DNA from: Desulfatitalea alkaliphila
GTDB taxonomy: Bacteria; Desulfobacterota; Desulfobacteria; Desulfobacterales; Desulfosarcinaceae
Length of the DNA stretch: 64,000 nt
Assembly: GCF_022968795.1 (NCBI RefSeq)
Contig: NZ_JALJRB010000008.1
Span: forward strand, 62,001-126,000
Reading direction: 5' to 3'
The notes below the pieces were generated by a model. The model was not told where the DNA came from. It saw nothing but the letters and a program-made list of their open reading frames with translations, and did no database searches. Position numbers and translations under genes: made by a program. Each line of letters opens with the position of its first letter. Within the stretch, counting starts at the first letter, position 1. Shown piece by piece: positions 1 through 64,000 of the stretch.

Positions 1-603
1 TTGATCTACTTTTTACGGGAGCGGCTCACCACCGTGCGCCTGCGCGGCTTCACCATCGCCTTGGGCCTGTTGTTCAGCCTCTCCCTGCTCGCCTATGCCG
101 GTCACGCCTTCATCGGTCCCGCTTTTACCGAACGGCCCAAGCGGGTGCACTTCCCCGGACTGGCCCTGGCGGATGAGGTGACCCGGCGCTGGCACGACCA
201 TTTCGAGAAACCGCCGGAAATCATCATCGGCTCGTACTGGGTGGCCGGCAACGTGGCCTATTACGCACCGCACCGGGCGACGGTCTTCATCGACGCCGAT
301 CCCGGCAAAGCCCCATGGGTCACGCCGGAGCAGATGCGCCGCCACGGTGCGGTCATCATCGGTTTCAGCCGCCGCGAGGCGCTCCAGATGGTGCCCTTCG
401 ATCCGGAGCGGGTGATCGATACCGGCCCCGTCACGCTGGCGCCCGAGTATTGGAAAGATCTGAAACCATTTGAATTTTGGATGCTCATTCTGCCGCCCTC
501 AGATAAAGCCGGCGCAGATTTAGGGCGCATTGCAGTGGATGGCGCAACCGACAGGGCCGCAATGGCCGAGGATGCCGTGACCAGCGCATTGCAGAGGTGG
601 TGA
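1..603 (+). CDS. C-terminal part of a GT39/ArnT-like membrane glycosyltransferase (5' truncated by window)
   Basis: The reading frame is open from base 1 and no ribosome site is visible, so this is the 3' end of a longer gene that starts outside the window. A hydrophobic segment near residues 17-37 is followed by a soluble C-terminal domain. Segments such as GNVAYYAPHRATVFID resemble the C-terminal soluble portion of family 39 glycosyltransferases, which move sugars from polyprenyl-phosphate donors to lipid A or other envelope acceptors in the periplasm. The same type of C-terminal domain occurs in the complete GT39 gene at 29909-31504. Its stop codon overlaps the start of the next gene, a GT2 that could make the polyprenyl-phosphate sugar. 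The family call rests on the C-terminal part only. Confidence 0.6.
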   Translation: MIYFLRERLTTVRLRGFTIALGLLFSLSLLAYAGHAFIGPAFTERPKRVHFPGLALADEVTRRWHDHFEKPPEIIIGSYWVAGNVAYYAPHRATVFIDADPGKAPWVTPEQMRRHGAVIIGFSRREALQMVPFDPERVIDTGPVTLAPEYWKDLKPFEFWMLILPPSDKAGADLGRIAVDGATDRAAMAEDAVTSALQRW

Positions 604-1556
604 TGGATCGCGTGTGTATTTTGATGCCGTTGTTCAACGATTGGGCCTCGGCGCAGATTTTAATTCCCCGCATTGATAAGGCGGTGACGGCCTGGCAGAG
701 CCGGATCACCCTGGTGATGGTGGACGATGGTTCAAAGGATCCCATGCCCGAAGCGGACCAGCTGATCGGCGACAGCACGCATATCGCCGAAGTGCGGGTC
801 ATCCATCTGACCCGCAACCGGGGGCACCAGCGCGCCATCGCCGTGGGCCTGGCCTACGCCCACGGCCGGGGCGACTTTTCGGCGGTCTATGTGATGGACA
901 GCGACGGGGAGGATCCCCCGGAAGAGCTGGAGGACCTGCGGCGCGCCGGTTTGCAGCACCCGGAGGCCATCGTCACCGCGGACCGCGCCAGCCGCTCCGA
1001 AGGGCCCCTGTTTCGGCTCGGCTATCGCTGCTACCGGCTGCTGTTTCGGCTGCTGACCGGCGTCGCCATCCGCTTCGGCAATTTCTGCCGCATCCCGGCC
1101 GTGCAGCTGGAACGCCTGGTGCACTATGCCGATCTGTGGAACAGCCTGTCGGGCTGCATTAAAAAGTCGCACCTGCCCACCACGGGCATTCCTTCCCATC
1201 GGGCGGTGCGCTACATCGGGCCGTCCAAAATGAATTTGATGGCCCTGGTGCTCCACGGTCTGAATGCCGTGGCGGTGTTTCATGAAACGGCCCTGGTGCG
1301 GATGTTGCTGATCATCGCCCTGGCGGCGGGGGTTGCCGCCGCGGGCTGGCTGGCGAGTCTTTTCGGGTCGGCCGCGGCCGGCGTCGCCGCCTGGGGGCTG
1401 TTGCTGGCCATGGTCCTGCTGACCGGCATGGTCCTGCTGGCCGTTACTTTGGCCCAATTGCAGGGGCGCAGCCGTTTCAAGGAAGGCCCCGCCGCCTTTT
1501 GGCAAAGCCAGGTGCGGCAAATCGCGGCGTTGCGCGAACCGCGATCCGAATCATGA
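603..1556 (+). CDS. GT2 family glycosyltransferase with C-terminal membrane helices
   Basis: About 317 residues. The N-terminus is a GT-A fold: a hydrophobic strand (VCILMPLFND), a VDDGSKD nucleotide-binding motif near residue 40 and a DSDGEDPPEE motif near residue 100 that fits the metal-binding DxD region. Two long hydrophobic helices follow near residues 235-290. This layout matches the polyprenyl-phosphate glycosyltransferase (DPMS/ArnC-like) group. The ATG at 603 is chosen because GAGG at 594-597 is well spaced and the codon overlaps the preceding stop as TGATG. GTG codons at 597 and 600 are alternatives. With the upstream GT39 it could form a donor-maker/transferase pair; the sugar is unknown. 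Confidence 0.8.
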   Translation: MDRVCILMPLFNDWASAQILIPRIDKAVTAWQSRITLVMVDDGSKDPMPEADQLIGDSTHIAEVRVIHLTRNRGHQRAIAVGLAYAHGRGDFSAVYVMDSDGEDPPEELEDLRRAGLQHPEAIVTADRASRSEGPLFRLGYRCYRLLFRLLTGVAIRFGNFCRIPAVQLERLVHYADLWNSLSGCIKKSHLPTTGIPSHRAVRYIGPSKMNLMALVLHGLNAVAVFHETALVRMLLIIALAAGVAAAGWLASLFGSAAAGVAAWGLLLAMVLLTGMVLLAVTLAQLQGRSRFKEGPAAFWQSQVRQIAALREPRSES

Positions 1557-1583
1557 TCAAGGAAGAAAAGAGGTTTTTTACCC

Positions 1584-2528
1584 ATGCCGACCCGCAATCT
1601 CTCCTACCGCCTGATTAAAGGCGTCATCACCCTGCTGGCGCGAGTGCCCCGACCGCTGATGGCCCGCTTGGCAGTGCCGGTGGGCCGGCTCTGGTATTCG
1701 CTGGATCGCCGCCACCGCACCATTGCCGCCGACAACATGGCCCGCGCCATGGGCGACACTTTCTCCGAACGACAACGGGAGCGGCTGCTACGCGCCAACT
1801 TCATCCAGCTGGCCACCACGGCGCTGGAGATGCCCTCCCTGCTGCATTTGAGCCGCGATAATCTGGATCAATATGCACTTTTCGAGGGTGTCGAACACGT
1901 TATCCGTGCAAGGGACCAAGGCAAGGGGGTGCTGCTGCTCACTGGCCATTTCGGTAACTGGGAACTGTTCAACCTGGTGACCGCCCTGAAATTCGGTCCG
2001 GGATACGCCCTGGCGCGGCCGCTGGACTACGCCCCCATGGACCGCGTACTCAACGAAATCCGCACCCGCACCGGCAACACCATGGTGGACAAGCAGGACA
2101 GCGCCAACCGGGTGCGCCAATTGTTGCGCGACAAGCAGATGGTGGGAATTCTGCTGGACCAGAACGCCTCCTGGTATGAAGGAGTCTACGTGCGCTTTTT
2201 CGGACAGCCGGCATGCACCAACAAGGGGATGGCCATGTTTGCCCTGCGATACGGCACTCCGGTAGTGCCGGCCTACAACATCCGCGGCCGGGACGGCCGC
2301 TACAATATCATTTTCGAGCCGCCGTTGCCCATGATCAAGACCGGCGACACCCGCCGTGATATCCTGGACAACACGCTCCAGTACAACCGGGCCATCGAAA
2401 ACTTCATCCGGAAGGCCCCCGACCACTGGTTCTGGGTCCACCGGCGCTGGCGCATTATCGGCGTGCCGGAAAAGGCTAGGGACAAGATAGTCGTCGACGA
2501 TGGAATTGAATTGGACCTGAGCCAATGA
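1584..2528 (+). CDS. LpxL/HtrB-type lipid A late acyltransferase
   Basis: 314 residues, the usual length for this family. LpxL-type enzymes transfer acyl chains from acyl-ACP to Kdo-lipid A precursors at the inner membrane. The catalytic HxxxxE motif is visible as GHFGNWE near residue 121, preceded by a glycine-rich strand (GKGVLLLTG). A DQNASWYEG segment and a C-terminal WFWVHRRW box are also typical. The last four bases overlap the next start (ATGA), so it is probably translated together with the GT4 gene. It could use a lipid other than lipid A as acceptor. It is the first of two unrelated acyltransferase types in the window; the other is DUF374 at 25264. Confidence 0.85.
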   Translation: MPTRNLSYRLIKGVITLLARVPRPLMARLAVPVGRLWYSLDRRHRTIAADNMARAMGDTFSERQRERLLRANFIQLATTALEMPSLLHLSRDNLDQYALFEGVEHVIRARDQGKGVLLLTGHFGNWELFNLVTALKFGPGYALARPLDYAPMDRVLNEIRTRTGNTMVDKQDSANRVRQLLRDKQMVGILLDQNASWYEGVYVRFFGQPACTNKGMAMFALRYGTPVVPAYNIRGRDGRYNIIFEPPLPMIKTGDTRRDILDNTLQYNRAIENFIRKAPDHWFWVHRRWRIIGVPEKARDKIVVDDGIELDLSQ

Positions 2529-3721
2529 CCGAACGAGCCGGCACGCAGAAGACGAAACAACGCCTGACTGTCTTACAGATGCTACCTGAACTCAAGGAGG
2601 GTGGCGTAGAGTGCGAAACCGTTGAAATGGCGGCACATCTGGTCCAAAGGGGTCACAACTCCATAGTCGCCACTCAGGGCGGACGCATGGTAGCCACCTT
2701 AGAGGCCGAGGGGAGCACCCATATTCTTTACCGTCATTTGGGTGAAAAGAGTCCACGATGTTTAGGACATATCCCAGCACTGCGCAGGCTGTTGCTCGAA
2801 AGGCGGGTGAACGTGCTTCACCTGCGTTCGCGCGTGCCTGCCTGGGTGGGCTATCTCACCTGGCTCAGCCTTCCCAAACCCTTGCGTCCCTGCATAGTGA
2901 CAACCTTCCACGGCTTCTATTCGGTTAACGCCTTCAGCGCAATAATGACCAAGGGACAAAAAACGATTGCCGTATCCGAAACTATAAAAGATCACATCCT
3001 CGAGAACTACCAAATTCCTGAAAGACGCGTCGAGGTGATCTACAGCGGATTTGATGACCATCTGTTCAATCCGGATTTGGTAAGTACAGAGCGAATCGAG
3101 GCCATCCTGTCCGGATGGCAGTTGCCCCTCCCGGACGTTCCGATCATTTTTTTTCCGGGGCGCATCACGCGTCTTAAAGGACATATTCTTTTTATCCGGA
3201 GCCTGGCGATGATCAAAGACCATGGTTGGATAGCGGTATGTGCTGGCGATGTGAATGAAAATCCGAACCTTGCCGCCGAACTCAAGGAGATGATAACAAC
3301 TTTTGGCCTTGGCGATCGCATTCTCTTTCCGGGCTACTGCACGGACATGCCGGCCGCCCTGATGACAGCGCACCTTGTGGTGGTGCCCTCCATCAAACCG
3401 GAATCGTTCGGCCGCACGGCAGTGGAAGCACAGGCCATGGGCAAGCCGGTGATTGCCTCAGCGCATGGCGGCAGCCTGGAAACGGTAGTGGACCGAAGAA
3501 CCGGACTGCTGGTGAAACCCAACGATGCGAACGAAATGGCGAAAGCTTTAAAATTGCTGCTTTCAGATCCGAAGCTTGCCGTCCGGTTGGGCCAAGCCGG
3601 CCAACTGCGTGTGCGAGAGAAATTTGTTGCCAGGCAGATGTTCGATAAAACGCTTCGGCTTTACACCGATCTGAAAGCAGAAACACATCCATATTTACTC
3701 AGGGAAACGAGGCACTCATGA
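2525..3721 (+). CDS. GT4 family glycosyltransferase (GT-B fold)
   Basis: 398 residues. A first Rossmann-like half (LQMLPELKEGGVE near the start) is followed by the GT4 core: FFPGRITRLKG near residue 210, a GYCTDMPAAL segment, and the donor-sugar motif KPESFGRTAVEAQAMG near residue 291 with the EX7E glutamates. Such enzymes add sugars to the LPS core or related glycans on the cytoplasmic face of the inner membrane. It overlaps the preceding acyltransferase and the following PAP2 gene by ATGA junctions. GC content appears somewhat lower here than in flanking genes. The acceptor cannot be read from sequence. Confidence 0.85.
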   Translation: MTERAGTQKTKQRLTVLQMLPELKEGGVECETVEMAAHLVQRGHNSIVATQGGRMVATLEAEGSTHILYRHLGEKSPRCLGHIPALRRLLLERRVNVLHLRSRVPAWVGYLTWLSLPKPLRPCIVTTFHGFYSVNAFSAIMTKGQKTIAVSETIKDHILENYQIPERRVEVIYSGFDDHLFNPDLVSTERIEAILSGWQLPLPDVPIIFFPGRITRLKGHILFIRSLAMIKDHGWIAVCAGDVNENPNLAAELKEMITTFGLGDRILFPGYCTDMPAALMTAHLVVVPSIKPESFGRTAVEAQAMGKPVIASAHGGSLETVVDRRTGLLVKPNDANEMAKALKLLLSDPKLAVRLGQAGQLRVREKFVARQMFDKTLRLYTDLKAETHPYLLRETRHS

Positions 3722-4395
3722 AGCGAATAGCTGGAATCCCACCGCTCTGTTTTGCCGTCTTTATCGCTCTGGCGCTGGTGTTCATCCTCCTGCCCCAAAT
3801 CGATCTTTGGATGTCGGGCCTTTTCTGGGATCCGGAGCACCGTTTTTTCCGATACCATACGCCTGCCGTGCTCTTGGTCTATCACAGCGTCGAAGTGCTC
3901 AGCATCGCCCTTGTGATAGGGTTGCTCATCCTGATCGCCATTATTATGAAAAAAGGTCGCGCCGTCTGGGGAGTGACCCGAAAAGAGTGCTTCTATCTAC
4001 TGGTGGTACTGGCCCTTGGTCCCGGATTGGTTGTGAATGTGATCAGCAAAAATATCTCTGGCCGAGCACGACCCAACTATGTCGAGCCGTTCGGTGGCGA
4101 ACAGCAATTTACGCCCGCCTTTGTATTGTCCGATCAATGCAGCAGGAATTGCTCGTTTGTGAGCGGTCATGCCTCAATTGGCTTCTATTTCGTAGCATTG
4201 GCACTGGTTTTGCGGCAGCACCGCAAAAAGACCTTTGTCGCTGCGATTGCGTATGGTACACTTGTAGGATTTGGTCGAATTGCTCAAGGCGGTCACTATC
4301 TGAGTGATGTGGTTTTTGCATTCTTTTTTGTCTACTTCACCGCCCGTGCAACCTATTACATCATGTTCGAACGGTCCGCCGAACGCTCCCCGTAA
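3718..4395 (+). CDS. PAP2 family membrane phosphatase (LpxE/PgpB-like)
   Basis: 225 residues with about six hydrophobic helices. The tripartite PAP2 signature is intact: KNISGRARP near residue 110, SGHA near residue 147 and RIAQGGHYLSDV near residue 185. Members remove phosphate from lipid phosphates, including lipid A 1-phosphate (LpxE), undecaprenyl pyrophosphate and phosphatidylglycerol phosphate. The operon position behind an LpxL-type acyltransferase and a GT4 favours a lipid A or glycolipid substrate, but this is inference. Its 3' end overlaps the convergent O-antigen ligase gene by 35 bp. Confidence 0.8.
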   Translation: MKRIAGIPPLCFAVFIALALVFILLPQIDLWMSGLFWDPEHRFFRYHTPAVLLVYHSVEVLSIALVIGLLILIAIIMKKGRAVWGVTRKECFYLLVVLALGPGLVVNVISKNISGRARPNYVEPFGGEQQFTPAFVLSDQCSRNCSFVSGHASIGFYFVALALVLRQHRKKTFVAAIAYGTLVGFGRIAQGGHYLSDVVFAFFFVYFTARATYYIMFERSAERSP

Positions 4396-5608
4396 ACACC
4401 GTTAAATAGACAAACAAAGCATGGTACCAATTGGCATAAATACTCCAACCGGTCAGACCAATGACCAGAAAGATCGGCGGCCAAAGTACCAGACCATACC
4501 TGAAAGTTTCCTCGGATTGACAATAAACGACCTTCGCGATCCGGAAGGACAGCCAGCAGAACAGCACCAGGCCGACAATACCGGTGCAGGAGAGTACCAT
4601 TAGCGGCAAGTTGTGGGCATGCATCATCTCAGCCGCGAGCCACTTTTTACCGTCCGGGGCTATAAAGGGCGCCACTTTACCTGAAGCCGCCATCTCCCTG
4701 GTGGCATCTTGAAATGAAGAGATCCCCACCCCGAAAATGGGATTTTCCTGGAACACGGCCCAGGCAATTTTATAAAAACCAAACCTGTCGTACACGCTAT
4801 CCAGCGGTTGATTGAGCACATACATGGTCCCAACCCCGCCGACCAAAAGTACTATGGGAATTATGACGAGCAGGGATTTAACCGCCAAGCGCCGATATAA
4901 AAGGTAGATTACCCAAAAACTGAGACCGGTCCCGGTTGCCAGGATGGCGGTTCGCACGCGCATATCGACCACAACTACCAATGCAGCCACTCCCAAGGCC
5001 AGCAGTACACATTTAATTTTTCCAGAAACAGGTGCAAGGGAGAAGGCCCAGGCGATAAACATGGGGCCAAGGTATGCAAAAAGCCCTGCGATTCGGGAAG
5101 CCTCCTTTAATTTGCTGGTATAGCGGGCCAGGGGCTTTCCCATGAGATCCCATCCGAAGGCGTTCGCCGATAGGATATTGGCTATCGCCAGCAGTATGCC
5201 GCCGGCCATGCCTATGAGAAAATATCGCACCACAGGCAACCGCCGGGATACATCCAGCATGGCTGCCAAAAAGAGCAGATGGCGAAAAAAAACAATGTCG
5301 TGGGCAGCCCCTTTACTTCCCGGCCCATTGACCGCCAGACTGATCAGGATGGATGCAAACATCAACAGCCAAGGAACAACAATTGGGTGCTTGAACAGGA
5401 TCGGCAAGGGATTTTCCCGCACAAGGAACAACCGAACGATCCAGCTGAGCCCCACGATCGACAGGATCGACTCATAACCGGCATTGCCGATCACAATACC
5501 CATGGGCAGAAATCCCCCGGCGACTGCGCAAAGACGATCCAGGCGATCCGCCCATGCTGGGTGTCGGGTTGCTTCCGTCCTGCTTTCTCCAAAAATTTTT
5601 CTCATCAT
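4361..5608 (-). CDS. O-antigen ligase family protein (WaaL/Wzy_C-like)
   Basis: About 415 residues with ten or more predicted membrane helices and one large periplasmic loop near residues 285-335, the classic layout of the Wzy_C/WaaL superfamily. A conserved-type histidine region (MMHAHNLPL) sits at the end of the loop. WaaL joins undecaprenyl-linked O-polysaccharide to lipid A-core in the periplasm; O-antigen polymerases share the fold, so the exact role is open. The start at 5608 is chosen because tandem ATGs overlap the stop of the upstream GT2 gene. It is the last gene of the leftward LPS operon. Confidence 0.78.
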   Translation of the reverse strand: MMRKIFGESRTEATRHPAWADRLDRLCAVAGGFLPMGIVIGNAGYESILSIVGLSWIVRLFLVRENPLPILFKHPIVVPWLLMFASILISLAVNGPGSKGAAHDIVFFRHLLFLAAMLDVSRRLPVVRYFLIGMAGGILLAIANILSANAFGWDLMGKPLARYTSKLKEASRIAGLFAYLGPMFIAWAFSLAPVSGKIKCVLLALGVAALVVVVDMRVRTAILATGTGLSFWVIYLLYRRLAVKSLLVIIPIVLLVGGVGTMYVLNQPLDSVYDRFGFYKIAWAVFQENPIFGVGISSFQDATREMAASGKVAPFIAPDGKKWLAAEMMHAHNLPLMVLSCTGIVGLVLFCWLSFRIAKVVYCQSEETFRYGLVLWPPIFLVIGLTGWSIYANWYHALFVYLTVFTGSVRRTVRT

Positions 5609-6531
5609 GAATCCAAACGCCGGATACCGCTGACCCGGGAAAAAAACAGGTTCGCCCGTTCCAGGGCTTGAGGTGTCGCTGTTTTTCGAATCTTGGAAAT
5701 CAGATAGTCCGTGAAATAAGTTGTGAAATAGGGGTGTCGATACACTATCCGCGCCGACTTCCATGTCACTGAGACCATCTTCATCATCAGCCGATTCTTG
5801 ATCGATTTCGGCATCGGCCTGATTTCATCTACGGCATGACGGTAGGCCAAAAAGCCGTCATGGTGCAATTGTACTTCGTTGGCAGAGGCTTTACCCTCTC
5901 CTTGAGCAATCCAATAAAGCACTATCCCCGAGTAATCTATCAACATATTTGCTTTTGCGCATAACCGGATGGGCAGGGATTCGTCCTGGATAAAAATACG
6001 TTCATCGCACCCGCCCGACGCCGCATAAAGGGATTTGGTAGTCATCAGGCCCATCCGCACAAAGCCCCCCTTTAGAATGTACTCAAGGGGCCGGTCCGAC
6101 ACCGTGTACGGCGGGTCGTCCTGGATGGTTGCACCTAAGAGGTGCTCTCCTCTTCCGTGGCACTTTTTGCATTGTCCGTATATAATATCGGCCCGTTCTT
6201 TTTTAAGCAGGGCCAGCATCTTTTCAGCGGCATTGGTAGGAATGATATCGTCTGCATCGAGCAAGTAGAGATAGTCGCCCCGGGCGTGGCGCGCCCCCTG
6301 ATTCAATCGTACCGACGGCCCCATATTATCCGTATTGCGGATTATCGTCACATTGGCCATCCCCTGAGTCTGTTTTTCGATGACGGTAATGGAGTCATCC
6401 GTGGAGCAATCGTCTACAAACAAATACTCCCGGGTGAAATCACCCCTCTGATCTCGAAGTGAGGCGATCGTGTCCGCCAAATAGGCCTGCTTGTTATATA
6501 CGGTCAATACAAAGCTCAGATCAACTGGCAT
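5605..6531 (-). CDS. GT2 family glycosyltransferase
   Basis: 308 residues. The GT-A motifs are clear: SFVLTVYNK at the start, VDDCSTDDS near residue 40 and DADDIIP near residue 95. It probably adds a sugar to the LPS core or O-unit in the cytoplasm. The ATG at 6531 is preferred to an upstream in-frame ATG because the family alignment begins right after it. A CKKCH sequence near residue 120 resembles a heme-binding motif but the protein has no signal peptide. It overlaps the ligase gene downstream. GC is lower than in the lpx genes, as is common for O-antigen genes. Confidence 0.85.
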   Translation of the reverse strand: MPVDLSFVLTVYNKQAYLADTIASLRDQRGDFTREYLFVDDCSTDDSITVIEKQTQGMANVTIIRNTDNMGPSVRLNQGARHARGDYLYLLDADDIIPTNAAEKMLALLKKERADIIYGQCKKCHGRGEHLLGATIQDDPPYTVSDRPLEYILKGGFVRMGLMTTKSLYAASGGCDERIFIQDESLPIRLCAKANMLIDYSGIVLYWIAQGEGKASANEVQLHHDGFLAYRHAVDEIRPMPKSIKNRLMMKMVSVTWKSARIVYRHPYFTTYFTDYLISKIRKTATPQALERANLFFSRVSGIRRLDS

Positions 6532-6662
6532 TATCGATTCCCTGTCGTTCCTGTCACCACCGCCCAAATCCGCGCGGCCTTCTTGTGTTTGCTGGCGCAG
6601 GGCACCGCCGATTGCCCAAAAATCACAATCCTGTTTCCGGTGTCGCCTCAAGTGTTCAGATT

Positions 6663-7652
6663 TTAATCCCTACTGATTCTTGAAATCACAGTATCAGGGT
6701 CAAGCCGATTCGGCCACCAATGACGCAGGATCTCCTCCGCGCAACGGTGGGCCTCATCCAGTTGCGGTCCGGTACCCGGGCGCCGGCCCCGGCGCCACAT
6801 ATCGAAGGTCACCACCCCCTGGTGCCGGATCAGGTATTCGATGCCGGTCTGGAACTTGTTTTGCGGCCGTTTCCAGCGCACCGGCAGCACCCCCACGCGG
6901 CAGCCGGCGGTGAGGGCTTCATAGACCATGGAGACGCTGTCGGCGGTGACCCAGACGGTCCGGTGGGCATCGTAGGCCGCTTCGATCCACCCCGGCGGCG
7001 TCTCACGGGCGTCAAAAAAGGCGGTGCGCTCATCGCCGGCGGCAAAGGCGGCCAATTGGGTCACCATCTCAGCCGGGGTGCGGGGCGATGAAGAGATGGT
7101 CCAGCGCAGACCGGTTTCCCCTCCCACCAGGGCCGCCACCTGTTCCATGAGGGCCGCCGAATCCCAGACATGGCTTTTGGGATCCACCCCGCCGATGAGC
7201 AACAACCCCCGGCCGGGATCGTGGGCGCGCCGGTTGCAGCCGGTGCCCGGCGGGCCGATGGTCCGCAACACATTGGCGGCGGGCCGCACCTTGTCGTGCA
7301 TGGGCACCAAGCAAAGATCGATCCAGGGACGGCGCAACGGATCGGGCGCCATACAGGTGATGACCCGACCGCCGTGGCGCCGTTTGTAAGCCAACATGGG
7401 CAAATGGGTGCGCGCTCCGGTGCCGATGATCAGGTCCGTGCCATGGCGCTGTTGCGCCGCGGGTCGCAGCAGTCGCAGCAGGGCGGCGCCGTCGGCGGCC
7501 AAGGCGCGCAGGCCGTCAGCGGGCGGCTGCGACAGGCGCAGCTCCTTGACCGACACGGGCGTCAAGCGTTCCAGGACCTGGATGATGCCCCGGGTTTGTT
7601 TCTCGTGTCCCAAGCGGCCGTCCAAAAAAGCCGCGATGGATAGCGGGTTCAT
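6663..7652 (-). CDS. ELM1/DUF1022 family protein
   Basis: About 329 residues, matching the ELM1 (mitochondrial fission-like, DUF1022) family of GT-B-like proteins. Visible hallmarks are DGRLGHEKQ at the N-terminus and VTADSVSMVYEAL near residue 230. Bacterial members are often encoded beside lpxK and waaA, and a nucleoside-sugar-binding role in envelope glycan synthesis is suspected but not shown. The start at 7652 overlaps the lpxK stop (ATGA), which supports a shared transcript. A 130-bp gap separates it from the GT2 gene downstream. Confidence 0.8.
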   Translation of the reverse strand: MNPLSIAAFLDGRLGHEKQTRGIIQVLERLTPVSVKELRLSQPPADGLRALAADGAALLRLLRPAAQQRHGTDLIIGTGARTHLPMLAYKRRHGGRVITCMAPDPLRRPWIDLCLVPMHDKVRPAANVLRTIGPPGTGCNRRAHDPGRGLLLIGGVDPKSHVWDSAALMEQVAALVGGETGLRWTISSSPRTPAEMVTQLAAFAAGDERTAFFDARETPPGWIEAAYDAHRTVWVTADSVSMVYEALTAGCRVGVLPVRWKRPQNKFQTGIEYLIRHQGVVTFDMWRRGRRPGTGPQLDEAHRCAEEILRHWWPNRLDPDTVISRISRD

Positions 7653-8824
7653 TGAGATCCGCCTTTCTGCGTGCGATCCGCGCGGGCGGCAAGGCGTTGT
7701 TGCAGGAAATTGTCGAAGGCGCCGCCGCCGTCCGGGAAGGCCATCCGCACCCCGACCACCACCAGGTCCAGAGGCCATTCGTGCCGCCGGACGAGCCGCG
7801 CGTAATCCTTTTCGGTGGTGACCAGCAGCTCCGCCCCCTTTGCCGCCGCCCGGTCAAAGATCAGCGCCAGTTCCGCTTCGGTGTAAGGGTGGTGGTCGGG
7901 ATAGTCGAGATGCCCCACGACCTTGCAGCCGGCGGATTGCACTCCTTGGCGAAAGTCATCGTTGCGAGCGATACCGGAGAAGGCGAAGGCCCGTCGGCCA
8001 CGGATCAGCCCCAAGCCATCCGAACCGAGGCCCACCGGGGCCGGGGGCAGCACGCCCCTTCGGCCGCCGACCACCCGGCAGATGAAAGGAGCGTGGCGGG
8101 TGGCGAACAGGGGTTTGTCCGCGGGCACGCCCACCGGCCGCTTGACCGACCCGCCCGCCATATCGTCCCGGCAGCGCGTCAACACCAGGGCATGGGCCCG
8201 CGCCAGGGCGGAGGGCGGTTCGCGCAGCATGCCCCGGGGCAGCAACCACCCGTTGCCGAAGGGGCGGTCCTGGTCCAGCAGCACCAGATCGATGTCCCGC
8301 ACCAAGCGCAGATGCTGGAAAGCGTCGTCACAGACGATCACATCGGGCCGGAAACGCTCTATGGCCAGCCGGCCGGCGGCCAGGCGATCCCCGCCCACCA
8401 GCACCGGCACCCCCGGCAACCGCAACGCCATCATGACCGGTTCGTCTCCCGCCGCGGCGGCATCGCACAACACTTGCCGACCGTCGCCGACCACGGCGGC
8501 GCTGCCGGACAGCGTCCCTTTGTAACCGCGGCTGATGACCGCGACACCATATCCCCAACCGCGCACCCGTTGCGCCACGTGGATGGTCATGGGGCTCTTG
8601 CCGGTGCCGCCGGCGGTCAGGTTGCCGACGGCGATGACCGTGCAGGGCAATCGGCCCCGGCTCAGCCGATTGCCTGCGTAAAGCCGGGCGCGGATCGCCA
8701 TGATGCGGCCGTAACCCAATGCCAAAGGGGTCAGCAATGCCCGCGTTGCGGGCCAGCGACCGTTGTCGCGCCCTTCGATGATGGCCCGCAGCCGTGTTTC
8801 GACCGATCGGCGCATGCGCGTCAT
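7649..8824 (-). CDS. lpxK: Tetraacyldisaccharide 4'-kinase
   Basis: 391 residues. LpxK phosphorylates the 4' position of the tetraacyl disaccharide to give lipid IVA at the inner membrane. The P-loop (VGNLTAGGTGKSP) is at residues 66-78, followed by ISRGYKG and VCDDAFQH motifs that match the family, and a GIARNDDF segment near residue 265. It overlaps the waaA stop by ATGA and the downstream ELM1 start in the same way. The order waaA-lpxK is common in Desulfobacterota. Confidence 0.95.
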   Translation of the reverse strand: MTRMRRSVETRLRAIIEGRDNGRWPATRALLTPLALGYGRIMAIRARLYAGNRLSRGRLPCTVIAVGNLTAGGTGKSPMTIHVAQRVRGWGYGVAVISRGYKGTLSGSAAVVGDGRQVLCDAAAAGDEPVMMALRLPGVPVLVGGDRLAAGRLAIERFRPDVIVCDDAFQHLRLVRDIDLVLLDQDRPFGNGWLLPRGMLREPPSALARAHALVLTRCRDDMAGGSVKRPVGVPADKPLFATRHAPFICRVVGGRRGVLPPAPVGLGSDGLGLIRGRRAFAFSGIARNDDFRQGVQSAGCKVVGHLDYPDHHPYTEAELALIFDRAAAKGAELLVTTEKDYARLVRRHEWPLDLVVVGVRMAFPDGGGAFDNFLQQRLAARADRTQKGGSQ

Positions 8825-10134
8825 GACTTCCGTTCCTCCCCTGGCGGTAGTGCCTGTTGGACCATCGCAAGGGTGCGTTGCACCGCTCCTTTATTGCTCT
8901 GAAACACCTGCAAGGCGCGATGCCCCATCTCTTTGCGAACCGATGGCTGGGCGATCAAACGATGGCAAGCGGTATACCATTGTTCTCCGTCGGCCACCCG
9001 CCATGCACCGCCGGCTGCCATCAACTGCGCGGCGATGGCCGCAAAATCGCTCATGTCCGGTCCGAATAGAATCGGCGTGCCGCAAGCAGCCGGTTCCAGT
9101 GGATTGTGCCCGCCTTCGGCCACCAGGCTGCCCCCTACGAAGGCGATGTCGGCCAGGGCGTAAAGCGGCTGCAACAGCCCTAGGGCAGCGACCACCAGGA
9201 CCGTTGCCGCGCCGGCGGACAAGGTTTGATCGATGCGCGTCACGGTCATTGTGGCCAAACCGCGGCCCCTGGCTTGGCGGACGACGACTTCGGCCCGGTT
9301 GGGATCGCGCGGTGCGACAATCAGCAGCGGTGCATGCCCGGCGGCCCGCAAACGTTCCAGCAAGGCGAACCCTGTGGTCTCCTCGCCCTCGTGGGTGCTG
9401 CCCAGCAGGATCACCACCTGTGCTGGATCGATGCCCCAGTGAAGACGCAACGCCCTGCCCGTCGCTTCCGGATCCAAGGGAGCGGTACGGTCGAACTTGA
9501 TGTTGCCGGTCACCTCTATTTGCTCGACGCCCCCCAGCAGGTCGGCGAACCGCCGGGCGTCGCGTTGTGATTGGGCCCCGATGTGGCTGAAACCGGACAG
9601 CACGCGGCGGGCAAAACGGCCCAGCAGGCGGTAGCCCCGATATGTTTGCCGGGAAAGCCGGGCGTTGACCAACAGCACCGGCACATGGCGGCGCCGCAAG
9701 GCAGAGATGAAATTGGGCCAGATGTCGGTCTCCACCAACAGCACCAGCGCCGGATCGACCCGCCGCACGATGCGCAGCACCGCGAACAGCACGTCGTAGG
9801 GACTGTAGAACAGACCGTCCACTTTGTCTGCAAACAGCTTGCGGGCGGTCTGCATGCCCGTGAGCGTGGCGGTTGAGAAGACCAGGGGGTGCCCCGGCAA
9901 GGCGCGCCGCAAACCGTCCACCAGGGGTTCGGCCGAAGCCACCTCGCCCACCGACAAGGCGTGGATCCAAATAGGCCGGCGACCCTTGGGTTGCGGTGCG
10001 TCGCTGCGCAGGGTCAGCCGGTGCGCCGCCGTGGCCCGCCGTTTGGGCCGGATCAGGGAGAAGAGGAAAACGGGCAGGCCGATCCAGCCGACGGTGACCC
10101 ACAGCAGATTGTATCCCAAAGGCATGTGCGCCAT
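8821..10134 (-). CDS. waaA: 3-deoxy-D-manno-octulosonic acid transferase
   Basis: 437 residues. WaaA (KdtA) adds Kdo from CMP-Kdo to lipid IVA on the cytoplasmic face. An N-terminal membrane anchor near residues 8-26 is followed by family motifs: HALSVGEV, where the glutamate is the likely catalytic base, ETDIWPNF, VTGNIKFD, GSTHEGEE and GGSLVAEGGHNPLEPAA. Whether it adds one, two or more Kdo residues cannot be told. It lies 15 bp after lptG and overlaps lpxK, so it is inside one operon. Confidence 0.95.
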   Translation of the reverse strand: MAHMPLGYNLLWVTVGWIGLPVFLFSLIRPKRRATAAHRLTLRSDAPQPKGRRPIWIHALSVGEVASAEPLVDGLRRALPGHPLVFSTATLTGMQTARKLFADKVDGLFYSPYDVLFAVLRIVRRVDPALVLLVETDIWPNFISALRRRHVPVLLVNARLSRQTYRGYRLLGRFARRVLSGFSHIGAQSQRDARRFADLLGGVEQIEVTGNIKFDRTAPLDPEATGRALRLHWGIDPAQVVILLGSTHEGEETTGFALLERLRAAGHAPLLIVAPRDPNRAEVVVRQARGRGLATMTVTRIDQTLSAGAATVLVVAALGLLQPLYALADIAFVGGSLVAEGGHNPLEPAACGTPILFGPDMSDFAAIAAQLMAAGGAWRVADGEQWYTACHRLIAQPSVRKEMGHRALQVFQSNKGAVQRTLAMVQQALPPGEERKS

Positions 10135-10149
10135 TTCCGCCCTTCCAAT

Positions 10150-11232
10150 CTATTCCGCGTTGAGGAGCATAAAACCCACCACGCAGGCGGAGATGAAATT
10201 GACCCCCCAGGCGGCGATCAGGGGCGGCAGCATGGCCGCATAGCCCAGGGAGATGCAGAAGCTGAAGACAATCCAATAGACAAATATGATGCCGAGCCCG
10301 TAAGTCACACTAATGGCCAGCCCGTCCCGAATGTTGCCCCTTGCGGCCAGGGCCGCGCCCATCAGGGTCATGATCAGACAGACGAAGGGAAAGGCGATTT
10401 TGGCGTGCATATCCACCTCGTAATGGGTGGCATCATACCCTTCGGCCGTCACCCGCTGCACATAGCGGCGCAGTTGGGCGAAGCTCATCTCTTCGGTGCG
10501 TGGCGCACTCCGGGCCAGGTCATCGGGAGTGAAATCGAAGACCACCCACCGTTCGTCGAAGGGTTCGGCGGCGATGGGCGTGCCTTGCGGGCCGGCCACC
10601 TGCTCCATGCCGTTTTGCAACCGCCAGCGCCCTTGTTGCGCATCGAAGCGCCCGACGCGGGCATCAATGCGCCGAGCCAACCGGAAGGAGCGATCAAACC
10701 AATGGACCGTGATCCCGCGGGCCACCTGCCTGTCGGGTTGGTAATATTTGAGGTGCACAATGGATTGCTCGCCCTTGAGCCAGATGTCCTGCTGCCGGGT
10801 GGTGGTGATCTGTTCACCGCGCACCTCCTGCCACCAGATGCGGTTGGCTTGCGACAGGGTCAAGGGCGCCACCCCCTCGGCCATGAGCAAGACCAGCGCC
10901 GTGGCGGCCAAGCCGCAACGGGCGATGGGGCCCACCAGACGCAGCAGGCTAACGCCGCCGCTGCGCAGGGCCACCAGTTCGTTGTGCTTGGACATGATGC
11001 CGAAGGTGATCAGCACCGCCAGCAGGGTCGCCACCGGCGTGATCTGATAAATCACCAGGGGCAGCTTGTAGACGAAGTACAGCAGGGTCCGCTGCATCGA
11101 GAGGCCGGCATCCATGAACTCGTCCACCTTTTCGATGAAATCCACGGCCAGATAGATCCCGATGACGGCGATAAGGATCACGGCGAAGCTTTTACCGATT
11201 TCGCGGGTCAGATAGTTGGCAATGATTCTCAT
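10150..11232 (-). CDS. lptG: LPS export ABC transporter permease LptG
   Basis: 360 residues, YjgP/YjgQ family. Three N-terminal helices, a periplasmic beta-jellyroll domain of about 150 residues and three C-terminal helices are visible. With LptF and the ATPase LptB it extracts LPS from the inner membrane and passes it to the periplasmic bridge. It starts 27 bp after lptF. LptB, LptA and LptC are not in this window. The F/G assignment follows gene order and length; the two permeases are paralogues and could be swapped. Confidence 0.9.
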   Translation of the reverse strand: MRIIANYLTREIGKSFAVILIAVIGIYLAVDFIEKVDEFMDAGLSMQRTLLYFVYKLPLVIYQITPVATLLAVLITFGIMSKHNELVALRSGGVSLLRLVGPIARCGLAATALVLLMAEGVAPLTLSQANRIWWQEVRGEQITTTRQQDIWLKGEQSIVHLKYYQPDRQVARGITVHWFDRSFRLARRIDARVGRFDAQQGRWRLQNGMEQVAGPQGTPIAAEPFDERWVVFDFTPDDLARSAPRTEEMSFAQLRRYVQRVTAEGYDATHYEVDMHAKIAFPFVCLIMTLMGAALAARGNIRDGLAISVTYGLGIIFVYWIVFSFCISLGYAAMLPPLIAAWGVNFISACVVGFMLLNAE

Positions 11233-11259
11233 TTAACGCTCAACCCCATCCTGTCATCA

Positions 11260-12423
11260 TCATTGCCTGCGCCGAAAAAGCCGCTTCAACCAGGCAGGCG
11301 CCGGTGGCAGCGCCAGCGGGGTTTCGTTGACCGCCCGCACCAGCAGAATCCATCCGATGCCGGCACTGACGATATTAGGCACCCACATACCGATGGCCGG
11401 TGGATAGACCCCCTCTTCACCCAAAGCCCAGCCCAGGGAAAGCAAGATGTAATACAGCAGAAAGAAGGCCAGGCCCAAACCGATGCCGTAAGCCCGCTTG
11501 GAAGAGCGCGCCCGAACGCCCAAGGCCATGCCCAAAAGGGCCAGGGCCGGACAGGCCGCCGGGAGGGAGAATTTCTTGTGCCACTCCAGCAGCGCCTTGT
11601 AGTAGCGCCCGTCCTTCTGCTCGGCCCCGGTGATGATATGACGTAGCTCGGCCATGGTCATCTCCTCCACATGCTGCGGTCGTCGGGACACACCGTCCAT
11701 GCTGCGATCCATGTCCAGGCGGATGTCGTAAGTTTCGAAACGCACTTCATTGACCCGCCCCTCTTCCAGCCCCACCTGGTGAATGGTGCCATCAAACAGC
11801 CGCAAATTGGCCACCATGTTCTCCGAATCGACGGATAGCCGGCCGCGGGGCGCCACCACCGTGCTGCTCATATCGGCCGAGCGGCGGTCTTCGATAAAGA
11901 TGTCGCGCAAGGTGCGGCCGGCCGTGTCCACCTCGTGGATGTAGAGCACCACGTCTTTATAGGTGTCGATGAAACGGCGGGGCGTCAGCCCGATATCCAC
12001 ATGGGCCACGGCCACATCGTAAAGTAACTGCTTGGCGGCCTTGCGCCCCATGGGCAGACCGTGAACGGCCATACCGGCGTTGATCACGGCGCCGATCAAC
12101 CCGAACACCAACACCGGCGGCAAGAGCCGGTAGATGTTCACACCACCGGCCTTCAGGGCCACGATTTCCATGTCGCCGGACATGCGCAGAAAGGTGAGCA
12201 GCACCGCGATCATCACCGCCATGGGCAGAATGAATTGTAAAAAAAAGGGCAGGGAATAAAGCAGCATCAGGCCCAAGGATGTGAGGCCGATGCGGTAGTT
12301 GACCACGTAGTTGGTCATCTGGGGCAGCTGGGTCATGATGAACACGAAGGAAAAAAACGCGATGCTGACACCGAAAGGCGCCAACATTTCCTTGAATATG
12401 TAGCGTTGAACGATCTTGTTCAT
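11260..12423 (-). CDS. lptF: LPS export ABC transporter permease LptF
   Basis: 387 residues, YjgP/YjgQ family, with the same helix-jellyroll-helix layout as the next gene. The first helices (residues 10-120) and last three helices (about 270-370) are clear. It forms the LptB2FG inner-membrane extractor. It is the first gene of the leftward LPS operon; the promoter should lie in 12424-12600. A C-terminal KRLFRRRQ basic tail follows the last helix. Confidence 0.9.
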   Translation of the reverse strand: MNKIVQRYIFKEMLAPFGVSIAFFSFVFIMTQLPQMTNYVVNYRIGLTSLGLMLLYSLPFFLQFILPMAVMIAVLLTFLRMSGDMEIVALKAGGVNIYRLLPPVLVFGLIGAVINAGMAVHGLPMGRKAAKQLLYDVAVAHVDIGLTPRRFIDTYKDVVLYIHEVDTAGRTLRDIFIEDRRSADMSSTVVAPRGRLSVDSENMVANLRLFDGTIHQVGLEEGRVNEVRFETYDIRLDMDRSMDGVSRRPQHVEEMTMAELRHIITGAEQKDGRYYKALLEWHKKFSLPAACPALALLGMALGVRARSSKRAYGIGLGLAFFLLYYILLSLGWALGEEGVYPPAIGMWVPNIVSAGIGWILLVRAVNETPLALPPAPAWLKRLFRRRQ

Positions 12424-12607
12424 CCCATCCGCCCGCGCATCTCGCGCCAGTGATCAGCGGTTTACGAAAGGGCCATCCTATGGGCCTTGCCGGTCAAAGT
12501 CAACTTGGAACCCGCCGCGTCGCACCCAAACCGTATACGCCCGAAAACGACACCTTGCGATCCATATCTGCGTTCCGGGTCATTTGCACGCCTCGAGGTC
12601 GCCGCAA

Positions 12608-12764
12608 GGGCACGGCATGCCGTGCCCCTACGGGGGTGCGCCGAGCTGTCCGGGTACGGCGTGTCGTGACCCGACGGGGTGATCGGTGCTACCCGGGTAC
12701 CGTGCGTCGTGACCCGGCGGGGTGATCGGTGCTGCCCGGGCACGGCATGCCGTGCCCCCAAGGG
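12608..12764. repeat. Degenerate tandem array of about 43-bp palindromic units
   Basis: Four units start at 12608 (44 bp), 12652 (43 bp), 12695 (43 bp) and 12738 (27 bp, partial). Units 1 and 4 begin with the perfect palindrome GGGCACGGCATGCCGTGCCC; units 2 and 3 carry decayed forms (GGGTACGGCGTGTCGTGACC and a similar one). The rest of the unit is CGGGGTGATCGGTGCTRCCC in units 2 and 3. The same palindrome occurs singly at 53072-53093. It is therefore a dispersed REP-like element that has been duplicated in tandem here. Confidence 0.85.
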
Positions 12765-12824
12765 TTGGTGGCAGGACCCATCTGCTCGATCGCCCCCAAC
12801 CCCCTATAATCGATAGCATTCCTC

Positions 12825-12855
12825 AACTTAAAACTTAAAACTTAAAACTTAAAAC
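12825..12855. repeat. Short tandem repeat of AACTTAAA
   Basis: The 8-bp unit AACTTAAA occurs nearly four times in a row. A related sequence in the opposite orientation (GTTTTAAGTTTAAAG) lies at 34513-34527 in another intergenic region, so the word is dispersed. The function is unknown. Confidence 0.8.
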
Positions 12856-13010
12856 TGGCCCGCCAGGGCCTATCCCTTGACACAACCGTCGCATTTAGGT
12901 TACCAATTCCCGCTGTTTCAGGCAGTTGCCAAGTTTCGCGTTTACGGAACAACGGGTGCGATGTTCTGCGGAGAGCATCAAGAAACCCGTTTTCTACATA
13001 TAGAGGCGCC

Positions 13011-14498
13011 GTGATGACAACCGAAAAATCGACCGATTTGATTGCTCAGCGAAAACAGAAGATCGAGACCTTGCGCGCCGAAGGGGTGAACCCCTTCCCC
13101 AGCGGATTCCAGGTGGACCACACGGTGGCCCACATTCGCCAGCGCATCGAGACCCAAGGCGGGGAAGCGCTGGAGGGCACCCGGTTCACCGTTGCCGGAC
13201 GCATGATGGCGGTCAATCGCTTCGGCAAGTCCGCCTTTGTCCGCTTTCGCGACCGCTCCGGCCAGATGCAGGCGTATGTGCGCAAGGACAAGGTGGGCGA
13301 TGCCGCATATGACGTGTTCAAGCGCCTGGACATCGGCGACATCGTCGCCTTGACCGGCGGCGTGTTTCAGACCAAAACCGGGGAGTGGACGCTGCTGGCC
13401 GAGCAGTTGGTGTTGCTCTGCAAGAGCACACGGCCCCTGCCGGAAAAATTCCACGGCCTGAAGGATCCCGAAAAACGGTACCGCCGGCGCTATGTGGACC
13501 TGATGATGAACAGCGACGTGCGCGGGTTGTTCATCGCCCGCAGCCGCACCATCCAGGCCATTCGCCACTTTTTCCTGCAGCGGGACTATCTGGAGGTGGA
13601 AACCCCCATGATGCAACCGGTGGCCGGCGGCGCCGAGGCCACCCCTTTTGTCACCCACCATAATGCCCTGGATATGGATCTCTATTTGCGCATCGCGCCG
13701 GAGCTTTACCTGAAACGGCTGGTGGTGGGCGGTTTCGAGCGGGTGTTCGAAATCAACCGCAATTTCCGCAACGAAGGGGTGTCCACCCAACACAACCCTG
13801 AGTTCACCATGTTGGAGTTCTATCAGGCCTATGCCACCTACCGGGATCTGATGGATTTGACCGAGACCCTTTTCGCCGAAACGGCCCGGGCGGTGTTGGG
13901 CACCAGCGAAATCGTCTACCAGGGCCATACCATCCAACTGGCCGGACCCTGGCGCCGGCTGGGATTGGCCGAGTCCCTGGAAACCATGGGCGGATTGCCG
14001 CCCGCGCTGCTCACCGATCGGCAGGGGTTGTTGGATTTCGCGGCGGCCAAGAATGTGCCGCTGACCAAAACCGGTTCCATCGGCAAAATCATCACCAAGC
14101 TGTTCGACGCCTTGGTGGAGCCGCAGTTGATTCAACCCACCTTCATCACCGGCTATCCCGTTGAGGTTTCGCCACTCTCCCGGCGCAGCGAAAGTGATCC
14201 GGCCGTGACCGAACGTTTCGAACTGTTCATCGCCGGATTTGAAATCGCCAACGGTTTTTCGGAACTCAACGACCCCGAGGACCAACGGGGCCGCTTCCTG
14301 CAACAGGTCCGCGAACGTCAGGAGGGGGATGCGGAAGCCCATGCCATGGATGAGGACTATATCGAAGCATTGGAATATGGTCTGCCGCCGACGGCCGGCG
14401 AAGGCATCGGCATCGACCGTTTGGCCATGTTGCTGACCGACGCCCCATCTATCCGGGAAGTGATTCTCTTTCCCCACATGAAGCCCAAAAGCGCATAA
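13011..14498 (+). CDS. lysS: Lysyl-tRNA synthetase, class II
   Basis: 495 residues. An N-terminal OB-fold anticodon-binding domain (about 50-150) precedes the class II core. Motif 1 lies around RDYLEVETPMM, motif 2 is FRNEGVSTQHNPEFTMLEFY near residue 255, and motif 3 is GEGIGIDRLAMLLTD near residue 470. It charges tRNA-Lys. The start is GTG 13011 or ATG 13014. It heads the envelope operon, 68 bp before lolC; a lysS-lolCD arrangement recurs in this group of bacteria. Confidence 0.96.
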   Translation: MMTTEKSTDLIAQRKQKIETLRAEGVNPFPSGFQVDHTVAHIRQRIETQGGEALEGTRFTVAGRMMAVNRFGKSAFVRFRDRSGQMQAYVRKDKVGDAAYDVFKRLDIGDIVALTGGVFQTKTGEWTLLAEQLVLLCKSTRPLPEKFHGLKDPEKRYRRRYVDLMMNSDVRGLFIARSRTIQAIRHFFLQRDYLEVETPMMQPVAGGAEATPFVTHHNALDMDLYLRIAPELYLKRLVVGGFERVFEINRNFRNEGVSTQHNPEFTMLEFYQAYATYRDLMDLTETLFAETARAVLGTSEIVYQGHTIQLAGPWRRLGLAESLETMGGLPPALLTDRQGLLDFAAAKNVPLTKTGSIGKIITKLFDALVEPQLIQPTFITGYPVEVSPLSRRSESDPAVTERFELFIAGFEIANGFSELNDPEDQRGRFLQQVRERQEGDAEAHAMDEDYIEALEYGLPPTAGEGIGIDRLAMLLTDAPSIREVILFPHMKPKSA

Positions 14499-14566
14499 CG
14501 GTTTGGCGACGCCGCCTGTCCCGACCATTGCGCGTGGGCCGTGGCGGCACGCCGTGCGGGAGTTCG

Positions 14567-15787
14567 ATGAGATTCGAATTGTTCATAAGCCGACGCTACT
14601 TCAAATCCCGGCCCCGGCGCACCATCTTGTCGCTGATCACCATCCTTTCCATGGCCGGGGTGACCATCGGGGTTACGGCCTTGATCGTGGTCATCGGCGT
14701 GATGTCGGGCTTTGAAACGGATCTGAAGAGCCGCATCATGGGCATCGAACCCCATTTGGTGATCGATCGCCACCATCAGCCCATCGCCGACGCTGACCGC
14801 ATCGTGGCACAAGCACGGCGCACGGCCGGTGTGCGCGGCGCATGGCCGGTCCAGGAACTGCAAGTCATGCTGCGGTCCGAAGCGCGCATGGCCGGTGCCA
14901 TGCTCAAGGGCGTCGAACCGTCGGCGGCCGGGGCCGGACTTGACCTTCCGCCCCTGCACACCCTGGCCGCGGCATCTTCCCACCGCCCCCCTTCTCCGGC
15001 GCCATTGATCATGGGCCGGGACCTGGCGCGCGCCATGGGGCTGATCCGGGGCGACACCCTGTACGTGATTTCGCCCCGCGGCAATCTGGCACCGACGGGA
15101 TTTATTCCTTACATGAAACAGTTTCAGGTAATCGATTTCTTTCATACCGGCATGTATGAATATGACGGTGGTCTGGTGTTCACGCGGCTCGAGGACGCCC
15201 AGGCCCTTTCCCGCGACCGTACGACGATCAATGCGGTGGAGGTGCGCGTGGACCGGGTTTTTCAATCGGCCGGCATCGGCGAACAAATTGTCGCCGCCCT
15301 GGGTGAAGGCTTCCGCGCCCGGGACTGGATGCAACTCAATCAGAACCTGTTCGCGGCCCTCAAGTTGGAAAAGGCGGCCATGTTCATCACCCTGACCCTG
15401 ATCACCCTGGTGGCCACCTTCAGCATCACCAGCTCGCTGGTGATGCTGGTCATGGAAAAAATAAAGGATATCGCCATCCTAAAGGCCATCGGAGCCACCA
15501 ACACCGCAATCCGACGCATCTTCGTCGCCCAGGGCTTGTTCATCGGCCTGATCGGCACCGGATCGGGAGTCGTGCTGGGCACCGGTTTGTGCTATTTGCA
15601 GAAGACACGGGAACTGATCCGCTTGCCGGGCGATGTCTACTACATCACCGCGTTGCCGGTGAATCTGAGCGCCATGGATGTGGCCGTGGTGGCCCTTTCC
15701 GCCATGGTGATCTGTTTTCTGGCCACCCTGTACCCGGCCCGCCAGGCCGCACGCTTCAATCCACTGGAAGCCATTCGCTATGGTTGA
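14567..15787 (+). CDS. lolC: Lipoprotein-releasing ABC transporter permease LolC/LolE
   Basis: 406 residues. Topology is one N-terminal helix (about 22-50), a large periplasmic MacB-like domain, then three C-terminal helices (about 265-400) ending in [17 protein letters not shown], the usual FtsX/LolC tail. With LolD it extracts outer-membrane lipoproteins from the inner membrane. The ATG at 14567 is preferred because the family starts at [12 protein letters not shown]; an upstream in-frame start at 14528 would add 13 non-conserved residues. Only one permease gene is present, so the complex may be a homodimer (LolF-like) as in organisms with a single permease. It overlaps lolD by 8 bp. Confidence 0.92.
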
Positions 15788-16538
15788 TCGACCCCACACC
15801 GCAACAACGTCGCCGGAGACGACGCACCACGCACCGGACGTGCTGCTGCAAGCCCGCAATCTGCACAAACGTTTTCGCAGCAGCGATGCGGCCATCGTGG
15901 TGCTCGACGGACTCGACCTGACCTTGCGGCCCGGTGAAACCTTGGCTGTCGTGGGGGCATCGGGCATCGGCAAGTCCACCTTGCTGCACATCCTGGGCAC
16001 CCTGGATCAACCGGACAGCGGCGAACTGATGTTTCAGGGAGAGGACGTGTTGCAATTCGGCGAGCAGCGTCTGGCCCGTTTTCGCAACCGCAGTCTGGGC
16101 TTCGTGTTCCAATTCCACCATTTGCTGCCGGAATTCTCGGCCCTGGAAAACACCTTCATGCCGGCCCTGATCCAAGGTCTGGAAAAAGGCAAGGCCGTTG
16201 CGCTGGCCATCGCCATTTTGGATCGGGTGGGCCTTTCGGCGCGGATACACCACAAGGCGGCGGATCTTTCCGGTGGCGAACAGCAGCGGGTGGCCCTGGC
16301 ACGGGCCCTGGTGCTCAAACCACCTTTGCTGCTGGCGGACGAACCCACGGGCAACCTGGACCAACACAACAGCGACCAAGTGCACCGGCTGCTGCTGGAA
16401 CTCAATCAGGAACTGGGCATGGCCTTGGTGGTGGTAACCCACAATACAGCCCTGGCCGCCTGCATGGAACGGCAGGCCACCATCGTTGACGGCCGCCTCG
16501 AATACCTGCCCCTGGACCGACTCAAACGGAATGGATGA
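15780..16538 (+). CDS. lolD: Lipoprotein-releasing ABC transporter ATPase LolD
   Basis: 252 residues. Walker A is GASGIGKST near residue 58, the ABC signature is [15 protein letters not shown] near residue 161, Walker B with the catalytic glutamate is [12 protein letters not shown], and the switch histidine is in VVVTHN. It powers lipoprotein release with the LolC-type permease just upstream. It overlaps lolC at its start and bamA at its end. Confidence 0.95.
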
Positions 16539-19242
16539 CGTTATGTTGCATTGGTCAAGCAAATCGGCCTCACAAGGTCGCCTCGCACGGTTCAACCTGC
16601 TCGTCTGGACGGCCCTGGCCCTGCTCTGCATCGTGGCGACCACCGGATCGGCGGCACCGGTGCAACGCGTGGTGGTGTTGCCCTTCGAGGTCAATGCCCT
16701 GGAAGGCTTGGATCAACTGCGCCACCAGATCCCCGAAATATTCGTCCAGCGTCTGCGCGAGGAAGGGGCTGAAACGCTCACCATTCCTGAACAGGAACGG
16801 GAGGCTGTTTTGGAACGACTGGGCGCGGAAGGTTCGGATGGGGCCCGGCGCTTGGCGGATCAATACGGCGCGCAGCATGCCGTATGGGGCAGCTTCACCC
16901 TCATCGACCGTTCTTTCAGTCTCGACACCCAAATGCTGGCGGCAATACCGGATGCCCAACCGCGGCGCTTCTTCACCCAGGGCCGCGAACTGGAAAACCT
17001 GATCCCTGTTGCCACCGAGCAGGCGGAACAGATCGCCCTGGTCCTGTTTGAGCGTCAACGGGTGGCCGATATCACCATCCGGGGCAACCAGCGCATCGAA
17101 GCCGACGCCATTTTGCGGGTGATGGAAACCCGGGTCGGCGGTGTCTACAAGCCGGAGGCCCTGACCCGGGATTTGCGCGCCGTTTACAACATGGGTTTCT
17201 TCGACGACATCCGGGTGGAATCCACCGCCACCCCGGAAGGGCGCACCGTGGTTTTCCATGTCAAGGAGAAACCCACCATCCGTCGCATCAATGTTCGCGG
17301 CAATTCCTATATCAAAGAGGAGGATATCCGGGACAACCTGACCATCAGCACCGGGGCGATCCTGAATATTTTTCAGATTTACAGCAACATCGAACAGATT
17401 GAAACGGTATACAAGAACAAGAACTATCACCAGGTCAAGGTGGACTATGCGATTCGGGACTTGGACCACAACCAGGCCGACCTGGATTTCGTGATCGAGG
17501 AAGGGCCCAAGATTTATGTGACCGATATCGTTTTCGAGGGCAACCGGGATTTCAGCGACAAGGCATTGAAAAAGGTGGTCAAGGTATCGGAAAAGGGTTT
17601 TTTCTATTGGCTCACCTCCTCCGGCGACCTGGACCGGGCGCAACTGGACCAGGATGTGGGGCGTTTGAACGCTTTTTACAGCAATCAGGGATATATCAAT
17701 GTACGCATCGGGGAACCACGGGTCGAAATCGAACCCGACGGGATTCGCATCACGTTTCAGGTCAACGAGGGGGAACAATTCAAAGTCGGCCGCGTGACAC
17801 TGACCGGCGAGTTGATCAAGCCCGCCGAGGAGTTGTCGGCCCTGTTGCGCTCCCCCGAGGAGGCCTTCTTCAACCGGGATCTGGTGCGCAACGACGTGCT
17901 GTTGCTTACCGACATATACGCCGATGAAGGTTACGCCTATGCGGACATCATGCCGCGCATCGACCAGGATGCCGAAAACCGGGTCGTGGACATCACCTTC
18001 GATATCCGCAAACGGGAGCAGATCTACATCGAGCGGATCGTCATCGAAGGCAACACCCGCACCCGCGACAAAGTCATCCGGCGCGAACTGCACCTGACCG
18101 AGCAGGGCCTTTTCCGGGGCAGCGCATTGAAACGGAGCATGCGCAACCTCTATCGACTGGACTATTTCGAGGACATCAAGGTGGACACCCTGCGGGGCAG
18201 CGCCGACGACAAGATGGTGCTGGCCCTGGATGTCACCGAAAAACCCACCGGCACCTTCAGCTTCGGTGCGGGTTACAGTTCGGAAGAGAGCGTTTTTTTC
18301 ACCGGCTCCATCAACCAGCGCAACCTGTTCGGGCGCGGCCAAACCCTCGAGTTCGGTGGTCAAATCGGCGCCCGCACCAGCCTCTTTTCGTTCAGCTTCA
18401 CCGAGCCTTACCTGTTCGATACCAAATTCAGCGGCAGCCTCAGCGCCTACAATCAGCTCAGGGACTATGACAGTTACGAACGGCGCAGCTACGGCGGCGG
18501 GCTCTCCTTCGGTTATCCGGTGGCCGACTTCACCCGCTTTTACTGGGGCTACAACATCGATCAAAGCACGGTCAAAATATTGAGTGGCTTCGAAACCCGG
18601 GTGCCCGACACCATCAAGGAACTGGACGGCACCAACCTGACCAGCAGCGTCAACGTGCGCCTGGCCTACGATTCGCGCGACCACACCTTCACGCCCACCG
18701 AGGGTTCGCGCCACAGCATCTACCTGGAGTATGCCGGTCTGGGGGGCAACATCGGTTATAATAAGGTGATTCTCCAAACCACCTGGTATCAGCGCATTTA
18801 CCGCTCCCTGATCGGTTCGGTCAACGCCCGCTACGGCCTGGTGAAAAAAAACGACGACAACAAACTGCTGCCCGATTACGAAAAATTTTATCTGGGCGGC
18901 ATCAACTCCATGCGCGGCTTCGGTTGGCGCGGCATCCATCTGACCGAAGTGAACCAGGACGGCAACACGGTGAAGGTGGGCGGCGAACAGATGATCCAGT
19001 TCAATGCGGAATTGATGTTCCCCATGTTGGCCCAGGCCGGCGTTTTCGGAGTCGTGTTTTACGACACCGGCAACATTTTCGACGGCAACATCAATTTCGG
19101 CAACTTGCGCCAGAGTGCGGGCGCCGGCATCCGCTGGCTTTCGCCCATCGCCCCCATCCGGGTGGAATACGGCTACATCCTCGACCGCAAAGAGGGCGAA
19201 TCCGCCGGCCAGGTGGAGTTCACTTTAGGGGGCTCGTTCTGA
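16531..19242 (+). CDS. bamA: Outer membrane protein assembly factor BamA with an extra N-terminal domain
   Basis: About 903 residues, longer than the usual 750-810. A signal peptide ([20 protein letters not shown]) is followed by an extra domain of about 140 residues (VVVLPFEVN... to about residue 175) that resembles TolB-N/FlgO-like periplasmic domains. POTRA repeats run from about 190 to 555 and the 16-stranded barrel fills the rest. The barrel keeps the loop-6 motif as MRGF near residue 790 and ends in a terminal Phe (LGGSF). BamA folds and inserts outer-membrane proteins. The start could also be ATG 16543. It sits between lolD and skp, with the lpx genes after it. Confidence 0.93.
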
Positions 19243-19328
19243 CGTCGGCGGCCGCGGCTTGCTTAAACAACTTGCAATGTGCGCTGTTTTGAGACAAAAA
19301 CGGTGCAAACAATCCAATGGGAGGTGAC

Positions 19329-19889
19329 ATGCAAGTGCGTAACACAACGATGATCGCAACATTAACCCTGCTCTTGATGGTTGTCGGCATTCCTTACGCT
19401 TTCGGTGCGGATGCCCCTAAAATCGGTACGGTCAATTTCCAAAAGATTTTCGAAAACTCCGCGGGCGGCATAGCGGTCAAGGACCAGGTCAATGCCGAAG
19501 GCCAACGCATGGAGCAGGATCTGCAACGGCGGGCCGACGAGATCAAAGCCATGGAGGAGCGTCTTTCCAAAGATACCGGCGTGATGAGCAAAGAGGCGCG
19601 GGACGAACAACGATGGGAAATGGAACGCAAGGCCGACGAGCTGAACACCCTCAAGCGCAATTACGAGCGGCGCATCCAGGACCTGCAGATGCGCTTGGTC
19701 AACGAGGTGCGCCAGGCCGTCCTGAACGTGGTGCAAGCCCATGCGCGCAAAGAGAACTTTACTTTGATCGTCGAGGACATCGGCGTGGTCTATGCCGCAC
19801 CCCATCTGGACATCACCGACACCATCCTCAATCAGTACAACGAATCCTACGCCAAACAGGGCAGCGGCAGCCAGGGCCCCGGAAGGTGA
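19329..19889 (+). CDS. skp: OmpH/Skp family periplasmic chaperone
   Basis: 186 residues. A signal peptide (to about residue 24, ending AFGADA) is followed by IGTVNFQKIFENSAGG, the usual OmpH opening, and a long charged coiled-coil region (about 50-125) that forms the tentacles of Skp. It holds unfolded outer-membrane proteins for BamA. The ATG at 19329 is chosen because GGGAGGTG lies just upstream; the ATG at 19317 has none. It follows bamA by 86 bp and is followed four bases later by lpxD. Confidence 0.9.
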   Translation: MQVRNTTMIATLTLLLMVVGIPYAFGADAPKIGTVNFQKIFENSAGGIAVKDQVNAEGQRMEQDLQRRADEIKAMEERLSKDTGVMSKEARDEQRWEMERKADELNTLKRNYERRIQDLQMRLVNEVRQAVLNVVQAHARKENFTLIVEDIGVVYAAPHLDITDTILNQYNESYAKQGSGSQGPGR

Positions 19890-19893
19890 TCCC

Positions 19894-20934
19894 ATGACCA
19901 TCCCCCTGCATCAAATCGCGCAGTTGGTGGCCGGACGCCTCAGCGGCCAAGCCGACTGCCGGATTCACAGCGCGGCCCCCATCGACAGCGCCATGGAGGG
20001 CCAGATCACCTTTGCCGAAAAAGGCCCCGGCCTCAAGCGGTTGGCGGCGACGCGCGCTTCGGCGGTCCTGGTGCCCGAAGGCACCACCGACCCGGAGCGC
20101 AATCTGATCGAAACGGCCAATCCGCGCCTGGCCTTCGCCAAGGTGGTGGCCTTGTTGCATCCCGTCCGACAACCGGCCCCGGGCATCCATTCCGCCGCCG
20201 TAATAGGCAAGGATTGCCGATTGGGCCGGGATGTGGCCGTCGGCGCCGGGGTGGTGCTGGGCGACCGGGTGACCCTGGGCGACAATGTGGTGCTCCATCC
20301 GCTGGTGGTGGTGGGCGACGATGCGGTTATCGGCGACGACACCATCGTCTATCCCCACGTGTCCATTCTTGAAAGATGCGTGGTGGGCCGCCGCGTGATC
20401 ATCCACGCCGGCACGGTCATCGGCAGCGACGGCTACGGTTTCGTGCAGGATGGCGGCAGGCATCACAAAATCAACCAGATCGGCATCGTGCGCATCGACG
20501 ACGATGTGGAGATCGGCGCCAACAACACCATTGATCGGGCCGCCTTCGGCGAAACCTGGATCCAAACCGGTGTCAAGACCGACAACCTGATCCAGATCGG
20601 TCACAATGTGGTGGTGGGTGCCCACACGCTGATCGTGGCACAGGTGGGCATCTCCGGCAGCACCACCGTCGGCCGGCACGTCATTCTGGCCGGCCAGGCC
20701 GGCCTCAGCGGCCATTTGACCATCGGCGACGGGGCCATTGTGGGACCTCAAACCGGTGTGGGCAAATCGGTGCCCGACAACGAGGTGGTTTCGGGCGGCA
20801 TTTCGGCCATGCCCCATCGCACCTGGTTGCGGGTGCAGCCGGTGCTGCCCCAGTTGCCGGAATTGAACAAACGGGTCAAAACCCTGGAAAAACGGTTGGC
20901 CGCGCTGGAAGGCCGTATGGCAACGGACCGGTAA
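19894..20934 (+). CDS. lpxD: UDP-3-O-(3-hydroxyacyl)glucosamine N-acyltransferase
   Basis: 346 residues. LpxD adds the second acyl chain in lipid A synthesis. An N-terminal uridine-binding domain (about 1-100) is followed by left-handed beta-helix hexapeptide repeats (about 105-310) and a C-terminal helix. The catalytic-type histidine lies in QIGHNVVVGAHTLIVAQ near residue 235. The start at 19894 has a GGAAGGTGA ribosome site. It is the first lpx gene of the lpxD-fabZ-lpxA-lpxI-lpxB run. Confidence 0.95.
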   Translation: MTIPLHQIAQLVAGRLSGQADCRIHSAAPIDSAMEGQITFAEKGPGLKRLAATRASAVLVPEGTTDPERNLIETANPRLAFAKVVALLHPVRQPAPGIHSAAVIGKDCRLGRDVAVGAGVVLGDRVTLGDNVVLHPLVVVGDDAVIGDDTIVYPHVSILERCVVGRRVIIHAGTVIGSDGYGFVQDGGRHHKINQIGIVRIDDDVEIGANNTIDRAAFGETWIQTGVKTDNLIQIGHNVVVGAHTLIVAQVGISGSTTVGRHVILAGQAGLSGHLTIGDGAIVGPQTGVGKSVPDNEVVSGGISAMPHRTWLRVQPVLPQLPELNKRVKTLEKRLAALEGRMATDR

Positions 20935-21049
20935 GTCGCCCCCGTGTCGCGGACGAGCGGCCGCGCTTGCATTGGATGACCCTGCAAGTCTCACCCGCTT
21001 GCCGCAGTGGGAATGCCCTCGCATCCCAACCGCAAAAAGGAGTGCCCAT

Positions 21050-21490
21050 ATGGATTTTCCGCTGGATATCCAAACCATCATGAAACACCTTCCCCATCGT
21101 TATCCCTTTTTGCTCATCGACCGCGTCGTGGCGATGACGCCGGACACCAAAATCAGCGCCTTGAAAAACGTGACCATCAACGAACCCTTTTTCCAAGGCC
21201 ACTTTCCCACCGCCCCGATCATGCCGGGGGTGTTGATCGTGGAAGCCATGGCCCAGGCTGGTGGGGTGCTGGCGGTGGCTTCCATGCAGGAAGCCAAGGA
21301 AGGGACACTGATGTTTTTCATGGGACTGGACCAGGTGCGCTTCCGCAAGCCGGTGGTGCCCGGTGACCAGTTGCTGCTGGATGTGGAAATCACCAAAAAA
21401 CGCGCTAAAGTCATCAAGCTGGCCGGCACGGCCAAGGTGGACGGAAAATTGGTCGCCGAGGCCCAGTTGATGGCCACCTTCGAGGGCTGA
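21050..21490 (+). CDS. fabZ: 3-hydroxyacyl-ACP dehydratase FabZ
   Basis: 146 residues. The hot-dog fold signature is clear: [13 protein letters not shown] near residue 15, the catalytic His in FQGHFP and the catalytic Glu in [13 protein letters not shown]. It dehydrates 3-hydroxyacyl-ACP and competes with LpxA/LpxD for the same substrate, which explains its place between them. The ATG at 21050 has AAAAGGAG upstream; the longer frame from 20972 lacks support. Confidence 0.96.
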
Positions 21491-21507
21491 ACAAGGATAT
21501 GCAACCC

Positions 21508-22278
21508 ATGATACACCCAACCGCGATTGTCAGCGACAAGGCCAATATCGCCGACGGCGTTACCATCGGAGCCTACAGCATCATCGGCGACCACGTCACT
21601 ATTGCTGCCGGCACCCGCATCAATGCCCATGTAATGATCGACCCTTATGTGGAAATCGGCGCCGATTGCAACATCTATCAATACGCCGCCATCGGCGCGC
21701 CACCCCAATCCTTGAAGTTCAGGGGTGAAACCAGCTGGGTGAAAATCGGCGACGGCTGCACCATCCGCGAGTTCGTGACCATCCACCGGGGCACCGAATT
21801 CGGCGGCGGGTTGACGCAAATCGGCGACCACTGCTTTCTGATGGCCTACACCCACATCGCCCACGACTGCCTCGTCGGCCGCCAAGTGGTGATGGCCAAC
21901 AACGCCACCCTGGCCGGTCACATCACCATCGGCGACCACGCCACCATTGGTGGGCTGGTGGCCATTCACCAGTTCGTGCGGGTGGGCGAATACGCCTTCG
22001 TGGGCGGCAAATCGGCGGTGGTCAAGGACATCCCGCCCTATGTGATCGCCGCCGGCGACCGTGCCGTACTGCACGGGTTGAACCAGGTGGGGCTCAAGCG
22101 GCACGGCTTTTCCAGCGCCAGCGTGTCCCAACTGAAAAAAACCTACCGACTCATCTTCCGTTTTGGCCTGACGCTCAACGAAGCCATCGAACGGGTCAAG
22201 GCGGAGGTGGAGCCCGTCCCGGAAGTGGAACGCTTCATCGCCTTTATCAAGGCTTCGCAACGGGGCATCACCCGGTGA
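21508..22278 (+). CDS. lpxA: UDP-N-acetylglucosamine acyltransferase
   Basis: About 256 residues. The protein is a left-handed beta-helix with hexapeptide repeats over residues 1-190 and an alpha-helical C-terminus. The catalytic histidine is in [11 protein letters not shown]-type context (seen as [12 protein letters not shown] near residue 115). It performs the first step of lipid A synthesis, or acts on an amino-sugar variant (see the GnnA-like gene). ATG 21508 is preferred because AAGGA lies 10 bases before it; ATG 21499 is only one base from it. The stop overlaps lpxI. Confidence 0.95.
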
Positions 22279-23120
22279 TACAAGCCCAACCGGAAACATC
22301 GGCGGACCGCACCATCGGTTTGATCGCCGGCAACGGTCAATTCCCCCTCTTGTTCGCCCGAACCGCGCGCGCCAAGGGCTGGCAGGTCCACGCGGTGGCC
22401 TATCGCGAGGAGACCGATCCGCGCCTGGCCGATCATGTGGAATCGCTGGAGTGGCTCTATTTGGGCCAGCTCAAACGCATGCTCAAATTTTTCCACCAGC
22501 GGCGGGTTTCGCAGGCGGTGATGCTCGGCGGGATCACCAAGACCCGGTTTCTGTCCAAATTTCGCCCGGACATGAAAACCATCGCCCTGCTGGCCGGCAT
22601 GCGGCACACCCATGACGACGCGGTGTTGCGCGCTTTTGCCGAATTTCTGGAAAAGGAAGGAATCGCCATTCGCCCCTCCACCTTCCTGTTGCCCGATCTG
22701 TTGGCGCCGCCCGGCATATGGACGATCCGCAAACCGTCGTCAACGGAGATGAACGACATCCGGGTGGGTTGGAAAATGGCCAAAGCCATCGGCGCCCTGG
22801 ATATCGGCCAGTGCGTTCTGGTGGCCGGCGGCACGGCGGTCGCCGTGGAGGCGGTGGACGGGACGGATGCCACGATCCTGCGCGGCGGCGCGTTGAGCAA
22901 AGGGCAGGCAGTGGTGGTCAAGGTGTGCAAACCGATCCAGGACACCCGTTTCGACGTGCCGGCGATCGGTTTGGAAACCATCGAAACCATGCAACGTGCC
23001 AATGTCAAGGCATTGGCCATCGAGGCCGGCAAGGCGGTGGTCTTCGATCGGGAGGCCATGATCCGCCAAGCCGACCGCTACGGAATGACGATTACCGCCA
23101 TGACGGATGATACCCTATGA
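22275..23120 (+). CDS. lpxI: UDP-2,3-diacylglucosamine diphosphatase LpxI
   Basis: 281 residues, DUF1009 family. LpxI hydrolyses UDP-2,3-diacylglucosamine to lipid X and replaces LpxH in many bacteria. Family features include [14 protein letters not shown] at the N-terminus, GGITKTR near residue 88, and the C-terminal segment with [11 protein letters not shown]. The start is GTG, overlapping the lpxA stop by four bases, and the stop overlaps the next gene by ATGA. No lpxH is seen in the window. Confidence 0.95.
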
Positions 23121-24112
23121 GTGCACAAACAAAACAAGACAGCAAAGATACCGCCGCCCTGCGGGTCGGTGTGGTGGGCGTGGGCTATCTGGGCAAGTTC
23201 CACGCCGAAAAATATGCACGCATGCCCGATGTGACACTGGTGGGCGTCGTGGACGCCGACCGCCGGCAGGCCGATGCGGTGGCGCAGCAGTTGGGCACCC
23301 GGGCCCTTTACGACCACAAAGAGCTGTTGGGTCAGGTGGATGCCGTCAGCATCGTGGTGCCCACCCATCACCATTTTGCCATCAGCCGGGATTTTCTGAA
23401 CCACGATGTGGATGTGCTGATCGAAAAGCCCATGACCGAGAAGCTGTCCGAAGCCGATGAATTGATCCGCCTCGCCGAACGGCACGGTTGCCTGATCCAG
23501 GTGGGGCATTTGGAACGGTTCAACCCGGCCGTCGTGGCCTTGGACGGGGTCGTCCAACAACCGATGTTCATCGAGTCCCACCGCCTCAGCCAGTTCAAGG
23601 AGCGGGGCCTGGATGTGAGCGTGGTGCTGGACCTGATGATCCACGACATCGATATCATCCTCAATTTCGTGCAATCACCGGTCAAGTCCATCCATGCCGC
23701 CGGCATCTCGGTGATCTCGGGCCAGGTGGACATCGCCAATGCGCGCCTCGAATTTCAGTGCGGTTGCGTGGCCAATGTCACCGCCAGCCGCATCTCGATG
23801 AAAAACGAGCGCAAGATCCGCCTGTTTCAGCGGGACGCTTACATTTCCGTGGATTTTGCCAACAACGAAATCACCATGGTGCGGCCCGACGGCAACGGCA
23901 CCGTTGCCGACGGCGTCATTCCGGGAATGCGCATCGACCAGCGATGCTTCACCAAGGCCGATGCCCTGGATGACGAATTGAAATCCTTCGTCAAGGCGGT
24001 GCGGCTGCGGCAGCCTCCGGAGGTGACCGGTGTCATGGGACGGGACGCCCTGAAGATCGCCTTGAGCATCATGGATCAGATTCAACGCACCAGCCAGCGG
24101 CTGGTCAAATAG
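23117..24112 (+). CDS. Gfo/Idh/MocA oxidoreductase, GnnA-like
   Basis: 331 residues. The Rossmann motif GVVGVGYLGKFHAEKY is near residue 16, and the EKPMTEKLSEA motif with the catalytic-type Lys is near residue 100. A domain for sugar binding follows (DLMIHDIDIIL). In Leptospira and Acidithiobacillus a related enzyme, GnnA, oxidises UDP-GlcNAc at C3 as the first step to UDP-GlcNAc3N. Its place between lpxI and lpxB with overlapping junctions strongly ties it to lipid A. The partner aminotransferase GnnB is not in the window, so the exact role is open. Confidence 0.8.
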   Translation: MSAQTKQDSKDTAALRVGVVGVGYLGKFHAEKYARMPDVTLVGVVDADRRQADAVAQQLGTRALYDHKELLGQVDAVSIVVPTHHHFAISRDFLNHDVDVLIEKPMTEKLSEADELIRLAERHGCLIQVGHLERFNPAVVALDGVVQQPMFIESHRLSQFKERGLDVSVVLDLMIHDIDIILNFVQSPVKSIHAAGISVISGQVDIANARLEFQCGCVANVTASRISMKNERKIRLFQRDAYISVDFANNEITMVRPDGNGTVADGVIPGMRIDQRCFTKADALDDELKSFVKAVRLRQPPEVTGVMGRDALKIALSIMDQIQRTSQRLVK

Positions 24113-24125
24113 CCGCTCGAGCCGG

Positions 24126-25274
24126 ATGCCGAATCGAACCATCGCCATTGTCGCCGGAGAAGCATCGGCGGATCTGCATGCCGCCCACCTGATCCGCGCC
24201 CTGCGCGCGTTGCTGCCGGAGTGCCGGGTTTGGGGCATGGGCGGCCGCGAGATGCGCGCGGCGGGAGCGGAGATCATCGTGGATGCGGACCGCTTGTCGG
24301 TGGTGGGCATCACCGAGGTGGTGGCCAAGGTACCGCTGCTGCTCAAGGCCATGTCCCGGCTCAAACAGCAATTGTCCGCGACCCCACCGGACCTTTTGGT
24401 GCTGCTCGATTTCCCCGATTTCAATCTGCACCTGGCCAAATTCGCCAAGCAGGCGGGCATTCGGGTGCTCTATTACATCAGCCCTCAAATCTGGGCTTGG
24501 CGCTCGGGACGGGTCAAGAAAATCAAGGCGCGGGTGGACCACATGGCGGTGATCCTGCCCTTCGAGGAGACCTTCTACCGCGAACACGGCGTGCCCGCCA
24601 CCTTCGTAGGCCATCCGCTGATGGACGGCATGCCGCCGGGCGACGCGGCACCGTCTGCCCGCCCGCCCCTTCCGGCATCCCCTCTTGTGCTGGGCCTGCT
24701 GCCGGGATCGCGGGATCGCGAGGTGTGCGGGCTGCTGCCGTTGATGCTGCAAGCCGGACAGATGCTGGTGGAAAAGCACGGTCCCATTGTGTTCCAGGTC
24801 TCCTGCGCGCCATCCATCGATCCGGCCATGATCACCGATATTGTGGCGCGGTATCCCTCGTTGGACGCAAAGGTCACCGACGCACCGGTCTCCGCGCTGA
24901 TGCCCCGGTGCCATCTGGCCGTGGTCGCCTCGGGCACCGTCACCTTGGAAGGCGCACTGTACACCACGCCCATGGTGATTACCTATGTGGTGTCGCCGCT
25001 GAGCTACCGGTTGGGCCGCGCGTTGATCCATGTGGACCATATCGGCTTGGTGAACCTGATCGCCGGACGCCGCATCGTGCCCGAACTGGTGCAGCACGAA
25101 GTCACACCCGGCGCCCTGACCGATGCGGTGCACGCCATAGTGGCCGATCCGCAGATCCATGATCGAATGTGCCGCGAACTGGCGGAAGTGCGGAAACGGT
25201 TGGGGCAATCGGGCGCCTCCGGCAAAGTGGCCCGCTTGGCATGCGCCCTGATGGGAGAAGGGGATGCTCTTTAA
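24126..25274 (+). CDS. lpxB: Lipid-A-disaccharide synthase
   Basis: 382 residues, GT19 family. LpxB joins lipid X and UDP-2,3-diacylglucosamine. Signature motifs are GEASADLHAAHL near residue 10, GMGGREMRAAG, DFPDFNLHLAK near residue 98, YYISPQIWAW, VGHPLMD, LLPGSRDREV and SGTVTLEGALYTTPMV near residue 273. It starts 13 bp after the GnnA-like gene and overlaps the DUF374 gene by 11 bp. Confidence 0.95.
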   Translation: MPNRTIAIVAGEASADLHAAHLIRALRALLPECRVWGMGGREMRAAGAEIIVDADRLSVVGITEVVAKVPLLLKAMSRLKQQLSATPPDLLVLLDFPDFNLHLAKFAKQAGIRVLYYISPQIWAWRSGRVKKIKARVDHMAVILPFEETFYREHGVPATFVGHPLMDGMPPGDAAPSARPPLPASPLVLGLLPGSRDREVCGLLPLMLQAGQMLVEKHGPIVFQVSCAPSIDPAMITDIVARYPSLDAKVTDAPVSALMPRCHLAVVASGTVTLEGALYTTPMVITYVVSPLSYRLGRALIHVDHIGLVNLIAGRRIVPELVQHEVTPGALTDAVHAIVADPQIHDRMCRELAEVRKRLGQSGASGKVARLACALMGEGDAL

Positions 25275-25956
25275 GAAGGAAGATCCGGGCAAGGAACTGA
25301 AATGGCGCTTGATCGGCCGCGGGGGCAAGTTGCTCGTGGATGGGCTGTTCGCCGCGTCCCGCATCGAAGTGCGCCGTTGCCCCGCAGTGACCGAACTGTT
25401 GGCCTCACGCCGGTTCATTCTGGCCTTCTGGCATGATCGTATCTTGTTGGTCAGCTACGCCCTGAAAAACTGGCAGGGTGCCATCATGGTCAGCGATTCG
25501 GCCGATGGGGAAATCATCGCGCAGATCCTGCAGCGCCAGGGACACTTGACGGTGCGCGGCTCCACCGGCAAGGGGGGCATGCGGGCCATGGGTCGGATGA
25601 TCCGTACCATGCAGGCCGAAGGGCGTCCCGGGTGCGTCGTGCCCGACGGTCCCCAGGGTCCGCGCCACAAGGTGCAGCCCGGGGTGATCTACCTGGCCCG
25701 CAAGACCGGCTACCCCATCGTGCCGGTGACCTACAGCGCCAAACAGCGCTGGGTGTTCAACAGCTGGGATCGGTTCATCCTCCCCCGCCCCGCCACCCGT
25801 TGTCTGCTGCTATTCGGCCGGCCGGTGCATGTGCCGCCCGACCAAGGGGAGGCCCAAATCACGCGCAGCAGCCATGAACTGGAAAAGGAGCTGCTGCGCA
25901 TCACCCTGGCGGCCGACCACCATTTCGGCCATCGCCCGTATGGATCGGGCGTTTGA
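25264..25956 (+). CDS. DUF374 lysophospholipid acyltransferase family protein (LpxJ-like candidate)
   Basis: 230 residues. The family motif is AFWHDRILLVSY near residue 58, with VPDGPQGPRHKVQPG near residue 125 further on. In Helicobacter and Campylobacter a DUF374 protein, LpxJ, is a lipid A secondary acyltransferase that can act before Kdo addition. This gene overlaps lpxB, which fits such a role. An LpxL-type enzyme is also present at 1584, so the two may install different acyl chains. The substrate is inferred from position only. Confidence 0.82.
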   Translation: MLFKKEDPGKELKWRLIGRGGKLLVDGLFAASRIEVRRCPAVTELLASRRFILAFWHDRILLVSYALKNWQGAIMVSDSADGEIIAQILQRQGHLTVRGSTGKGGMRAMGRMIRTMQAEGRPGCVVPDGPQGPRHKVQPGVIYLARKTGYPIVPVTYSAKQRWVFNSWDRFILPRPATRCLLLFGRPVHVPPDQGEAQITRSSHELEKELLRITLAADHHFGHRPYGSGV

Positions 25957-26033
25957 TCTTCACCCGAATCGCAACGCAATCTGTTTTGCCCTGATGCCCA
26001 CACACCATGGGGCATTGTTGCCGAGAGTAAACA

Positions 26034-26690
26034 ATGTTGCAATCCATTGAACATTTCGACCACTGGCTTTTCTATCTGATCAACCGCGACGGGAAGAACG
26101 TGGTCTTCGACCACCTGATGCCGTTCATCAGTAACGAAGCCAATTTTTTCATTCCCATCGCCATCGCCTGGCTCTATCTGGTCATCAGGAATGACGCCAC
26201 GCACCGGACCGTGGCGATCGCCGTCATCGCCTTGATCGGCGTGTCGGAGCTGCTGTGCAGCGATGTGTTCAAACCGCTTTTCGGCCGCTATCGGCCCTTT
26301 GAAAGCATCTCCGACTTCTATCTTTTCCGCGGCGCCGGGGATGTATGGCGCTGGACCGGCACCCTCGAGGAACGTGGCGGCAACTCGCTGGCCATGCCGT
26401 CCGCCCACGCCACCAACATCTTCGCCGCGGCGGTGTTTTTGAGCTACTATTTTCGCCGCTTTTGGCCCCTGTTCCTGGTCATCGCCGTGGCCGTGGCCTA
26501 TTCCCGGGTCTACACCGGCAACCACTTTCCCATGGATGTGATCGTCGGCGCCGCCCTGGGCACGGCCTGCGCCGCGGGATTCATCCGGCTCACCAACCGG
26601 GTGTTGGCAAAATGGCACGCTTTCAGCGCGTCAAAACGCACCGCACCCTCGAAGGATACAACGGAAGGCAGCAGTGAAAACGAACATTGA
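26034..26690 (+). CDS. PAP2 family membrane phosphatase
   Basis: 218 residues with about five helices. PAP2 motifs are KPLFGRYRP near residue 82, AMPSAHATN near residue 121 and SRVYTGNHFPMDV near residue 158. It has an insertion between motifs 1 and 2 rich in aromatic residues. Likely substrates are undecaprenyl pyrophosphate or lipid A phosphate. Its end overlaps the GT2 gene by 17 bp, hinting at a shared role with a polyprenyl-phosphate sugar. It is a different subtype from the PAP2 at 3718. Confidence 0.8.
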   Translation: MLQSIEHFDHWLFYLINRDGKNVVFDHLMPFISNEANFFIPIAIAWLYLVIRNDATHRTVAIAVIALIGVSELLCSDVFKPLFGRYRPFESISDFYLFRGAGDVWRWTGTLEERGGNSLAMPSAHATNIFAAAVFLSYYFRRFWPLFLVIAVAVAYSRVYTGNHFPMDVIVGAALGTACAAGFIRLTNRVLAKWHAFSASKRTAPSKDTTEGSSENEH

Positions 26691-27399
26691 TCTCTCCATC
26701 ATCATTCCGGCCTACAATGAACAGGACCGCATCGTTCCAGCCCTGACCCACACCATGGCATTTCTGAAACGCTGGTCGGGCGCCGCCGAAGTGATCGTGG
26801 TCAGCGACGGCAGCAAGGACCGGACGGTGGATACGGCCCGTGGATTCGAAGGCCAGGGCGCTGCCGCTTTACGCGTGCTGCACTACGAACCCAACCGGGG
26901 CAAAGGGTATGCCGTGCGTTACGGCATGCAACAGGGACGGGGGGCGGTGGTGATGTTCATGGACGCCGATTATGCGGTGCCCATCGAATATTGCGAAACC
27001 GGCTTGGGGCTGATCGCCGCCGGCAACGATATCGCCATCGCCTCGCGGGCGGTGGCGGGCGCCAAAATCACGCAACAGCAGAACCTGCCGCGCAGAATTT
27101 CAGCCAAAGTCTACACCTGGGTGCAAAACCGCTATCTGGGCATCGATTACCCCGACACCCAGTGCGGTTTCAAACTGTTCACCCAGACGGCGGCCCGAAC
27201 CCTTTTCGCCCGCCAGCGGCTGGACAGTGTCATCTTCGACCCGGAAATTCTCTTTTTGGCACGCCGCAAGGGCTACAAGGTGGCGCAGTTTCCCGTGCAC
27301 TGGACCCATATGCCCGATTCGCGCATCCAATACGACAGCCTGCGCAAGTCCCTCTTCGTGTTCAAAGAGCTGTGGCGCATACGGCGCCTGCATCCGTGA
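26674..27399 (+). CDS. Polyprenyl-phosphate glycosyltransferase (DPG/DPM-like GT2)
   Basis: 241 residues with no membrane helix. Motifs are DLSIIIPAYNEQDRI at the N-terminus, VVSDGSKDRT near residue 47, GKGYAVRYGM near residue 77, MDADYAVP near residue 93 and DTQCGFKLF near residue 164, the pattern of dolichyl-phosphate beta-glucosyltransferase-like enzymes. It would make a polyprenyl-phosphate sugar for GT39 or GtrC-like transferases. The start is GTG and overlaps the PAP2 gene. It ends the envelope operon, 45 bp before a terminator. Confidence 0.86.
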   Translation: MKTNIDLSIIIPAYNEQDRIVPALTHTMAFLKRWSGAAEVIVVSDGSKDRTVDTARGFEGQGAAALRVLHYEPNRGKGYAVRYGMQQGRGAVVMFMDADYAVPIEYCETGLGLIAAGNDIAIASRAVAGAKITQQQNLPRRISAKVYTWVQNRYLGIDYPDTQCGFKLFTQTAARTLFARQRLDSVIFDPEILFLARRKGYKVAQFPVHWTHMPDSRIQYDSLRKSLFVFKELWRIRRLHP

Positions 27400-27444
27400 T
27401 GACCGAATGCCGAACGAATTTCGGAAACCGAACATCGATGATAC

Positions 27445-27480
27445 AAAGAGCGGCGGGGCATCGACACCCGCCGCTCTTTT
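27445..27480 (+). terminator. Intrinsic terminator closing the envelope operon (probably bidirectional)
   Basis: A 13-bp perfect stem pairs 27445-27457 (AAAGAGCGGCGGG) with 27467-27479, with a 9-nt loop, and runs into TTTT. The A-rich 5' arm gives a T-tract on the other strand, so it can also stop transcripts of the convergent gene that ends at 27523. Confidence 0.9.
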
Positions 27481-27522
27481 GCTTGCGACATGGGGCCTCG
27501 AACAGCCCCGGCGCTCAGACCT

Positions 27523-29295
27523 TTATTGGCGCCTCCAAAGGAGGATACCCGACAGCAGGGCAATCAAACCGGCAACCCTGGTGGCACCGTGCAACCCCAC
27601 TCCTGAATAATGATCGCCCTCTTGAACCGAAGCGATGAAACATCCGCCACCGCCGCCGGCCGCCGCCGCGGAATCGCCGCCGGTACCGTCGATGGCCCGG
27701 GTGCTGTAGCCCAAACCGCTCGGATCGATGATAACGCCGTTGGCCACCCCATCCATGTCGCCCGTGCCCCCATCCTCGAGTTCCAACACCACCGAACGGC
27801 GATCCGCACTGAAGGTGGCGTAGGGATAGACCGTCCACCCCTGGTCGGGATCGAATTTATACCAACGGGCATCGGCAGGCGCCGCTTGGGAGAAATGGAC
27901 CTTGACCAGGGCCGTGTCGCCCACCTCGTCCAGGTGGATGCGGAAACTGACAACGCCGGTCAAGTGTTCGGGGCAATTGTCCGTCAAGGGCAACTCCCCT
28001 TCCGTCAAGGACCGCATGCCGGAAAGCGTGCCGTTGTCGCCCAGGATTTGCACGGCCACCTGCGGGTTGAACGGATCCGGGGTGTCCACACCTTGCAGAC
28101 GGGCGGTGTGGATCTCATCGAGCACCGCCGGATCGTCGATCACCGTCCATTGTTCGATGACCTGGTCATAGGGGATGCCTTCGTCGGTGACGCCGGCGGT
28201 TGCCGAGTCGATGGTGGTGAAAGCGGACCACTCGGACCAGGCGGAGATTGCGCCGCGGCTGTCGATGAAGCGGGCGCGCCAGTAGTAGATGCTGTCCGGA
28301 TCGAGCACGCTTTCCGGCACCTGCAACCAGCTCAAGGAGCGGCTCAGGGATCTTTGAAACACAACGTACATGGAAAATTCGGCGTGGTCCGGATCGTCCA
28401 TGAGGCTGATTTGATACTCCGTAGCCACATGGGCATCGTTGTCGGCGTCCAAGTAAGCACCGACCGCCAACACCGGCGTAAGCTCGGTCAACCCATCGCC
28501 GTCAACGGTCACCGGCACTAAAGTCGGTTGATCGGGGGGAAGGTTTACAGTCGAAGATGCAGGGGGATGGTCGTCGTCAGCGTCGTTGTCGTCGTCCTCA
28601 CCTGAACCGTCCGCTGCATCATCGCCTGTATTCTCCGCCGGTGGCGGATCATCCGCTTGTCCTCCCTCTTCGGAAGGATTTTCGGTCATCTCGTCACCAT
28701 TGTCGTTGGTCGCATCATCTCCACCTTCATTCCCGGGTGGAGTCGCAGGTGGATGGTTGTCTGCGTCATTACCGCCTTCACCACCCGTTTCTTCCTCAGC
28801 ATCATCTTCGGCGTCGCTGGTCGGCGGTGGATCCACTGAATCCTTCTCTTCAGAGGGGTCGTCGGACTGCTCGTCACCATTGTCGTTGGTAGCATCATCT
28901 CCACCTTCATTCCCGGGTGAAGTCGCAGGTGGATGGTTGTCTGCGTCATTACCGCCTTCATCAATGGGCGCTGCGGGCACCGTGTAGGTGACCTCGTTGG
29001 AGTTGCCGCTCTCCAGATCCGTTTGATAGGCGCGCACCACAAAACGATAGGTCGCGCCTTCGGCCAACCCCGTCACTGTATAGGATGTGGTGTCACCGTC
29101 CCACACCGGAGAACTGAAATCATAGGTCCCATCGCCCTCGCACCGGAACAGCCGGTAGCCATCGGGCGCGGGATCGTTGGCGTCCCACTGCAATGTGACC
29201 TGGGCAGCCCAAGTCGCCGTGATGGGAAGCAGCAGCAGGCCGATGCCGACCACCGTCAGAAGCAATAAAAATGAACCACTCGATTTGTTTTGCAT
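27523..29295 (-). CDS. Secreted FN3/choice-of-anchor-type surface protein with C-terminal Gly-Cys-TM-Arg sorting tail
   Basis: About 590 residues. A signal peptide (SGSFLLLLTVVGIGLLLLPI, then cleavage near ATWA) is followed by an FN3-like domain (about 34-105), a highly acidic linker with an internal repeat (about 110-245), a second FN3-like domain (about 255-365), a beta-rich region like choice-of-anchor U (about 385-545), and a tail of GGGGGCFIAS, one hydrophobic helix and WRRQ. That tail resembles C-terminal sorting signals processed at the envelope. ATG 29295 has GGGGGAT upstream; GTG 29319 is less likely. The leader has a c-di-GMP-I riboswitch, so it is probably an adhesion or matrix protein. 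The binding target is unknown. Confidence 0.85.
   Translation of the reverse strand: MQNKSSGSFLLLLTVVGIGLLLLPITATWAAQVTLQWDANDPAPDGYRLFRCEGDGTYDFSSPVWDGDTTSYTVTGLAEGATYRFVVRAYQTDLESGNSNEVTYTVPAAPIDEGGNDADNHPPATSPGNEGGDDATNDNGDEQSDDPSEEKDSVDPPPTSDAEDDAEEETGGEGGNDADNHPPATPPGNEGGDDATNDNGDEMTENPSEEGGQADDPPPAENTGDDAADGSGEDDDNDADDDHPPASSTVNLPPDQPTLVPVTVDGDGLTELTPVLAVGAYLDADNDAHVATEYQISLMDDPDHAEFSMYVVFQRSLSRSLSWLQVPESVLDPDSIYYWRARFIDSRGAISAWSEWSAFTTIDSATAGVTDEGIPYDQVIEQWTVIDDPAVLDEIHTARLQGVDTPDPFNPQVAVQILGDNGTLSGMRSLTEGELPLTDNCPEHLTGVVSFRIHLDEVGDTALVKVHFSQAAPADARWYKFDPDQGWTVYPYATFSADRRSVVLELEDGGTGDMDGVANGVIIDPSGLGYSTRAIDGTGGDSAAAAGGGGGCFIASVQEGDHYSGVGLHGATRVAGLIALLSGILLWRRQ
28691..28780 (-). repeat. 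90-bp direct repeat, copy 1 (acidic linker)
   Basis: This stretch matches 28871-28960 at all but two positions over 90 bp and the copies are exactly 180 bp apart, in frame. They encode the duplicated EGGNDADNHPPAT and GDDATNDNGDE segments of the surface protein linker. It is probably a recent tandem duplication and a site for repeat-number change. Confidence 0.92.
28871..28960 (-). repeat. 90-bp direct repeat, copy 2 (acidic linker)
   Basis: Second copy of the 28691-28780 repeat, with two substitutions (28891 and 28920). Both copies lie in the acidic linker between the two FN3-like domains. Confidence 0.92.
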
Positions 29296-29354
29296 GACAT
29301 CCCCCGATCGATTCGTCACCGCGCGTACGGCGCGTCCATCGTGAGATGTCGCCT

Positions 29355-29440
29355 CCGCCCGGCAACCCTGCCGCCGTATCCGATACCTTTCGGACTTAGG
29401 CCAGTGGCTTTGCGCCTCACCCTTTCGGGTGGTTTGCCTT
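29355..29440 (-). promoter_or_regulatory. Cyclic-di-GMP-I riboswitch (GEMM-I)
   Basis: Read on the minus strand, the conserved GEMM-I elements occur in order: GGCAAACC (29438-29431), a hairpin ACCC-GAAA-GGGT carrying the GNRA tetraloop, GCGCAAAGCC, GGCCTAAG, a second hairpin with tetraloop-receptor-like sequence, and GGGTTGCCGGG at the 3' end. Order and spacing agree with the Vibrio Vc2 riboswitch. It ends about 60 nt before the start codon of the FN3/anchor gene. The outer P1 pairing is not clear by eye. An 8-bp pairing of 29343-29350 with 29296-29303 would mask the ribosome site, so control may be at translation. Confidence 0.92.
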
Positions 29441-29488
29441 TTTCGAGCTGGAAATCAAAGAACGAGATCTTTTCCGACAAGCTGAATT

Positions 29489-29503
29489 GCATCAAGAATG
29501 CCA
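29489..29503 (-). promoter_or_regulatory. Candidate sigma-54 promoter for the riboswitch-controlled surface protein
   Basis: On the minus strand the sequence TGGCATTCTTGATGC has GG and GC with the exact spacing of -24/-12 elements (consensus TGGCAC-N5-TTGC), with two mismatches. Transcription would begin about 12 bases further on, some 35 nt before the riboswitch. Confidence 0.5.
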
Positions 29504-29908
29504 ATCCGCAGTGAGGAATGTCACAGGCCGATCGGGCCGCCGCCATGCGCCCTTCCGGCGGCGGCCGGCAAACGGGTCCCGCGACAGCGGCATCCGTGTC
29601 TACCAGGCGTATCTTTTTTCAGACATCCGCCTGTATACGTCATCAGACAAAGGAGTTTGAAAAAATGGTTTGCGGTAGGTTCAGGGCTATTTCCCTATCG
29701 CCTCTGATTTTCATTGGCGAGGATTATGGGATGCGGTTATGCACAAAACCCAAGAAAAATGAGAAGCGGGCGAAAGCAGCATCGGGATCGAAATCGATTC
29801 AAATAATAGGATGCGCTGACGAAGGAAGCGCATCGCTTCAATTCCAATGACACCGCACCAAATCAACAAGAGCGGATAAGAAAACGGCAGGCCCAAGTTT
29901 TACGAGCC
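29504..29908. other. Intergenic region between surface protein and GT39 gene
   Basis: About 400 bp, noticeably less GC-rich than its surroundings toward 29650-29900. Apart from the weak small frame at 29665 I see no gene, RNA or strong hairpin. It separates the riboswitch leader from the 3' end of the GT39 gene. Confidence 0.5.
29665..29850 (+). CDS. Possible small protein (61 residues), weak
   Basis: An ATG at 29665 is preceded by AAAGGAG nine bases upstream, a good ribosome site. The product has a short hydrophobic stretch (ISLSPLIFIG) and a basic middle (KPKKNEKRAKAASGSK). It matches nothing I recognise and lies on the opposite strand from both neighbours. It may be chance; only the ribosome site argues for it. 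Confidence 0.22.
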   Translation: MVCGRFRAISLSPLIFIGEDYGMRLCTKPKKNEKRAKAASGSKSIQIIGCADEGSASLQFQ

Positions 29909-31504
29909 CTAATCGGAGGTCACCGCGCGCACATCCCCCTGGCGGGGCAGCCAGCGCAACCCCCCTTTAAAGCCGTAGCAACGATAAATATAAAATGTTT
30001 GCAGCGGGGGGTCGTTCGAATTATCGAGGCCCTGATCAGTGGGATGGATCGGAAAAGCTTCCGGGGGCGCCACTTCCACAAACACCTCCAGTAGTTGTTT
30101 GCGACCCCGGCCGTGAGGAATTACGCCCACCGCGTCTTTGCCCAAAAGATCCGCGTCCTGCCACCAATAATCGTAGACATTGGGTCTGTCCCATCGGTTG
30201 ATGGCGACCGTATAGGGTTGCCCAGGCACATAGAAGGCCAGTTCGCTGGCGATTTGGTAACGCAATCCAAAAAGAAAAGTGTCGTCCGGATCGGGCATTT
30301 CGGCCTGCACCTGCGCCACCCGCTGCCCCAACCGGTCCCAGCCCACGGTTTCCTGGGCGGCGCGATCTAGGTGGGGGGGGACCGGCAGAATCGACCACAG
30401 GACGTGGGCCAGCACCAAGCCCGTCAACACATAGGCGCTGCCGACGGACCACCACCAGAGCTTGCGCGGCGGCGCATTTTCGTCGACTCGATCGGAGGAA
30501 TCTTGCCGGATCCGCGGCAAGCACCAGAGTGCTGTGGCCAGCAATAATGCGGTGACGTACCCGGCACCGGGCCAATTGCCGTACACCCGCGTATGCAGGC
30601 TGAGCAGGCCGAATGCGGCGAAAACCGGAAAGGAAGTAAAAAAGAGATAGGGATAGATCCACTCCCCTCGCGGATAGCGTCCCCGGATCACCACCCACCA
30701 ACCGGCCAGTATCAGCAGAAATACAAGGGGGGTCAAAAGGGCGGCCTGGCTGCCGAGGTAGTCCCCGAAGTATTTGAGATGGATGGCGAACCGTTCGCCG
30801 GCCCCGCCGATATAGGCCACATGGCGCGCCGAATTCCAGTCATGGGCCACATTCCACGCAATGACCGGCGAAAAGAGCAGCAGCCCCAAAACAGCGGCCG
30901 CATAAGGTTTGAGCTGCGCCATCCGGTTGCGGTGAACGGGCGACAACAGCGCATAGGCCATCACACACGGCAGAAAGAGCACCATTGTGTATTTGCTCAA
31001 CAAACCGAAACCGAACCAGAACCCGCCCAAAAGCCAATCACGCCACCGATTCTCTTCCAGACCACGGGCGGCGTAATACACGGACCCTGCCCAACCGGCG
31101 GCCTGCAAACCGTCGGCGGTGGCCAACAGCGCGCCCACGTTGAAAAGCAGCACCGCTTGACTGAGCAGGGCGGCATGCCAGGCGATGCGGGCGCCGAACC
31201 AGTGCCGGGCCATGCGCACCAGGAAAACGCTGGCCACCGCCATGGCCAGGATGGACGGCAGACGGACGCCCAACTCGGTATGCCCGAAAACCAGTGTGGA
31301 AAGGAAGATGGTCCAGCCGATCATGGGCGCCTGGTCGTGGTAGCTCCAATCCAGGTGGCGCGCCCACTGCCAGTAATTGGTTTCGTCGGGCACCAGCAAA
31401 AATCCCTGGGCATAAAAGATGCGCAGCAACGTCGCCAGGCCGATGAGCAGCCAGGTCAATGCCATATAGCGGGCCGCCATCGACCCCCATTTTCGCTTAT
31501 CCAT
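29909..31504 (-). CDS. GT39/ArnT-like membrane glycosyltransferase
   Basis: About 531 residues. Some 11-12 hydrophobic helices occupy residues 10-390 and a soluble domain follows. The first periplasmic loop has PDETNYWQWARHLDWSYHD, including the acidic pair expected for polyprenyl-phosphate-sugar transferases of the PMT/ArnT family. Such enzymes glycosylate lipid A or proteins in the periplasm. ATG 31504 is chosen because it overlaps the pilS stop by 8 bp and the family begins there. Its position after pilC-pilS raises the idea of pilin glycosylation, but this is only context. Confidence 0.82.
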   Translation of the reverse strand: MDKRKWGSMAARYMALTWLLIGLATLLRIFYAQGFLLVPDETNYWQWARHLDWSYHDQAPMIGWTIFLSTLVFGHTELGVRLPSILAMAVASVFLVRMARHWFGARIAWHAALLSQAVLLFNVGALLATADGLQAAGWAGSVYYAARGLEENRWRDWLLGGFWFGFGLLSKYTMVLFLPCVMAYALLSPVHRNRMAQLKPYAAAVLGLLLFSPVIAWNVAHDWNSARHVAYIGGAGERFAIHLKYFGDYLGSQAALLTPLVFLLILAGWWVVIRGRYPRGEWIYPYLFFTSFPVFAAFGLLSLHTRVYGNWPGAGYVTALLLATALWCLPRIRQDSSDRVDENAPPRKLWWWSVGSAYVLTGLVLAHVLWSILPVPPHLDRAAQETVGWDRLGQRVAQVQAEMPDPDDTFLFGLRYQIASELAFYVPGQPYTVAINRWDRPNVYDYWWQDADLLGKDAVGVIPHGRGRKQLLEVFVEVAPPEAFPIHPTDQGLDNSNDPPLQTFYIYRCYGFKGGLRWLPRQGDVRAVTSD

Positions 31505-32864
31505 GAATCTTCCAGTTGTGCGTGCGTTTCGCCGGAGATGCCGACGCTGTTGCACCGTTGGTTTTCAATGCAGGGGGCGTGCGATGCAATTCGAACGACA
31601 CCGTTGTGCCGCCCCACTCCGCCGTGCGAACATCGAGGTGGCTGCCATAGCTTTCCAGAATGCGATGCACAATGGACAGGCCCAACCCCGTACCTTCCGA
31701 CTTGGTGGTGAAAAATGGATCGAAGATGGACTGCAGCACCTCGGCGGGAATACCGCAGCCGTTGTCCGTTATCGCAACCCTCACCGCATTGGGCCGGCCG
31801 GTCGTGGTGCGGATCCGGATCGAACCACCGTCGGGAATGGCCTCGGCCGCATTGAGCAGCAGGTTCCATAGCACCTGGCGGAAATGGGTGGGGTCCATGG
31901 ACACCCACACGTCGCCCACCAGATCGGTTTGAATCTCGCACCGCAGCGCATGATGGGCATCCTTTTCAAACAGGCGGATGACCTCTTCGACAGCCTCTTT
32001 CAAGTGCATCACCTCCACCTTACCCGCCGGCGGCCGTGCGAAGAAAAGAAAATCGTTGACCAGGCTGCTCAGCCGGTCGGTTTCCCGCAAAACGATCTCC
32101 ATCAGCCGCCGATGATCGGCATCGTAACGCAGCTCCTCTTTGAGCAGTTGAATCGAACCCACCAGGGAGGCCAAGGGGTTTTTGATTTCATGGGCCAAGC
32201 CGGCGGCCATTTCACCCATGTAGGCCATCTTTTCAACCTGTTTGACATGAGACTCCATGATCCGCAGCTTTTTCTGGGCTTTGCGGTTCTGTTCGGTCAA
32301 CAAGCCGCACAAGACGGCCACGGCCAGGCAAGCGGCGGTGGTGATGCCGATTTTATAAGTGATCTCGAACCCTGTGGGCTGAAAGGCCAGTGCACCGGGA
32401 ACCAGTGTGAAATGTTCGGCGGCAAAGGTGGAAAATTGAAACAACACCAGCAGCGCGAACAGCACGCTGCTCCAAATGGCGATGATGAGCCCGCCGCGCA
32501 TGAACAGGATCATGCTGGCGTAGATGATCACCACCAAATAGAGAAAAGAGAAGATGCTGAAATAGCCGCCGGTGATGAATACGATGATGGAAACGATCAA
32601 GCCGTCCATGCCGATCTGGACATAGGCGAACAGCCCGTGGCGGCGGATGCGATGGAACACGGCGGCATACAGCAGAGACAGGAAAAAGATCGCCGCGATG
32701 ATCAAATAGAGGACGGTGACCAGCGCGTTGAAAACCGGTCCCTGCTGGCGATATTGTAAATAGAGGGTGGCCATCAGCAACAAGGAGGTGATGACCACGC
32801 GGGCGAACATCAACCAGCGCAACTTGGGGTTGATGGCGCCTGATGATGGGTTGCGGTTTTCCAT
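31497..32864 (-). CDS. pilS: PilS-like NtrC-family sensor histidine kinase
   Basis: 455 residues. Six hydrophobic helices fill residues 17-175, the usual PilS membrane sensor, with no separate periplasmic domain. The H-box is HEIKNPLASLVGSIQ near residue 222, and the ATPase domain has NLLLNAAEAIPDGG (N box), DNGCGIP (G1) and GTGLGLSIVHRI (G2). PilS controls pilin genes through PilR and sigma-54. It follows pilC by 140 bp on the same strand, but the expected pilR gene is replaced by GT39. It is also similar to other NtrB-type kinases, so the name is by context plus topology. Confidence 0.82.
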   Translation of the reverse strand: MENRNPSSGAINPKLRWLMFARVVITSLLLMATLYLQYRQQGPVFNALVTVLYLIIAAIFFLSLLYAAVFHRIRRHGLFAYVQIGMDGLIVSIIVFITGGYFSIFSFLYLVVIIYASMILFMRGGLIIAIWSSVLFALLVLFQFSTFAAEHFTLVPGALAFQPTGFEITYKIGITTAACLAVAVLCGLLTEQNRKAQKKLRIMESHVKQVEKMAYMGEMAAGLAHEIKNPLASLVGSIQLLKEELRYDADHRRLMEIVLRETDRLSSLVNDFLFFARPPAGKVEVMHLKEAVEEVIRLFEKDAHHALRCEIQTDLVGDVWVSMDPTHFRQVLWNLLLNAAEAIPDGGSIRIRTTTGRPNAVRVAITDNGCGIPAEVLQSIFDPFFTTKSEGTGLGLSIVHRILESYGSHLDVRTAEWGGTTVSFELHRTPPALKTNGATASASPAKRTHNWKIHG

Positions 32865-33005
32865 CTCGGCTGCGGATGCGTCTCCGTGAGGGGTTAGGGG
32901 TCGTCGTTCCGGTTCAACGGCTGCCCGTGCATCCTGCAGGGCATCCCGAAAGTAGTCACGGGCCCCCGTGCAAACGGGCGGCCCGTGGAATAAATGGCAA
33001 ACGGA

Positions 33006-34214
33006 TTAATTAATGGCGCCGGCCATCTGGAAGATCGGCAGGTACATGGAGACGATGAGGCCGCCGACCACAACGCCCAGAAAGATGATCATGGCCGGTT
33101 CGATCATGGCCGTCAGGTTCTCGACCGCCTGATCCACCTCTTCATCATAAAAATCGGCGATCTTCTCCAGCATGGCATCCAGGGCGCCGGTGGATTCGCC
33201 CACGGCGATCATCTGGCACACCATGGGCGGGAACACACCGCTGGCTTGCAATGGATCGGCCATGGTGCGTCCCTCGGCGATGCCCGAGCGCACGGAATAG
33301 ATGGCCTTCTCAACGATCCGATTGCCGGACGTCTTGGCCACTATGTCAAGGGCTTCCAGGATGGCCACGCCACTGGCCAGCATGGTGCCCATGGTCCGTG
33401 TGAACTTGGCCACCGCCACTTTGCGCAACAACATGCCGAAGACCGGCAATTTCAGAACCATGGCATCCACCGTCAACCGCCCCTTGTCGGTCTTGTAATA
33501 TTTGCGGAAAGCAAAAAAGAAGATGATCAAGGCGCCGATGATCAGGTGCAGATTGTCCTTGACGAATTCACTCATGGCGATGACGATCAGTGTCGGTCCC
33601 GGCAGCGTACTGCCGAAATCGGCGAACATCTCTTGGAAGACGGGAATGACGAAAACGAGAATTATGGCCACCACGACCACTGCCACGAAAATGGTGATGG
33701 CCGGATAGACCATGGCGCCCTTGACTTTTCGCTTGAGCCGGGCCGCTTTTTCCATGTACCCGGCCAAACGCTTCAAAATGACGTCCAGGATGCCGCCCGC
33801 CTCACCGGCAGCCACCATGTTGATGAACAGGTTGTCGAAATGCTTGGGGTACTTCTTCAGCGCATCGGCCAGGGTGGAACCGCTCTCGACCTGGTCCTTG
33901 ATGGACTTGAGCATCTTTTTGAAGGTGGCGTTCTCCTGCTGGGACTGCAGGATATCCATGCATTGAATGATGGGCAAACCGGCGTCGATCATGGTGGAGA
34001 ACTGGCGGGCGAACACCATGATATCTTTTTCTTTGACTTTGGGCTGGAGAAAAGAGACGTTTTCGAGCAGATCCTTGGGTTTTTTCTTGATCTTGGTGGG
34101 AGCTATGCGGAGACGATTCAACTGGGCCCGCACCGCCTCTTCGCTGATCGACTCCATTTGCCCTTTTTGGATCTGATTGTTGCGATTTTTACCTTCCCAC
34201 AGATAAACCGGCAT
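33006..34214 (-). CDS. pilC: Type IV pilus inner membrane platform protein PilC
   Basis: 402 residues, GspF/PilC family. Two cytoplasmic four-helix domains (about 70-165 and 270-365) and three membrane helices (about 170-195, 220-240, 375-400) are visible. The motifs FARQFSTMIDAGLPI and LKKYPKHFDNLFINMVAAGE are typical. It links the PilB/PilT motors to the pilus base. The start has GGGAGAAGGGT upstream. No pilB or pilT is adjacent within the window; a sigma-54 promoter lies 270 bp upstream. Confidence 0.95.
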   Translation of the reverse strand: MPVYLWEGKNRNNQIQKGQMESISEEAVRAQLNRLRIAPTKIKKKPKDLLENVSFLQPKVKEKDIMVFARQFSTMIDAGLPIIQCMDILQSQQENATFKKMLKSIKDQVESGSTLADALKKYPKHFDNLFINMVAAGEAGGILDVILKRLAGYMEKAARLKRKVKGAMVYPAITIFVAVVVVAIILVFVIPVFQEMFADFGSTLPGPTLIVIAMSEFVKDNLHLIIGALIIFFFAFRKYYKTDKGRLTVDAMVLKLPVFGMLLRKVAVAKFTRTMGTMLASGVAILEALDIVAKTSGNRIVEKAIYSVRSGIAEGRTMADPLQASGVFPPMVCQMIAVGESTGALDAMLEKIADFYDEEVDQAVENLTAMIEPAMIIFLGVVVGGLIVSMYLPIFQMAGAIN

Positions 34215-34633
34215 ACCCTTCTCCCGAGATTTTGGTATCAGTCCAAACGCACAACAAACCTACCTACGGCAGGCCGGCGGCGTAACATCTGTTCATCATG
34301 CCTTCTGCTCCCGGTCGCTGCCGGACCTGTCAAGTCCCGTCGTCGTTCTCCACCTTATCGCTCAAATCCCGATATTGTTGGATATTTTGGTAACACAAAG
34401 TCATTCAAACGACAAGGAATTTATTTTATTGCAATAAATGGCCTTCAGCGATTCAGGTATAACCCGAAATATCCGGAATCAAGAGTGCAATTCGTGTGCC
34501 AGAATATAAATAGTTTTAAGTTTAAAGTTTAAACTCTTTCAGAATCGCCGAGCCATTCTTCGACACCTTGCCAAACAGCGGTCTATATGCGAAATTAAGT
34601 CTGCCGGAAACTACTTAAAAACATGAGGAATCG
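34215..34633. other. AT-rich divergent intergenic region between pilC and cca
   Basis: This 419-bp gap is clearly AT-richer than its neighbours (34370-34620 especially). It holds a consensus sigma-54 promoter toward pilC at 34487-34501 and a run of TTTAAGTTTAAAGTTTAAAC near 34515-34534. I see no gene and no recognisable riboswitch in the pilC leader. Confidence 0.65.
34487..34501 (-). promoter_or_regulatory. Sigma-54 (-24/-12) promoter upstream of pilC
   Basis: On the minus strand the sequence is TGGCACACGAATTGC, a perfect match to TGGCAC-N5-TTGC. The predicted start is near 34475, giving a leader of about 260 nt before pilC. Sigma-54 control fits a pilS-containing operon. Confidence 0.75.
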
Positions 34634-37351
34634 ATGCCCGCCACACCTTCGCCGTCCCCGGATGCCGGATTGACCATCATCACCACCCATGTCAATGCGG
34701 ATTTCGATGCCATGGCGTCCATGCTCGCGGCCCAAAAGCTATACCCGGGTGCGATGGTGGTGTTTCCCGGCTCTCAGGAGAAGAACCTGCGCAACTTTTT
34801 CATCCAATCCATGGTATACATGTACAACCTTGCGGAAATCAAGGATATCGACTTGCAGCAGGTCAAACGTCTCGTGCTGGTGGACACGCGTAAGGCGGAA
34901 CGCATCGGCGTCCTTGCGGGGGTGTTGCACAACCCCGAACTGGAAATACACGTCTACGATCACCACCCGATCAAGGAGGGGGATATCACCGGCGTGGTGG
35001 ATGTGCACCGCGTCACCGGCGCCACCGCCACCCTGATGACCGAGATCCTGCGCCAACGCAAAATGCCCCTCAACGCTGAAGAGGCCACCATCATCTGCCT
35101 GGGCATTTATGAAGACACCGGCGCCTTCACCTTCTCCTCGACCACCGCCGAAGACCTACGAGCCGCGGCATATCTGGTCTCCCAAGGCGCCAATATCAAT
35201 GTGATCGCCAATCTGATCGCCCGGGAAATCAGCCCGACCCAGATCGGCTACCTCAACGATTTGATCCAGGCCGCCACCCGATACATGATCAATGGCATCG
35301 AAATCGTTGTGAGCACCGTCACCTATGACCATTACCTGCCCGATTTCGCCTTTTTAGTGCACAAGATGGTCAAGATGGAGGAGCTGAACGCCATTTTCGC
35401 CATCGCCCAGATGGAAAGCAAGGTTTACATCGTCGCCCGCAGCCGCACCGAAAGCGTGGATGTGGGCGAGATTCTCACGGCTCTGGGCGGCGGCGGCCAT
35501 CCATCGGCGGCGGCCGCCACCATCCGCGGGCAGACCTTGGCCCAGGTGGAGCAGGCCCTGTTCCGGGAGCTGCACCGTCAAATTGTCGGCATGCGTCAAG
35601 CGCGGCACTTGATGTCTTCACCTCCCATCACGGCCGATGCCGCCGTGACCTGCGTCGAGGCCAACAACCTGCTCACCCGCTACAACATCAACGCCTTGTT
35701 GGTAACCATTCAAAAGCAGCGGCGCTCAGAGCTGGTGGGCTACATCACGCGGCAGGTGATCGAGAAGATCATCTATCACCACCTGGGCGACGTGCCCATC
35801 GGCGACTACATGAGCACCGAATGGGTAACGGTCGATCCGGATGCGGACTTGAGCGAGGTCCAGGAGAAAATCATCGGCCACAAGCAACGCATCTTGCCGG
35901 TCATGCGCGGTAAGGAGATCCTCGGCGTGATCTCCCGCACCGATCTGCTGACCATGCTGGTGCAATCCCAGACCCGGGACAAGGACGCCGGCGACGCCTT
36001 CCGCCGTTCGGCGTCGCGGCGCACGCGCAACATCACCCACTTCATGCAGGAACGGCTCTCCACCCGGGTGTTGGACATTCTGCGCGACATGGGCCGGGTG
36101 GCGGAATCCTTGGGCTACGGCGCATATGTGGTGGGCGGCTTCGTCAGGGACCTGTTTCTCTATCGCCCCAACGAAGATATCGATATCGTCATCGAAGGTG
36201 ACGGCATCGCCTTCGCCAAAGCCTATGCCTTGGAGTTCGGCACGCGCATCCACACCCACAAGGCCTTCGGCACCGCCGTGGTCATCTATCCGGATGGTTT
36301 CAAGATCGATGTGGCGACCGCCCGGTTGGAGTACTACCGTTCTCCGGCGGCATTGCCCGATGTGGAGATGAGTTCGATCAAACTGGACCTCTTCCGACGC
36401 GACTTCACGATCAACACGCTGGCCATTCAATTGATACCGGACAAGTTCGGCCGCTTGCTCGACTTTTTTTCCGCCCAGAAGGATATCAAGGACAAGGCCA
36501 TCCGTGTCCTGCACAACTTGAGTTTCGTCGAGGATCCCACCCGGGTGTTCAGGGCCTTGCGCTTTGAACAGCGTTTCGGATTCACCATCGGCAAGCTGAC
36601 TGCTGCATTGATCGACAATGCCGTCAAGATGGACTTTTTCAAGCGGCTCAGCGGGCGACGTGTGTTCACTGAAATCCGCCTGATTCTCGAAGAGGATAAT
36701 CCCGTGCCGGCCATCGTGCGCATGGGCGATTTCGACTTGCTCAAGGTGATCCACCCCACCATCGTCATCAACAAGGCGCTGATTGCGCTGTTGGAGGAGG
36801 TCAGGGGAGTGATCGCCTGGCACGATCTGCTTTTCGTGGAAACCCCTTGCATGCGATGGACCGTCTATTTGATGGGCCTGATTCATGCCAATGACATGGC
36901 CACCTGCCATGAAATCTGCCGCCGATTGGAATTGGCCACCCGCTATGAAGCCCTTTTCTGTCAGGAAAGGGCTGCCGCCGATCACTGCTTGCAGCAGATG
37001 GAGCATCGCTTGCCGGCCAGCGCCGGCGCGCTTTACCATCGTCTGCACCCATTCCGCGCGGAACTGATCCTCTACATGATGGCCGCCACCCGGGTCAAGG
37101 CGGTGAAAAAGGCGATCTCAAAATATTACACGGAACTGCGCAAGATCGAGCCCCTGATCGGCGGCAATGAGCTGATCGCCTTGGGCCTGACCCCCGGCCC
37201 GCTGTTCCGCCAAATCCTGGATGCCATCCTGGACGCCAAACTCAATGGCGCCCTGGCAACGCGTGAAGATGAGATCCAATTCGCCCGCCGTTGGGCGGCG
37301 GATGCCGCCGCAACCGCCAGTCAGAATACCGACGACAAACAAATGTCTTGA
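34634..37351 (+). CDS. DHH-DHHA1-CBS-nucleotidyltransferase fusion (CCA tRNA nucleotidyltransferase family)
   Basis: 905 residues in four parts. DHH phosphoesterase motifs lie in residues 1-210 (HVNADFDAM, VDTRKAERI, YDHHPIKEGD), DHHA1 is near residue 290 (GGGGHPSAAAA), a CBS pair is near 325-445 (HLMSSPPIT and DYMSTEWVTVDP), and the class II nucleotidyltransferase head starts near 490 (VVGGFVRDLFLY then NEDIDIVIEGDG). It probably adds C, CC, A or the full CCA to tRNA 3' ends. The DHH half may have nuclease or phosphodiesterase activity and the CBS pair may bind adenosine nucleotides. GAGGAA precedes the ATG. Confidence 0.92.
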   Translation: MPATPSPSPDAGLTIITTHVNADFDAMASMLAAQKLYPGAMVVFPGSQEKNLRNFFIQSMVYMYNLAEIKDIDLQQVKRLVLVDTRKAERIGVLAGVLHNPELEIHVYDHHPIKEGDITGVVDVHRVTGATATLMTEILRQRKMPLNAEEATIICLGIYEDTGAFTFSSTTAEDLRAAAYLVSQGANINVIANLIAREISPTQIGYLNDLIQAATRYMINGIEIVVSTVTYDHYLPDFAFLVHKMVKMEELNAIFAIAQMESKVYIVARSRTESVDVGEILTALGGGGHPSAAAATIRGQTLAQVEQALFRELHRQIVGMRQARHLMSSPPITADAAVTCVEANNLLTRYNINALLVTIQKQRRSELVGYITRQVIEKIIYHHLGDVPIGDYMSTEWVTVDPDADLSEVQEKIIGHKQRILPVMRGKEILGVISRTDLLTMLVQSQTRDKDAGDAFRRSASRRTRNITHFMQERLSTRVLDILRDMGRVAESLGYGAYVVGGFVRDLFLYRPNEDIDIVIEGDGIAFAKAYALEFGTRIHTHKAFGTAVVIYPDGFKIDVATARLEYYRSPAALPDVEMSSIKLDLFRRDFTINTLAIQLIPDKFGRLLDFFSAQKDIKDKAIRVLHNLSFVEDPTRVFRALRFEQRFGFTIGKLTAALIDNAVKMDFFKRLSGRRVFTEIRLILEEDNPVPAIVRMGDFDLLKVIHPTIVINKALIALLEEVRGVIAWHDLLFVETPCMRWTVYLMGLIHANDMATCHEICRRLELATRYEALFCQERAAADHCLQQMEHRLPASAGALYHRLHPFRAELILYMMAATRVKAVKKAISKYYTELRKIEPLIGGNELIALGLTPGPLFRQILDAILDAKLNGALATREDEIQFARRWAADAAATASQNTDDKQMS

Positions 37352-37410
37352 TTCCCCGACCGCAAATCGGTAAATTTTCAGATTCCAGTGATGAAGGGAG
37401 ATGGTTCACT

Positions 37411-38403
37411 ATGGTTGACAAGAAACGGATCCTAAGCGGTATGCGCCCCACCGGAGCGCTGCATTTGGGTAATTATTTGGGTGCCTTGGCCAACTGGGTA
37501 GAGATGCAGGAGACCTATGACTGTTTTTTCTTTGTGGCGGATTGGCATGCGCTGACCAGCGACTACGAAAACCCCGCCGACATGGGGCAATATGTGCGCG
37601 AAATCCTGCTCGACTGGCTCAGCGCCGGCCTTGACCCGGAAAAATGCACCCTGTTCGTTCAATCTAAAATCCCCGAGCATGCCGAGCTGTTCTTGATTCT
37701 TTCCATGATCACGCCGGTGCCCTGGCTGGAACGCAACCCCACCTACAAGGACCAGATCGTGCAACTGCAAAACAAGGATCTGTCCACCTTCGGCTTTTTG
37801 GGCTACCCGGTGCTGCAGGCGGCCGATATCATCATGTACAAAGCCCAAGGGGTGCCGGTGGGCGTCGATCAGGTCCCCCACGTGGAGATCACCCGCGAAA
37901 TCGCCCGGCGTTTCAACCATCTTTACGGCCCGGTGTTCCCGGAACCGGACGCGATCCTGACCCGCACGCCCAAAATACTGGGGTTGGATCGCCGCAAGAT
38001 GAGCAAAAGCTACGGCAACGCCATCTATCTGTCCGACAGCCCCGAAGCGATCCGGACTAAAGTGATGCAGATGGTGACCGATCCCCAGCGCATGCGCCGC
38101 AGTGATCCGGGCAACCCGGACGTTTGCAACGTCTTCGAGTTTCACAAGCTGTACACCGACCCGGCCGCCACGGCCACCATCCACAAACAGTGCCGCGGCG
38201 CCGAAATCGGCTGCGTGGAGTGCAAAAAGATCATGGCCGAAAACCTGATCAAGGGTCTGGCCCCCATCCACGAGCGGCGCCGCTACTATCTGGAGCGTCC
38301 CGACCTGGTGGACCAAATCGTGGCCGAGGGCAACACCAAGGCGCGCCGGGTGGCGCAGCAGACCATGCAGGAAGTGCGCGCCGCCATCAAGATCGACTAC
38401 TGA
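37411..38403 (+). CDS. trpS: Tryptophanyl-tRNA synthetase
   Basis: 330 residues, class I. The HIGH-type motif is GALHLGNYLG near residue 16 and KMSKS is intact as DRRKMSKSYGN near residue 195. A CRGAEIGCVECKK segment near residue 265 has three cysteines, seen in some bacterial TrpRS. The ATG at 37411 follows GAAGGGAG; an upstream in-frame start is without support. It lies 59 bp after the cca fusion and 36 bp before scpA, likely one transcript. No Trp leader or T-box is visible. Confidence 0.96.
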   Translation: MVDKKRILSGMRPTGALHLGNYLGALANWVEMQETYDCFFFVADWHALTSDYENPADMGQYVREILLDWLSAGLDPEKCTLFVQSKIPEHAELFLILSMITPVPWLERNPTYKDQIVQLQNKDLSTFGFLGYPVLQAADIIMYKAQGVPVGVDQVPHVEITREIARRFNHLYGPVFPEPDAILTRTPKILGLDRRKMSKSYGNAIYLSDSPEAIRTKVMQMVTDPQRMRRSDPGNPDVCNVFEFHKLYTDPAATATIHKQCRGAEIGCVECKKIMAENLIKGLAPIHERRRYYLERPDLVDQIVAEGNTKARRVAQQTMQEVRAAIKIDY

Positions 38404-38439
38404 ACCCAACCCACCAGCCGGGCCGGATCGCACCCCGCC

Positions 38440-39156
38440 ATGAATGAAATCAACGCCGAATACAAAGTCAAACTGGACAACGTTTTTGAAGGGCCCATGG
38501 ATTTACTGGTGCACCTGATCAAAAAAAACGAGGTGGATATTTACGACATCCCGGTGGGATTGATCACTGAGCAGTATTTGGCTTATCTGGATTGGATGAA
38601 ACTGTTGAACATCGACATCGTGGGGGATTTCCTGGTGATGGCCTCCACCCTGGCGCAAATCAAATCCCGCATGCTGCTGCCGTTTCACGGCGACGAAGAT
38701 GAGGAAGAGGATCCACGCCTGGAAATCGCCCGCCCCCTTGCCGAGTACCTGCAGATCAAATCGGCCGCCGAAGAACTGGCCAACCGCAACATGTTGGGCG
38801 ACAAGATGTTCACCCGGCCCGCTGTCAACAAGGCCGCTTTCGAAGGCGACCAAGAGCTGATCCAGGTTGGTTTGTTCGAGCTGATCGACGCTTTCCAACG
38901 CATTCTGGAAAAGGCCTCCAAGGATCATGTCGTGGACCTTTCCGCCGACAAGGTCTCGGTCAAGGACCGCATGAACGTCATCATCGCCATCCTCGAAGAG
39001 AAAGGCTCGGTCGCCTTCGTGGAGCTGTTTCCGGCGCAACCCCGGAAAACGGATATCATCGCCACTTTTCTGGCACTGCTGGAATTGATGCGACTGAACC
39101 TGGTGCGGGCCGTTCAGGCCCCCGCCGGCAACACCATTCGCCTTTTCTACCAATAG
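38440..39156 (+). CDS. scpA: Segregation and condensation protein ScpA
   Basis: 238 residues. ScpA is the kleisin that bridges SMC heads in chromosome condensation. The N-terminus YKVKLDNVFEGPMDLLVHLI is the usual opening, with IYDIPVGLITEQYL and DFLVMASTLAQIKSRMLLP following. The C-terminal winged-helix region is present. It is 9 bp before scpB. Confidence 0.94.
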   Translation: MNEINAEYKVKLDNVFEGPMDLLVHLIKKNEVDIYDIPVGLITEQYLAYLDWMKLLNIDIVGDFLVMASTLAQIKSRMLLPFHGDEDEEEDPRLEIARPLAEYLQIKSAAEELANRNMLGDKMFTRPAVNKAAFEGDQELIQVGLFELIDAFQRILEKASKDHVVDLSADKVSVKDRMNVIIAILEEKGSVAFVELFPAQPRKTDIIATFLALLELMRLNLVRAVQAPAGNTIRLFYQ

Positions 39157-39165
39157 GGCGCACCC

Positions 39166-39987
39166 ATGCAAGAGGAGTTGAAGCACATCGTCGAAAGTCT
39201 GTTGTTCGTGGCCGATGAGCCGCTGACGGTGGACAAGCTGCGCACCCTCATCGACACCGCCGACGGCAAACAGATTCGCGCCGCGCTCCAGGCCCTGGTC
39301 GAAGAATACGAGCAAAGGGGCGGCGGCTTCATGCTGCGGGAGGTGGCCGGCGGCTGGCAGATGCGTTCGCGACCTGAATACCACGAATGGATCAAGCGCC
39401 TGCTGCAACCGGCCCCCCAGCGCCTCAGCCGCGCCGCTTTGGAGACCCTGGCCCTGATCGCTTACAAACAGCCGATCATCCGGGCCGATATCGAACACGT
39501 CCGAGGTGTTGATTGCGGCGGCGTGCTGCGCCAATTGATGGAACGCAAGCTGATTCGCGTCCTGGGGCGCAAGGAGATCGCCGGCAGACCCTTGATCTAC
39601 GCCACCACCAAGCTGTTTTTGGAGATGTTCGATCTGAAGGATTTGAGTGAGTTGCCCAGCCCCATGGAAATCAGCGAATTCTCCGGCAGGCTGGACCAAA
39701 GCCAACAGGACAAAATCGGCCCATCGACGCCGTATCAGGCCGACGAGGACGCCATCGACACCGCAACCGCCACGGCACCGGATACAGACGCAGATGCGGA
39801 TGTCGCAGCCGACCCCGATGTCCATGCCGATGCCGATATCGATGCCGTCGCTGATGCCGACATTGCTGCCGAACCCCAAGCGGTAACCGATGGCCACCGG
39901 ACGGTCGACGAAGATGCGCCGCGGGAGACGGATGCGGACGGCGGATCGGAGGAAGATATCGATAGCCCTTCACCAAAAAACACTTGA
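39166..39987 (+). CDS. scpB: Segregation and condensation protein ScpB with a long acidic tail
   Basis: 273 residues; the conserved ScpB part is residues 1-175, with two winged-helix domains (LKHIVESLLFVADEPLT, then LETLALIAYKQPIIRADIE and GRKEIAGRPLIYATT). ScpB dimerises and binds ScpA-SMC. The remaining 90-100 residues form a low-complexity Asp/Ala tail (for example TDADADVAADPDVHADADID), which is longer than usual. The tail ends close to the tRNA gene. Confidence 0.93.
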   Translation: MQEELKHIVESLLFVADEPLTVDKLRTLIDTADGKQIRAALQALVEEYEQRGGGFMLREVAGGWQMRSRPEYHEWIKRLLQPAPQRLSRAALETLALIAYKQPIIRADIEHVRGVDCGGVLRQLMERKLIRVLGRKEIAGRPLIYATTKLFLEMFDLKDLSELPSPMEISEFSGRLDQSQQDKIGPSTPYQADEDAIDTATATAPDTDADADVAADPDVHADADIDAVADADIAAEPQAVTDGHRTVDEDAPRETDADGGSEEDIDSPSPKNT

Positions 39988-40067
39988 CTTGCGGCGGGTG
40001 CAACCACTATATACGGCCTGACTGCAGCGGCCGGTGCCGACAAGCCCGACACCGCAGCACAACGCAT

Positions 40068-40142
40068 GGGCGGTTAACTCAGCGGGAGAGTGCCACCTTC
40101 ACACGGTGGAAGTCACTGGTTCAAATCCAGTACCGCCTACCA
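40068..40142 (+). tRNA. tRNA-Val (anticodon CAC)
   Basis: 75 nt with encoded CCA. The arms are acceptor GGGCGGT/ACCGCCT (with a G1-U72 wobble), D-stem ACTC/GAGT with loop AGCGGGA, anticodon stem CCACC/GGTGG with loop TTCACAC, and T-stem ACTGG/CCAGT with loop TTCAAAT. The anticodon CAC reads GTG. Confidence 0.96.
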
Positions 40143-40207
40143 GATTGCAACAGGGCCGATAAGCGACCGCGCTTGTTGGCTCTTTCTTTTTCGGGAGATA
40201 AGAGGCC

Positions 40208-40747
40208 ATGCATCCGACCACCCTTGTCATCGGCGGTTGCCGCAGCGGCAAAAGCCGCCACGCATTAGAGATGGCGCACGCCGCCCCAGCCCGTCGCAAA
40301 CTCTTCGTGGCCACCTGCGAGCCCGCCGACGGCGAAATGGACGAAAGGGTGCGGCGCCATCAACAAGAACGCGGCCCCTCCTGGCACACCGTGGAGGCCC
40401 CCCTGGAATTAGCTGCCGCTATCCTTCAAGCGGCAACAGCCCATGACGTGGCGGTGGTGGACTGCCTGACCTTGTGGCTCAGCAATCTACTGCTGGCCCA
40501 CCCGAAAGATCCCGCGGCCATCGACAGCCGGGTCGAAGCGCTTTGCGATGTGCTGGCCGCGCCCCCCTGCCCGCTGCTGCTGGTCACCAATGAAGTGGGC
40601 AGCGGCATTGTTCCTGAAAATGCATTGGCCCGCCGCTATCGGGACCTGGTGGGACAAACCAACCAACGGGTCGCAGCCGCCTGCCGCCAAGTGGTATGGA
40701 TGGTGGCGGGCATTGCGGTACCCATTAAAACAGCACCACTGGGGTGA
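40208..40747 (+). CDS. cobU: Adenosylcobinamide kinase / adenosylcobinamide-phosphate guanylyltransferase
   Basis: 179 residues, the family length. The P-loop is GGCRSGKSRHA near residue 9, and the second motif is TNEVGSGIVPENALAR near residue 127. It phosphorylates adenosylcobinamide and attaches GMP to give AdoCbi-GDP. It is 7 bp from cobS and near cbiR, forming a cobamide salvage cluster. No cobalamin riboswitch is visible upstream; the tRNA-Val is 65 bp away. Confidence 0.95.
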   Translation: MHPTTLVIGGCRSGKSRHALEMAHAAPARRKLFVATCEPADGEMDERVRRHQQERGPSWHTVEAPLELAAAILQAATAHDVAVVDCLTLWLSNLLLAHPKDPAAIDSRVEALCDVLAAPPCPLLLVTNEVGSGIVPENALARRYRDLVGQTNQRVAAACRQVVWMVAGIAVPIKTAPLG

Positions 40748-40754
40748 GCCTGCC

Positions 40755-41483
40755 ATGTGGCGCAACCTGCAATCGGCCATTCAATTTCTGACCATCCTCC
40801 CCTGCGGCGCCGGCGACCGCTTCGATCCACGGGGCACCATGGCGCTCTTCCCGATAGGTGGTTTGTTGATCGGCGCCCTGCTGGTGGTGGTGGATCTGGT
40901 CGCCCGCATGTTCCTGGCACCGCCCGCCGTGGCCGTTGTGGATGTGGTCGCCCTGGTACTGATCACCGGCGCCCTGCACCTGGACGGTTTGGCCGATACA
41001 GCCGACGGTCTTTACGGCCGGCGCCCGGCGGAAAAGGCCCTGGCCATTATGAAAGACAGCCGCATCGGCAGCATCGGCATGGTGGCGGTGGTCTGTTGCC
41101 TGGCCGTCAAGTGGGCCGGATTGTCCGGCAGCACGCACCCACCGATTGCATGGCTGCTGCTGATCCCCGCCTTTGCCAGATCCACCGTTTTGTTCGGCAT
41201 CCGCCGGCTGCCCTACGGCCGTCCCGACGGCGGTACGGGGCACGCTTTTTTCCAGCAGCGGTTGCGGTTGGGGGACCACTGGGCGGTGGCACTGCCCCTG
41301 GCCCTGGCTCTGGTATTGCTGGGTTGGAGCGCGTTGTGGCTCGTTGCGGGCTGGATCGCGCTGACGGCGGTAACGTTGCTCTACTATCGCTATAAAATCA
41401 ACTGCATCACCGGCGACATGCTGGGGGCCATGATCGAATTTTCCGAAGCAGGACTCTTTCTGATGATGGCCGCCGTCGCCTGA
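40755..41483 (+). CDS. cobS: Adenosylcobinamide-GDP ribazoletransferase
   Basis: 242 residues, integral membrane with about six helices. The hallmark HLDGLADTADGL is near residue 76, followed by KDSRIGSIG near residue 100. CobS joins AdoCbi-GDP with alpha-ribazole (or a phosphate form) to complete the nucleotide loop. The ATG at 40755 gives the normal start MWRNLQSAIQFLTILP. It is followed by cbiR after 13 bp. Confidence 0.95.
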   Translation: MWRNLQSAIQFLTILPCGAGDRFDPRGTMALFPIGGLLIGALLVVVDLVARMFLAPPAVAVVDVVALVLITGALHLDGLADTADGLYGRRPAEKALAIMKDSRIGSIGMVAVVCCLAVKWAGLSGSTHPPIAWLLLIPAFARSTVLFGIRRLPYGRPDGGTGHAFFQQRLRLGDHWAVALPLALALVLLGWSALWLVAGWIALTAVTLLYYRYKINCITGDMLGAMIEFSEAGLFLMMAAVA

Positions 41484-41496
41484 ACAGAGGTGATCG

Positions 41497-42330
41497 ATGA
41501 CCTACCCGCGTTTGCCCCTGGCATACAAGGATCGTTTCAGCTTCCGCCTCAGCGCCCCATCCTTCATCTATCCGGCGGACTATGCCACCAATGCCCGGCG
41601 CCTCGCGCCTTTTATCGATGAGATCGAGCTGCTGCTGTTCGAAAGCGACCCCAACGCCCTTCCAAGCGCGGCCGAAATCGAGCAGCTGGCGGCCATCGGC
41701 AACGAAACGGGTGTGACCTACAACGTCCACCTGCCCATCGATGCGGATATGACCGTGACCGACGCCGTCACCCGCCGCACAGCAGGTGACCGTCTGGCCA
41801 CGGTGATCGAGCGGGTGCGGCCCCTGAGGCCCACCACCCACACCGTCCACTTGAACCGGCATCCCCTGGACAATCGACGGCCCCAAGACCCCCTGGCCGT
41901 CTGGCAAGCGGATGTGACGGCCCTGATGAAGGGCTTGATGGAGCGCACCGGACTTGCGCCGCGTGCGCTGTCGGTTGAGACGCTGGACTATCCGCCGGAG
42001 TGGTTCGCCCCTGTTTGCGAGGCGTTGGATCTGGCGGTGTGCATTGATTTGGGACATCTGCTGCGCTATGGCTTCGACCCGCAAACGGTGTGGCGGCGGT
42101 TCGACGGCCGCATCACCATTGTTCACCTGCACGGCGTACACGACGGCCGAGACCATCTCGGGCTGGATGCCTTGCCCGCACCACAACTGATGGAACTGGC
42201 GCGCTTGCTGCGCCGATTCGAAGGCACCGTCTCCCTGGAGGTGTTCGCTTTTGAGCGATTGAAGGTTTCCCTGGAGCTGTTGACCGAAACGATGGACAGG
42301 ATCAACGCCGCCGGATGCGTTCGACGATGA
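41497..42330 (+). CDS. cbiR: Cobamide remodeling phosphodiesterase CbiR (AP endonuclease 2-like TIM barrel)
   Basis: 277 residues with a xylose-isomerase-like barrel pattern. Metal-site-type residues are visible in HLPIDADMT, HTVHLNRHP, SVETLDYP (Glu), CIDLGHLLRYG (Asp/His) and VHLHGVHDGRDH (His/Asp). The Akkermansia protein CbiR opens the nucleotide loop of cobamides so that CobU/CobS can rebuild it with another lower ligand. Its place directly after cobU-cobS is what that role predicts. Orthology is by fold and context; a general sugar-phosphate isomerase role is less likely. Its last 29 bp overlap the convergent small gene. Confidence 0.8.
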   Translation: MTYPRLPLAYKDRFSFRLSAPSFIYPADYATNARRLAPFIDEIELLLFESDPNALPSAAEIEQLAAIGNETGVTYNVHLPIDADMTVTDAVTRRTAGDRLATVIERVRPLRPTTHTVHLNRHPLDNRRPQDPLAVWQADVTALMKGLMERTGLAPRALSVETLDYPPEWFAPVCEALDLAVCIDLGHLLRYGFDPQTVWRRFDGRITIVHLHGVHDGRDHLGLDALPAPQLMELARLLRRFEGTVSLEVFAFERLKVSLELLTETMDRINAAGCVRR

Positions 42331-42553
42331 AATCCACGTTGGACTCGATGCTGCCGGTTTTCTGGTTGACCTGAACCACCCCGGCATCGGTGCTGAGAAC
42401 GACGCTTTCCACTGAATCCAGTGTGGAGGCCAGCCTGTCATTCGTTGCCTGCATCCGAACCAATTGTCCGCTGACGCGCACCAGCAACACGGTTAGAATG
42501 AGCAGCCAGACAGTCAAAAGGATCGTTTTCCACTCCTTTTTCACCAATTGCAT
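42302..42553 (-). CDS. Small single-pass membrane protein with coiled coil
   Basis: 83 residues. One N-terminal helix (about residues 9-27, ILLTVWLLILTVLLV) is followed by a helical region with heptad spacing (LVRMQATNDRLASTLDSVES) and a short charged end. A GGGAGCGAACAGG stretch precedes the ATG. It resembles small chemoreceptor-like or divisome-type helix proteins but no family is recognised. It converges on cbiR, overlapping it. Confidence 0.6.
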   Translation of the reverse strand: MQLVKKEWKTILLTVWLLILTVLLVRVSGQLVRMQATNDRLASTLDSVESVVLSTDAGVVQVNQKTGSIESNVDFIVERIRRR

Positions 42554-42863
42554 CCTGTTCGCTCCCGAGTTTTTGTTTGTAGGGGTCCTTGGCTTGTTTG
42601 GGCACGGCTTGATAATGCGTCCTGCGCCTGAAGGCCACCCATATCGAGTTGATGACCTTTTGACAAGCTTTTTTCAACGACCGGGTTGATATCCCCCTGA
42701 ATATATGGTACTTAACCGGCAAACTTGTAAATGCGACACCCAATGGCTTCACGATGCACCATCACTGCACAGATCATCTGCATGCGACGCGGGGTTTCAC
42801 ATCATCATGGGAAGGGTCTTGTGAGGCCAATCATCTTCCAATGGACGATCAGCGGGGGACGCC
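42554..42863. other. Intergenic region before the PilZ gene
   Basis: 310 bp lie between the divergent small membrane gene and the PilZ gene. I see no RNA gene or clear promoter. A frame at 42438-42752 is a shadow of the small gene's leader. Confidence 0.4.
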
Positions 42864-43202
42864 ATGGATATCAATCAGACGCAAGAGAACCGACCTGAAC
42901 GCAGATCCGAAAACCGCTCCATCGACCAACGCTACTACAGTGTCCAATTCACCACCAAAGGCCTGGACAACCAATACCAGTTCAAGTTGTGGAACATTTC
43001 CCTCAAAGGTCTATGCATTCTCGTCAAAGAAGGATCGGCGGTACTGGAGCACCTTTCCGTGGGGGACACCATCGAAATGACCTATTTCCCCTCGGATGCA
43101 GCGGGGCCGGGCGAACGGTTGCAAACCGAAATCATCCACATTACCCAAAATGCCAACGGCCGCTTTCGCGGCCACTGTCTGGTAGGCCTTTCCGTTGTGT
43201 AA
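42864..43202 (+). CDS. PilZ domain protein
   Basis: 112 residues. The core has beta strands and the (D/N)xSxxG-type motif as NISLKG near residue 46; an Arg-rich stretch (RPERRSENRSIDQR) before the barrel may supply the RxxxR of c-di-GMP-binding PilZ domains. It would be a c-di-GMP effector of unknown target. It lies about 13 kb from the c-di-GMP riboswitch and 9 kb from pilC. Single-gene unit on this strand. Confidence 0.68.
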   Translation: MDINQTQENRPERRSENRSIDQRYYSVQFTTKGLDNQYQFKLWNISLKGLCILVKEGSAVLEHLSVGDTIEMTYFPSDAAGPGERLQTEIIHITQNANGRFRGHCLVGLSVV

Positions 43203-43236
43203 CCCGCTTCCTCAACGACCTGTGCAACAGCCCTGA

Positions 43237-44298
43237 TCACGAATAGACCCAGCCAAAAGGCAGGGGCGGATATTTGACCACCCCCGGCTTGGGCAGAATG
43301 TGTTCCTGCCCCACTGCGAGCCAGTTGTAATCCGGATTGATCTCTCTGAGTTTGCCGTCGTCCGGGGGACGTGCATGGTTGGTATACGCATAGCTGACCC
43401 TGAACAGACAGATCGCTTTGCGACCCTCTCTGGCCACCACATAATGTTTTCTGAAAGTGGCCGCGGAAATACTGTTGGCGGTTGTCACCTGCTGCACCTC
43501 GGTTTCCGACAAAGGCACCAGGACCGATTTGGCCACGCCCCTTTCGGAAATGCGAAGCAAGGCGCGGGACTCGCTGCTGCCCACGTAGACCGTTGAAATG
43601 CAAGGAATCCGCTTGAGATATTGAGCCGCGACGATGGCGGCGGTGCGGCGCCCCCCCACCATTACCGGAACACCGTAGTATTCGAAAAATTTACGCTGCA
43701 CGACCTCCGCATACTGATCGCCCTTTTCATAAAGGTCCTTGGAGATGTAACGCAGGCTCTGGGCCATATCCTCGGCCGCCTCGGCAATCGGCCAGTCGAT
43801 GCGCACATGAAAATGGGAGAGCATGTACCGGTTTTTCAAATGGCTGCCCGGATCCCGCTGGATCAACAAAGCATAATCGACCGGCAGGAGCACTTTGAGA
43901 AAATTGTAGAAATGGGCCGAATCGATATACTTCTGATTGCGATCGAAGTTGTCGGGCATCGGCAGGGTTTTGTTGTGCAGCAGGTTGCTCTTGGTGGTCT
44001 TGTTCAGATCGAAGAAACGGATGTACTTCTTGTACCGGGCCGGGATGGTGTCCTCGACAAAGATCACCAGGAAAGCATTCTGGGATTCGTGCTCGATGCT
44101 GGGAATACGGGCGCGGGGCTTGAGTTCCCGCTTTTCCACAAAAGGATAGGGCTTGCCTTCCTTGAGGAAACCGGCATAGGACATCATCAGGCCATGGTCG
44201 AGCATAAACTGGTCAAGATCGTCGCGCAGCAATTCGTAGTAAGATCGACGCAGCCGATTGAGCTGGCTCAACTCCTCCCGTACACTCCAGTATGCCAA
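43237..44298 (-). CDS. Unknown 353-residue cytoplasmic protein
   Basis: I do not recognise a family. The protein has no signal peptide or membrane helix, a basic, mixed alpha/beta composition, and ordinary codon use. Segments such as KYIRFFDLNKTTKSNLL, VMVGGRRTAAIVAAQYL and STVYVGSSESRALLRI are suggestive of a globular fold, possibly nucleotide-related, but no motif is diagnostic. The start is TTG at 44298 with GGGAG 8-9 bases before it; no ATG is nearby. It is a single-gene unit between PilZ and pgk. Confidence 0.6.
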   Translation of the reverse strand: MAYWSVREELSQLNRLRRSYYELLRDDLDQFMLDHGLMMSYAGFLKEGKPYPFVEKRELKPRARIPSIEHESQNAFLVIFVEDTIPARYKKYIRFFDLNKTTKSNLLHNKTLPMPDNFDRNQKYIDSAHFYNFLKVLLPVDYALLIQRDPGSHLKNRYMLSHFHVRIDWPIAEAAEDMAQSLRYISKDLYEKGDQYAEVVQRKFFEYYGVPVMVGGRRTAAIVAAQYLKRIPCISTVYVGSSESRALLRISERGVAKSVLVPLSETEVQQVTTANSISAATFRKHYVVAREGRKAICLFRVSYAYTNHARPPDDGKLREINPDYNWLAVGQEHILPKPGVVKYPPLPFGWVYS

Positions 44299-44458
44299 AG
44301 GTCGCTCCCGCTGTTGTTATGATTGTGTCCGACGGATCGTGAAGAGAATGATAATATGTATGATTTTTAACATCATTCAGCGGTGGCGTCAATTGGGTCG
44401 GCATTCACGCAGCGACTCTGATGGCACACGCAGCACCGTTCAAAGACCACATCCTTCA

Positions 44459-44504
44459 TATCGAAATCCAAATCGAAATCGGGATCGGTATCGAAATCGA
44501 ACCG
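44459..44504. repeat. Imperfect short repeat of ATCGAAATC
   Basis: The word ATCGAAATC or a one-base variant recurs about five times in 46 bp, roughly every six to twelve bases. It is a low-complexity tract between genes. Confidence 0.7.
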
Positions 44505-44606
44505 CAAGGATGACGCCGCGGTCTCATGATCCAACGGTGGGGATAAAGCAGTGTGAAGGGTTCGCGCAAAACCGGTCTTCACATCGGGTGTCCGGATGTT
44601 ACGCGC

Positions 44607-44649
44607 AGCGCACCGACCGGGAAGCAAAACGCCCGTCGGTCGGTGCGCT
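44607..44649 (-). terminator. Hairpin after pgk (terminator-like, no T-run)
   Basis: AGCGCACCGACCG (44607-44619) is perfectly complementary to 44637-44649, with a 17-nt loop. It starts 10 bp after the pgk stop. No U-tract follows, so it may be a Rho-related or stabilising 3' hairpin. Confidence 0.55.
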
Positions 44650-44658
44650 TCAATGGGC

Positions 44659-45855
44659 CTACTTGTCGTTCAAAGCGGCTACGCCCGGCAAGACTTTCCC
44701 TTCCAGGAATTCAAGGGATGCACCGCCCCCGGTGGAGATGTGGCTGATCCGGTCGGCCACGCCGGCTTTCTCGGCCGCCGCCGCCGAGTCGCCGCCGCCG
44801 ATGACGGTAGTGGCGCCCTTGTCCGTCATTTGTGCCAGGAGCCGGGCGATCTCGAAGGTGCCTTCGGCTGTGGCGGGAATTTCGAATACGCCCATGGGGC
44901 CGTTCCAGACCACCGTTCGGGCGCCTTCCAAGGCCTGCTGGAAGGCGGTGAGGGTGGCGGGTCCGATATCCAGCCCGGCCGCGTCCGAAGGCATTTCGTG
45001 CACGGAAACGGTTTGCAGGTTATCGGCCTTGCCGGCACCGATGTCGAAAGCGGCGCTCACACGGCAATCCTCCGGCAAAACCATCTTGCCCCCGGCTTCG
45101 TCGATCAGCCCTCGGGCCATCTCGACACGATCCTTTTCCAGCAGACTCTTGCCCACTTGCCGTCCCATGGCGTGCAAAAAGGTGAAGGCCATGCCGCCGC
45201 CGATCAACAAACGGTCCACCTTGGGCAGCAGGTTTTGAATCACGTCGATCTTGCCGGAAATTTTAGCTCCGCCGAGAATGGCGACAAAGGGATGGGACGG
45301 TGCCCGGACCACCTTTTCGAGATAGTCGAGCTCCTTGGTCATCAAAAAGCCCGCTACACACGGCTTCAGAAACCGGGTCACCCCCTCGGTGGAAGCATGG
45401 GCGCGATGGGCCGTGCCGAAGGCATCGTTGACATAAACGTCGCCCCATTGGGCCAATTGTTCGGCAAAGGAAGGATCGTTTTGCTCCTCGCCTTTGTGAA
45501 ACCGCAGGTTCTCCAACAACAGCACCTGCCCCGGTGCCAGTTCCTCGACGGCCCGGCGCGCCGCCTGCCCCACACAATCCGCGGCGAAAGCCACCGGTTG
45601 CCCCAGGTGCGCGCCGAGATTGTCGGCGCAAGGCGCCAGGGAGCATTCGGTCTTCGCCTCCCCCTTGGGCCGTCCCAGATGGGACATCAGCACCAGCCGG
45701 GCGCCCTTGCCCAGAATATAGCGAATGGAAGGCAGCGCGGCGCGAATGCGGTTGTCGTTGGCCACCTGCCCTTGTTTGAGGGGCACGTTAAAATCGACCC
45801 GCATCAAAACCCTTAGGCCGTCCAACGCCACATCTTCGATGGTCTTCTTCGCCAT
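44659..45855 (-). CDS. pgk: Phosphoglycerate kinase
   Basis: 398 residues, a standard length. [12 protein letters not shown] near residue 18, SHLGRPKGE near residue 58, and [14 protein letters not shown] near residue 355 are the family marks. It interconverts 1,3-bisphosphoglycerate and 3-phosphoglycerate in glycolysis and gluconeogenesis. GGAGGTG precedes the ATG. It is the last gene of the gyrA-gpsA-small protein-pgk run. Confidence 0.97.
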
Positions 45856-45867
45856 GGGGCACCTCCT

Positions 45868-46146
45868 TCAAGATGTCTCTTCTTTTTGGCGTTGCTGGTC
45901 GATGATTTTCTTCCGGGACCAGCGTTGAAAAAACCCGATGATTCCGCCACGGTAGGCACGATCGACCATTTCCGCACGCACCCGCCACCCCCGCCGGCCT
46001 TCCATGGCCGAACGCAAACAGGCCGTCTTATGCAGGCACCGCATGCATTCCTCGGGCGTCGCACGCAGTCCGTCCGCCGCCAAGGGGAAAACGGTTTCGA
46101 TGTCACCATAACATGCGGGTTTTTCATCTCGGGGGCTCTCGGCCAT
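45868..46146 (-). CDS. Small cysteine-containing protein between gpsA and pgk
   Basis: 92 residues, cytoplasmic. It has a Cys near residue 12 and a CMRCLHKTAC cluster near residue 34, so a metal or Fe-S site is possible. The C-terminal half is basic (GFFQRWSRKKIIDQQRQ). Start ATG 46146 has AGAGGAG seven bases upstream, better than an upstream in-frame ATG at 46197. No known family is recognised. It sits 40 bp from gpsA and 12 bp from pgk, so it is probably co-transcribed. Confidence 0.62.
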   Translation of the reverse strand: MAESPRDEKPACYGDIETVFPLAADGLRATPEECMRCLHKTACLRSAMEGRRGWRVRAEMVDRAYRGGIIGFFQRWSRKKIIDQQRQKEETS

Positions 46147-46186
46147 GGGGCTCCTCTGTTCGGCGTGACGGCATGCACCGCTGCCG

Positions 46187-47215
46187 TCAATCCTCATCCA
46201 GTTCGTTCTTCAGGTCGCGGGTCATCAACTGGTAAACCGCCTCTTTGGGGGCCAATTGCTCATACAGAATGCGATATACCGCGTGGGAGATAGGCATCTC
46301 AACGCCCAGGCGCAGGGAGAGATTGTACACCGATCGGGCGGTCTTGACCCCCTCGGCCACCATGCGCATCTCCTGCAACAGGTCGGCGAGCTGCATGCCC
46401 TGACCGATCTTCTTGCCGATGGTGTGATTGCGGCTGACGTCGCCGGTGCAGGTCAACACCAGGTCCCCCACCCCCGCCGATCCCGTGAAGGTCCGCGGGT
46501 TGGCCCCCATGGCCCGCCCCAGCCGCCGGATCTCGGTCAACCCCCGGGTGATCAACGCAGCGCGGGTGTTGAGACCCAGGCCGAGGCCGTCCACCATGCC
46601 GGCGGCGATGGCGATGACGTTTTTCACCGCCCCGCCCAGTTCCACCCCTACCAGGTCATCGTTGGTATAGACGCGAAAGGCCGGGGTGGCGAAAACAGCC
46701 TGCACCTTTTGGGCGCAGTCGGGCTCCCGCGCCGCCACGCTGACGACGGTGGGCATACCCAGGGCCACCTCCCGCGCGAAACTGGGCCCGGACAACACCG
46801 CCAAACGATCTTCATCAAGGTTCGGCAAACAGTCGCGGATCACGCCGGACATGGTCAACAAAGTGCTGTTCTCGATGCCCTTGCTGGCCGATACGATGAT
46901 GGTGCCGTTTTGCAGATGGGGCGCCATCTCACTGGTGACCGTTCGCATCACGTGAGAGGGGACCACTACAAGCACAAGGTCTTTGCCGGCCACCGCCTTC
47001 TGCAATTCATTGGTGGGCATGAGGCGCTGCGACAAGACCACGCCCGGCAAGAACAAGTCGTTTTCCCGAGTCTCGCGAATGCGCTGCGCCAAATCCGGTT
47101 CGTAAATCCACCAGTCGACGGTGTATCCCTTGTCGGCCAGCAGGTGGGCCAGGGCCGTTCCCCAACTCCCGCCGCCCACCACGCCGATGCGCATATCCAA
47201 AAACGGCTGAACCAT
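46187..47215 (-). CDS. gpsA: Glycerol-3-phosphate dehydrogenase [NAD(P)+]
   Basis: 342 residues. The NAD(P) loop is GGGSWGTALAHLLADKG near residue 14 and the catalytic lysine is in GGAVKNVIAIAAGMVDG near residue 200. It makes sn-glycerol 3-phosphate for phospholipid synthesis. An internal ATG at 47194 (MRIGVVGG) is an alternative start. It begins two bases after the gyrA stop, so gyrA and gpsA are likely coupled. Confidence 0.96.
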   Translation of the reverse strand: MVQPFLDMRIGVVGGGSWGTALAHLLADKGYTVDWWIYEPDLAQRIRETRENDLFLPGVVLSQRLMPTNELQKAVAGKDLVLVVVPSHVMRTVTSEMAPHLQNGTIIVSASKGIENSTLLTMSGVIRDCLPNLDEDRLAVLSGPSFAREVALGMPTVVSVAAREPDCAQKVQAVFATPAFRVYTNDDLVGVELGGAVKNVIAIAAGMVDGLGLGLNTRAALITRGLTEIRRLGRAMGANPRTFTGSAGVGDLVLTCTGDVSRNHTIGKKIGQGMQLADLLQEMRMVAEGVKTARSVYNLSLRLGVEMPISHAVYRILYEQLAPKEAVYQLMTRDLKNELDED

Positions 47216-47217
47216 GG

Positions 47218-49692
47218 CTATTCCTCCAGGGAGTCCTCTCCGTTGCCGTTTTCATCCTCTTTTTCGGCCAGGCTGGCGGCGCTGACCACCCGCTCGCCGG
47301 TCTCCAGTCCGATCAAGCGAACGCCCTGGGTGTTGCGACTTATGACGGAAATGGTGCTCACCGGCATACGGATGATCTTGCCCCGATCCGACACCAACAT
47401 CACGTCGTCGTCGTCCTGGACCCCCATGATGCTCACCACGGCGCCGTTGCGCTCGTTGGTCTTGATGGTGATCACCCCCATGCCGCCCCTTTTGTGCACG
47501 GGATACTCGTCGATGGAGGTGCGTTTGCCGTAACCGTTTTCGGTGATTGCCAGCAGGGTTTGCCCGAAACGGACAACCTCCATGCCCACGATGCGATCCC
47601 CGGGCCCCAGACGCATGCCGCGCACGCCACGGGCAATACGGCTGCTGGAACGGATGTCCGATTCGTGGAAACGAATGGATTTACCCATGGCCGATCCCAG
47701 GAATACATTACCGGTGCCGTCCGTGATGCGCACGGCGATCAGCTCATCGCTCGGGGCCAGGCCCAAGGCGATGATGCCCCCGGCCCGCGGCCGGGAGAAG
47801 GCCATCATGTCGGTCTTTTTCACGATCCCGGCTTTGGTGGCCATGAGCACATAGTGTCCAGGCGCGAAATCCGGCACGGCCAACACCGTGGTCATTCGCT
47901 CCCCCTCTTCGAAATTGAGCAGGTTGACGATGGCCTTGCCGCGACTGGTGAGTCCGGCTTGGGGGATGTCGTACACCTTGCACCAATACACCTTACCCCG
48001 GTTGGTGAAGAAGAGAAAGTTGTGGTGGGTGGAAGCGACAAACAGATGTGCGACGAAATCGGCCTCTTTCATCCGTATACCGGTTCGGCCTTTTCCGCCC
48101 CGGCGCTGGGATTGATAAAGGGTGATGGGATTGCGTTTGATGTAACCCGAATTGGAGATGGTCACCACCATGTCCTCCTCGGCGATCATATCCTCCATGG
48201 TCAACTCGCGGGTGGTGGCCACGATCTCCGAGCGCCGGGCATCGCCGAACTCCTCTTTGAGTTCCAACAGCTCCGTTTGAATCAACGCCAGCACCTTCTG
48301 CTCGCTGCCCAGGATCTCCTTGAACCGCTCAATGTCCTTGAGAATGGCCTGGTACTCTTCGACGATTTTATCCCGCTCCAGCCCTGTGAGCCGTTGCAAA
48401 CGCATGTCGAGTATGGCCTGCGCCTGAATCACCGACAGCTGGAAGACCGCCATGAGACGCTCCTTGGCTTCCGGCGGCGTTTTGGACTGCCGGATCATCT
48501 GCACCACGGCATCCAGATTGTCCAGGGCGATCTTAAGCCCTTCCAGAACATGGGCCCGCTCTTCGGCCTTGTTCAGGTCGTATCGGGTGCGCCGGACAAT
48601 CACCTCTTTGCGGTGATCCACGAAGTGTCCCAGCATCTGCTTGAGGGTCAACACTTGGGGCCGCTGCCGGACAACCGCCAGGAAGATGATACCGAAGCTA
48701 TTCTCCATCTGGGTGTGCTTGAACAGCTGATTGATCACGACACCGGCCACGCTGCCTTTTTTCAACCCCATGGCGATGCGCATGCCCTGCCGATCCGACT
48801 CGTCGCGCACGTAACTGATGCCCTCGATGTGCTTCTCCTTCATCAGCTCCGCGATCTTCTCTATCAACCTGGCCTTGTTGACCTGGTAGGGAATCTCATT
48901 GACCACGATGGTTTCCCTGCCGGCGCGATCCTGTTCGACGTCGACCCGCGCACGGATGCGGATGATGCCACGACCGGTGCGATAGGCCTCCTTGATGCCG
49001 GAGGTACCGTAAATGATCCCGCCGGTGGGGAAGTCGGGCCCGGGCAGGTATTGCATCAATCCCTCGCAGGAGATCTCCGGGTCATCGATCAAGGCGCAGA
49101 CGGCATCCACCACTTCGTTGAGGTTGTGGGGGGGCACATTGGTGGCCATGCCCACCGCAATACCGGCCGATCCGTTGACCATCAAGGCGGGTACTTTGGC
49201 CGGCAGCACCGCGGGCTCGGTGAGGGATTCATCATAGTTGGCGATGAAATCGACGGTCTCCTTGTCCAAATCATCCAGCATCCGCTGCGCCACACGGGTC
49301 ATGCGCACCTCGGTGTAACGCATGGCCGCGGCCGGATCGCCGTCGACGGAGCCGAAGTTGCCCTGACCGTCCACCAAGGTGTAGCGCATGGCAAAATGCT
49401 GGGCCATGCGCACGATGGTGTCGTACACCGCCGAATCGCCGTGGGGATGGTACTTACCGATGACATCACCGACGATGCGCGCCGACTTCTTATAGGGCTT
49501 GTTGTAATCGTTCTTCAATTCGCGCATAGCGAACAACACCCGACGGTGCACCGGTTTGAGTCCGTCACGCACATCGGGCAGGGCCCGCCCGATGATAACG
49601 CTCATGGCGTAGTCGAGATAGGATTTTTTCATCTCCTTCTCGATGCTCACCATGGGCTGGTTCTCATTTGGTATCATTGCTCCGCTTTCCAT
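47218..49692 (-). CDS. gyrA: DNA gyrase subunit A
   Basis: About 824 residues. The catalytic tyrosine is in AMRYTEVRM near residue 123, the quinolone region [12 protein letters not shown] keeps the Ser and Asp of sensitive enzymes, and the GyrA box is [10 protein letters not shown] near residue 540, so this is gyrase and not topoisomerase IV. The C-terminal beta-pinwheel repeats follow. The start is among ATGs 49707, 49692 or 49677; 49692 has GGAG at good spacing. It is unusual to see gpsA directly behind it. Confidence 0.95.
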
Positions 49693-49713
49693 CCGATCTC
49701 CATCCACAATAGA

Positions 49714-50787
49714 CTATTGTTTGCCGGGCTCGACCAGACGCTGGTAGTTTGCCCGGTAGATTTCCGCCATGGTTAGAAATGCCGTGACCACCAGCGGTCC
49801 GTAAATGATCCCCAGAATGCCGAACAACCTGAGGCCGCCGATGATCGAGAAAAAGACCAACAGGGTGTGCATCTGCACGCGATGCCCCACCAGTTTGGGC
49901 TTGAGGAAATAATCGACCCCCGCCGACAGGATCACATAGACGACAAAGCAAACGATCCCCAGAAGCATCTGTCCTTTGATGAACAGGTAGATCGCTGCCG
50001 GAACAAACACCATGCCGATCCCCACGATGGGAATGACGGCCAACAAGGCCATGATGACACCCCATAAAAAGGCGCTCGGAAAACCGATGGCCCAGAAGAG
50101 GAGACCACCCCCGATCCCCTGAATCAACCCTGAAAACCCGTTGACGATCAAAACGGCCCATGACATCTGCTTGAACTTATCGATGAGCATGCGATCGTGT
50201 TCAGTCGGCAGTGGTGAAAGCTCGCTGATGTAATTGATCAACCGTTCGCCGTCCATCAACAAAAAGAACACCACCAATAGCATCAGAAAAAAGTAGAACA
50301 CGAAGTTGAGGATGTTGGAGGCGATGGCACGGGCCTGTTCGTACAGAAACAGCCCGACGATGCGTGCTGTTTCGTTGAGGACGCTTTTGATCTCCTCTCC
50401 CGTGAGGGTGTAATTAAAGGTGCCCAGAAAGGTGTTGATCCTATCCAGTATGCGCGTGTCACGCATCAACGCGTTGATCTGTTCGTTGATGGCAGCCCCC
50501 CGGGCCATTTCATAGAGCCCGAAGGCCTGTTGGGCCAGGCTGCCGACAAAAAAAACAATGGGCACCAACAGCAGCACCAGAATCAGGCCGCAGATCACCA
50601 TCGCCGCCACAACGGCCGGCAACTGCAGCCGCTGTTGCAGATACCGGTGGAAAGGATAGGCGATGCCGCTGACCACCGCACCCAACACCAGCACCGACAG
50701 AAACGGAAACAGGAGCCATCCGAGCAGCAGAAAGGATCCGATGAAGCAGACCAGAAAAAACCATAATATGGCGTTTTGGGTACTCAC
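49714..50787 (-). CDS. AI-2E family transporter (PerM/YdiK-like)
   Basis: 357 residues with about eight hydrophobic helices, including paired N-terminal helices and a large middle loop (about 80-150). The GGLRLFGILGIIYGPLVV segment near residue 310 is typical. Members export AI-2, small solutes or ions; the substrate is not predicted. It ends about 20 bp before gyrA on the same strand. Confidence 0.85.
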   Translation of the reverse strand: MSTQNAILWFFLVCFIGSFLLLGWLLFPFLSVLVLGAVVSGIAYPFHRYLQQRLQLPAVVAAMVICGLILVLLLVPIVFFVGSLAQQAFGLYEMARGAAINEQINALMRDTRILDRINTFLGTFNYTLTGEEIKSVLNETARIVGLFLYEQARAIASNILNFVFYFFLMLLVVFFLLMDGERLINYISELSPLPTEHDRMLIDKFKQMSWAVLIVNGFSGLIQGIGGGLLFWAIGFPSAFLWGVIMALLAVIPIVGIGMVFVPAAIYLFIKGQMLLGIVCFVVYVILSAGVDYFLKPKLVGHRVQMHTLLVFFSIIGGLRLFGILGIIYGPLVVTAFLTMAEIYRANYQRLVEPGKQ

Positions 50788-51002
50788 ATCGAGCCACTTT
50801 TCCGTTGCTGGTCATCTGGACCGGAGGCCACCAAAGGTGAACCGCCAACGCCGAAAGGACCGCCCCTTGGCCGGCCGCACCCTCGCAAGGCCGCCGCCGG
50901 CGAAGGATCGCCGGGTCGAAATGATTTGTAAGCCATCTTGTGGCGTATGCGAAATTCCATACCGCCGAAGGAGGGATGTCCGGCGGATTCAGACAGCGGC
51001 AC
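50788..51002. other. Intergenic region upstream of the AI-2E gene
   Basis: 215 bp without a credible gene; it presumably contains the promoter for the AI-2E-gyrA-gpsA-pgk series. No promoter could be assigned by eye. Confidence 0.4.
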
Positions 51003-51158
51003 TCAACGGCTGATCAAGGCACCGGCGGTGATAAAAAGGAGAATCTCGTAAATCCACATGGCGGTCATACTGCCGAACGCCCCGTAAACAATGCCGCCGC
51101 CTACTATGGCCGGCACACCGAAAAAGATCAAGATCGCCAATCGTCTGCTGATATCCAT
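51003..51158 (-). CDS. Possible small two-helix membrane protein
   Basis: 51 residues from ATG 51158. Two hydrophobic helices (RLAILIFFGVPAIVGGGIVYG and AMWIYEILLFITAGALI) fill nearly all of it. The ribosome site is weak (GGGG nine bases before). The longer frame from 51296 adds an unlikely N-terminus. No family is recognised. Confidence 0.4.
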   Translation of the reverse strand: MDISRRLAILIFFGVPAIVGGGIVYGAFGSMTAMWIYEILLFITAGALISR

Positions 51159-51428
51159 CGATAGAACCCCGTTTTTATTGATCGAGCGATAAAGCGCACC
51201 CTTGTTACCAGGCGCTCCCAACCCATTGCACAGCGGGCTCTTTTGTATCAATAACTGTCTTAAATGTAAAGCCAAAAAGGGAAAACGGGCAAACACGCCG
51301 AGATGGATACCGCCGGATCGCCATGGCGGTATCCGGCGCTGATGACCGACGGTATCCGATCATGCGGGTGGTCGCCCGTTCAACAGAACATAAGGGTTGC
51401 AGCAGGGACGGGATATCCGTCACCGCGT
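51159..51428. other. Intergenic region after the thiolase gene
   Basis: 270 bp with short imperfect inverted repeats around 51300-51360 (GGATACCG words on both strands) but no clear terminator with a T-run. No gene is seen. Confidence 0.4.
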
Positions 51429-52715
<1,287 letters not shown>

Positions 52716-53106
52716 ATGCCACTCCTTCCTTGACTTGAAATCACGGAACGCACCACCACATCCACCAACCGATCATTGAAGAATGAGGCCATGCGCCCGA
52801 ATGAAAAGATTGCTTCACCCCGATCTGTGCTTTAATATCTTTTCATGATGAAAAAAAAAATGCATATACCACAGCCGTTCATTGGTGTCCATTGCACATT
52901 TTGAATCGTACTGTGATGAATAAACACTATTCAGCTGATGTTTGGCCGAGCGCAACCCACGCTTTAAATGGTTTTCATCAGGCAATGGTGGTTTGCGTTA
53001 CCGATCACTTATATAGGAAAACCCTTGAGGCGAACACGGCAGGCATCAGCGACTTTGAAACCATTGGCGTAGGGGCACGGCATGCCGTGCCCCCGAGGTT
53101 TCTCCC
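52716..53106. other. Divergent intergenic region between thiolase and NRDE genes
   Basis: 391 bp, AT-rich between 52800 and 53010. It holds one copy of the dispersed palindrome at 53072-53093, close before the NRDE start. A frame at 52892-53116 is generated partly by that palindrome and is not credited as a gene. Confidence 0.5.
53072..53093. repeat. Single copy of the dispersed palindrome
   Basis: A perfect palindrome (core GGGCACGGCATGCCGTGCCC) flanked by GTA, as in the array at 12608. It lies 13 bp before the NRDE start codon, partly upstream of its GAGG ribosome site. Confidence 0.9.
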
Positions 53107-53898
53107 ATGTGCCTGATCCTGATCGCATACCAATGTCACCCACGCTATCCACTGGTGCTTTTGGCCAACCGGGACGAGTTTCACCAGCGGCCGACGGCAC
53201 CACTCGATTGGTGGCCGGAACATCCCCGGCTGCTGGCCGGACGCGACTTGGCCCAAGGAGGCACCTGGATGGGCGTCACCCGAACCGGCCGCCTGGCGGC
53301 CATCACCAACTACCGGGATCCCGCCGCCGTGCGCCCGGAAGCCCCTTCCAGAGGCGCGTTGGTAACCGATTACCTTCTGGGAACCATGTCTCCCGCCGAC
53401 TATCTGCATCGGATCCGATCACGGGCAAACGGTTATAACGGCTTCAACTTGATCGTCGGCGACACAGAGACCCTCTGGTGGTACTCCAACCGTGCACCGG
53501 ATGCCATGCGCCCCTTGCAACCCGGTGTCAGCGGATTGAGCAACCATTTGTTGGACACCCCCTGGCCCAAGGTGGCCCAGGGCAAAGCGGCACTGGTCGA
53601 TCTTCTGAACCGTTGCACAGAGGTGTCCGAAGAAGCGTGTTTCGAGCTATTGCAGCGGCGGGAAATCGCACCGGATGCACAATTGCCCCGAACCGGTGTG
53701 GACCCGTCATGGGAGCGTCTGCTGAGCCCGATCTTCATCGCCACCGAGACCTACGGCACCCGTTCTTCCACAGTGCTGCTGATCGATGCGCATCATCGCA
53801 TTACCTGCACCGAGCGCACTTGGCAATTGGGCCAATCCGTGCCGGCCGCCGCCGAAACACGGCAGTATGCTTTTCAGATCGAACCGGCCAGCCGATGA
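53107..53898 (+). CDS. TANGO2/NRDE family protein
   Basis: 263 residues. The eponymous NRDE motif is ANRDEFHQRPT near residue 19, preceded by MCLILIAYQ. Further conserved-type segments are GGTWMGVTRTGRLAAITNYRDP and LSNHLLDTPWPK. The fold is thought to resemble Ntn hydrolases; functions linked to heme or lipid metabolism are proposed for eukaryotic relatives. The Cys at position 2 could be the nucleophile after Met removal. Confidence 0.88.
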   Translation: MCLILIAYQCHPRYPLVLLANRDEFHQRPTAPLDWWPEHPRLLAGRDLAQGGTWMGVTRTGRLAAITNYRDPAAVRPEAPSRGALVTDYLLGTMSPADYLHRIRSRANGYNGFNLIVGDTETLWWYSNRAPDAMRPLQPGVSGLSNHLLDTPWPKVAQGKAALVDLLNRCTEVSEEACFELLQRREIAPDAQLPRTGVDPSWERLLSPIFIATETYGTRSSTVLLIDAHHRITCTERTWQLGQSVPAAAETRQYAFQIEPASR

Positions 53899-53935
53899 GG
53901 TGTGAAGAAGAAACAATCACCCGAAAGGAGGTGTT

Positions 53936-55315
53936 TTGAATTCGGCCATGACCATCACGGATGCCCTCATTGACCGCCTGAAACGGGATGCCGAGCTGGT
54001 GTTCAGGGCTGCCCTGGCCGCGGTGGATCCCGCCCAAGCCATCGCCCGCTGCTGCCGCCGGCAAGGCGATCAACTGCACATCCAGGACCGCGACTTCGAT
54101 TTGAGCCGCATCCGGCGCGTACTGTTGGTGGGTGCCGGCAAAGCCACCGCCGCCATGGCCCGGGCGGTGGAATGCCTGTTAGGAGATCGCATCGATCAAG
54201 GCTTGATCAGCGTCAAATACGGCCACACCCTGCACCTGGCCCACATCGACACAATGGAAGCCGGCCACCCACTGCCGGATGCTAACGGGATGCAGGCCGC
54301 CCAACGGATCTTGGCCATGGTACAGCAAGCCCGGTCCGACGATCTGGTGATCGTCCTGATTTCCGGCGGCGGTTCGGCTTTGCTGCCGCTGCCGGTCCAG
54401 ACCGTCACCCTGGCGCAAAAGGTGGCCGCCACCGATCAATTGCTGCGCTGCGGCGCCACGATTCATGAAATCAACGCCTTGCGCAAGCATCTGTCGGCCA
54501 TCAAGGGCGGTCGGCTGGCCCAGGCGGCCGCACCGGCTTCGATCATCACCCTGATGCTGTCGGACGTCGTCGGGGATCAGCCCGATGTGATCGCTTCGGG
54601 CCCGACGGCACCGGATGGTTCCACCTATGGCGATTGTCTGGATATCGTGCGCCGGTATGATTTGGGCGCCCGTCTGCCGAGCAGCGTCCGGGAGCACCTC
54701 GCCGCCGGTGCCGCCGGCCGACGGGAGGAAACGCCCAAGGTGAACACCCATGCCTGGGACCACGTATACAACCGAATCGTGGCCGGCAACGGTATGGCCC
54801 TCCAAGCGGCCGCGCAAACAGCCCGAGGATTGGGTTACCGGCCATTGGTGCTCACCAGCCGCCTGGAAGGCGAGACGCGCACCGTTGCCCGGGTGCATGC
54901 GGCCATTGCCCGGCAGGTGACGGATACGGGTGAACCGGCCCCGCCGCCGGTGTGTATTTTATCGGGTGGCGAAACAACAGTGGTGGTCAAAGGAGAAGGC
55001 CGTGGCGGGCGTAACCAGGAATTCGCCCTGGCCGCGGCCTTGGCGATGACCGACGCGCCGGCCATGGTATTGTTGGCCGCCGGCACCGACGGCAGCGACG
55101 GCCCCACCGATGCAGCCGGGGCCTTTGCCGACCCCACCACGGTGCGCCGTGCCGCCCAAGCCGGCATGGATGCCCGTCGGCACCTGATGGACAGCGACGC
55201 CTACCCCCTTTTCGACCGCCTGGGCGATCTGCTGCGCACCGGTCCCACAGGAACCAATGTGATGGACCTGAACATTTTTTTGTGCCCGGCCGCACACGGT
55301 GGTTCGCGGCGTTGA
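53936..55315 (+). CDS. Glycerate 2-kinase (MOFRL/GckA family)
   Basis: 459 residues. The DUF4147 domain (about 10-250) carries LISGGGSALLPLP near residue 140, and the MOFRL domain has SGGETTVVV, GRGGRNQEFALAAAL near residue 355 and AGTDGSDGPTDAAGAF near residue 382. It phosphorylates D-glycerate to 2-phosphoglycerate. TTG 53936 is favoured because AGGAGG lies four bases before it; ATG 53948 is an option. It follows NRDE by 37 bp. Confidence 0.92.
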   Translation: MNSAMTITDALIDRLKRDAELVFRAALAAVDPAQAIARCCRRQGDQLHIQDRDFDLSRIRRVLLVGAGKATAAMARAVECLLGDRIDQGLISVKYGHTLHLAHIDTMEAGHPLPDANGMQAAQRILAMVQQARSDDLVIVLISGGGSALLPLPVQTVTLAQKVAATDQLLRCGATIHEINALRKHLSAIKGGRLAQAAAPASIITLMLSDVVGDQPDVIASGPTAPDGSTYGDCLDIVRRYDLGARLPSSVREHLAAGAAGRREETPKVNTHAWDHVYNRIVAGNGMALQAAAQTARGLGYRPLVLTSRLEGETRTVARVHAAIARQVTDTGEPAPPPVCILSGGETTVVVKGEGRGGRNQEFALAAALAMTDAPAMVLLAAGTDGSDGPTDAAGAFADPTTVRRAAQAGMDARRHLMDSDAYPLFDRLGDLLRTGPTGTNVMDLNIFLCPAAHGGSRR

Positions 55316-55454
55316 TCGCGGCCGCTGCGGTCTCAGGACTACGGAAGCGGCACGGCTGGACACATGATTGCAAAAGAACGAAAACATGGGTATGAACCCC
55401 GCGCAACCGAACAGGGGGTCGATCCCCTCTCAGCGAATCAGCGAAAGGATGATC

Positions 55455-56345
55455 ATGGCGTTGCATTTCGAGCCCATCGATTTGAAAAGACAGGAAGCAT
55501 ACCGCAAGATGTTGGCCCGCTGCGAGCAGATTGCATCGGACTACAGCTATATCAACCTCTGGGGCTGGGGACCGGAGTATGGATTGACATGGGCCTGGCA
55601 GGCGGATCTGGTCTGGTTGCACCAAAAACATCCGGCGCCGGTCCTCTGGGCGCCGGTGGGTGACTGGCAGGCGGTGGATTGGCAGGTCGCCATGGCAGCG
55701 GCCCGTGCGACGTCCGACCGGATGATCCGCATTCCACAGGCCCTGGCCCGAAGATTGGGCGATGCGTTGGGCGATGCCGTCAGGATTGAAGAAACCCGTG
55801 AACACTGGGACTATCTTTATGACGTCGCCGATCTAGTGGCATTAAAAGGCAATCGCTACCACAAGAAAAAAAACCTGCTGAACCAATTCGTCAACAACAA
55901 CGCTTATCACTATGCCGGTCTGGACAGCGCCATGATCGACCAGGCAATGGGCATGCAAGAGGATTGGTGCACCTGGCGTGATTGCGAAGACAACGACACC
56001 CTGGCGGCCGAAAACAACGCCATCGCCCGGGTCTTGAACGACTGGCGCTCCCTGACCGACCTGGAAGGCGGAGCGCTGGTGGTCGATGAGATCATCGTGG
56101 CCTACACCATCGCCGAAAGCCTACCCGACAGCAGCCTGCTGATTCATTTCGAAAAGGCCTGCCCCGATTACAAGGGCAGCTACCAGGCCATCAACCAGCA
56201 GTTTCTGGCCCACGCAGGTCAAGGGCACACCCTCGTCAACCGCGAACAAGACCTGGGCGACGAAGGCCTGCGCAAGGCCAAGGAATCCTACCATCCTTTG
56301 GATTATGTGCGAAAATACGAGCTCGTTTGGCGGGCAACGGGATAA
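55455..56345 (+). CDS. DUF2156 (LPG synthase C-terminal-like) protein
   Basis: About 296 residues. It matches the soluble DUF2156/phosphatidylglycerol lysyltransferase C-terminal fold (two GNAT-like halves): YSYINLWGWGPEYGL near residue 28, LKGNRYHKKKNLLNQF near residue 131 and a final RKAKESYHPLDYVRKYEL. Lone DUF2156 proteins lack the membrane flippase part, so a role in aminoacyl-tRNA or acyl transfer is inferred. ATG 55455 has AAAGGA in place; an earlier in-frame start at 55368 is weaker. Confidence 0.82.
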   Translation: MALHFEPIDLKRQEAYRKMLARCEQIASDYSYINLWGWGPEYGLTWAWQADLVWLHQKHPAPVLWAPVGDWQAVDWQVAMAAARATSDRMIRIPQALARRLGDALGDAVRIEETREHWDYLYDVADLVALKGNRYHKKKNLLNQFVNNNAYHYAGLDSAMIDQAMGMQEDWCTWRDCEDNDTLAAENNAIARVLNDWRSLTDLEGGALVVDEIIVAYTIAESLPDSSLLIHFEKACPDYKGSYQAINQQFLAHAGQGHTLVNREQDLGDEGLRKAKESYHPLDYVRKYELVWRATG

Positions 56346-56362
56346 TGCAGGCCGCCGATCAC

Positions 56363-57862
56363 TCAGACGATGACCGGGATGTACACGGAAAAGGTCGTCC
56401 CCTTGTCCACCGTGCTGTCGACTTCGATACGGCCGTTGTGGGCCTCCACGATGCTCTTGACGATGGGCAGACCCAGGCCGGTACCCACGATCAGACGGGT
56501 TTTGTCATTTTTGACCCGGTAGAACCGTTTGAAGATGTGGGGCAAATCGTCGGCCGGAATGCCGAATCCGGAGTCGGCCACCTGAATGCAGACAAAGTCG
56601 TCGACGGCGCGGGCCTTGACCTCGACCCGGCCTTTGGCCGGTGTGTATTGAATGGCATTGCCGATCAAATTGGACAACACCTCTTCCATGTTCATGCGGT
56701 TGGCCAATACCGGCGGCAGATCGGGCAACGGCGCAAGCACCAGTTCAATCTCCTTGGATTCCGCCCGCGGTCGATGAAAAACCGCCTGGTCTTCGATCAA
56801 GGGCGCCAGGGAGAGCTTTTCCTTTTCCATATGGATCAGGCCCGATTCCATCTTGGCCAGGTCCAGCAATTCCGAAGAGAGGGTCACCAGGGCCTTGATC
56901 TTCTCCGAAGCACGGGTCAAAATTTCCGTCTGCTTCTGTGACACATCACCGGCCAAACCGTCCAGAATCACCTTCAGCTGCATCAGCACGGAGTTGAGCG
57001 GGCCGCGGATTTCATGGGACACCATGGAGACGAAATCGGACTTCATCTGCTCCACCTGCTTGACGGTGGTGATGTCATGCATCACGGTGATGGTACCCAA
57101 AGTGCGCTCCAGGCGATCTCGGAAGGGCACGCAACGCACCCCGAAGATACGCGCTTCGTCATGCCCGTGGGGTGCCGAATGGACCTCGGCGGTGATTTCG
57201 GCAAACTGTTCGGGAGTCATGGCCAGGGCCTGATCGATCATCTCCAGAATGCGACCGTCGCTGACCAACTGATCCACCGGCTTGCCGATGGGGGGCGCAG
57301 ACCCCTTGAATCCCACCATCTGTAAGAAGGCATGGTTGGCAAGGGCCACCTGTTTGGTAGTGTCGGTGGCCATCACCCCGCCGGCCAGATGGTTGATCAT
57401 GGTGCGCATGCGGGACTTTTCGTTGGCGATGTCCTGCAGGGTGCGAATATGTTCGATGGCCTTGGTGACCACGATCCGCAAGTCTTGGGGCGAGAAGGGT
57501 TTGGAGATGAAATCGAAGGCCCCGTTTTTCATGGCCTCCACGGCATGATCCAACGTGGCGTAGCCGGTGATCACAATCACCACCGTATCGGGGTGCCGCG
57601 CTCGTATGTGGACCAATGCCTCCAGGCCGGACATGCCCGGCATCAAAAGGTCCAACAAGATGATGTCGAAATGGCGTTGGTCGATCTGTTCCAGGCCCAC
57701 CTCGGCGTTTTCGGCCTGGGCCACGTCGAAACCCTCCTGGCGCAGCATCTGGTTGCACACCTGCCGGACCCGCTTTTCGTCATCCACGATCAAGACGCTG
57801 GGTTTTTTGAAATCGACGGGGCCGGCCCCATTTTCGGCCCCGGGACAATCGGATGGTGCCAC
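56363..57862 (-). CDS. Receiver-PAS-histidine kinase
   Basis: 499 residues. The receiver domain (about 22-140) keeps Asp in DIILLDLLMPG near residue 72 and Lys in DFISKPFSP near residue 122. A PAS-like domain (about 155-270) follows. The H-box is VSHEIRGPLNSV near residue 288, and the ATPase has NLIGNAIQYTP, DSGFGIP and GTGLGLPIVKSI. It may be driven by phosphotransfer from the PAS kinase upstream. GTG 57862 is 2 bases after the PAS kinase stop. It is the end of the signalling run after metF. Confidence 0.9.
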   Translation of the reverse strand: MAPSDCPGAENGAGPVDFKKPSVLIVDDEKRVRQVCNQMLRQEGFDVAQAENAEVGLEQIDQRHFDIILLDLLMPGMSGLEALVHIRARHPDTVVIVITGYATLDHAVEAMKNGAFDFISKPFSPQDLRIVVTKAIEHIRTLQDIANEKSRMRTMINHLAGGVMATDTTKQVALANHAFLQMVGFKGSAPPIGKPVDQLVSDGRILEMIDQALAMTPEQFAEITAEVHSAPHGHDEARIFGVRCVPFRDRLERTLGTITVMHDITTVKQVEQMKSDFVSMVSHEIRGPLNSVLMQLKVILDGLAGDVSQKQTEILTRASEKIKALVTLSSELLDLAKMESGLIHMEKEKLSLAPLIEDQAVFHRPRAESKEIELVLAPLPDLPPVLANRMNMEEVLSNLIGNAIQYTPAKGRVEVKARAVDDFVCIQVADSGFGIPADDLPHIFKRFYRVKNDKTRLIVGTGLGLPIVKSIVEAHNGRIEVDSTVDKGTTFSVYIPVIV

Positions 57863-57864
57863 GG

Positions 57865-59373
57865 CTACATTTCCTCTTCGGCTTCGGCGGTCGGGTCCTG
57901 AACCGCCTGGTACAGTTCGAATTCCAATACAAAGGTGGTGCCTTCGGCACTGGTGCGGCTGACCCGGATGTTGCCCTTGTTCTCTTTGATCAAGCCGTAG
58001 GCGGTGCTCAGCCCCAGTCCGGTACCTTCGCCCGGCGCCTTGGTGGTGTAAAACGGGTCGAAAATTTTGGAAAGGTGCTCCGCTGCGATACCGCAGCCGG
58101 TATCGGACACTTCCAGATAGGCCTTGCCCCGGACCTTGTCCCGATAGGTCCGCAAGGTCAATGTGCCGGCACCGGCCATGGCGCTGACGGCGTTGATCAC
58201 CAGGTTGATGATCACCTGGCTGATCTGATTCTTGTCCACGTGCACCAGCATCATCTCATCGGAAAAATCCCTTTCGATCTTCACGTTACGAAACATTTTG
58301 GGGTCCCGTACCAGCGTCAGGCTTTGATTCACGATGGCGTTGAGCTGGATGATGTCTTTCATCGGGCTGGACTGGCGACTGTAAGCCAACAAATTCTGCA
58401 CGATGTCACGGCAGCGCTTCACATCTTCGACCACCGCCTCCACATCTTCCCTTTCGGGATCCTCCGGCACCATTTTTTCCAGTTTCAGGTTGGCGTAGAA
58501 CAAGATACCGGTCAGCGGGTTGTTGATTTCGTGGGCCACGCCGGCGGCCAGTTGCCCCAGGGAGGCCATCTTCTCGGACTGGGCCAGTTGGGCCTGGGCA
58601 TCCTTGAGTTTGCGCTCCACGGCCAACTTTTCCCGCAGGTCGGTATAAATGCCCACGGTGGCCACCTCTTCTTCGTCTTCATAGATGATGGAGGCCGTCA
58701 AATCCACCGGGATCTCTTCTCCCTGCGCATTGACGATGGTGGTGCGCACGCTGGGCAGCTTGCCGCGGCTTTGCTTGAGCTGCCGCATGATGCTGCTGGC
58801 GGTACCCGACGGATAAAGCTGGTGGGCCGTCACATGGCGGATGGCGAAGGTGTTGGTGTAGCCGAACAACTCTTCGGCCGCCGGGTTCATCAGAAGAATA
58901 TGACCATATCGATCGGCGGCGACGATGGCGATGGGCGACCCCAGGATCACCTTTTCCAGAAAATCCTCGGTCTCCTTGAGCGCCAGCTCCAGATGCTTCT
59001 GGCGGGTGACATCCCGCACGCTCTCCATGATGTAGGCCACTTCGCCGTTGTCGTCGAGGATGGGAGAGAAAACCCGATCCTCGTAAAGCCGCTTGCCTGT
59101 CCGGGTGGTGAAACGGCGCATGGCCGAAGTGCCGCTCTTATCGCTGATCACCTTTTCGAAAGGGCACACCTTGTTGGGGCAGGTTTCCGCACCGTAGAAC
59201 ACTTGGTGGCATCGCTTGCCTATCACCTGGTCCATTTCCACGGCGTACTTTTGCAGAAAGATCTGGTTGGCGGAAACAATGCTCCGGTCGGGTTTGAGAA
59301 TCAGCGTGGGAAACGAGAGGGAGTCGAAAACCCGCAGGCGCCAATCCAGCTCTTTATAGAGATGCTCGTTCAT
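57865..59373 (-). CDS. PAS-PAS histidine kinase with a cysteine-rich first PAS
   Basis: 502 residues, cytoplasmic. PAS 1 (about 15-125) has a CHQVFYGAETCPNKVCP cluster near residue 55, which could sense redox or metal. PAS 2 (about 135-255) follows, then HEINNPLTGILF near residue 286 and the ATPase motifs NLVINAVSAMAGAG, DTGCGIA and GTGLGLSTAYGL. It starts 9 bp after the ACT-like gene. No membrane helix is present. Confidence 0.9.
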   Translation of the reverse strand: MNEHLYKELDWRLRVFDSLSFPTLILKPDRSIVSANQIFLQKYAVEMDQVIGKRCHQVFYGAETCPNKVCPFEKVISDKSGTSAMRRFTTRTGKRLYEDRVFSPILDDNGEVAYIMESVRDVTRQKHLELALKETEDFLEKVILGSPIAIVAADRYGHILLMNPAAEELFGYTNTFAIRHVTAHQLYPSGTASSIMRQLKQSRGKLPSVRTTIVNAQGEEIPVDLTASIIYEDEEEVATVGIYTDLREKLAVERKLKDAQAQLAQSEKMASLGQLAAGVAHEINNPLTGILFYANLKLEKMVPEDPEREDVEAVVEDVKRCRDIVQNLLAYSRQSSPMKDIIQLNAIVNQSLTLVRDPKMFRNVKIERDFSDEMMLVHVDKNQISQVIINLVINAVSAMAGAGTLTLRTYRDKVRGKAYLEVSDTGCGIAAEHLSKIFDPFYTTKAPGEGTGLGLSTAYGLIKENKGNIRVSRTSAEGTTFVLEFELYQAVQDPTAEAEEEM

Positions 59374-59382
59374 GGGGATCCA

Positions 59383-59922
59383 TCATCCTTGTACCGGCGA
59401 TGCACCTTGCCGGGGGCCGTTAACCGCCGTCGGGATTTCAAACGCCCCGGCCAGCAACATCCGGGTGGCGGCGCCCTGCCCGGCCGGCAGCACCAGGTAG
59501 ATGCTGGCAACAGAGCAGATGGCGGCCAACAAGGGAACTTGGCCGCGGTGCAAGACCTGGTAGGTGAAGTCCATGATACCGTAACGATCCCCGAAATGGG
59601 GGCCGTGGAACCAGACCAAATCCACCATGGTCTCGGGCGCCGCGCCGCCGCCATCGCAAGCAGTGTTGCCGATCCAAATCGGCCGAATGCGGTTCCAGTG
59701 CACCGGCTCACATACCAGGGACATCGTCATGGACGCCTCTGGGTCCAAACGCGCCCAAGTCAATTGGAATGTCGCCGCCGGATCTGCCAAGCCCTGCAAA
59801 CCCCGGGACCAATCATCCACACGATCCAAGGGCAGACGCAGGGCATGCCACACCAACCCTTCACGGAACTGAAATCCGTAAGTGCGGATGATGGGCTCCC
59901 AATAGACTGCGATGGTTTCCAT
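59383..59922 (-). CDS. Hypothetical protein with ACT-like C-terminal region
   Basis: 179 residues, no membrane helix. The C-terminal half (GQVPLLAAICSVASIYLVLP near residues 126-146) resembles the last strand-helix of ACT domains. The N-terminal half starts ETIAVYWEPIIRTYGFQFR and matches no family I know. It lies 44 bp after the tandem ACT gene and 9 bp before the PAS kinase, so it is likely a partner of that kinase. The ligand is unknown. Confidence 0.6.
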   Translation of the reverse strand: METIAVYWEPIIRTYGFQFREGLVWHALRLPLDRVDDWSRGLQGLADPAATFQLTWARLDPEASMTMSLVCEPVHWNRIRPIWIGNTACDGGGAAPETMVDLVWFHGPHFGDRYGIMDFTYQVLHRGQVPLLAAICSVASIYLVLPAGQGAATRMLLAGAFEIPTAVNGPRQGASPVQG

Positions 59923-59966
59923 ATTGGATCCATTCCAAGGTATTGCAAGTCATCGGCCGCTCGCCG

Positions 59967-60485
59967 TCAGTGTGCCCGCTTCTGCTGACGAACCGTGAAG
60001 GTCGGCTTCAGGGGCGATACATTGCGCGGCAGGTCAAAGCGATCGACGATCCTTGAAGCGGCTTCCTCCAACCGCTCGTAATCGGTTGCCAAGGTGAGCG
60101 CGGCAATGGATGATGCCAACCCATGCAACGGAATACCGGCCTCATGCAGGGTCTGCACCACACGACCGAGCAACGGGATGCTGCCACGATGGGGATAAAG
60201 CGTCAGCAGTCCCATGGTATTGCCGAAAGTGACCGATGCATGCAGTTGGGGATCGTGGGCGATCAACCGGACCACCTCGTTGCGTTGCTCCGGATCGATG
60301 CAACAAAGGGTTCGGGCCCTGGAGCCGGCGCCGGCGGCGGTCATGAAAGCGATGTTGACCCTGGCCGCGGTCAACAAACGGCACAACCGGGGCGTCCAAT
60401 CGCGGGTCGCTGGATCGGATCGAAGCTGCAGGGCCAGGACGGGAGGGCTGATTTTGATACCACTGATGGCCATGGCGTCTGTCAT
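59967..60485 (-). CDS. Tandem ACT-domain protein
   Basis: 172 residues. Two ACT-like units are suggested, about residues 15-85 and 90-160, the second with HEAGIPLHGLASSIAALTLA, close to the aspartokinase regulatory domain pattern. No kinase domain is attached. Standalone ACT proteins bind amino acids or other small ligands and control partners. It lies 205 bp after the response regulator and 44 bp before the ACT-like gene. Confidence 0.65.
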   Translation of the reverse strand: MTDAMAISGIKISPPVLALQLRSDPATRDWTPRLCRLLTAARVNIAFMTAAGAGSRARTLCCIDPEQRNEVVRLIAHDPQLHASVTFGNTMGLLTLYPHRGSIPLLGRVVQTLHEAGIPLHGLASSIAALTLATDYERLEEAASRIVDRFDLPRNVSPLKPTFTVRQQKRAH

Positions 60486-60690
60486 GGGAATCCGTCGACC
60501 GCGCCGTTACAGCTTCAGCGGGTTTGGATGACAAACAGGACGGCCCGGATGCACGGGACCCGGATCTTGGTTGGCGGACCGTGGCCCCGGTGGCGGGCAA
60601 AAGATCTCTTGCCGACCGCCGGGCGCCGGGGGTGTGTTGGCCGGGCCACCTGTTTGCAATCGTTTGCATGGATGTCAGACATCCAGGCTA

Positions 60691-61074
60691 TTACAAATTA
60701 TCGGCCACGATCTCCATCAGCTTGTCCAGATCGATGGGCTTGGGGATGAAATCATCGGCCAAGGTGTTCTTGCCATCGACATGGGTGTAGCTGGTATCGG
60801 GAACGGCATCGGCCACGGCCGTGAGCAGCACCACGGTAATGTCTTTGTACTGGGGATCGTTTTTGATCTCGTTACACAGCACATAGCCGTTTTTTCGAGG
60901 CATCATCACATCCAGGATTACCAGGGCGGGACGTTCGGCCTTGATTTTGTCCCAGGCTTCCACCCCGTCGTAGGCCTTGGCCACGCGGTAATTTTTGCTC
61001 TCCAATTTCATGCTCACCGACTCGACCAGGTCGGGATCGTCGTCCACCACCAATATCAACGGCTTGTCGCTCAT
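60691..61074 (-). CDS. Single-domain response regulator
   Basis: 127 residues, receiver only. The phosphoacceptor Asp is in LVILDVMMPRKNG near residue 57, the acidic pair is VDDDPD near residue 11, and the Lys is in FIPKPIDLDK near residue 108. It has an insertion of some 12 residues before the Lys (ADAVPDTSYTHVDGKN). AAGGAGG precedes ATG 61074. Without an output domain it is likely a phosphorelay or protein-binding unit. It lies 81 bp after metF. Confidence 0.9.
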   Translation of the reverse strand: MSDKPLILVVDDDPDLVESVSMKLESKNYRVAKAYDGVEAWDKIKAERPALVILDVMMPRKNGYVLCNEIKNDPQYKDITVVLLTAVADAVPDTSYTHVDGKNTLADDFIPKPIDLDKLMEIVADNL

Positions 61075-61155
61075 GATGCTTATCCTCCTTGATACATTGA
61101 AGAAACCGTCCAACAACGGCGCCGCTCCATGGAAGGTTCGGCGCCGTCGCACATG

Positions 61156-62079
61156 CTAAAGCTGAGGCCGCGGATAGAGTCCGGAACGCTCCACGATTTC
61201 CGGTACCGCCGACTCCCATTCGATGGCCATGATATGTATACCAGCTACGCCCTCGATGGACAACAGCCGTTGAATGGTTTCGACACAAATATCGATTCCC
61301 TCTTGGGGCTGTTTCTCTTTAGGGGTTTTGGCCATGCGCTCCACCAGGTGATCGGGCACATCCATGCCGGGTACTTTGTTTTTCATATAGCGGGCCGCCC
61401 CAACCGACTTCATGGGGGTCACGCCGGCCATGATGTAGACCTCCTTGTGCAGTTCCCGCTCCCGCACACCCTTCATCCACTGCTCGAACTTATCCATGTT
61501 GTAGATGCACTGGGTCTGGATGAATTCCACCCCTGCCCTGACCTTCTTGGCCAACCGGGCCACCCGCAGCTCGAACGGGTCGGCGAAGGGATTGGCCGCC
61601 GCACCGACAAACATCTTGGGAGCACCCTTGATGTCGGCGCCGCCCTGAAACTTACCCTCGTCGCGCATTTTGCGCACGGTCTGGATCAATTGGATCGAAT
61701 CCAGGTCGAAGACGCCGGCGGCCATGGGATGGTCGCCGAAATGGGGATGATCGCCGGACAGGCACAGCAAGGTGTTGATGCCGTGGGAATAGGCGCCGAT
61801 GATATCCGCCTGCATGGCCAGTCGGTTACGATCGCGACACACCATCTGCATCACCGGCGGCAAATCCATCTGCTGCAGAATAAGACTGGCGGCGAAACTG
61901 GACATGCGCACCATGGCGGTCTGATTGTCCGTCACGTTCACGGCATCCACATAGCCGCGCAGCTTTTCGGCTTTTTCCTTGACCACATCGGGCATGGCGC
62001 CCCGGGGAGGGCCGCATTCACCGGTCACCGCAATATGTCCGGCCTTAAACACTTTTTCCAATACGCTGTCAGTATTCAT
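61156..62079 (-). CDS. metF: Methylenetetrahydrofolate reductase MetF
   Basis: 307 residues. The N-terminal VTGECGPPRGA has the acidic residue of the FAD-type MTHFR, followed by a TIM barrel (VNVTDNQTA, CLSGDHP, VEFIQTQCIYN). It reduces methylene-THF to methyl-THF in the Wood-Ljungdahl pathway. It overlaps metV (ATGA). In Moorella MetF works with MetV and HdrABC-MvhD as a larger complex, and the same genes are here. Confidence 0.93.
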   Translation of the reverse strand: MNTDSVLEKVFKAGHIAVTGECGPPRGAMPDVVKEKAEKLRGYVDAVNVTDNQTAMVRMSSFAASLILQQMDLPPVMQMVCRDRNRLAMQADIIGAYSHGINTLLCLSGDHPHFGDHPMAAGVFDLDSIQLIQTVRKMRDEGKFQGGADIKGAPKMFVGAAANPFADPFELRVARLAKKVRAGVEFIQTQCIYNMDKFEQWMKGVRERELHKEVYIMAGVTPMKSVGAARYMKNKVPGMDVPDHLVERMAKTPKEKQPQEGIDICVETIQRLLSIEGVAGIHIMAIEWESAVPEIVERSGLYPRPQL

Positions 62080-62744
62080 TGTGCCAAATCCTCTCTCACG
62101 ATCTTACGAGGCCCACCGCCCCTTTCCGTACGCCAGTCTTTTGCCAGGATAATCTCTTCGTACCGGTCCTCGATACCCAGCTCCTTGAGCCGGTCCCAGA
62201 TCAACTGCCACACGCAATCGATTTCCGGGCTGACCTCGCACTTGCCTTTGCTCGATCCGCCGCAGGGGCCGTTCATCAACCGTTTGGAGCAACGGGCGAT
62301 GGGACAGATGCCGCCGGTCAATCCCAACAGGCAGTTGCCGCAGCCGTGACAGCGCTCGGCCCACACGCCCGGGCGCTCGGCGGCGCCCATGAACTGGGTG
62401 TTCACGGCGGGATAGACCCGTTTGTCACGGAAGCGCCGAACTACTTCCTGCACGCCGCAGCCGCAGGCCATGGAGACCACCGCGTCCACCTGGTCGATGA
62501 ACGGTGCCAGCTCTTCCACGTACTCCGGCTCGCACTGGCGCTCCAGGGTCATTTCGCGGATGTCCACGGTCTTGCCCCGCTTCATGAAATCCATTTGCAT
62601 GGCCGAGGCCAGCATGGCCACCTCTTTGCGGCCGCCGGCCGCGCACACGGTCACACACTCATTGCACCCCACCAGAAGAATTCGTCGGCAGTTATCGATG
62701 TAGTCGATGATCTCCGCCAGGGGTTTCCGTTCAGCTGTTATCAT
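62076..62744 (-). CDS. metV: Methylenetetrahydrofolate reductase zinc/Fe-S subunit MetV
   Basis: 222 residues. It has ten or more cysteines: VGCNECVTVCAAGG near residue 23, SMACGCGVQEV near residue 91, and CHGCGNC, CPIARC and GPCGG near residues 130-165. MetV binds an Fe-S cluster and Zn and supports MetF. ATG 62744 has AAAGGAGA upstream. It sits 16 bp after mvhD. Confidence 0.93.
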   Translation of the reverse strand: MITAERKPLAEIIDYIDNCRRILLVGCNECVTVCAAGGRKEVAMLASAMQMDFMKRGKTVDIREMTLERQCEPEYVEELAPFIDQVDAVVSMACGCGVQEVVRRFRDKRVYPAVNTQFMGAAERPGVWAERCHGCGNCLLGLTGGICPIARCSKRLMNGPCGGSSKGKCEVSPEIDCVWQLIWDRLKELGIEDRYEEIILAKDWRTERGGGPRKIVREDLAQ

Positions 62745-62760
62745 GATTGTCTCTTCTCCT

Positions 62761-63216
62761 TTAATTGACCTGGGCGACCGGTTCCGCGGCGGCTTGCCCC
62801 TTGCGGACGGCGGCGACGGGATTGGGACCCAGCTTGCGGATCTGTTCCGTGAATTCATTGGCAATGGAAGCGAATCGGGTACCCATGCCGGCGGACATGG
62901 TCACCATGGCCAACCGCTCCGGCTCGATACCGATCTCTTCCAGTTGTTGCTGCACGTAGGCGACACGTCGGGCGGCGCGCACATTGCCGGTTTTGAAGTG
63001 GCAATCGCCTTCCAGGCATCCGGCCACCAGCACGCCGTCGGCACCCAGCTCCAACGCCTTCATCATATGTATGGGATCGACCTTGCCGCTGCACGGCACC
63101 CGCACGATCTTCACATTGGCCGGATAGTCCAGGCGCATCGTGCCGGCCATGTCGGCCGCGGTGTAGGCGCAATAGTGGCAGCAGAAGGCGACAATCACGG
63201 GTTCGAATCTTTCCAT
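62761..63216 (-). CDS. mvhD: MvhD-like Fe-S subunit (hydrogenase/heterodisulfide reductase-linked)
   Basis: 151 residues. The MvhD motif is FCCHYCAYTAADMAG near residue 10, with PCSGKVDPIHMMKALELGAD near residue 36 and GCLEGDCHFKTGN near residue 60. It carries a [2Fe-2S] cluster that passes electrons to HdrA. It overlaps the hdrA stop by one base (TGATG). Confidence 0.94.
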   Translation of the reverse strand: MERFEPVIVAFCCHYCAYTAADMAGTMRLDYPANVKIVRVPCSGKVDPIHMMKALELGADGVLVAGCLEGDCHFKTGNVRAARRVAYVQQQLEEIGIEPERLAMVTMSAGMGTRFASIANEFTEQIRKLGPNPVAAVRKGQAAAEPVAQVN

Positions 63217-64000
63217 CAGGCGATCCTTTCCAGCAATCCTTCCAACTTGGCCATGATGGGCGCATCCTCGAAGCAAGATAGCTGGATGGCCTTGGCCGGG
63301 CACTCGGCGGCGCATGTACCGCAGCCGTGGCACTTGGCAGGATCGATTTCCGAATAACGGTCTTCGTTGATAAAGGGCACATTGTAGGGACAGGCGCGCA
63401 CGCACACCAGGCAGGTGGCGCATTTGTCACGGTCAACCCGGGCCACTACGGCCCCCAGATTGATCACGTCCTGGGACAGCAAGCCTTGAATCCGGCCCGC
63501 CACCCCCTGGGCCTGGGCGATGCTTTCGGCAATGGAACGGGGCGAATGGGCGGTGCCGGCGACAAAGAAGCCCGGTACGGACATGTCCAGCGGCTTGAGT
63601 TTGACGTGGTCTTCGAGAAAATGGCCGTCTTCCGTCCGGTTGAGGTGGAAAATGGCCGCCAGGTCCTCCGTGGTTTCGTCATCGGCGATCAGGCCGGTGC
63701 TCAGCCCCAGGCAATCGGCACTGACTTCCATGGGCCGTCCCAGAATGGGATCGTCGAATTGAACCGTCACCCGATCACCGTCCGCCGTCACTTGCGGGGT
63801 TTTCTCCGCTTCGTAGCGCACGAAAATCACGCCCCGGCGCCGGGCTTCGATATATGCGTCTTCACTGAACCCGTAGGTCCGCATGTCGCGATAAAGCACG
63901 AACACCCGCATCTCGGGGTTGAGATCGGTCAAACGCAGGGCGTTCTTGATGGCGGTCTGGCAGCAGATGCGGGAACAATTGGGGTTCTCCGCGGTCCGCG
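63216..64000 (-). CDS. hdrA: HdrA-type FAD/Fe-S protein, C-terminal part (5' truncated by window)
   Basis: The last 261 residues of a longer gene that continues past base 64000. Upstream of 63932 the frame stays open and reads NPNCSRICCQTAIKNAL, a typical HdrA segment, so the TTG at 63932 is not the start. The flavin-binding region (SVPGFFVAGTAHSPRSI) and two [4Fe-4S] motifs (CATCLVCVRACPYNVP and CHGCGTCAAECPAKAI) are intact. HdrA carries flavin and links electron flow among partners. Whether bifurcation occurs depends on genes outside the window. Confidence 0.93.
   Translation of the reverse strand, partial: RTAENPNCSRICCQTAIKNALRLTDLNPEMRVFVLYRDMRTYGFSEDAYIEARRRGVIFVRYEAEKTPQVTADGDRVTVQFDDPILGRPMEVSADCLGLSTGLIADDETTEDLAAIFHLNRTEDGHFLEDHVKLKPLDMSVPGFFVAGTAHSPRSIAESIAQAQGVAGRIQGLLSQDVINLGAVVARVDRDKCATCLVCVRACPYNVPFINEDRYSEIDPAKCHGCGTCAAECPAKAIQLSCFEDAPIMAKLEGLLERIA

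Follow-up and report, generated by a model that had tools for sequence, protein, structure and literature searches.

The 64,000-nucleotide stretch of DNA analysed here (the window, 64 kb) carries on its minus strand a c-di-GMP-I (GEMM-I) riboswitch aptamer, a short leader and, directly after a Shine-Dalgarno sequence (SD), the gene for a 590-aa protein. Table 1 lists these features together with the leader strands discussed below.

Table 1. Features of the aptamer, leader and gene, in window coordinates
Feature	Position	Strand	Remarks
Gene for 590-aa FN3/choice-of-anchor-U protein	27523..29295	-	ATG at 29295 after SD
SD-side strand of masking (OFF) stem, AUCGGGGGAUGUC	29296..29308	-	contains SD GGGGGA, 29305-29300
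ON hairpin, 3' strand, CGCCGUACGCGCGGU	29318..29332	-	pairs with 29363-29350
Anti-SD strand, GACAUCUCACGAU	29338..29350	-	in loop of ON hairpin; G29350 shared
ON hairpin, 5' strand, GCCGGGCGGAGGCG	29350..29363	-	pairs with 29332-29318
Base helix P1a, 3' strand, CGGGC	29357..29361	-	also used by alternative hairpin
GEMM-I (c-di-GMP-I) riboswitch aptamer	29358..29448	-	RF01051 match
G aligned with Vc2 G20, selectivity position	29438	-	column G11, invariant in the 53 A3 sequences
Base helix P1a, 5' strand, GCUCG	29444..29448	-	partner 29361-29357

The aptamer and the gene it precedes

A covariance-model search matched the aptamer to Rfam family RF01051 over the full model (1-87 of 87) with a score of 77.4 bits (E 1.7e-13; the gathering score is 35), and the only other Rfam family to reach its gathering threshold within the 64 kb is a tRNA. 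The earlier note on this DNA had placed a GEMM-I core at 29440-29355 (-) and proposed a search of the minus strand with RF01051; the significant full-length match, which lies close to that interval, bears the core out. All of the CGAAAG loop (a GAAA loop) and the GGCAAA and CGCAAAG binding-pocket bases are found in the aptamer, the roles of single bases in this pocket being known from the Vc2 structure. The base helix P1a is paired in 98.3% of cells across 24 family sequences, with changes on both sides at two of its five pairs. Including this one, the host genome has five GEMM-I elements.

The downstream protein consists of an N-terminal hydrophobic segment, an FN3 domain (PF00041, E 1.6e-7), an acidic linker, a choice-of-anchor U domain (NF041766, 86.5 bits against a curated cut-off of 32, E 1.6e-24) and a C-terminal tail, and these two domain matches agree with the FN3/anchor protein that had been named as the target. 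Five named relatives come from metagenome-assembled genomes, three from ones labelled Desulfatitalea, a genus of the Desulfosarcinaceae in the Desulfobacterales, and two from one labelled Deltaproteobacteria. The tail of the window protein reads GGGGGCFI, then a hydrophobic stretch, then WRRQ. A tail of this kind after the choice-of-anchor U domain (window 27523-27670), often glycine-rich, CFI-like, hydrophobic and with a short end, recurs in many class A relatives (defined below), though not in all; it was not seen in L068 or L084, for instance. No named C-terminal sorting signal (CTERM model, NCBIfam) was found in the window protein (E up to 1) or in ten relatives (E up to 0.05), and the glycine-rich/CFI tail may be an unnamed surface-sorting signal. 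Near the riboswitch gene, at 31497-34214, lie genes of the sort found in type IV pilus or type II secretion systems: one for a histidine kinase whose membrane domain is PilS-like (31497-32864, -), the other for a T2SSF protein of the PilC type (33006-34214, -).

An upstream in-frame GTG at 29319 is disfavoured as the start codon, both because the SD belongs to the ATG at 29295 and because the corresponding GTG in L066 runs into a stop. A pattern scan of the leader found no intrinsic terminator on the coding (minus) strand between the aptamer and the start codon. We therefore reject a transcription-terminating riboswitch for the FN3/anchor gene and take translational control, the reading proposed earlier, as the natural one; the conserved SD-masking stem described below supports it further. 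Two other GEMM-I elements of the host genome, L003 and L004, have terminator-like hairpins and T runs downstream, as judged by eye.

Two crossing stems in the leader

Positions 29350-29343 (GACATCTC) can pair with 29303-29296 (GGGATGTC) in a stem of 8 bp with one U-G, exactly as the earlier note described, and this turns out to be part of a longer one. Past a single A-G mismatch the stem gains four more pairs (29341-29338 with 29308-29305), making a masking stem of 12 bp over 13 positions, 29350-29338 with 29308-29296. It spans the SD and its end adjoins the ATG. The stem was also said to cover the ribosome site, which its containing the SD bears out and which the following compensatory changes back.

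We assessed conservation in two alignments. The first, A1, is a MAFFT alignment of the 24 distinct aptamer-plus-leader sequences of window-type family genes, the window included. The second, A3, adds 29 sequences from other families of the order (n=53), out of a total of 60 FN3 sequences in class A and at order level; "class A" (window-type) here means an FN3 homologue that also matches the middle region of the window protein. L199 and L231 were excluded from A3, as were L216, L226, L227, L230 and L236, whose leaders are distant or long.

In A1, 84.0% of masking-stem cells hold standard pairs, and both sides have changed at nine of the 12 modelled pairs. Taken together with P1a, the stem is paired in 88.2% of cells compared with 80.7% after shuffling (none of 500 shuffles as high) and 31.2-45.9% after sliding by one to three columns, a comparison that favours the modelled stems because both were drawn after inspection of the same sequences. 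In A3, the masking stem is paired in 79.5% of cells against 68.8% in shuffles (0/500) and, subject to the same caveat, 40.9-60.2% when slid, with 60.2% still paired at a slide of -3. Changes on both sides occur in 105 A3 cells, spread over 11 of 12 pairs, whereas the shuffled mean is 45.0 (0/500); the count of changed pairs alone is no higher than in shuffles (60/500).

The masking stem is crossed by an alternative structure, the ON hairpin. Its 5' side is made of the aptamer's last GCC, then the 3' strand of P1a, then a few more bases, and its 3' side is a conserved strand resembling UCGCACGG that complements them. Read along the RNA, the P1a 3' strand is followed by the anti-SD strand, the partner strand and then the SD, with the anti-SD in the loop of the ON hairpin, so the ON hairpin and the masking stem cross. 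Since the ON hairpin also removes P1a, it is the natural candidate for the ligand-free, SD-open fold. In A1, 88.4% of its cells are paired, with both-side changes at six of 12 modelled pairs. For nine pairs in A3, 85.2% of cells are paired versus 29.5-39.0% when slid, again with the hairpin drawn from the sequences being scored, and 24 cells have changed on both sides versus 9.8 in shuffles (0/500). The number of changed pairs alone falls within the shuffles (86/500), and sliding the hairpin by +2 yields equally many changed cells (24).

A nested hairpin (GCGC pairing with GCGC) had been noted inside the masking stem. It is present in the window but not conserved as such, and it draws on the same bases as the ON hairpin. 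We rejected it as the key element; the conserved strand there pairs with the aptamer's 3' end.

Shuffle controls on single sequences gave, for the class A leaders (n=24), medians of 0.81 against 0.53 for the ON hairpin and 0.87 against 0.54 for masking, and with both values above 0.5 in all 24. The ON signal of the window itself is modest (0.72 against a shuffle mean of 0.51, with three of 20 shuffles as high), and masking of the SD by the window's own leader (L089) reaches 0.85, higher than in any of 40 shuffles, which average 0.54. For 36 order-level leaders outside the family, taken among the matches listed, the medians are 0.77 against 0.47 (ON) and 0.92 against 0.55 (masking), and both features exceed 0.5 in 32 of these 36. 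The minimum-energy fold of 29470-29260 includes the masking stem, and folding of this region has a z of -2.33, with 5 of 200 shuffles folding as well.

The leader is thus predicted to have two states expected of a translational (SD-masking) riboswitch: one in which the SD is paired through conserved complementarity, and an alternative that is incompatible with masking and vies with the aptamer, this second state being the weaker in single-sequence shuffles. Shuffled leaders also mask the SD (0.54 both for the class A median and for the window), as would be expected if the aptamer were real and the stem no more than chance, unused complementarity in a G+C-rich leader. We give that explanation almost no credence, given the compensatory changes at most masking-stem pairs and across many families.

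Relatives, partner genes and ligand

Within the family, 28 of 30 genomes contain GEMM-I, with 121 matches in total, and we analysed the 114 loci at 35 bits or more, leaving out seven. With the search confined to ORFs whose start lies no more than 450 bases from the aptamer, an FN3 homologue was found downstream of 48 of these loci; 26 of the 48 are window-type, and they yield the 24 distinct class A sequences. Viewed from the protein side, GEMM-I is found just upstream of 46 out of 88 FN3 proteins picked among the matches listed.

For wider searches we used R1, a covariance model of the aptamer plus the masking stem. At E 1e-6 it has matches in 133 of the 242 genomes of the order; some of the rows listed cover the aptamer only. 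From the matches listed we chose 61 loci outside the family, these being better-scoring full-length rows, and every one of them matches R1 again. Downstream of 36 of these chosen loci lies an FN3 match, weak in a few cases; the other 25 lack one. By eye, some of the 25 have the same leader with a protein that is truncated or went undetected (e.g., L195, L221, L235), and others end in terminators (e.g., L233, L242, L250). At the phylum level, R1 matches 81 of 297 genomes at E 1e-8, and an FN3 match, in several cases weak, lies downstream in 16 of the 23 loci examined at this level; the riboswitch was poorly located in L258 and L273. The leaders of L254-L256 retain both complementarities by eye.

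Class B comprises FN3 genes without a match to the middle region and the choice-of-anchor U domain. Class B leaders are unlike class A in sequence and have a similar crossing layout; a similar topology appears in at least two leader classes of unlike sequence, as well as in several paralogues of some genomes. We aligned 21 of the 22 class B sequences (A4, excluding L118). In A4, the crossing stem 13-21/43-51, which overlaps the aptamer only at the outer GGC, is paired in 91.1% of cells compared with 88.1% in shuffles (6/500), with both-side changes at four pairs (2/500) and pair types no more numerous than in shuffles (336/500). The anti-SD:SD stem is paired in 81.4% of cells compared with 76.7% (0/500), with three changed pairs (132/500). 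In single-sequence shuffles (n=22), class B gives 0.86 against 0.61 for masking and 0.42 against 0.39 for the ON hairpin; both features exceed 0.5 in only six of 22 leaders, and this measure shows no ON excess. We take class B to follow the same switching logic as class A, which is less firmly shown for it. The host's other FN3-linked GEMM-I (L001/L085, G000:C34:153911-154003) belongs to class B and precedes the gene for a large protein that combines FN3 with InlB-like repeats and several PKD domains.

Other GEMM-I arrangements were seen along the way. In the host genome, L004/L139 (G000:C29:29045-29122) precedes the gene for a 727-aa PocR-PAS-GGDEF protein, with a hairpin and T run between them by eye, and ORFs of similar length follow GEMM-I in the relatives L134, L135, L137 and L144. 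It is possible that c-di-GMP feeds back on its own synthase at L004/L139. Two GEMM-I lie about 720 bases apart at L127/L129 (G011:C1:2577007-2577908) and three matches fall within about 600 bases at G518:C2:145876-146481, both of which are possible tandem arrangements.

One selectivity position bears on the likely ligand. Alignment column G11 is, we take it, Vc2 G20 in the usual numbering, where cGAMP-type relatives have A instead of G (the A/G rule). The base is G in 47 of the 48 family FN3 loci, L141 having C. Among the 66 other family GEMM-I loci, A is found in L090, L108 and the weak match L171, and L130 is truncated at this position. L090 (G029:C144:2734-2827) and L108 (G008:C34:219619-219715) are strong aptamers, their A is presumably the state of cGAMP-sensing GEMM-Ib, and no FN3 match was found downstream of either in ORFs starting within 450 bases. 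The host genome contains 14 GGDEF matches, which makes c-di-GMP signalling in the host likely. Together with the selectivity G, this makes c-di-GMP the expected ligand of the window aptamer. The other candidate is cGAMP, which GEMM-Ib riboswitches of Geobacter sulfurreducens bind (PMC8835794, in part). Excerpts of PMC9262584 describe the Vc2 G20 position as affecting selectivity, as a factor rather than a hard filter, but with G there in the window and in all 53 A3 sequences, we consider cGAMP in place of c-di-GMP very improbable.

Proposed switching and known systems

Folding energies depend on how much of the RNA has been made. When the transcript is ended at alignment column 140, before the SD, 22 of 24 sequences are more stable with the ON hairpin than with the aptamer folded and ligand-free; the median advantage over all 24 is 8.1 kcal/mol, and that of the window is 6.4 kcal/mol. 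L084 and L092 are the exceptions in the register used; their partner strand seems to be shifted to a different register, so that only three and four of the seven ON pairs could be enforced. Once the RNA is full length, and with no ligand, the OFF stem plus aptamer lies below the ON hairpin in 15 of 24 sequences (by 2.5 kcal/mol in the window), and in all 24 the SD is no more than 0.40 unpaired in the free ensemble.

The earlier note had suggested folding the leader with and without ligand-bound P1, and the outcome was mixed. In every one of the 24 sequences, enforcing the aptamer leaves the SD less exposed than enforcing the ON hairpin does, but the SD is masked without ligand too; in the window, the SD is 0.33 unpaired under an enforced ON hairpin, 0.23 under an enforced aptamer and 0.23 when neither is imposed. 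A switch governed by thermodynamics alone would be off most of the time, and the full-length energies do not support one. The switch, if it works, must therefore be decided during transcription.

We consider it probable that the window leader is a c-di-GMP-I riboswitch acting as a kinetic translational OFF switch that lowers the FN3/choice-of-anchor-U protein. Sequence comparison and folding provide the basis: an aptamer, two crossing conserved stems, no terminator found in the leader and linkage to FN3 genes. From these we infer the identity of the ligand, the lowering of expression by c-di-GMP and the kinetic choice during transcription. Without ligand, 29363-29350 would pair with 29332-29318 as the RNA is transcribed; this ON hairpin would unfold the base helix and hold the anti-SD in its loop, leaving the SD free when it emerges, and protein would be made. 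If c-di-GMP bound first, the base helix would be locked and the alternative hairpin blocked, the anti-SD (29350-29338) would pair with 29308-29296, and translation would be repressed with the SD hidden. The alternative hairpin would thereby supply the route from ligand to stem that was missing from the earlier reading.

That 15 of 24 full-length leaders, the window included, prefer the masked fold in the absence of ligand also fits a different account, in which a real GEMM-I riboswitch has near-constitutive masking and c-di-GMP, when little translation takes place, exerts its main effect by Rho-dependent termination or mRNA decay. Untranslated leaders are known Rho targets. However, a conserved SD-freeing hairpin would have no purpose under constitutive masking, and that hairpin is dominant before the SD is transcribed, so we regard the account as unlikely.

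The predicted polarity follows from which structure uses the base helix. The ON hairpin takes the 3' strand of P1a and crosses the masking stem, and c-di-GMP is therefore most likely an OFF signal. The opposite polarity has a precedent in Bc2, upstream of cap in Bacillus thuringiensis, which is described in part of PMC4933901 as a GEMM-I ON switch for an adhesion protein. In the window, however, the masking stem leaves the aptamer untouched and only the SD-freeing hairpin uses the base-helix strand, so a locked aptamer should favour masking, and we think it improbable that c-di-GMP turns this gene on.

Extending the OFF switch beyond the window, we lean towards a phylum-wide c-di-GMP regulon in the Desulfobacterota (Thermodesulfobacteriota), in which GEMM-I and two crossing hairpins shut off secreted FN3 proteins as c-di-GMP rises. 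If this is true, surface proteins would be lowered, not raised, on entry to the high-c-di-GMP state; OFF polarity, if it holds, runs contrary to the simple view in which surface adhesins rise with c-di-GMP. For the secreted FN3 proteins of sulfate-reducing bacteria and related organisms, a large family about which little is known, the model predicts c-di-GMP control down to the base pair. Its compensatory changes are natural, ready-made mutants, and the leaders form a natural series of translational GEMM-I platforms, of which Vc2 is the best known, for studying how a kinetic translational switch is tuned.

Membership of RF01051 is clear, and the switching logic is Vc2-like and already established elsewhere. 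Our search of the open-licence literature found no description of c-di-GMP riboswitches before Desulfobacterota FN3 proteins, which is weak evidence; neither the conserved platform of two hairpins nor its association with secreted FN3 proteins across the Desulfobacterota seems to have been described in the literature searched.

Vc2, from V. cholerae, has tfoY as its target. According to excerpts of PMC9262584, it is a translational OFF switch in which P1 plays the key role, and its kinetic control is an assumption of its authors. The window element resembles it in having a GEMM-I aptamer and, as we read the leader, in being a translational, kinetic OFF switch with P1 decisive. Unlike Vc2, it belongs to another phylum and precedes another gene, and its leader is short (about 60 nt), has two crossing hairpins and is found over many genomes. 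Masking of a ribosome-binding site distant from the aptamer features in the title of Inuzuka 2018, as cited in a portion of PMC11218506.

Cd1 of Clostridioides difficile, on the evidence of the same excerpts of PMC9262584, shares the four-strand logic in which a strand of the aptamer base is set against a downstream strand and ligand favours the repressing fold, with kinetic control indicated by modelling. It differs in that its output is an intrinsic terminator and that NMR signals supporting the P1 helix were, in those excerpts, not detected. Bc2 is alike in placing a surface adhesion protein under GEMM-I control, but it works as a transcriptional ON switch by antitermination (PMC4933901, in part), whereas the window element is translational and probably OFF. 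The Geobacter GEMM-Ib riboswitches belong to the same RNA family in another lineage of the former Deltaproteobacteria; their ligand, as given in part of PMC8835794, is cGAMP, whereas the window element has G at the selectivity position.
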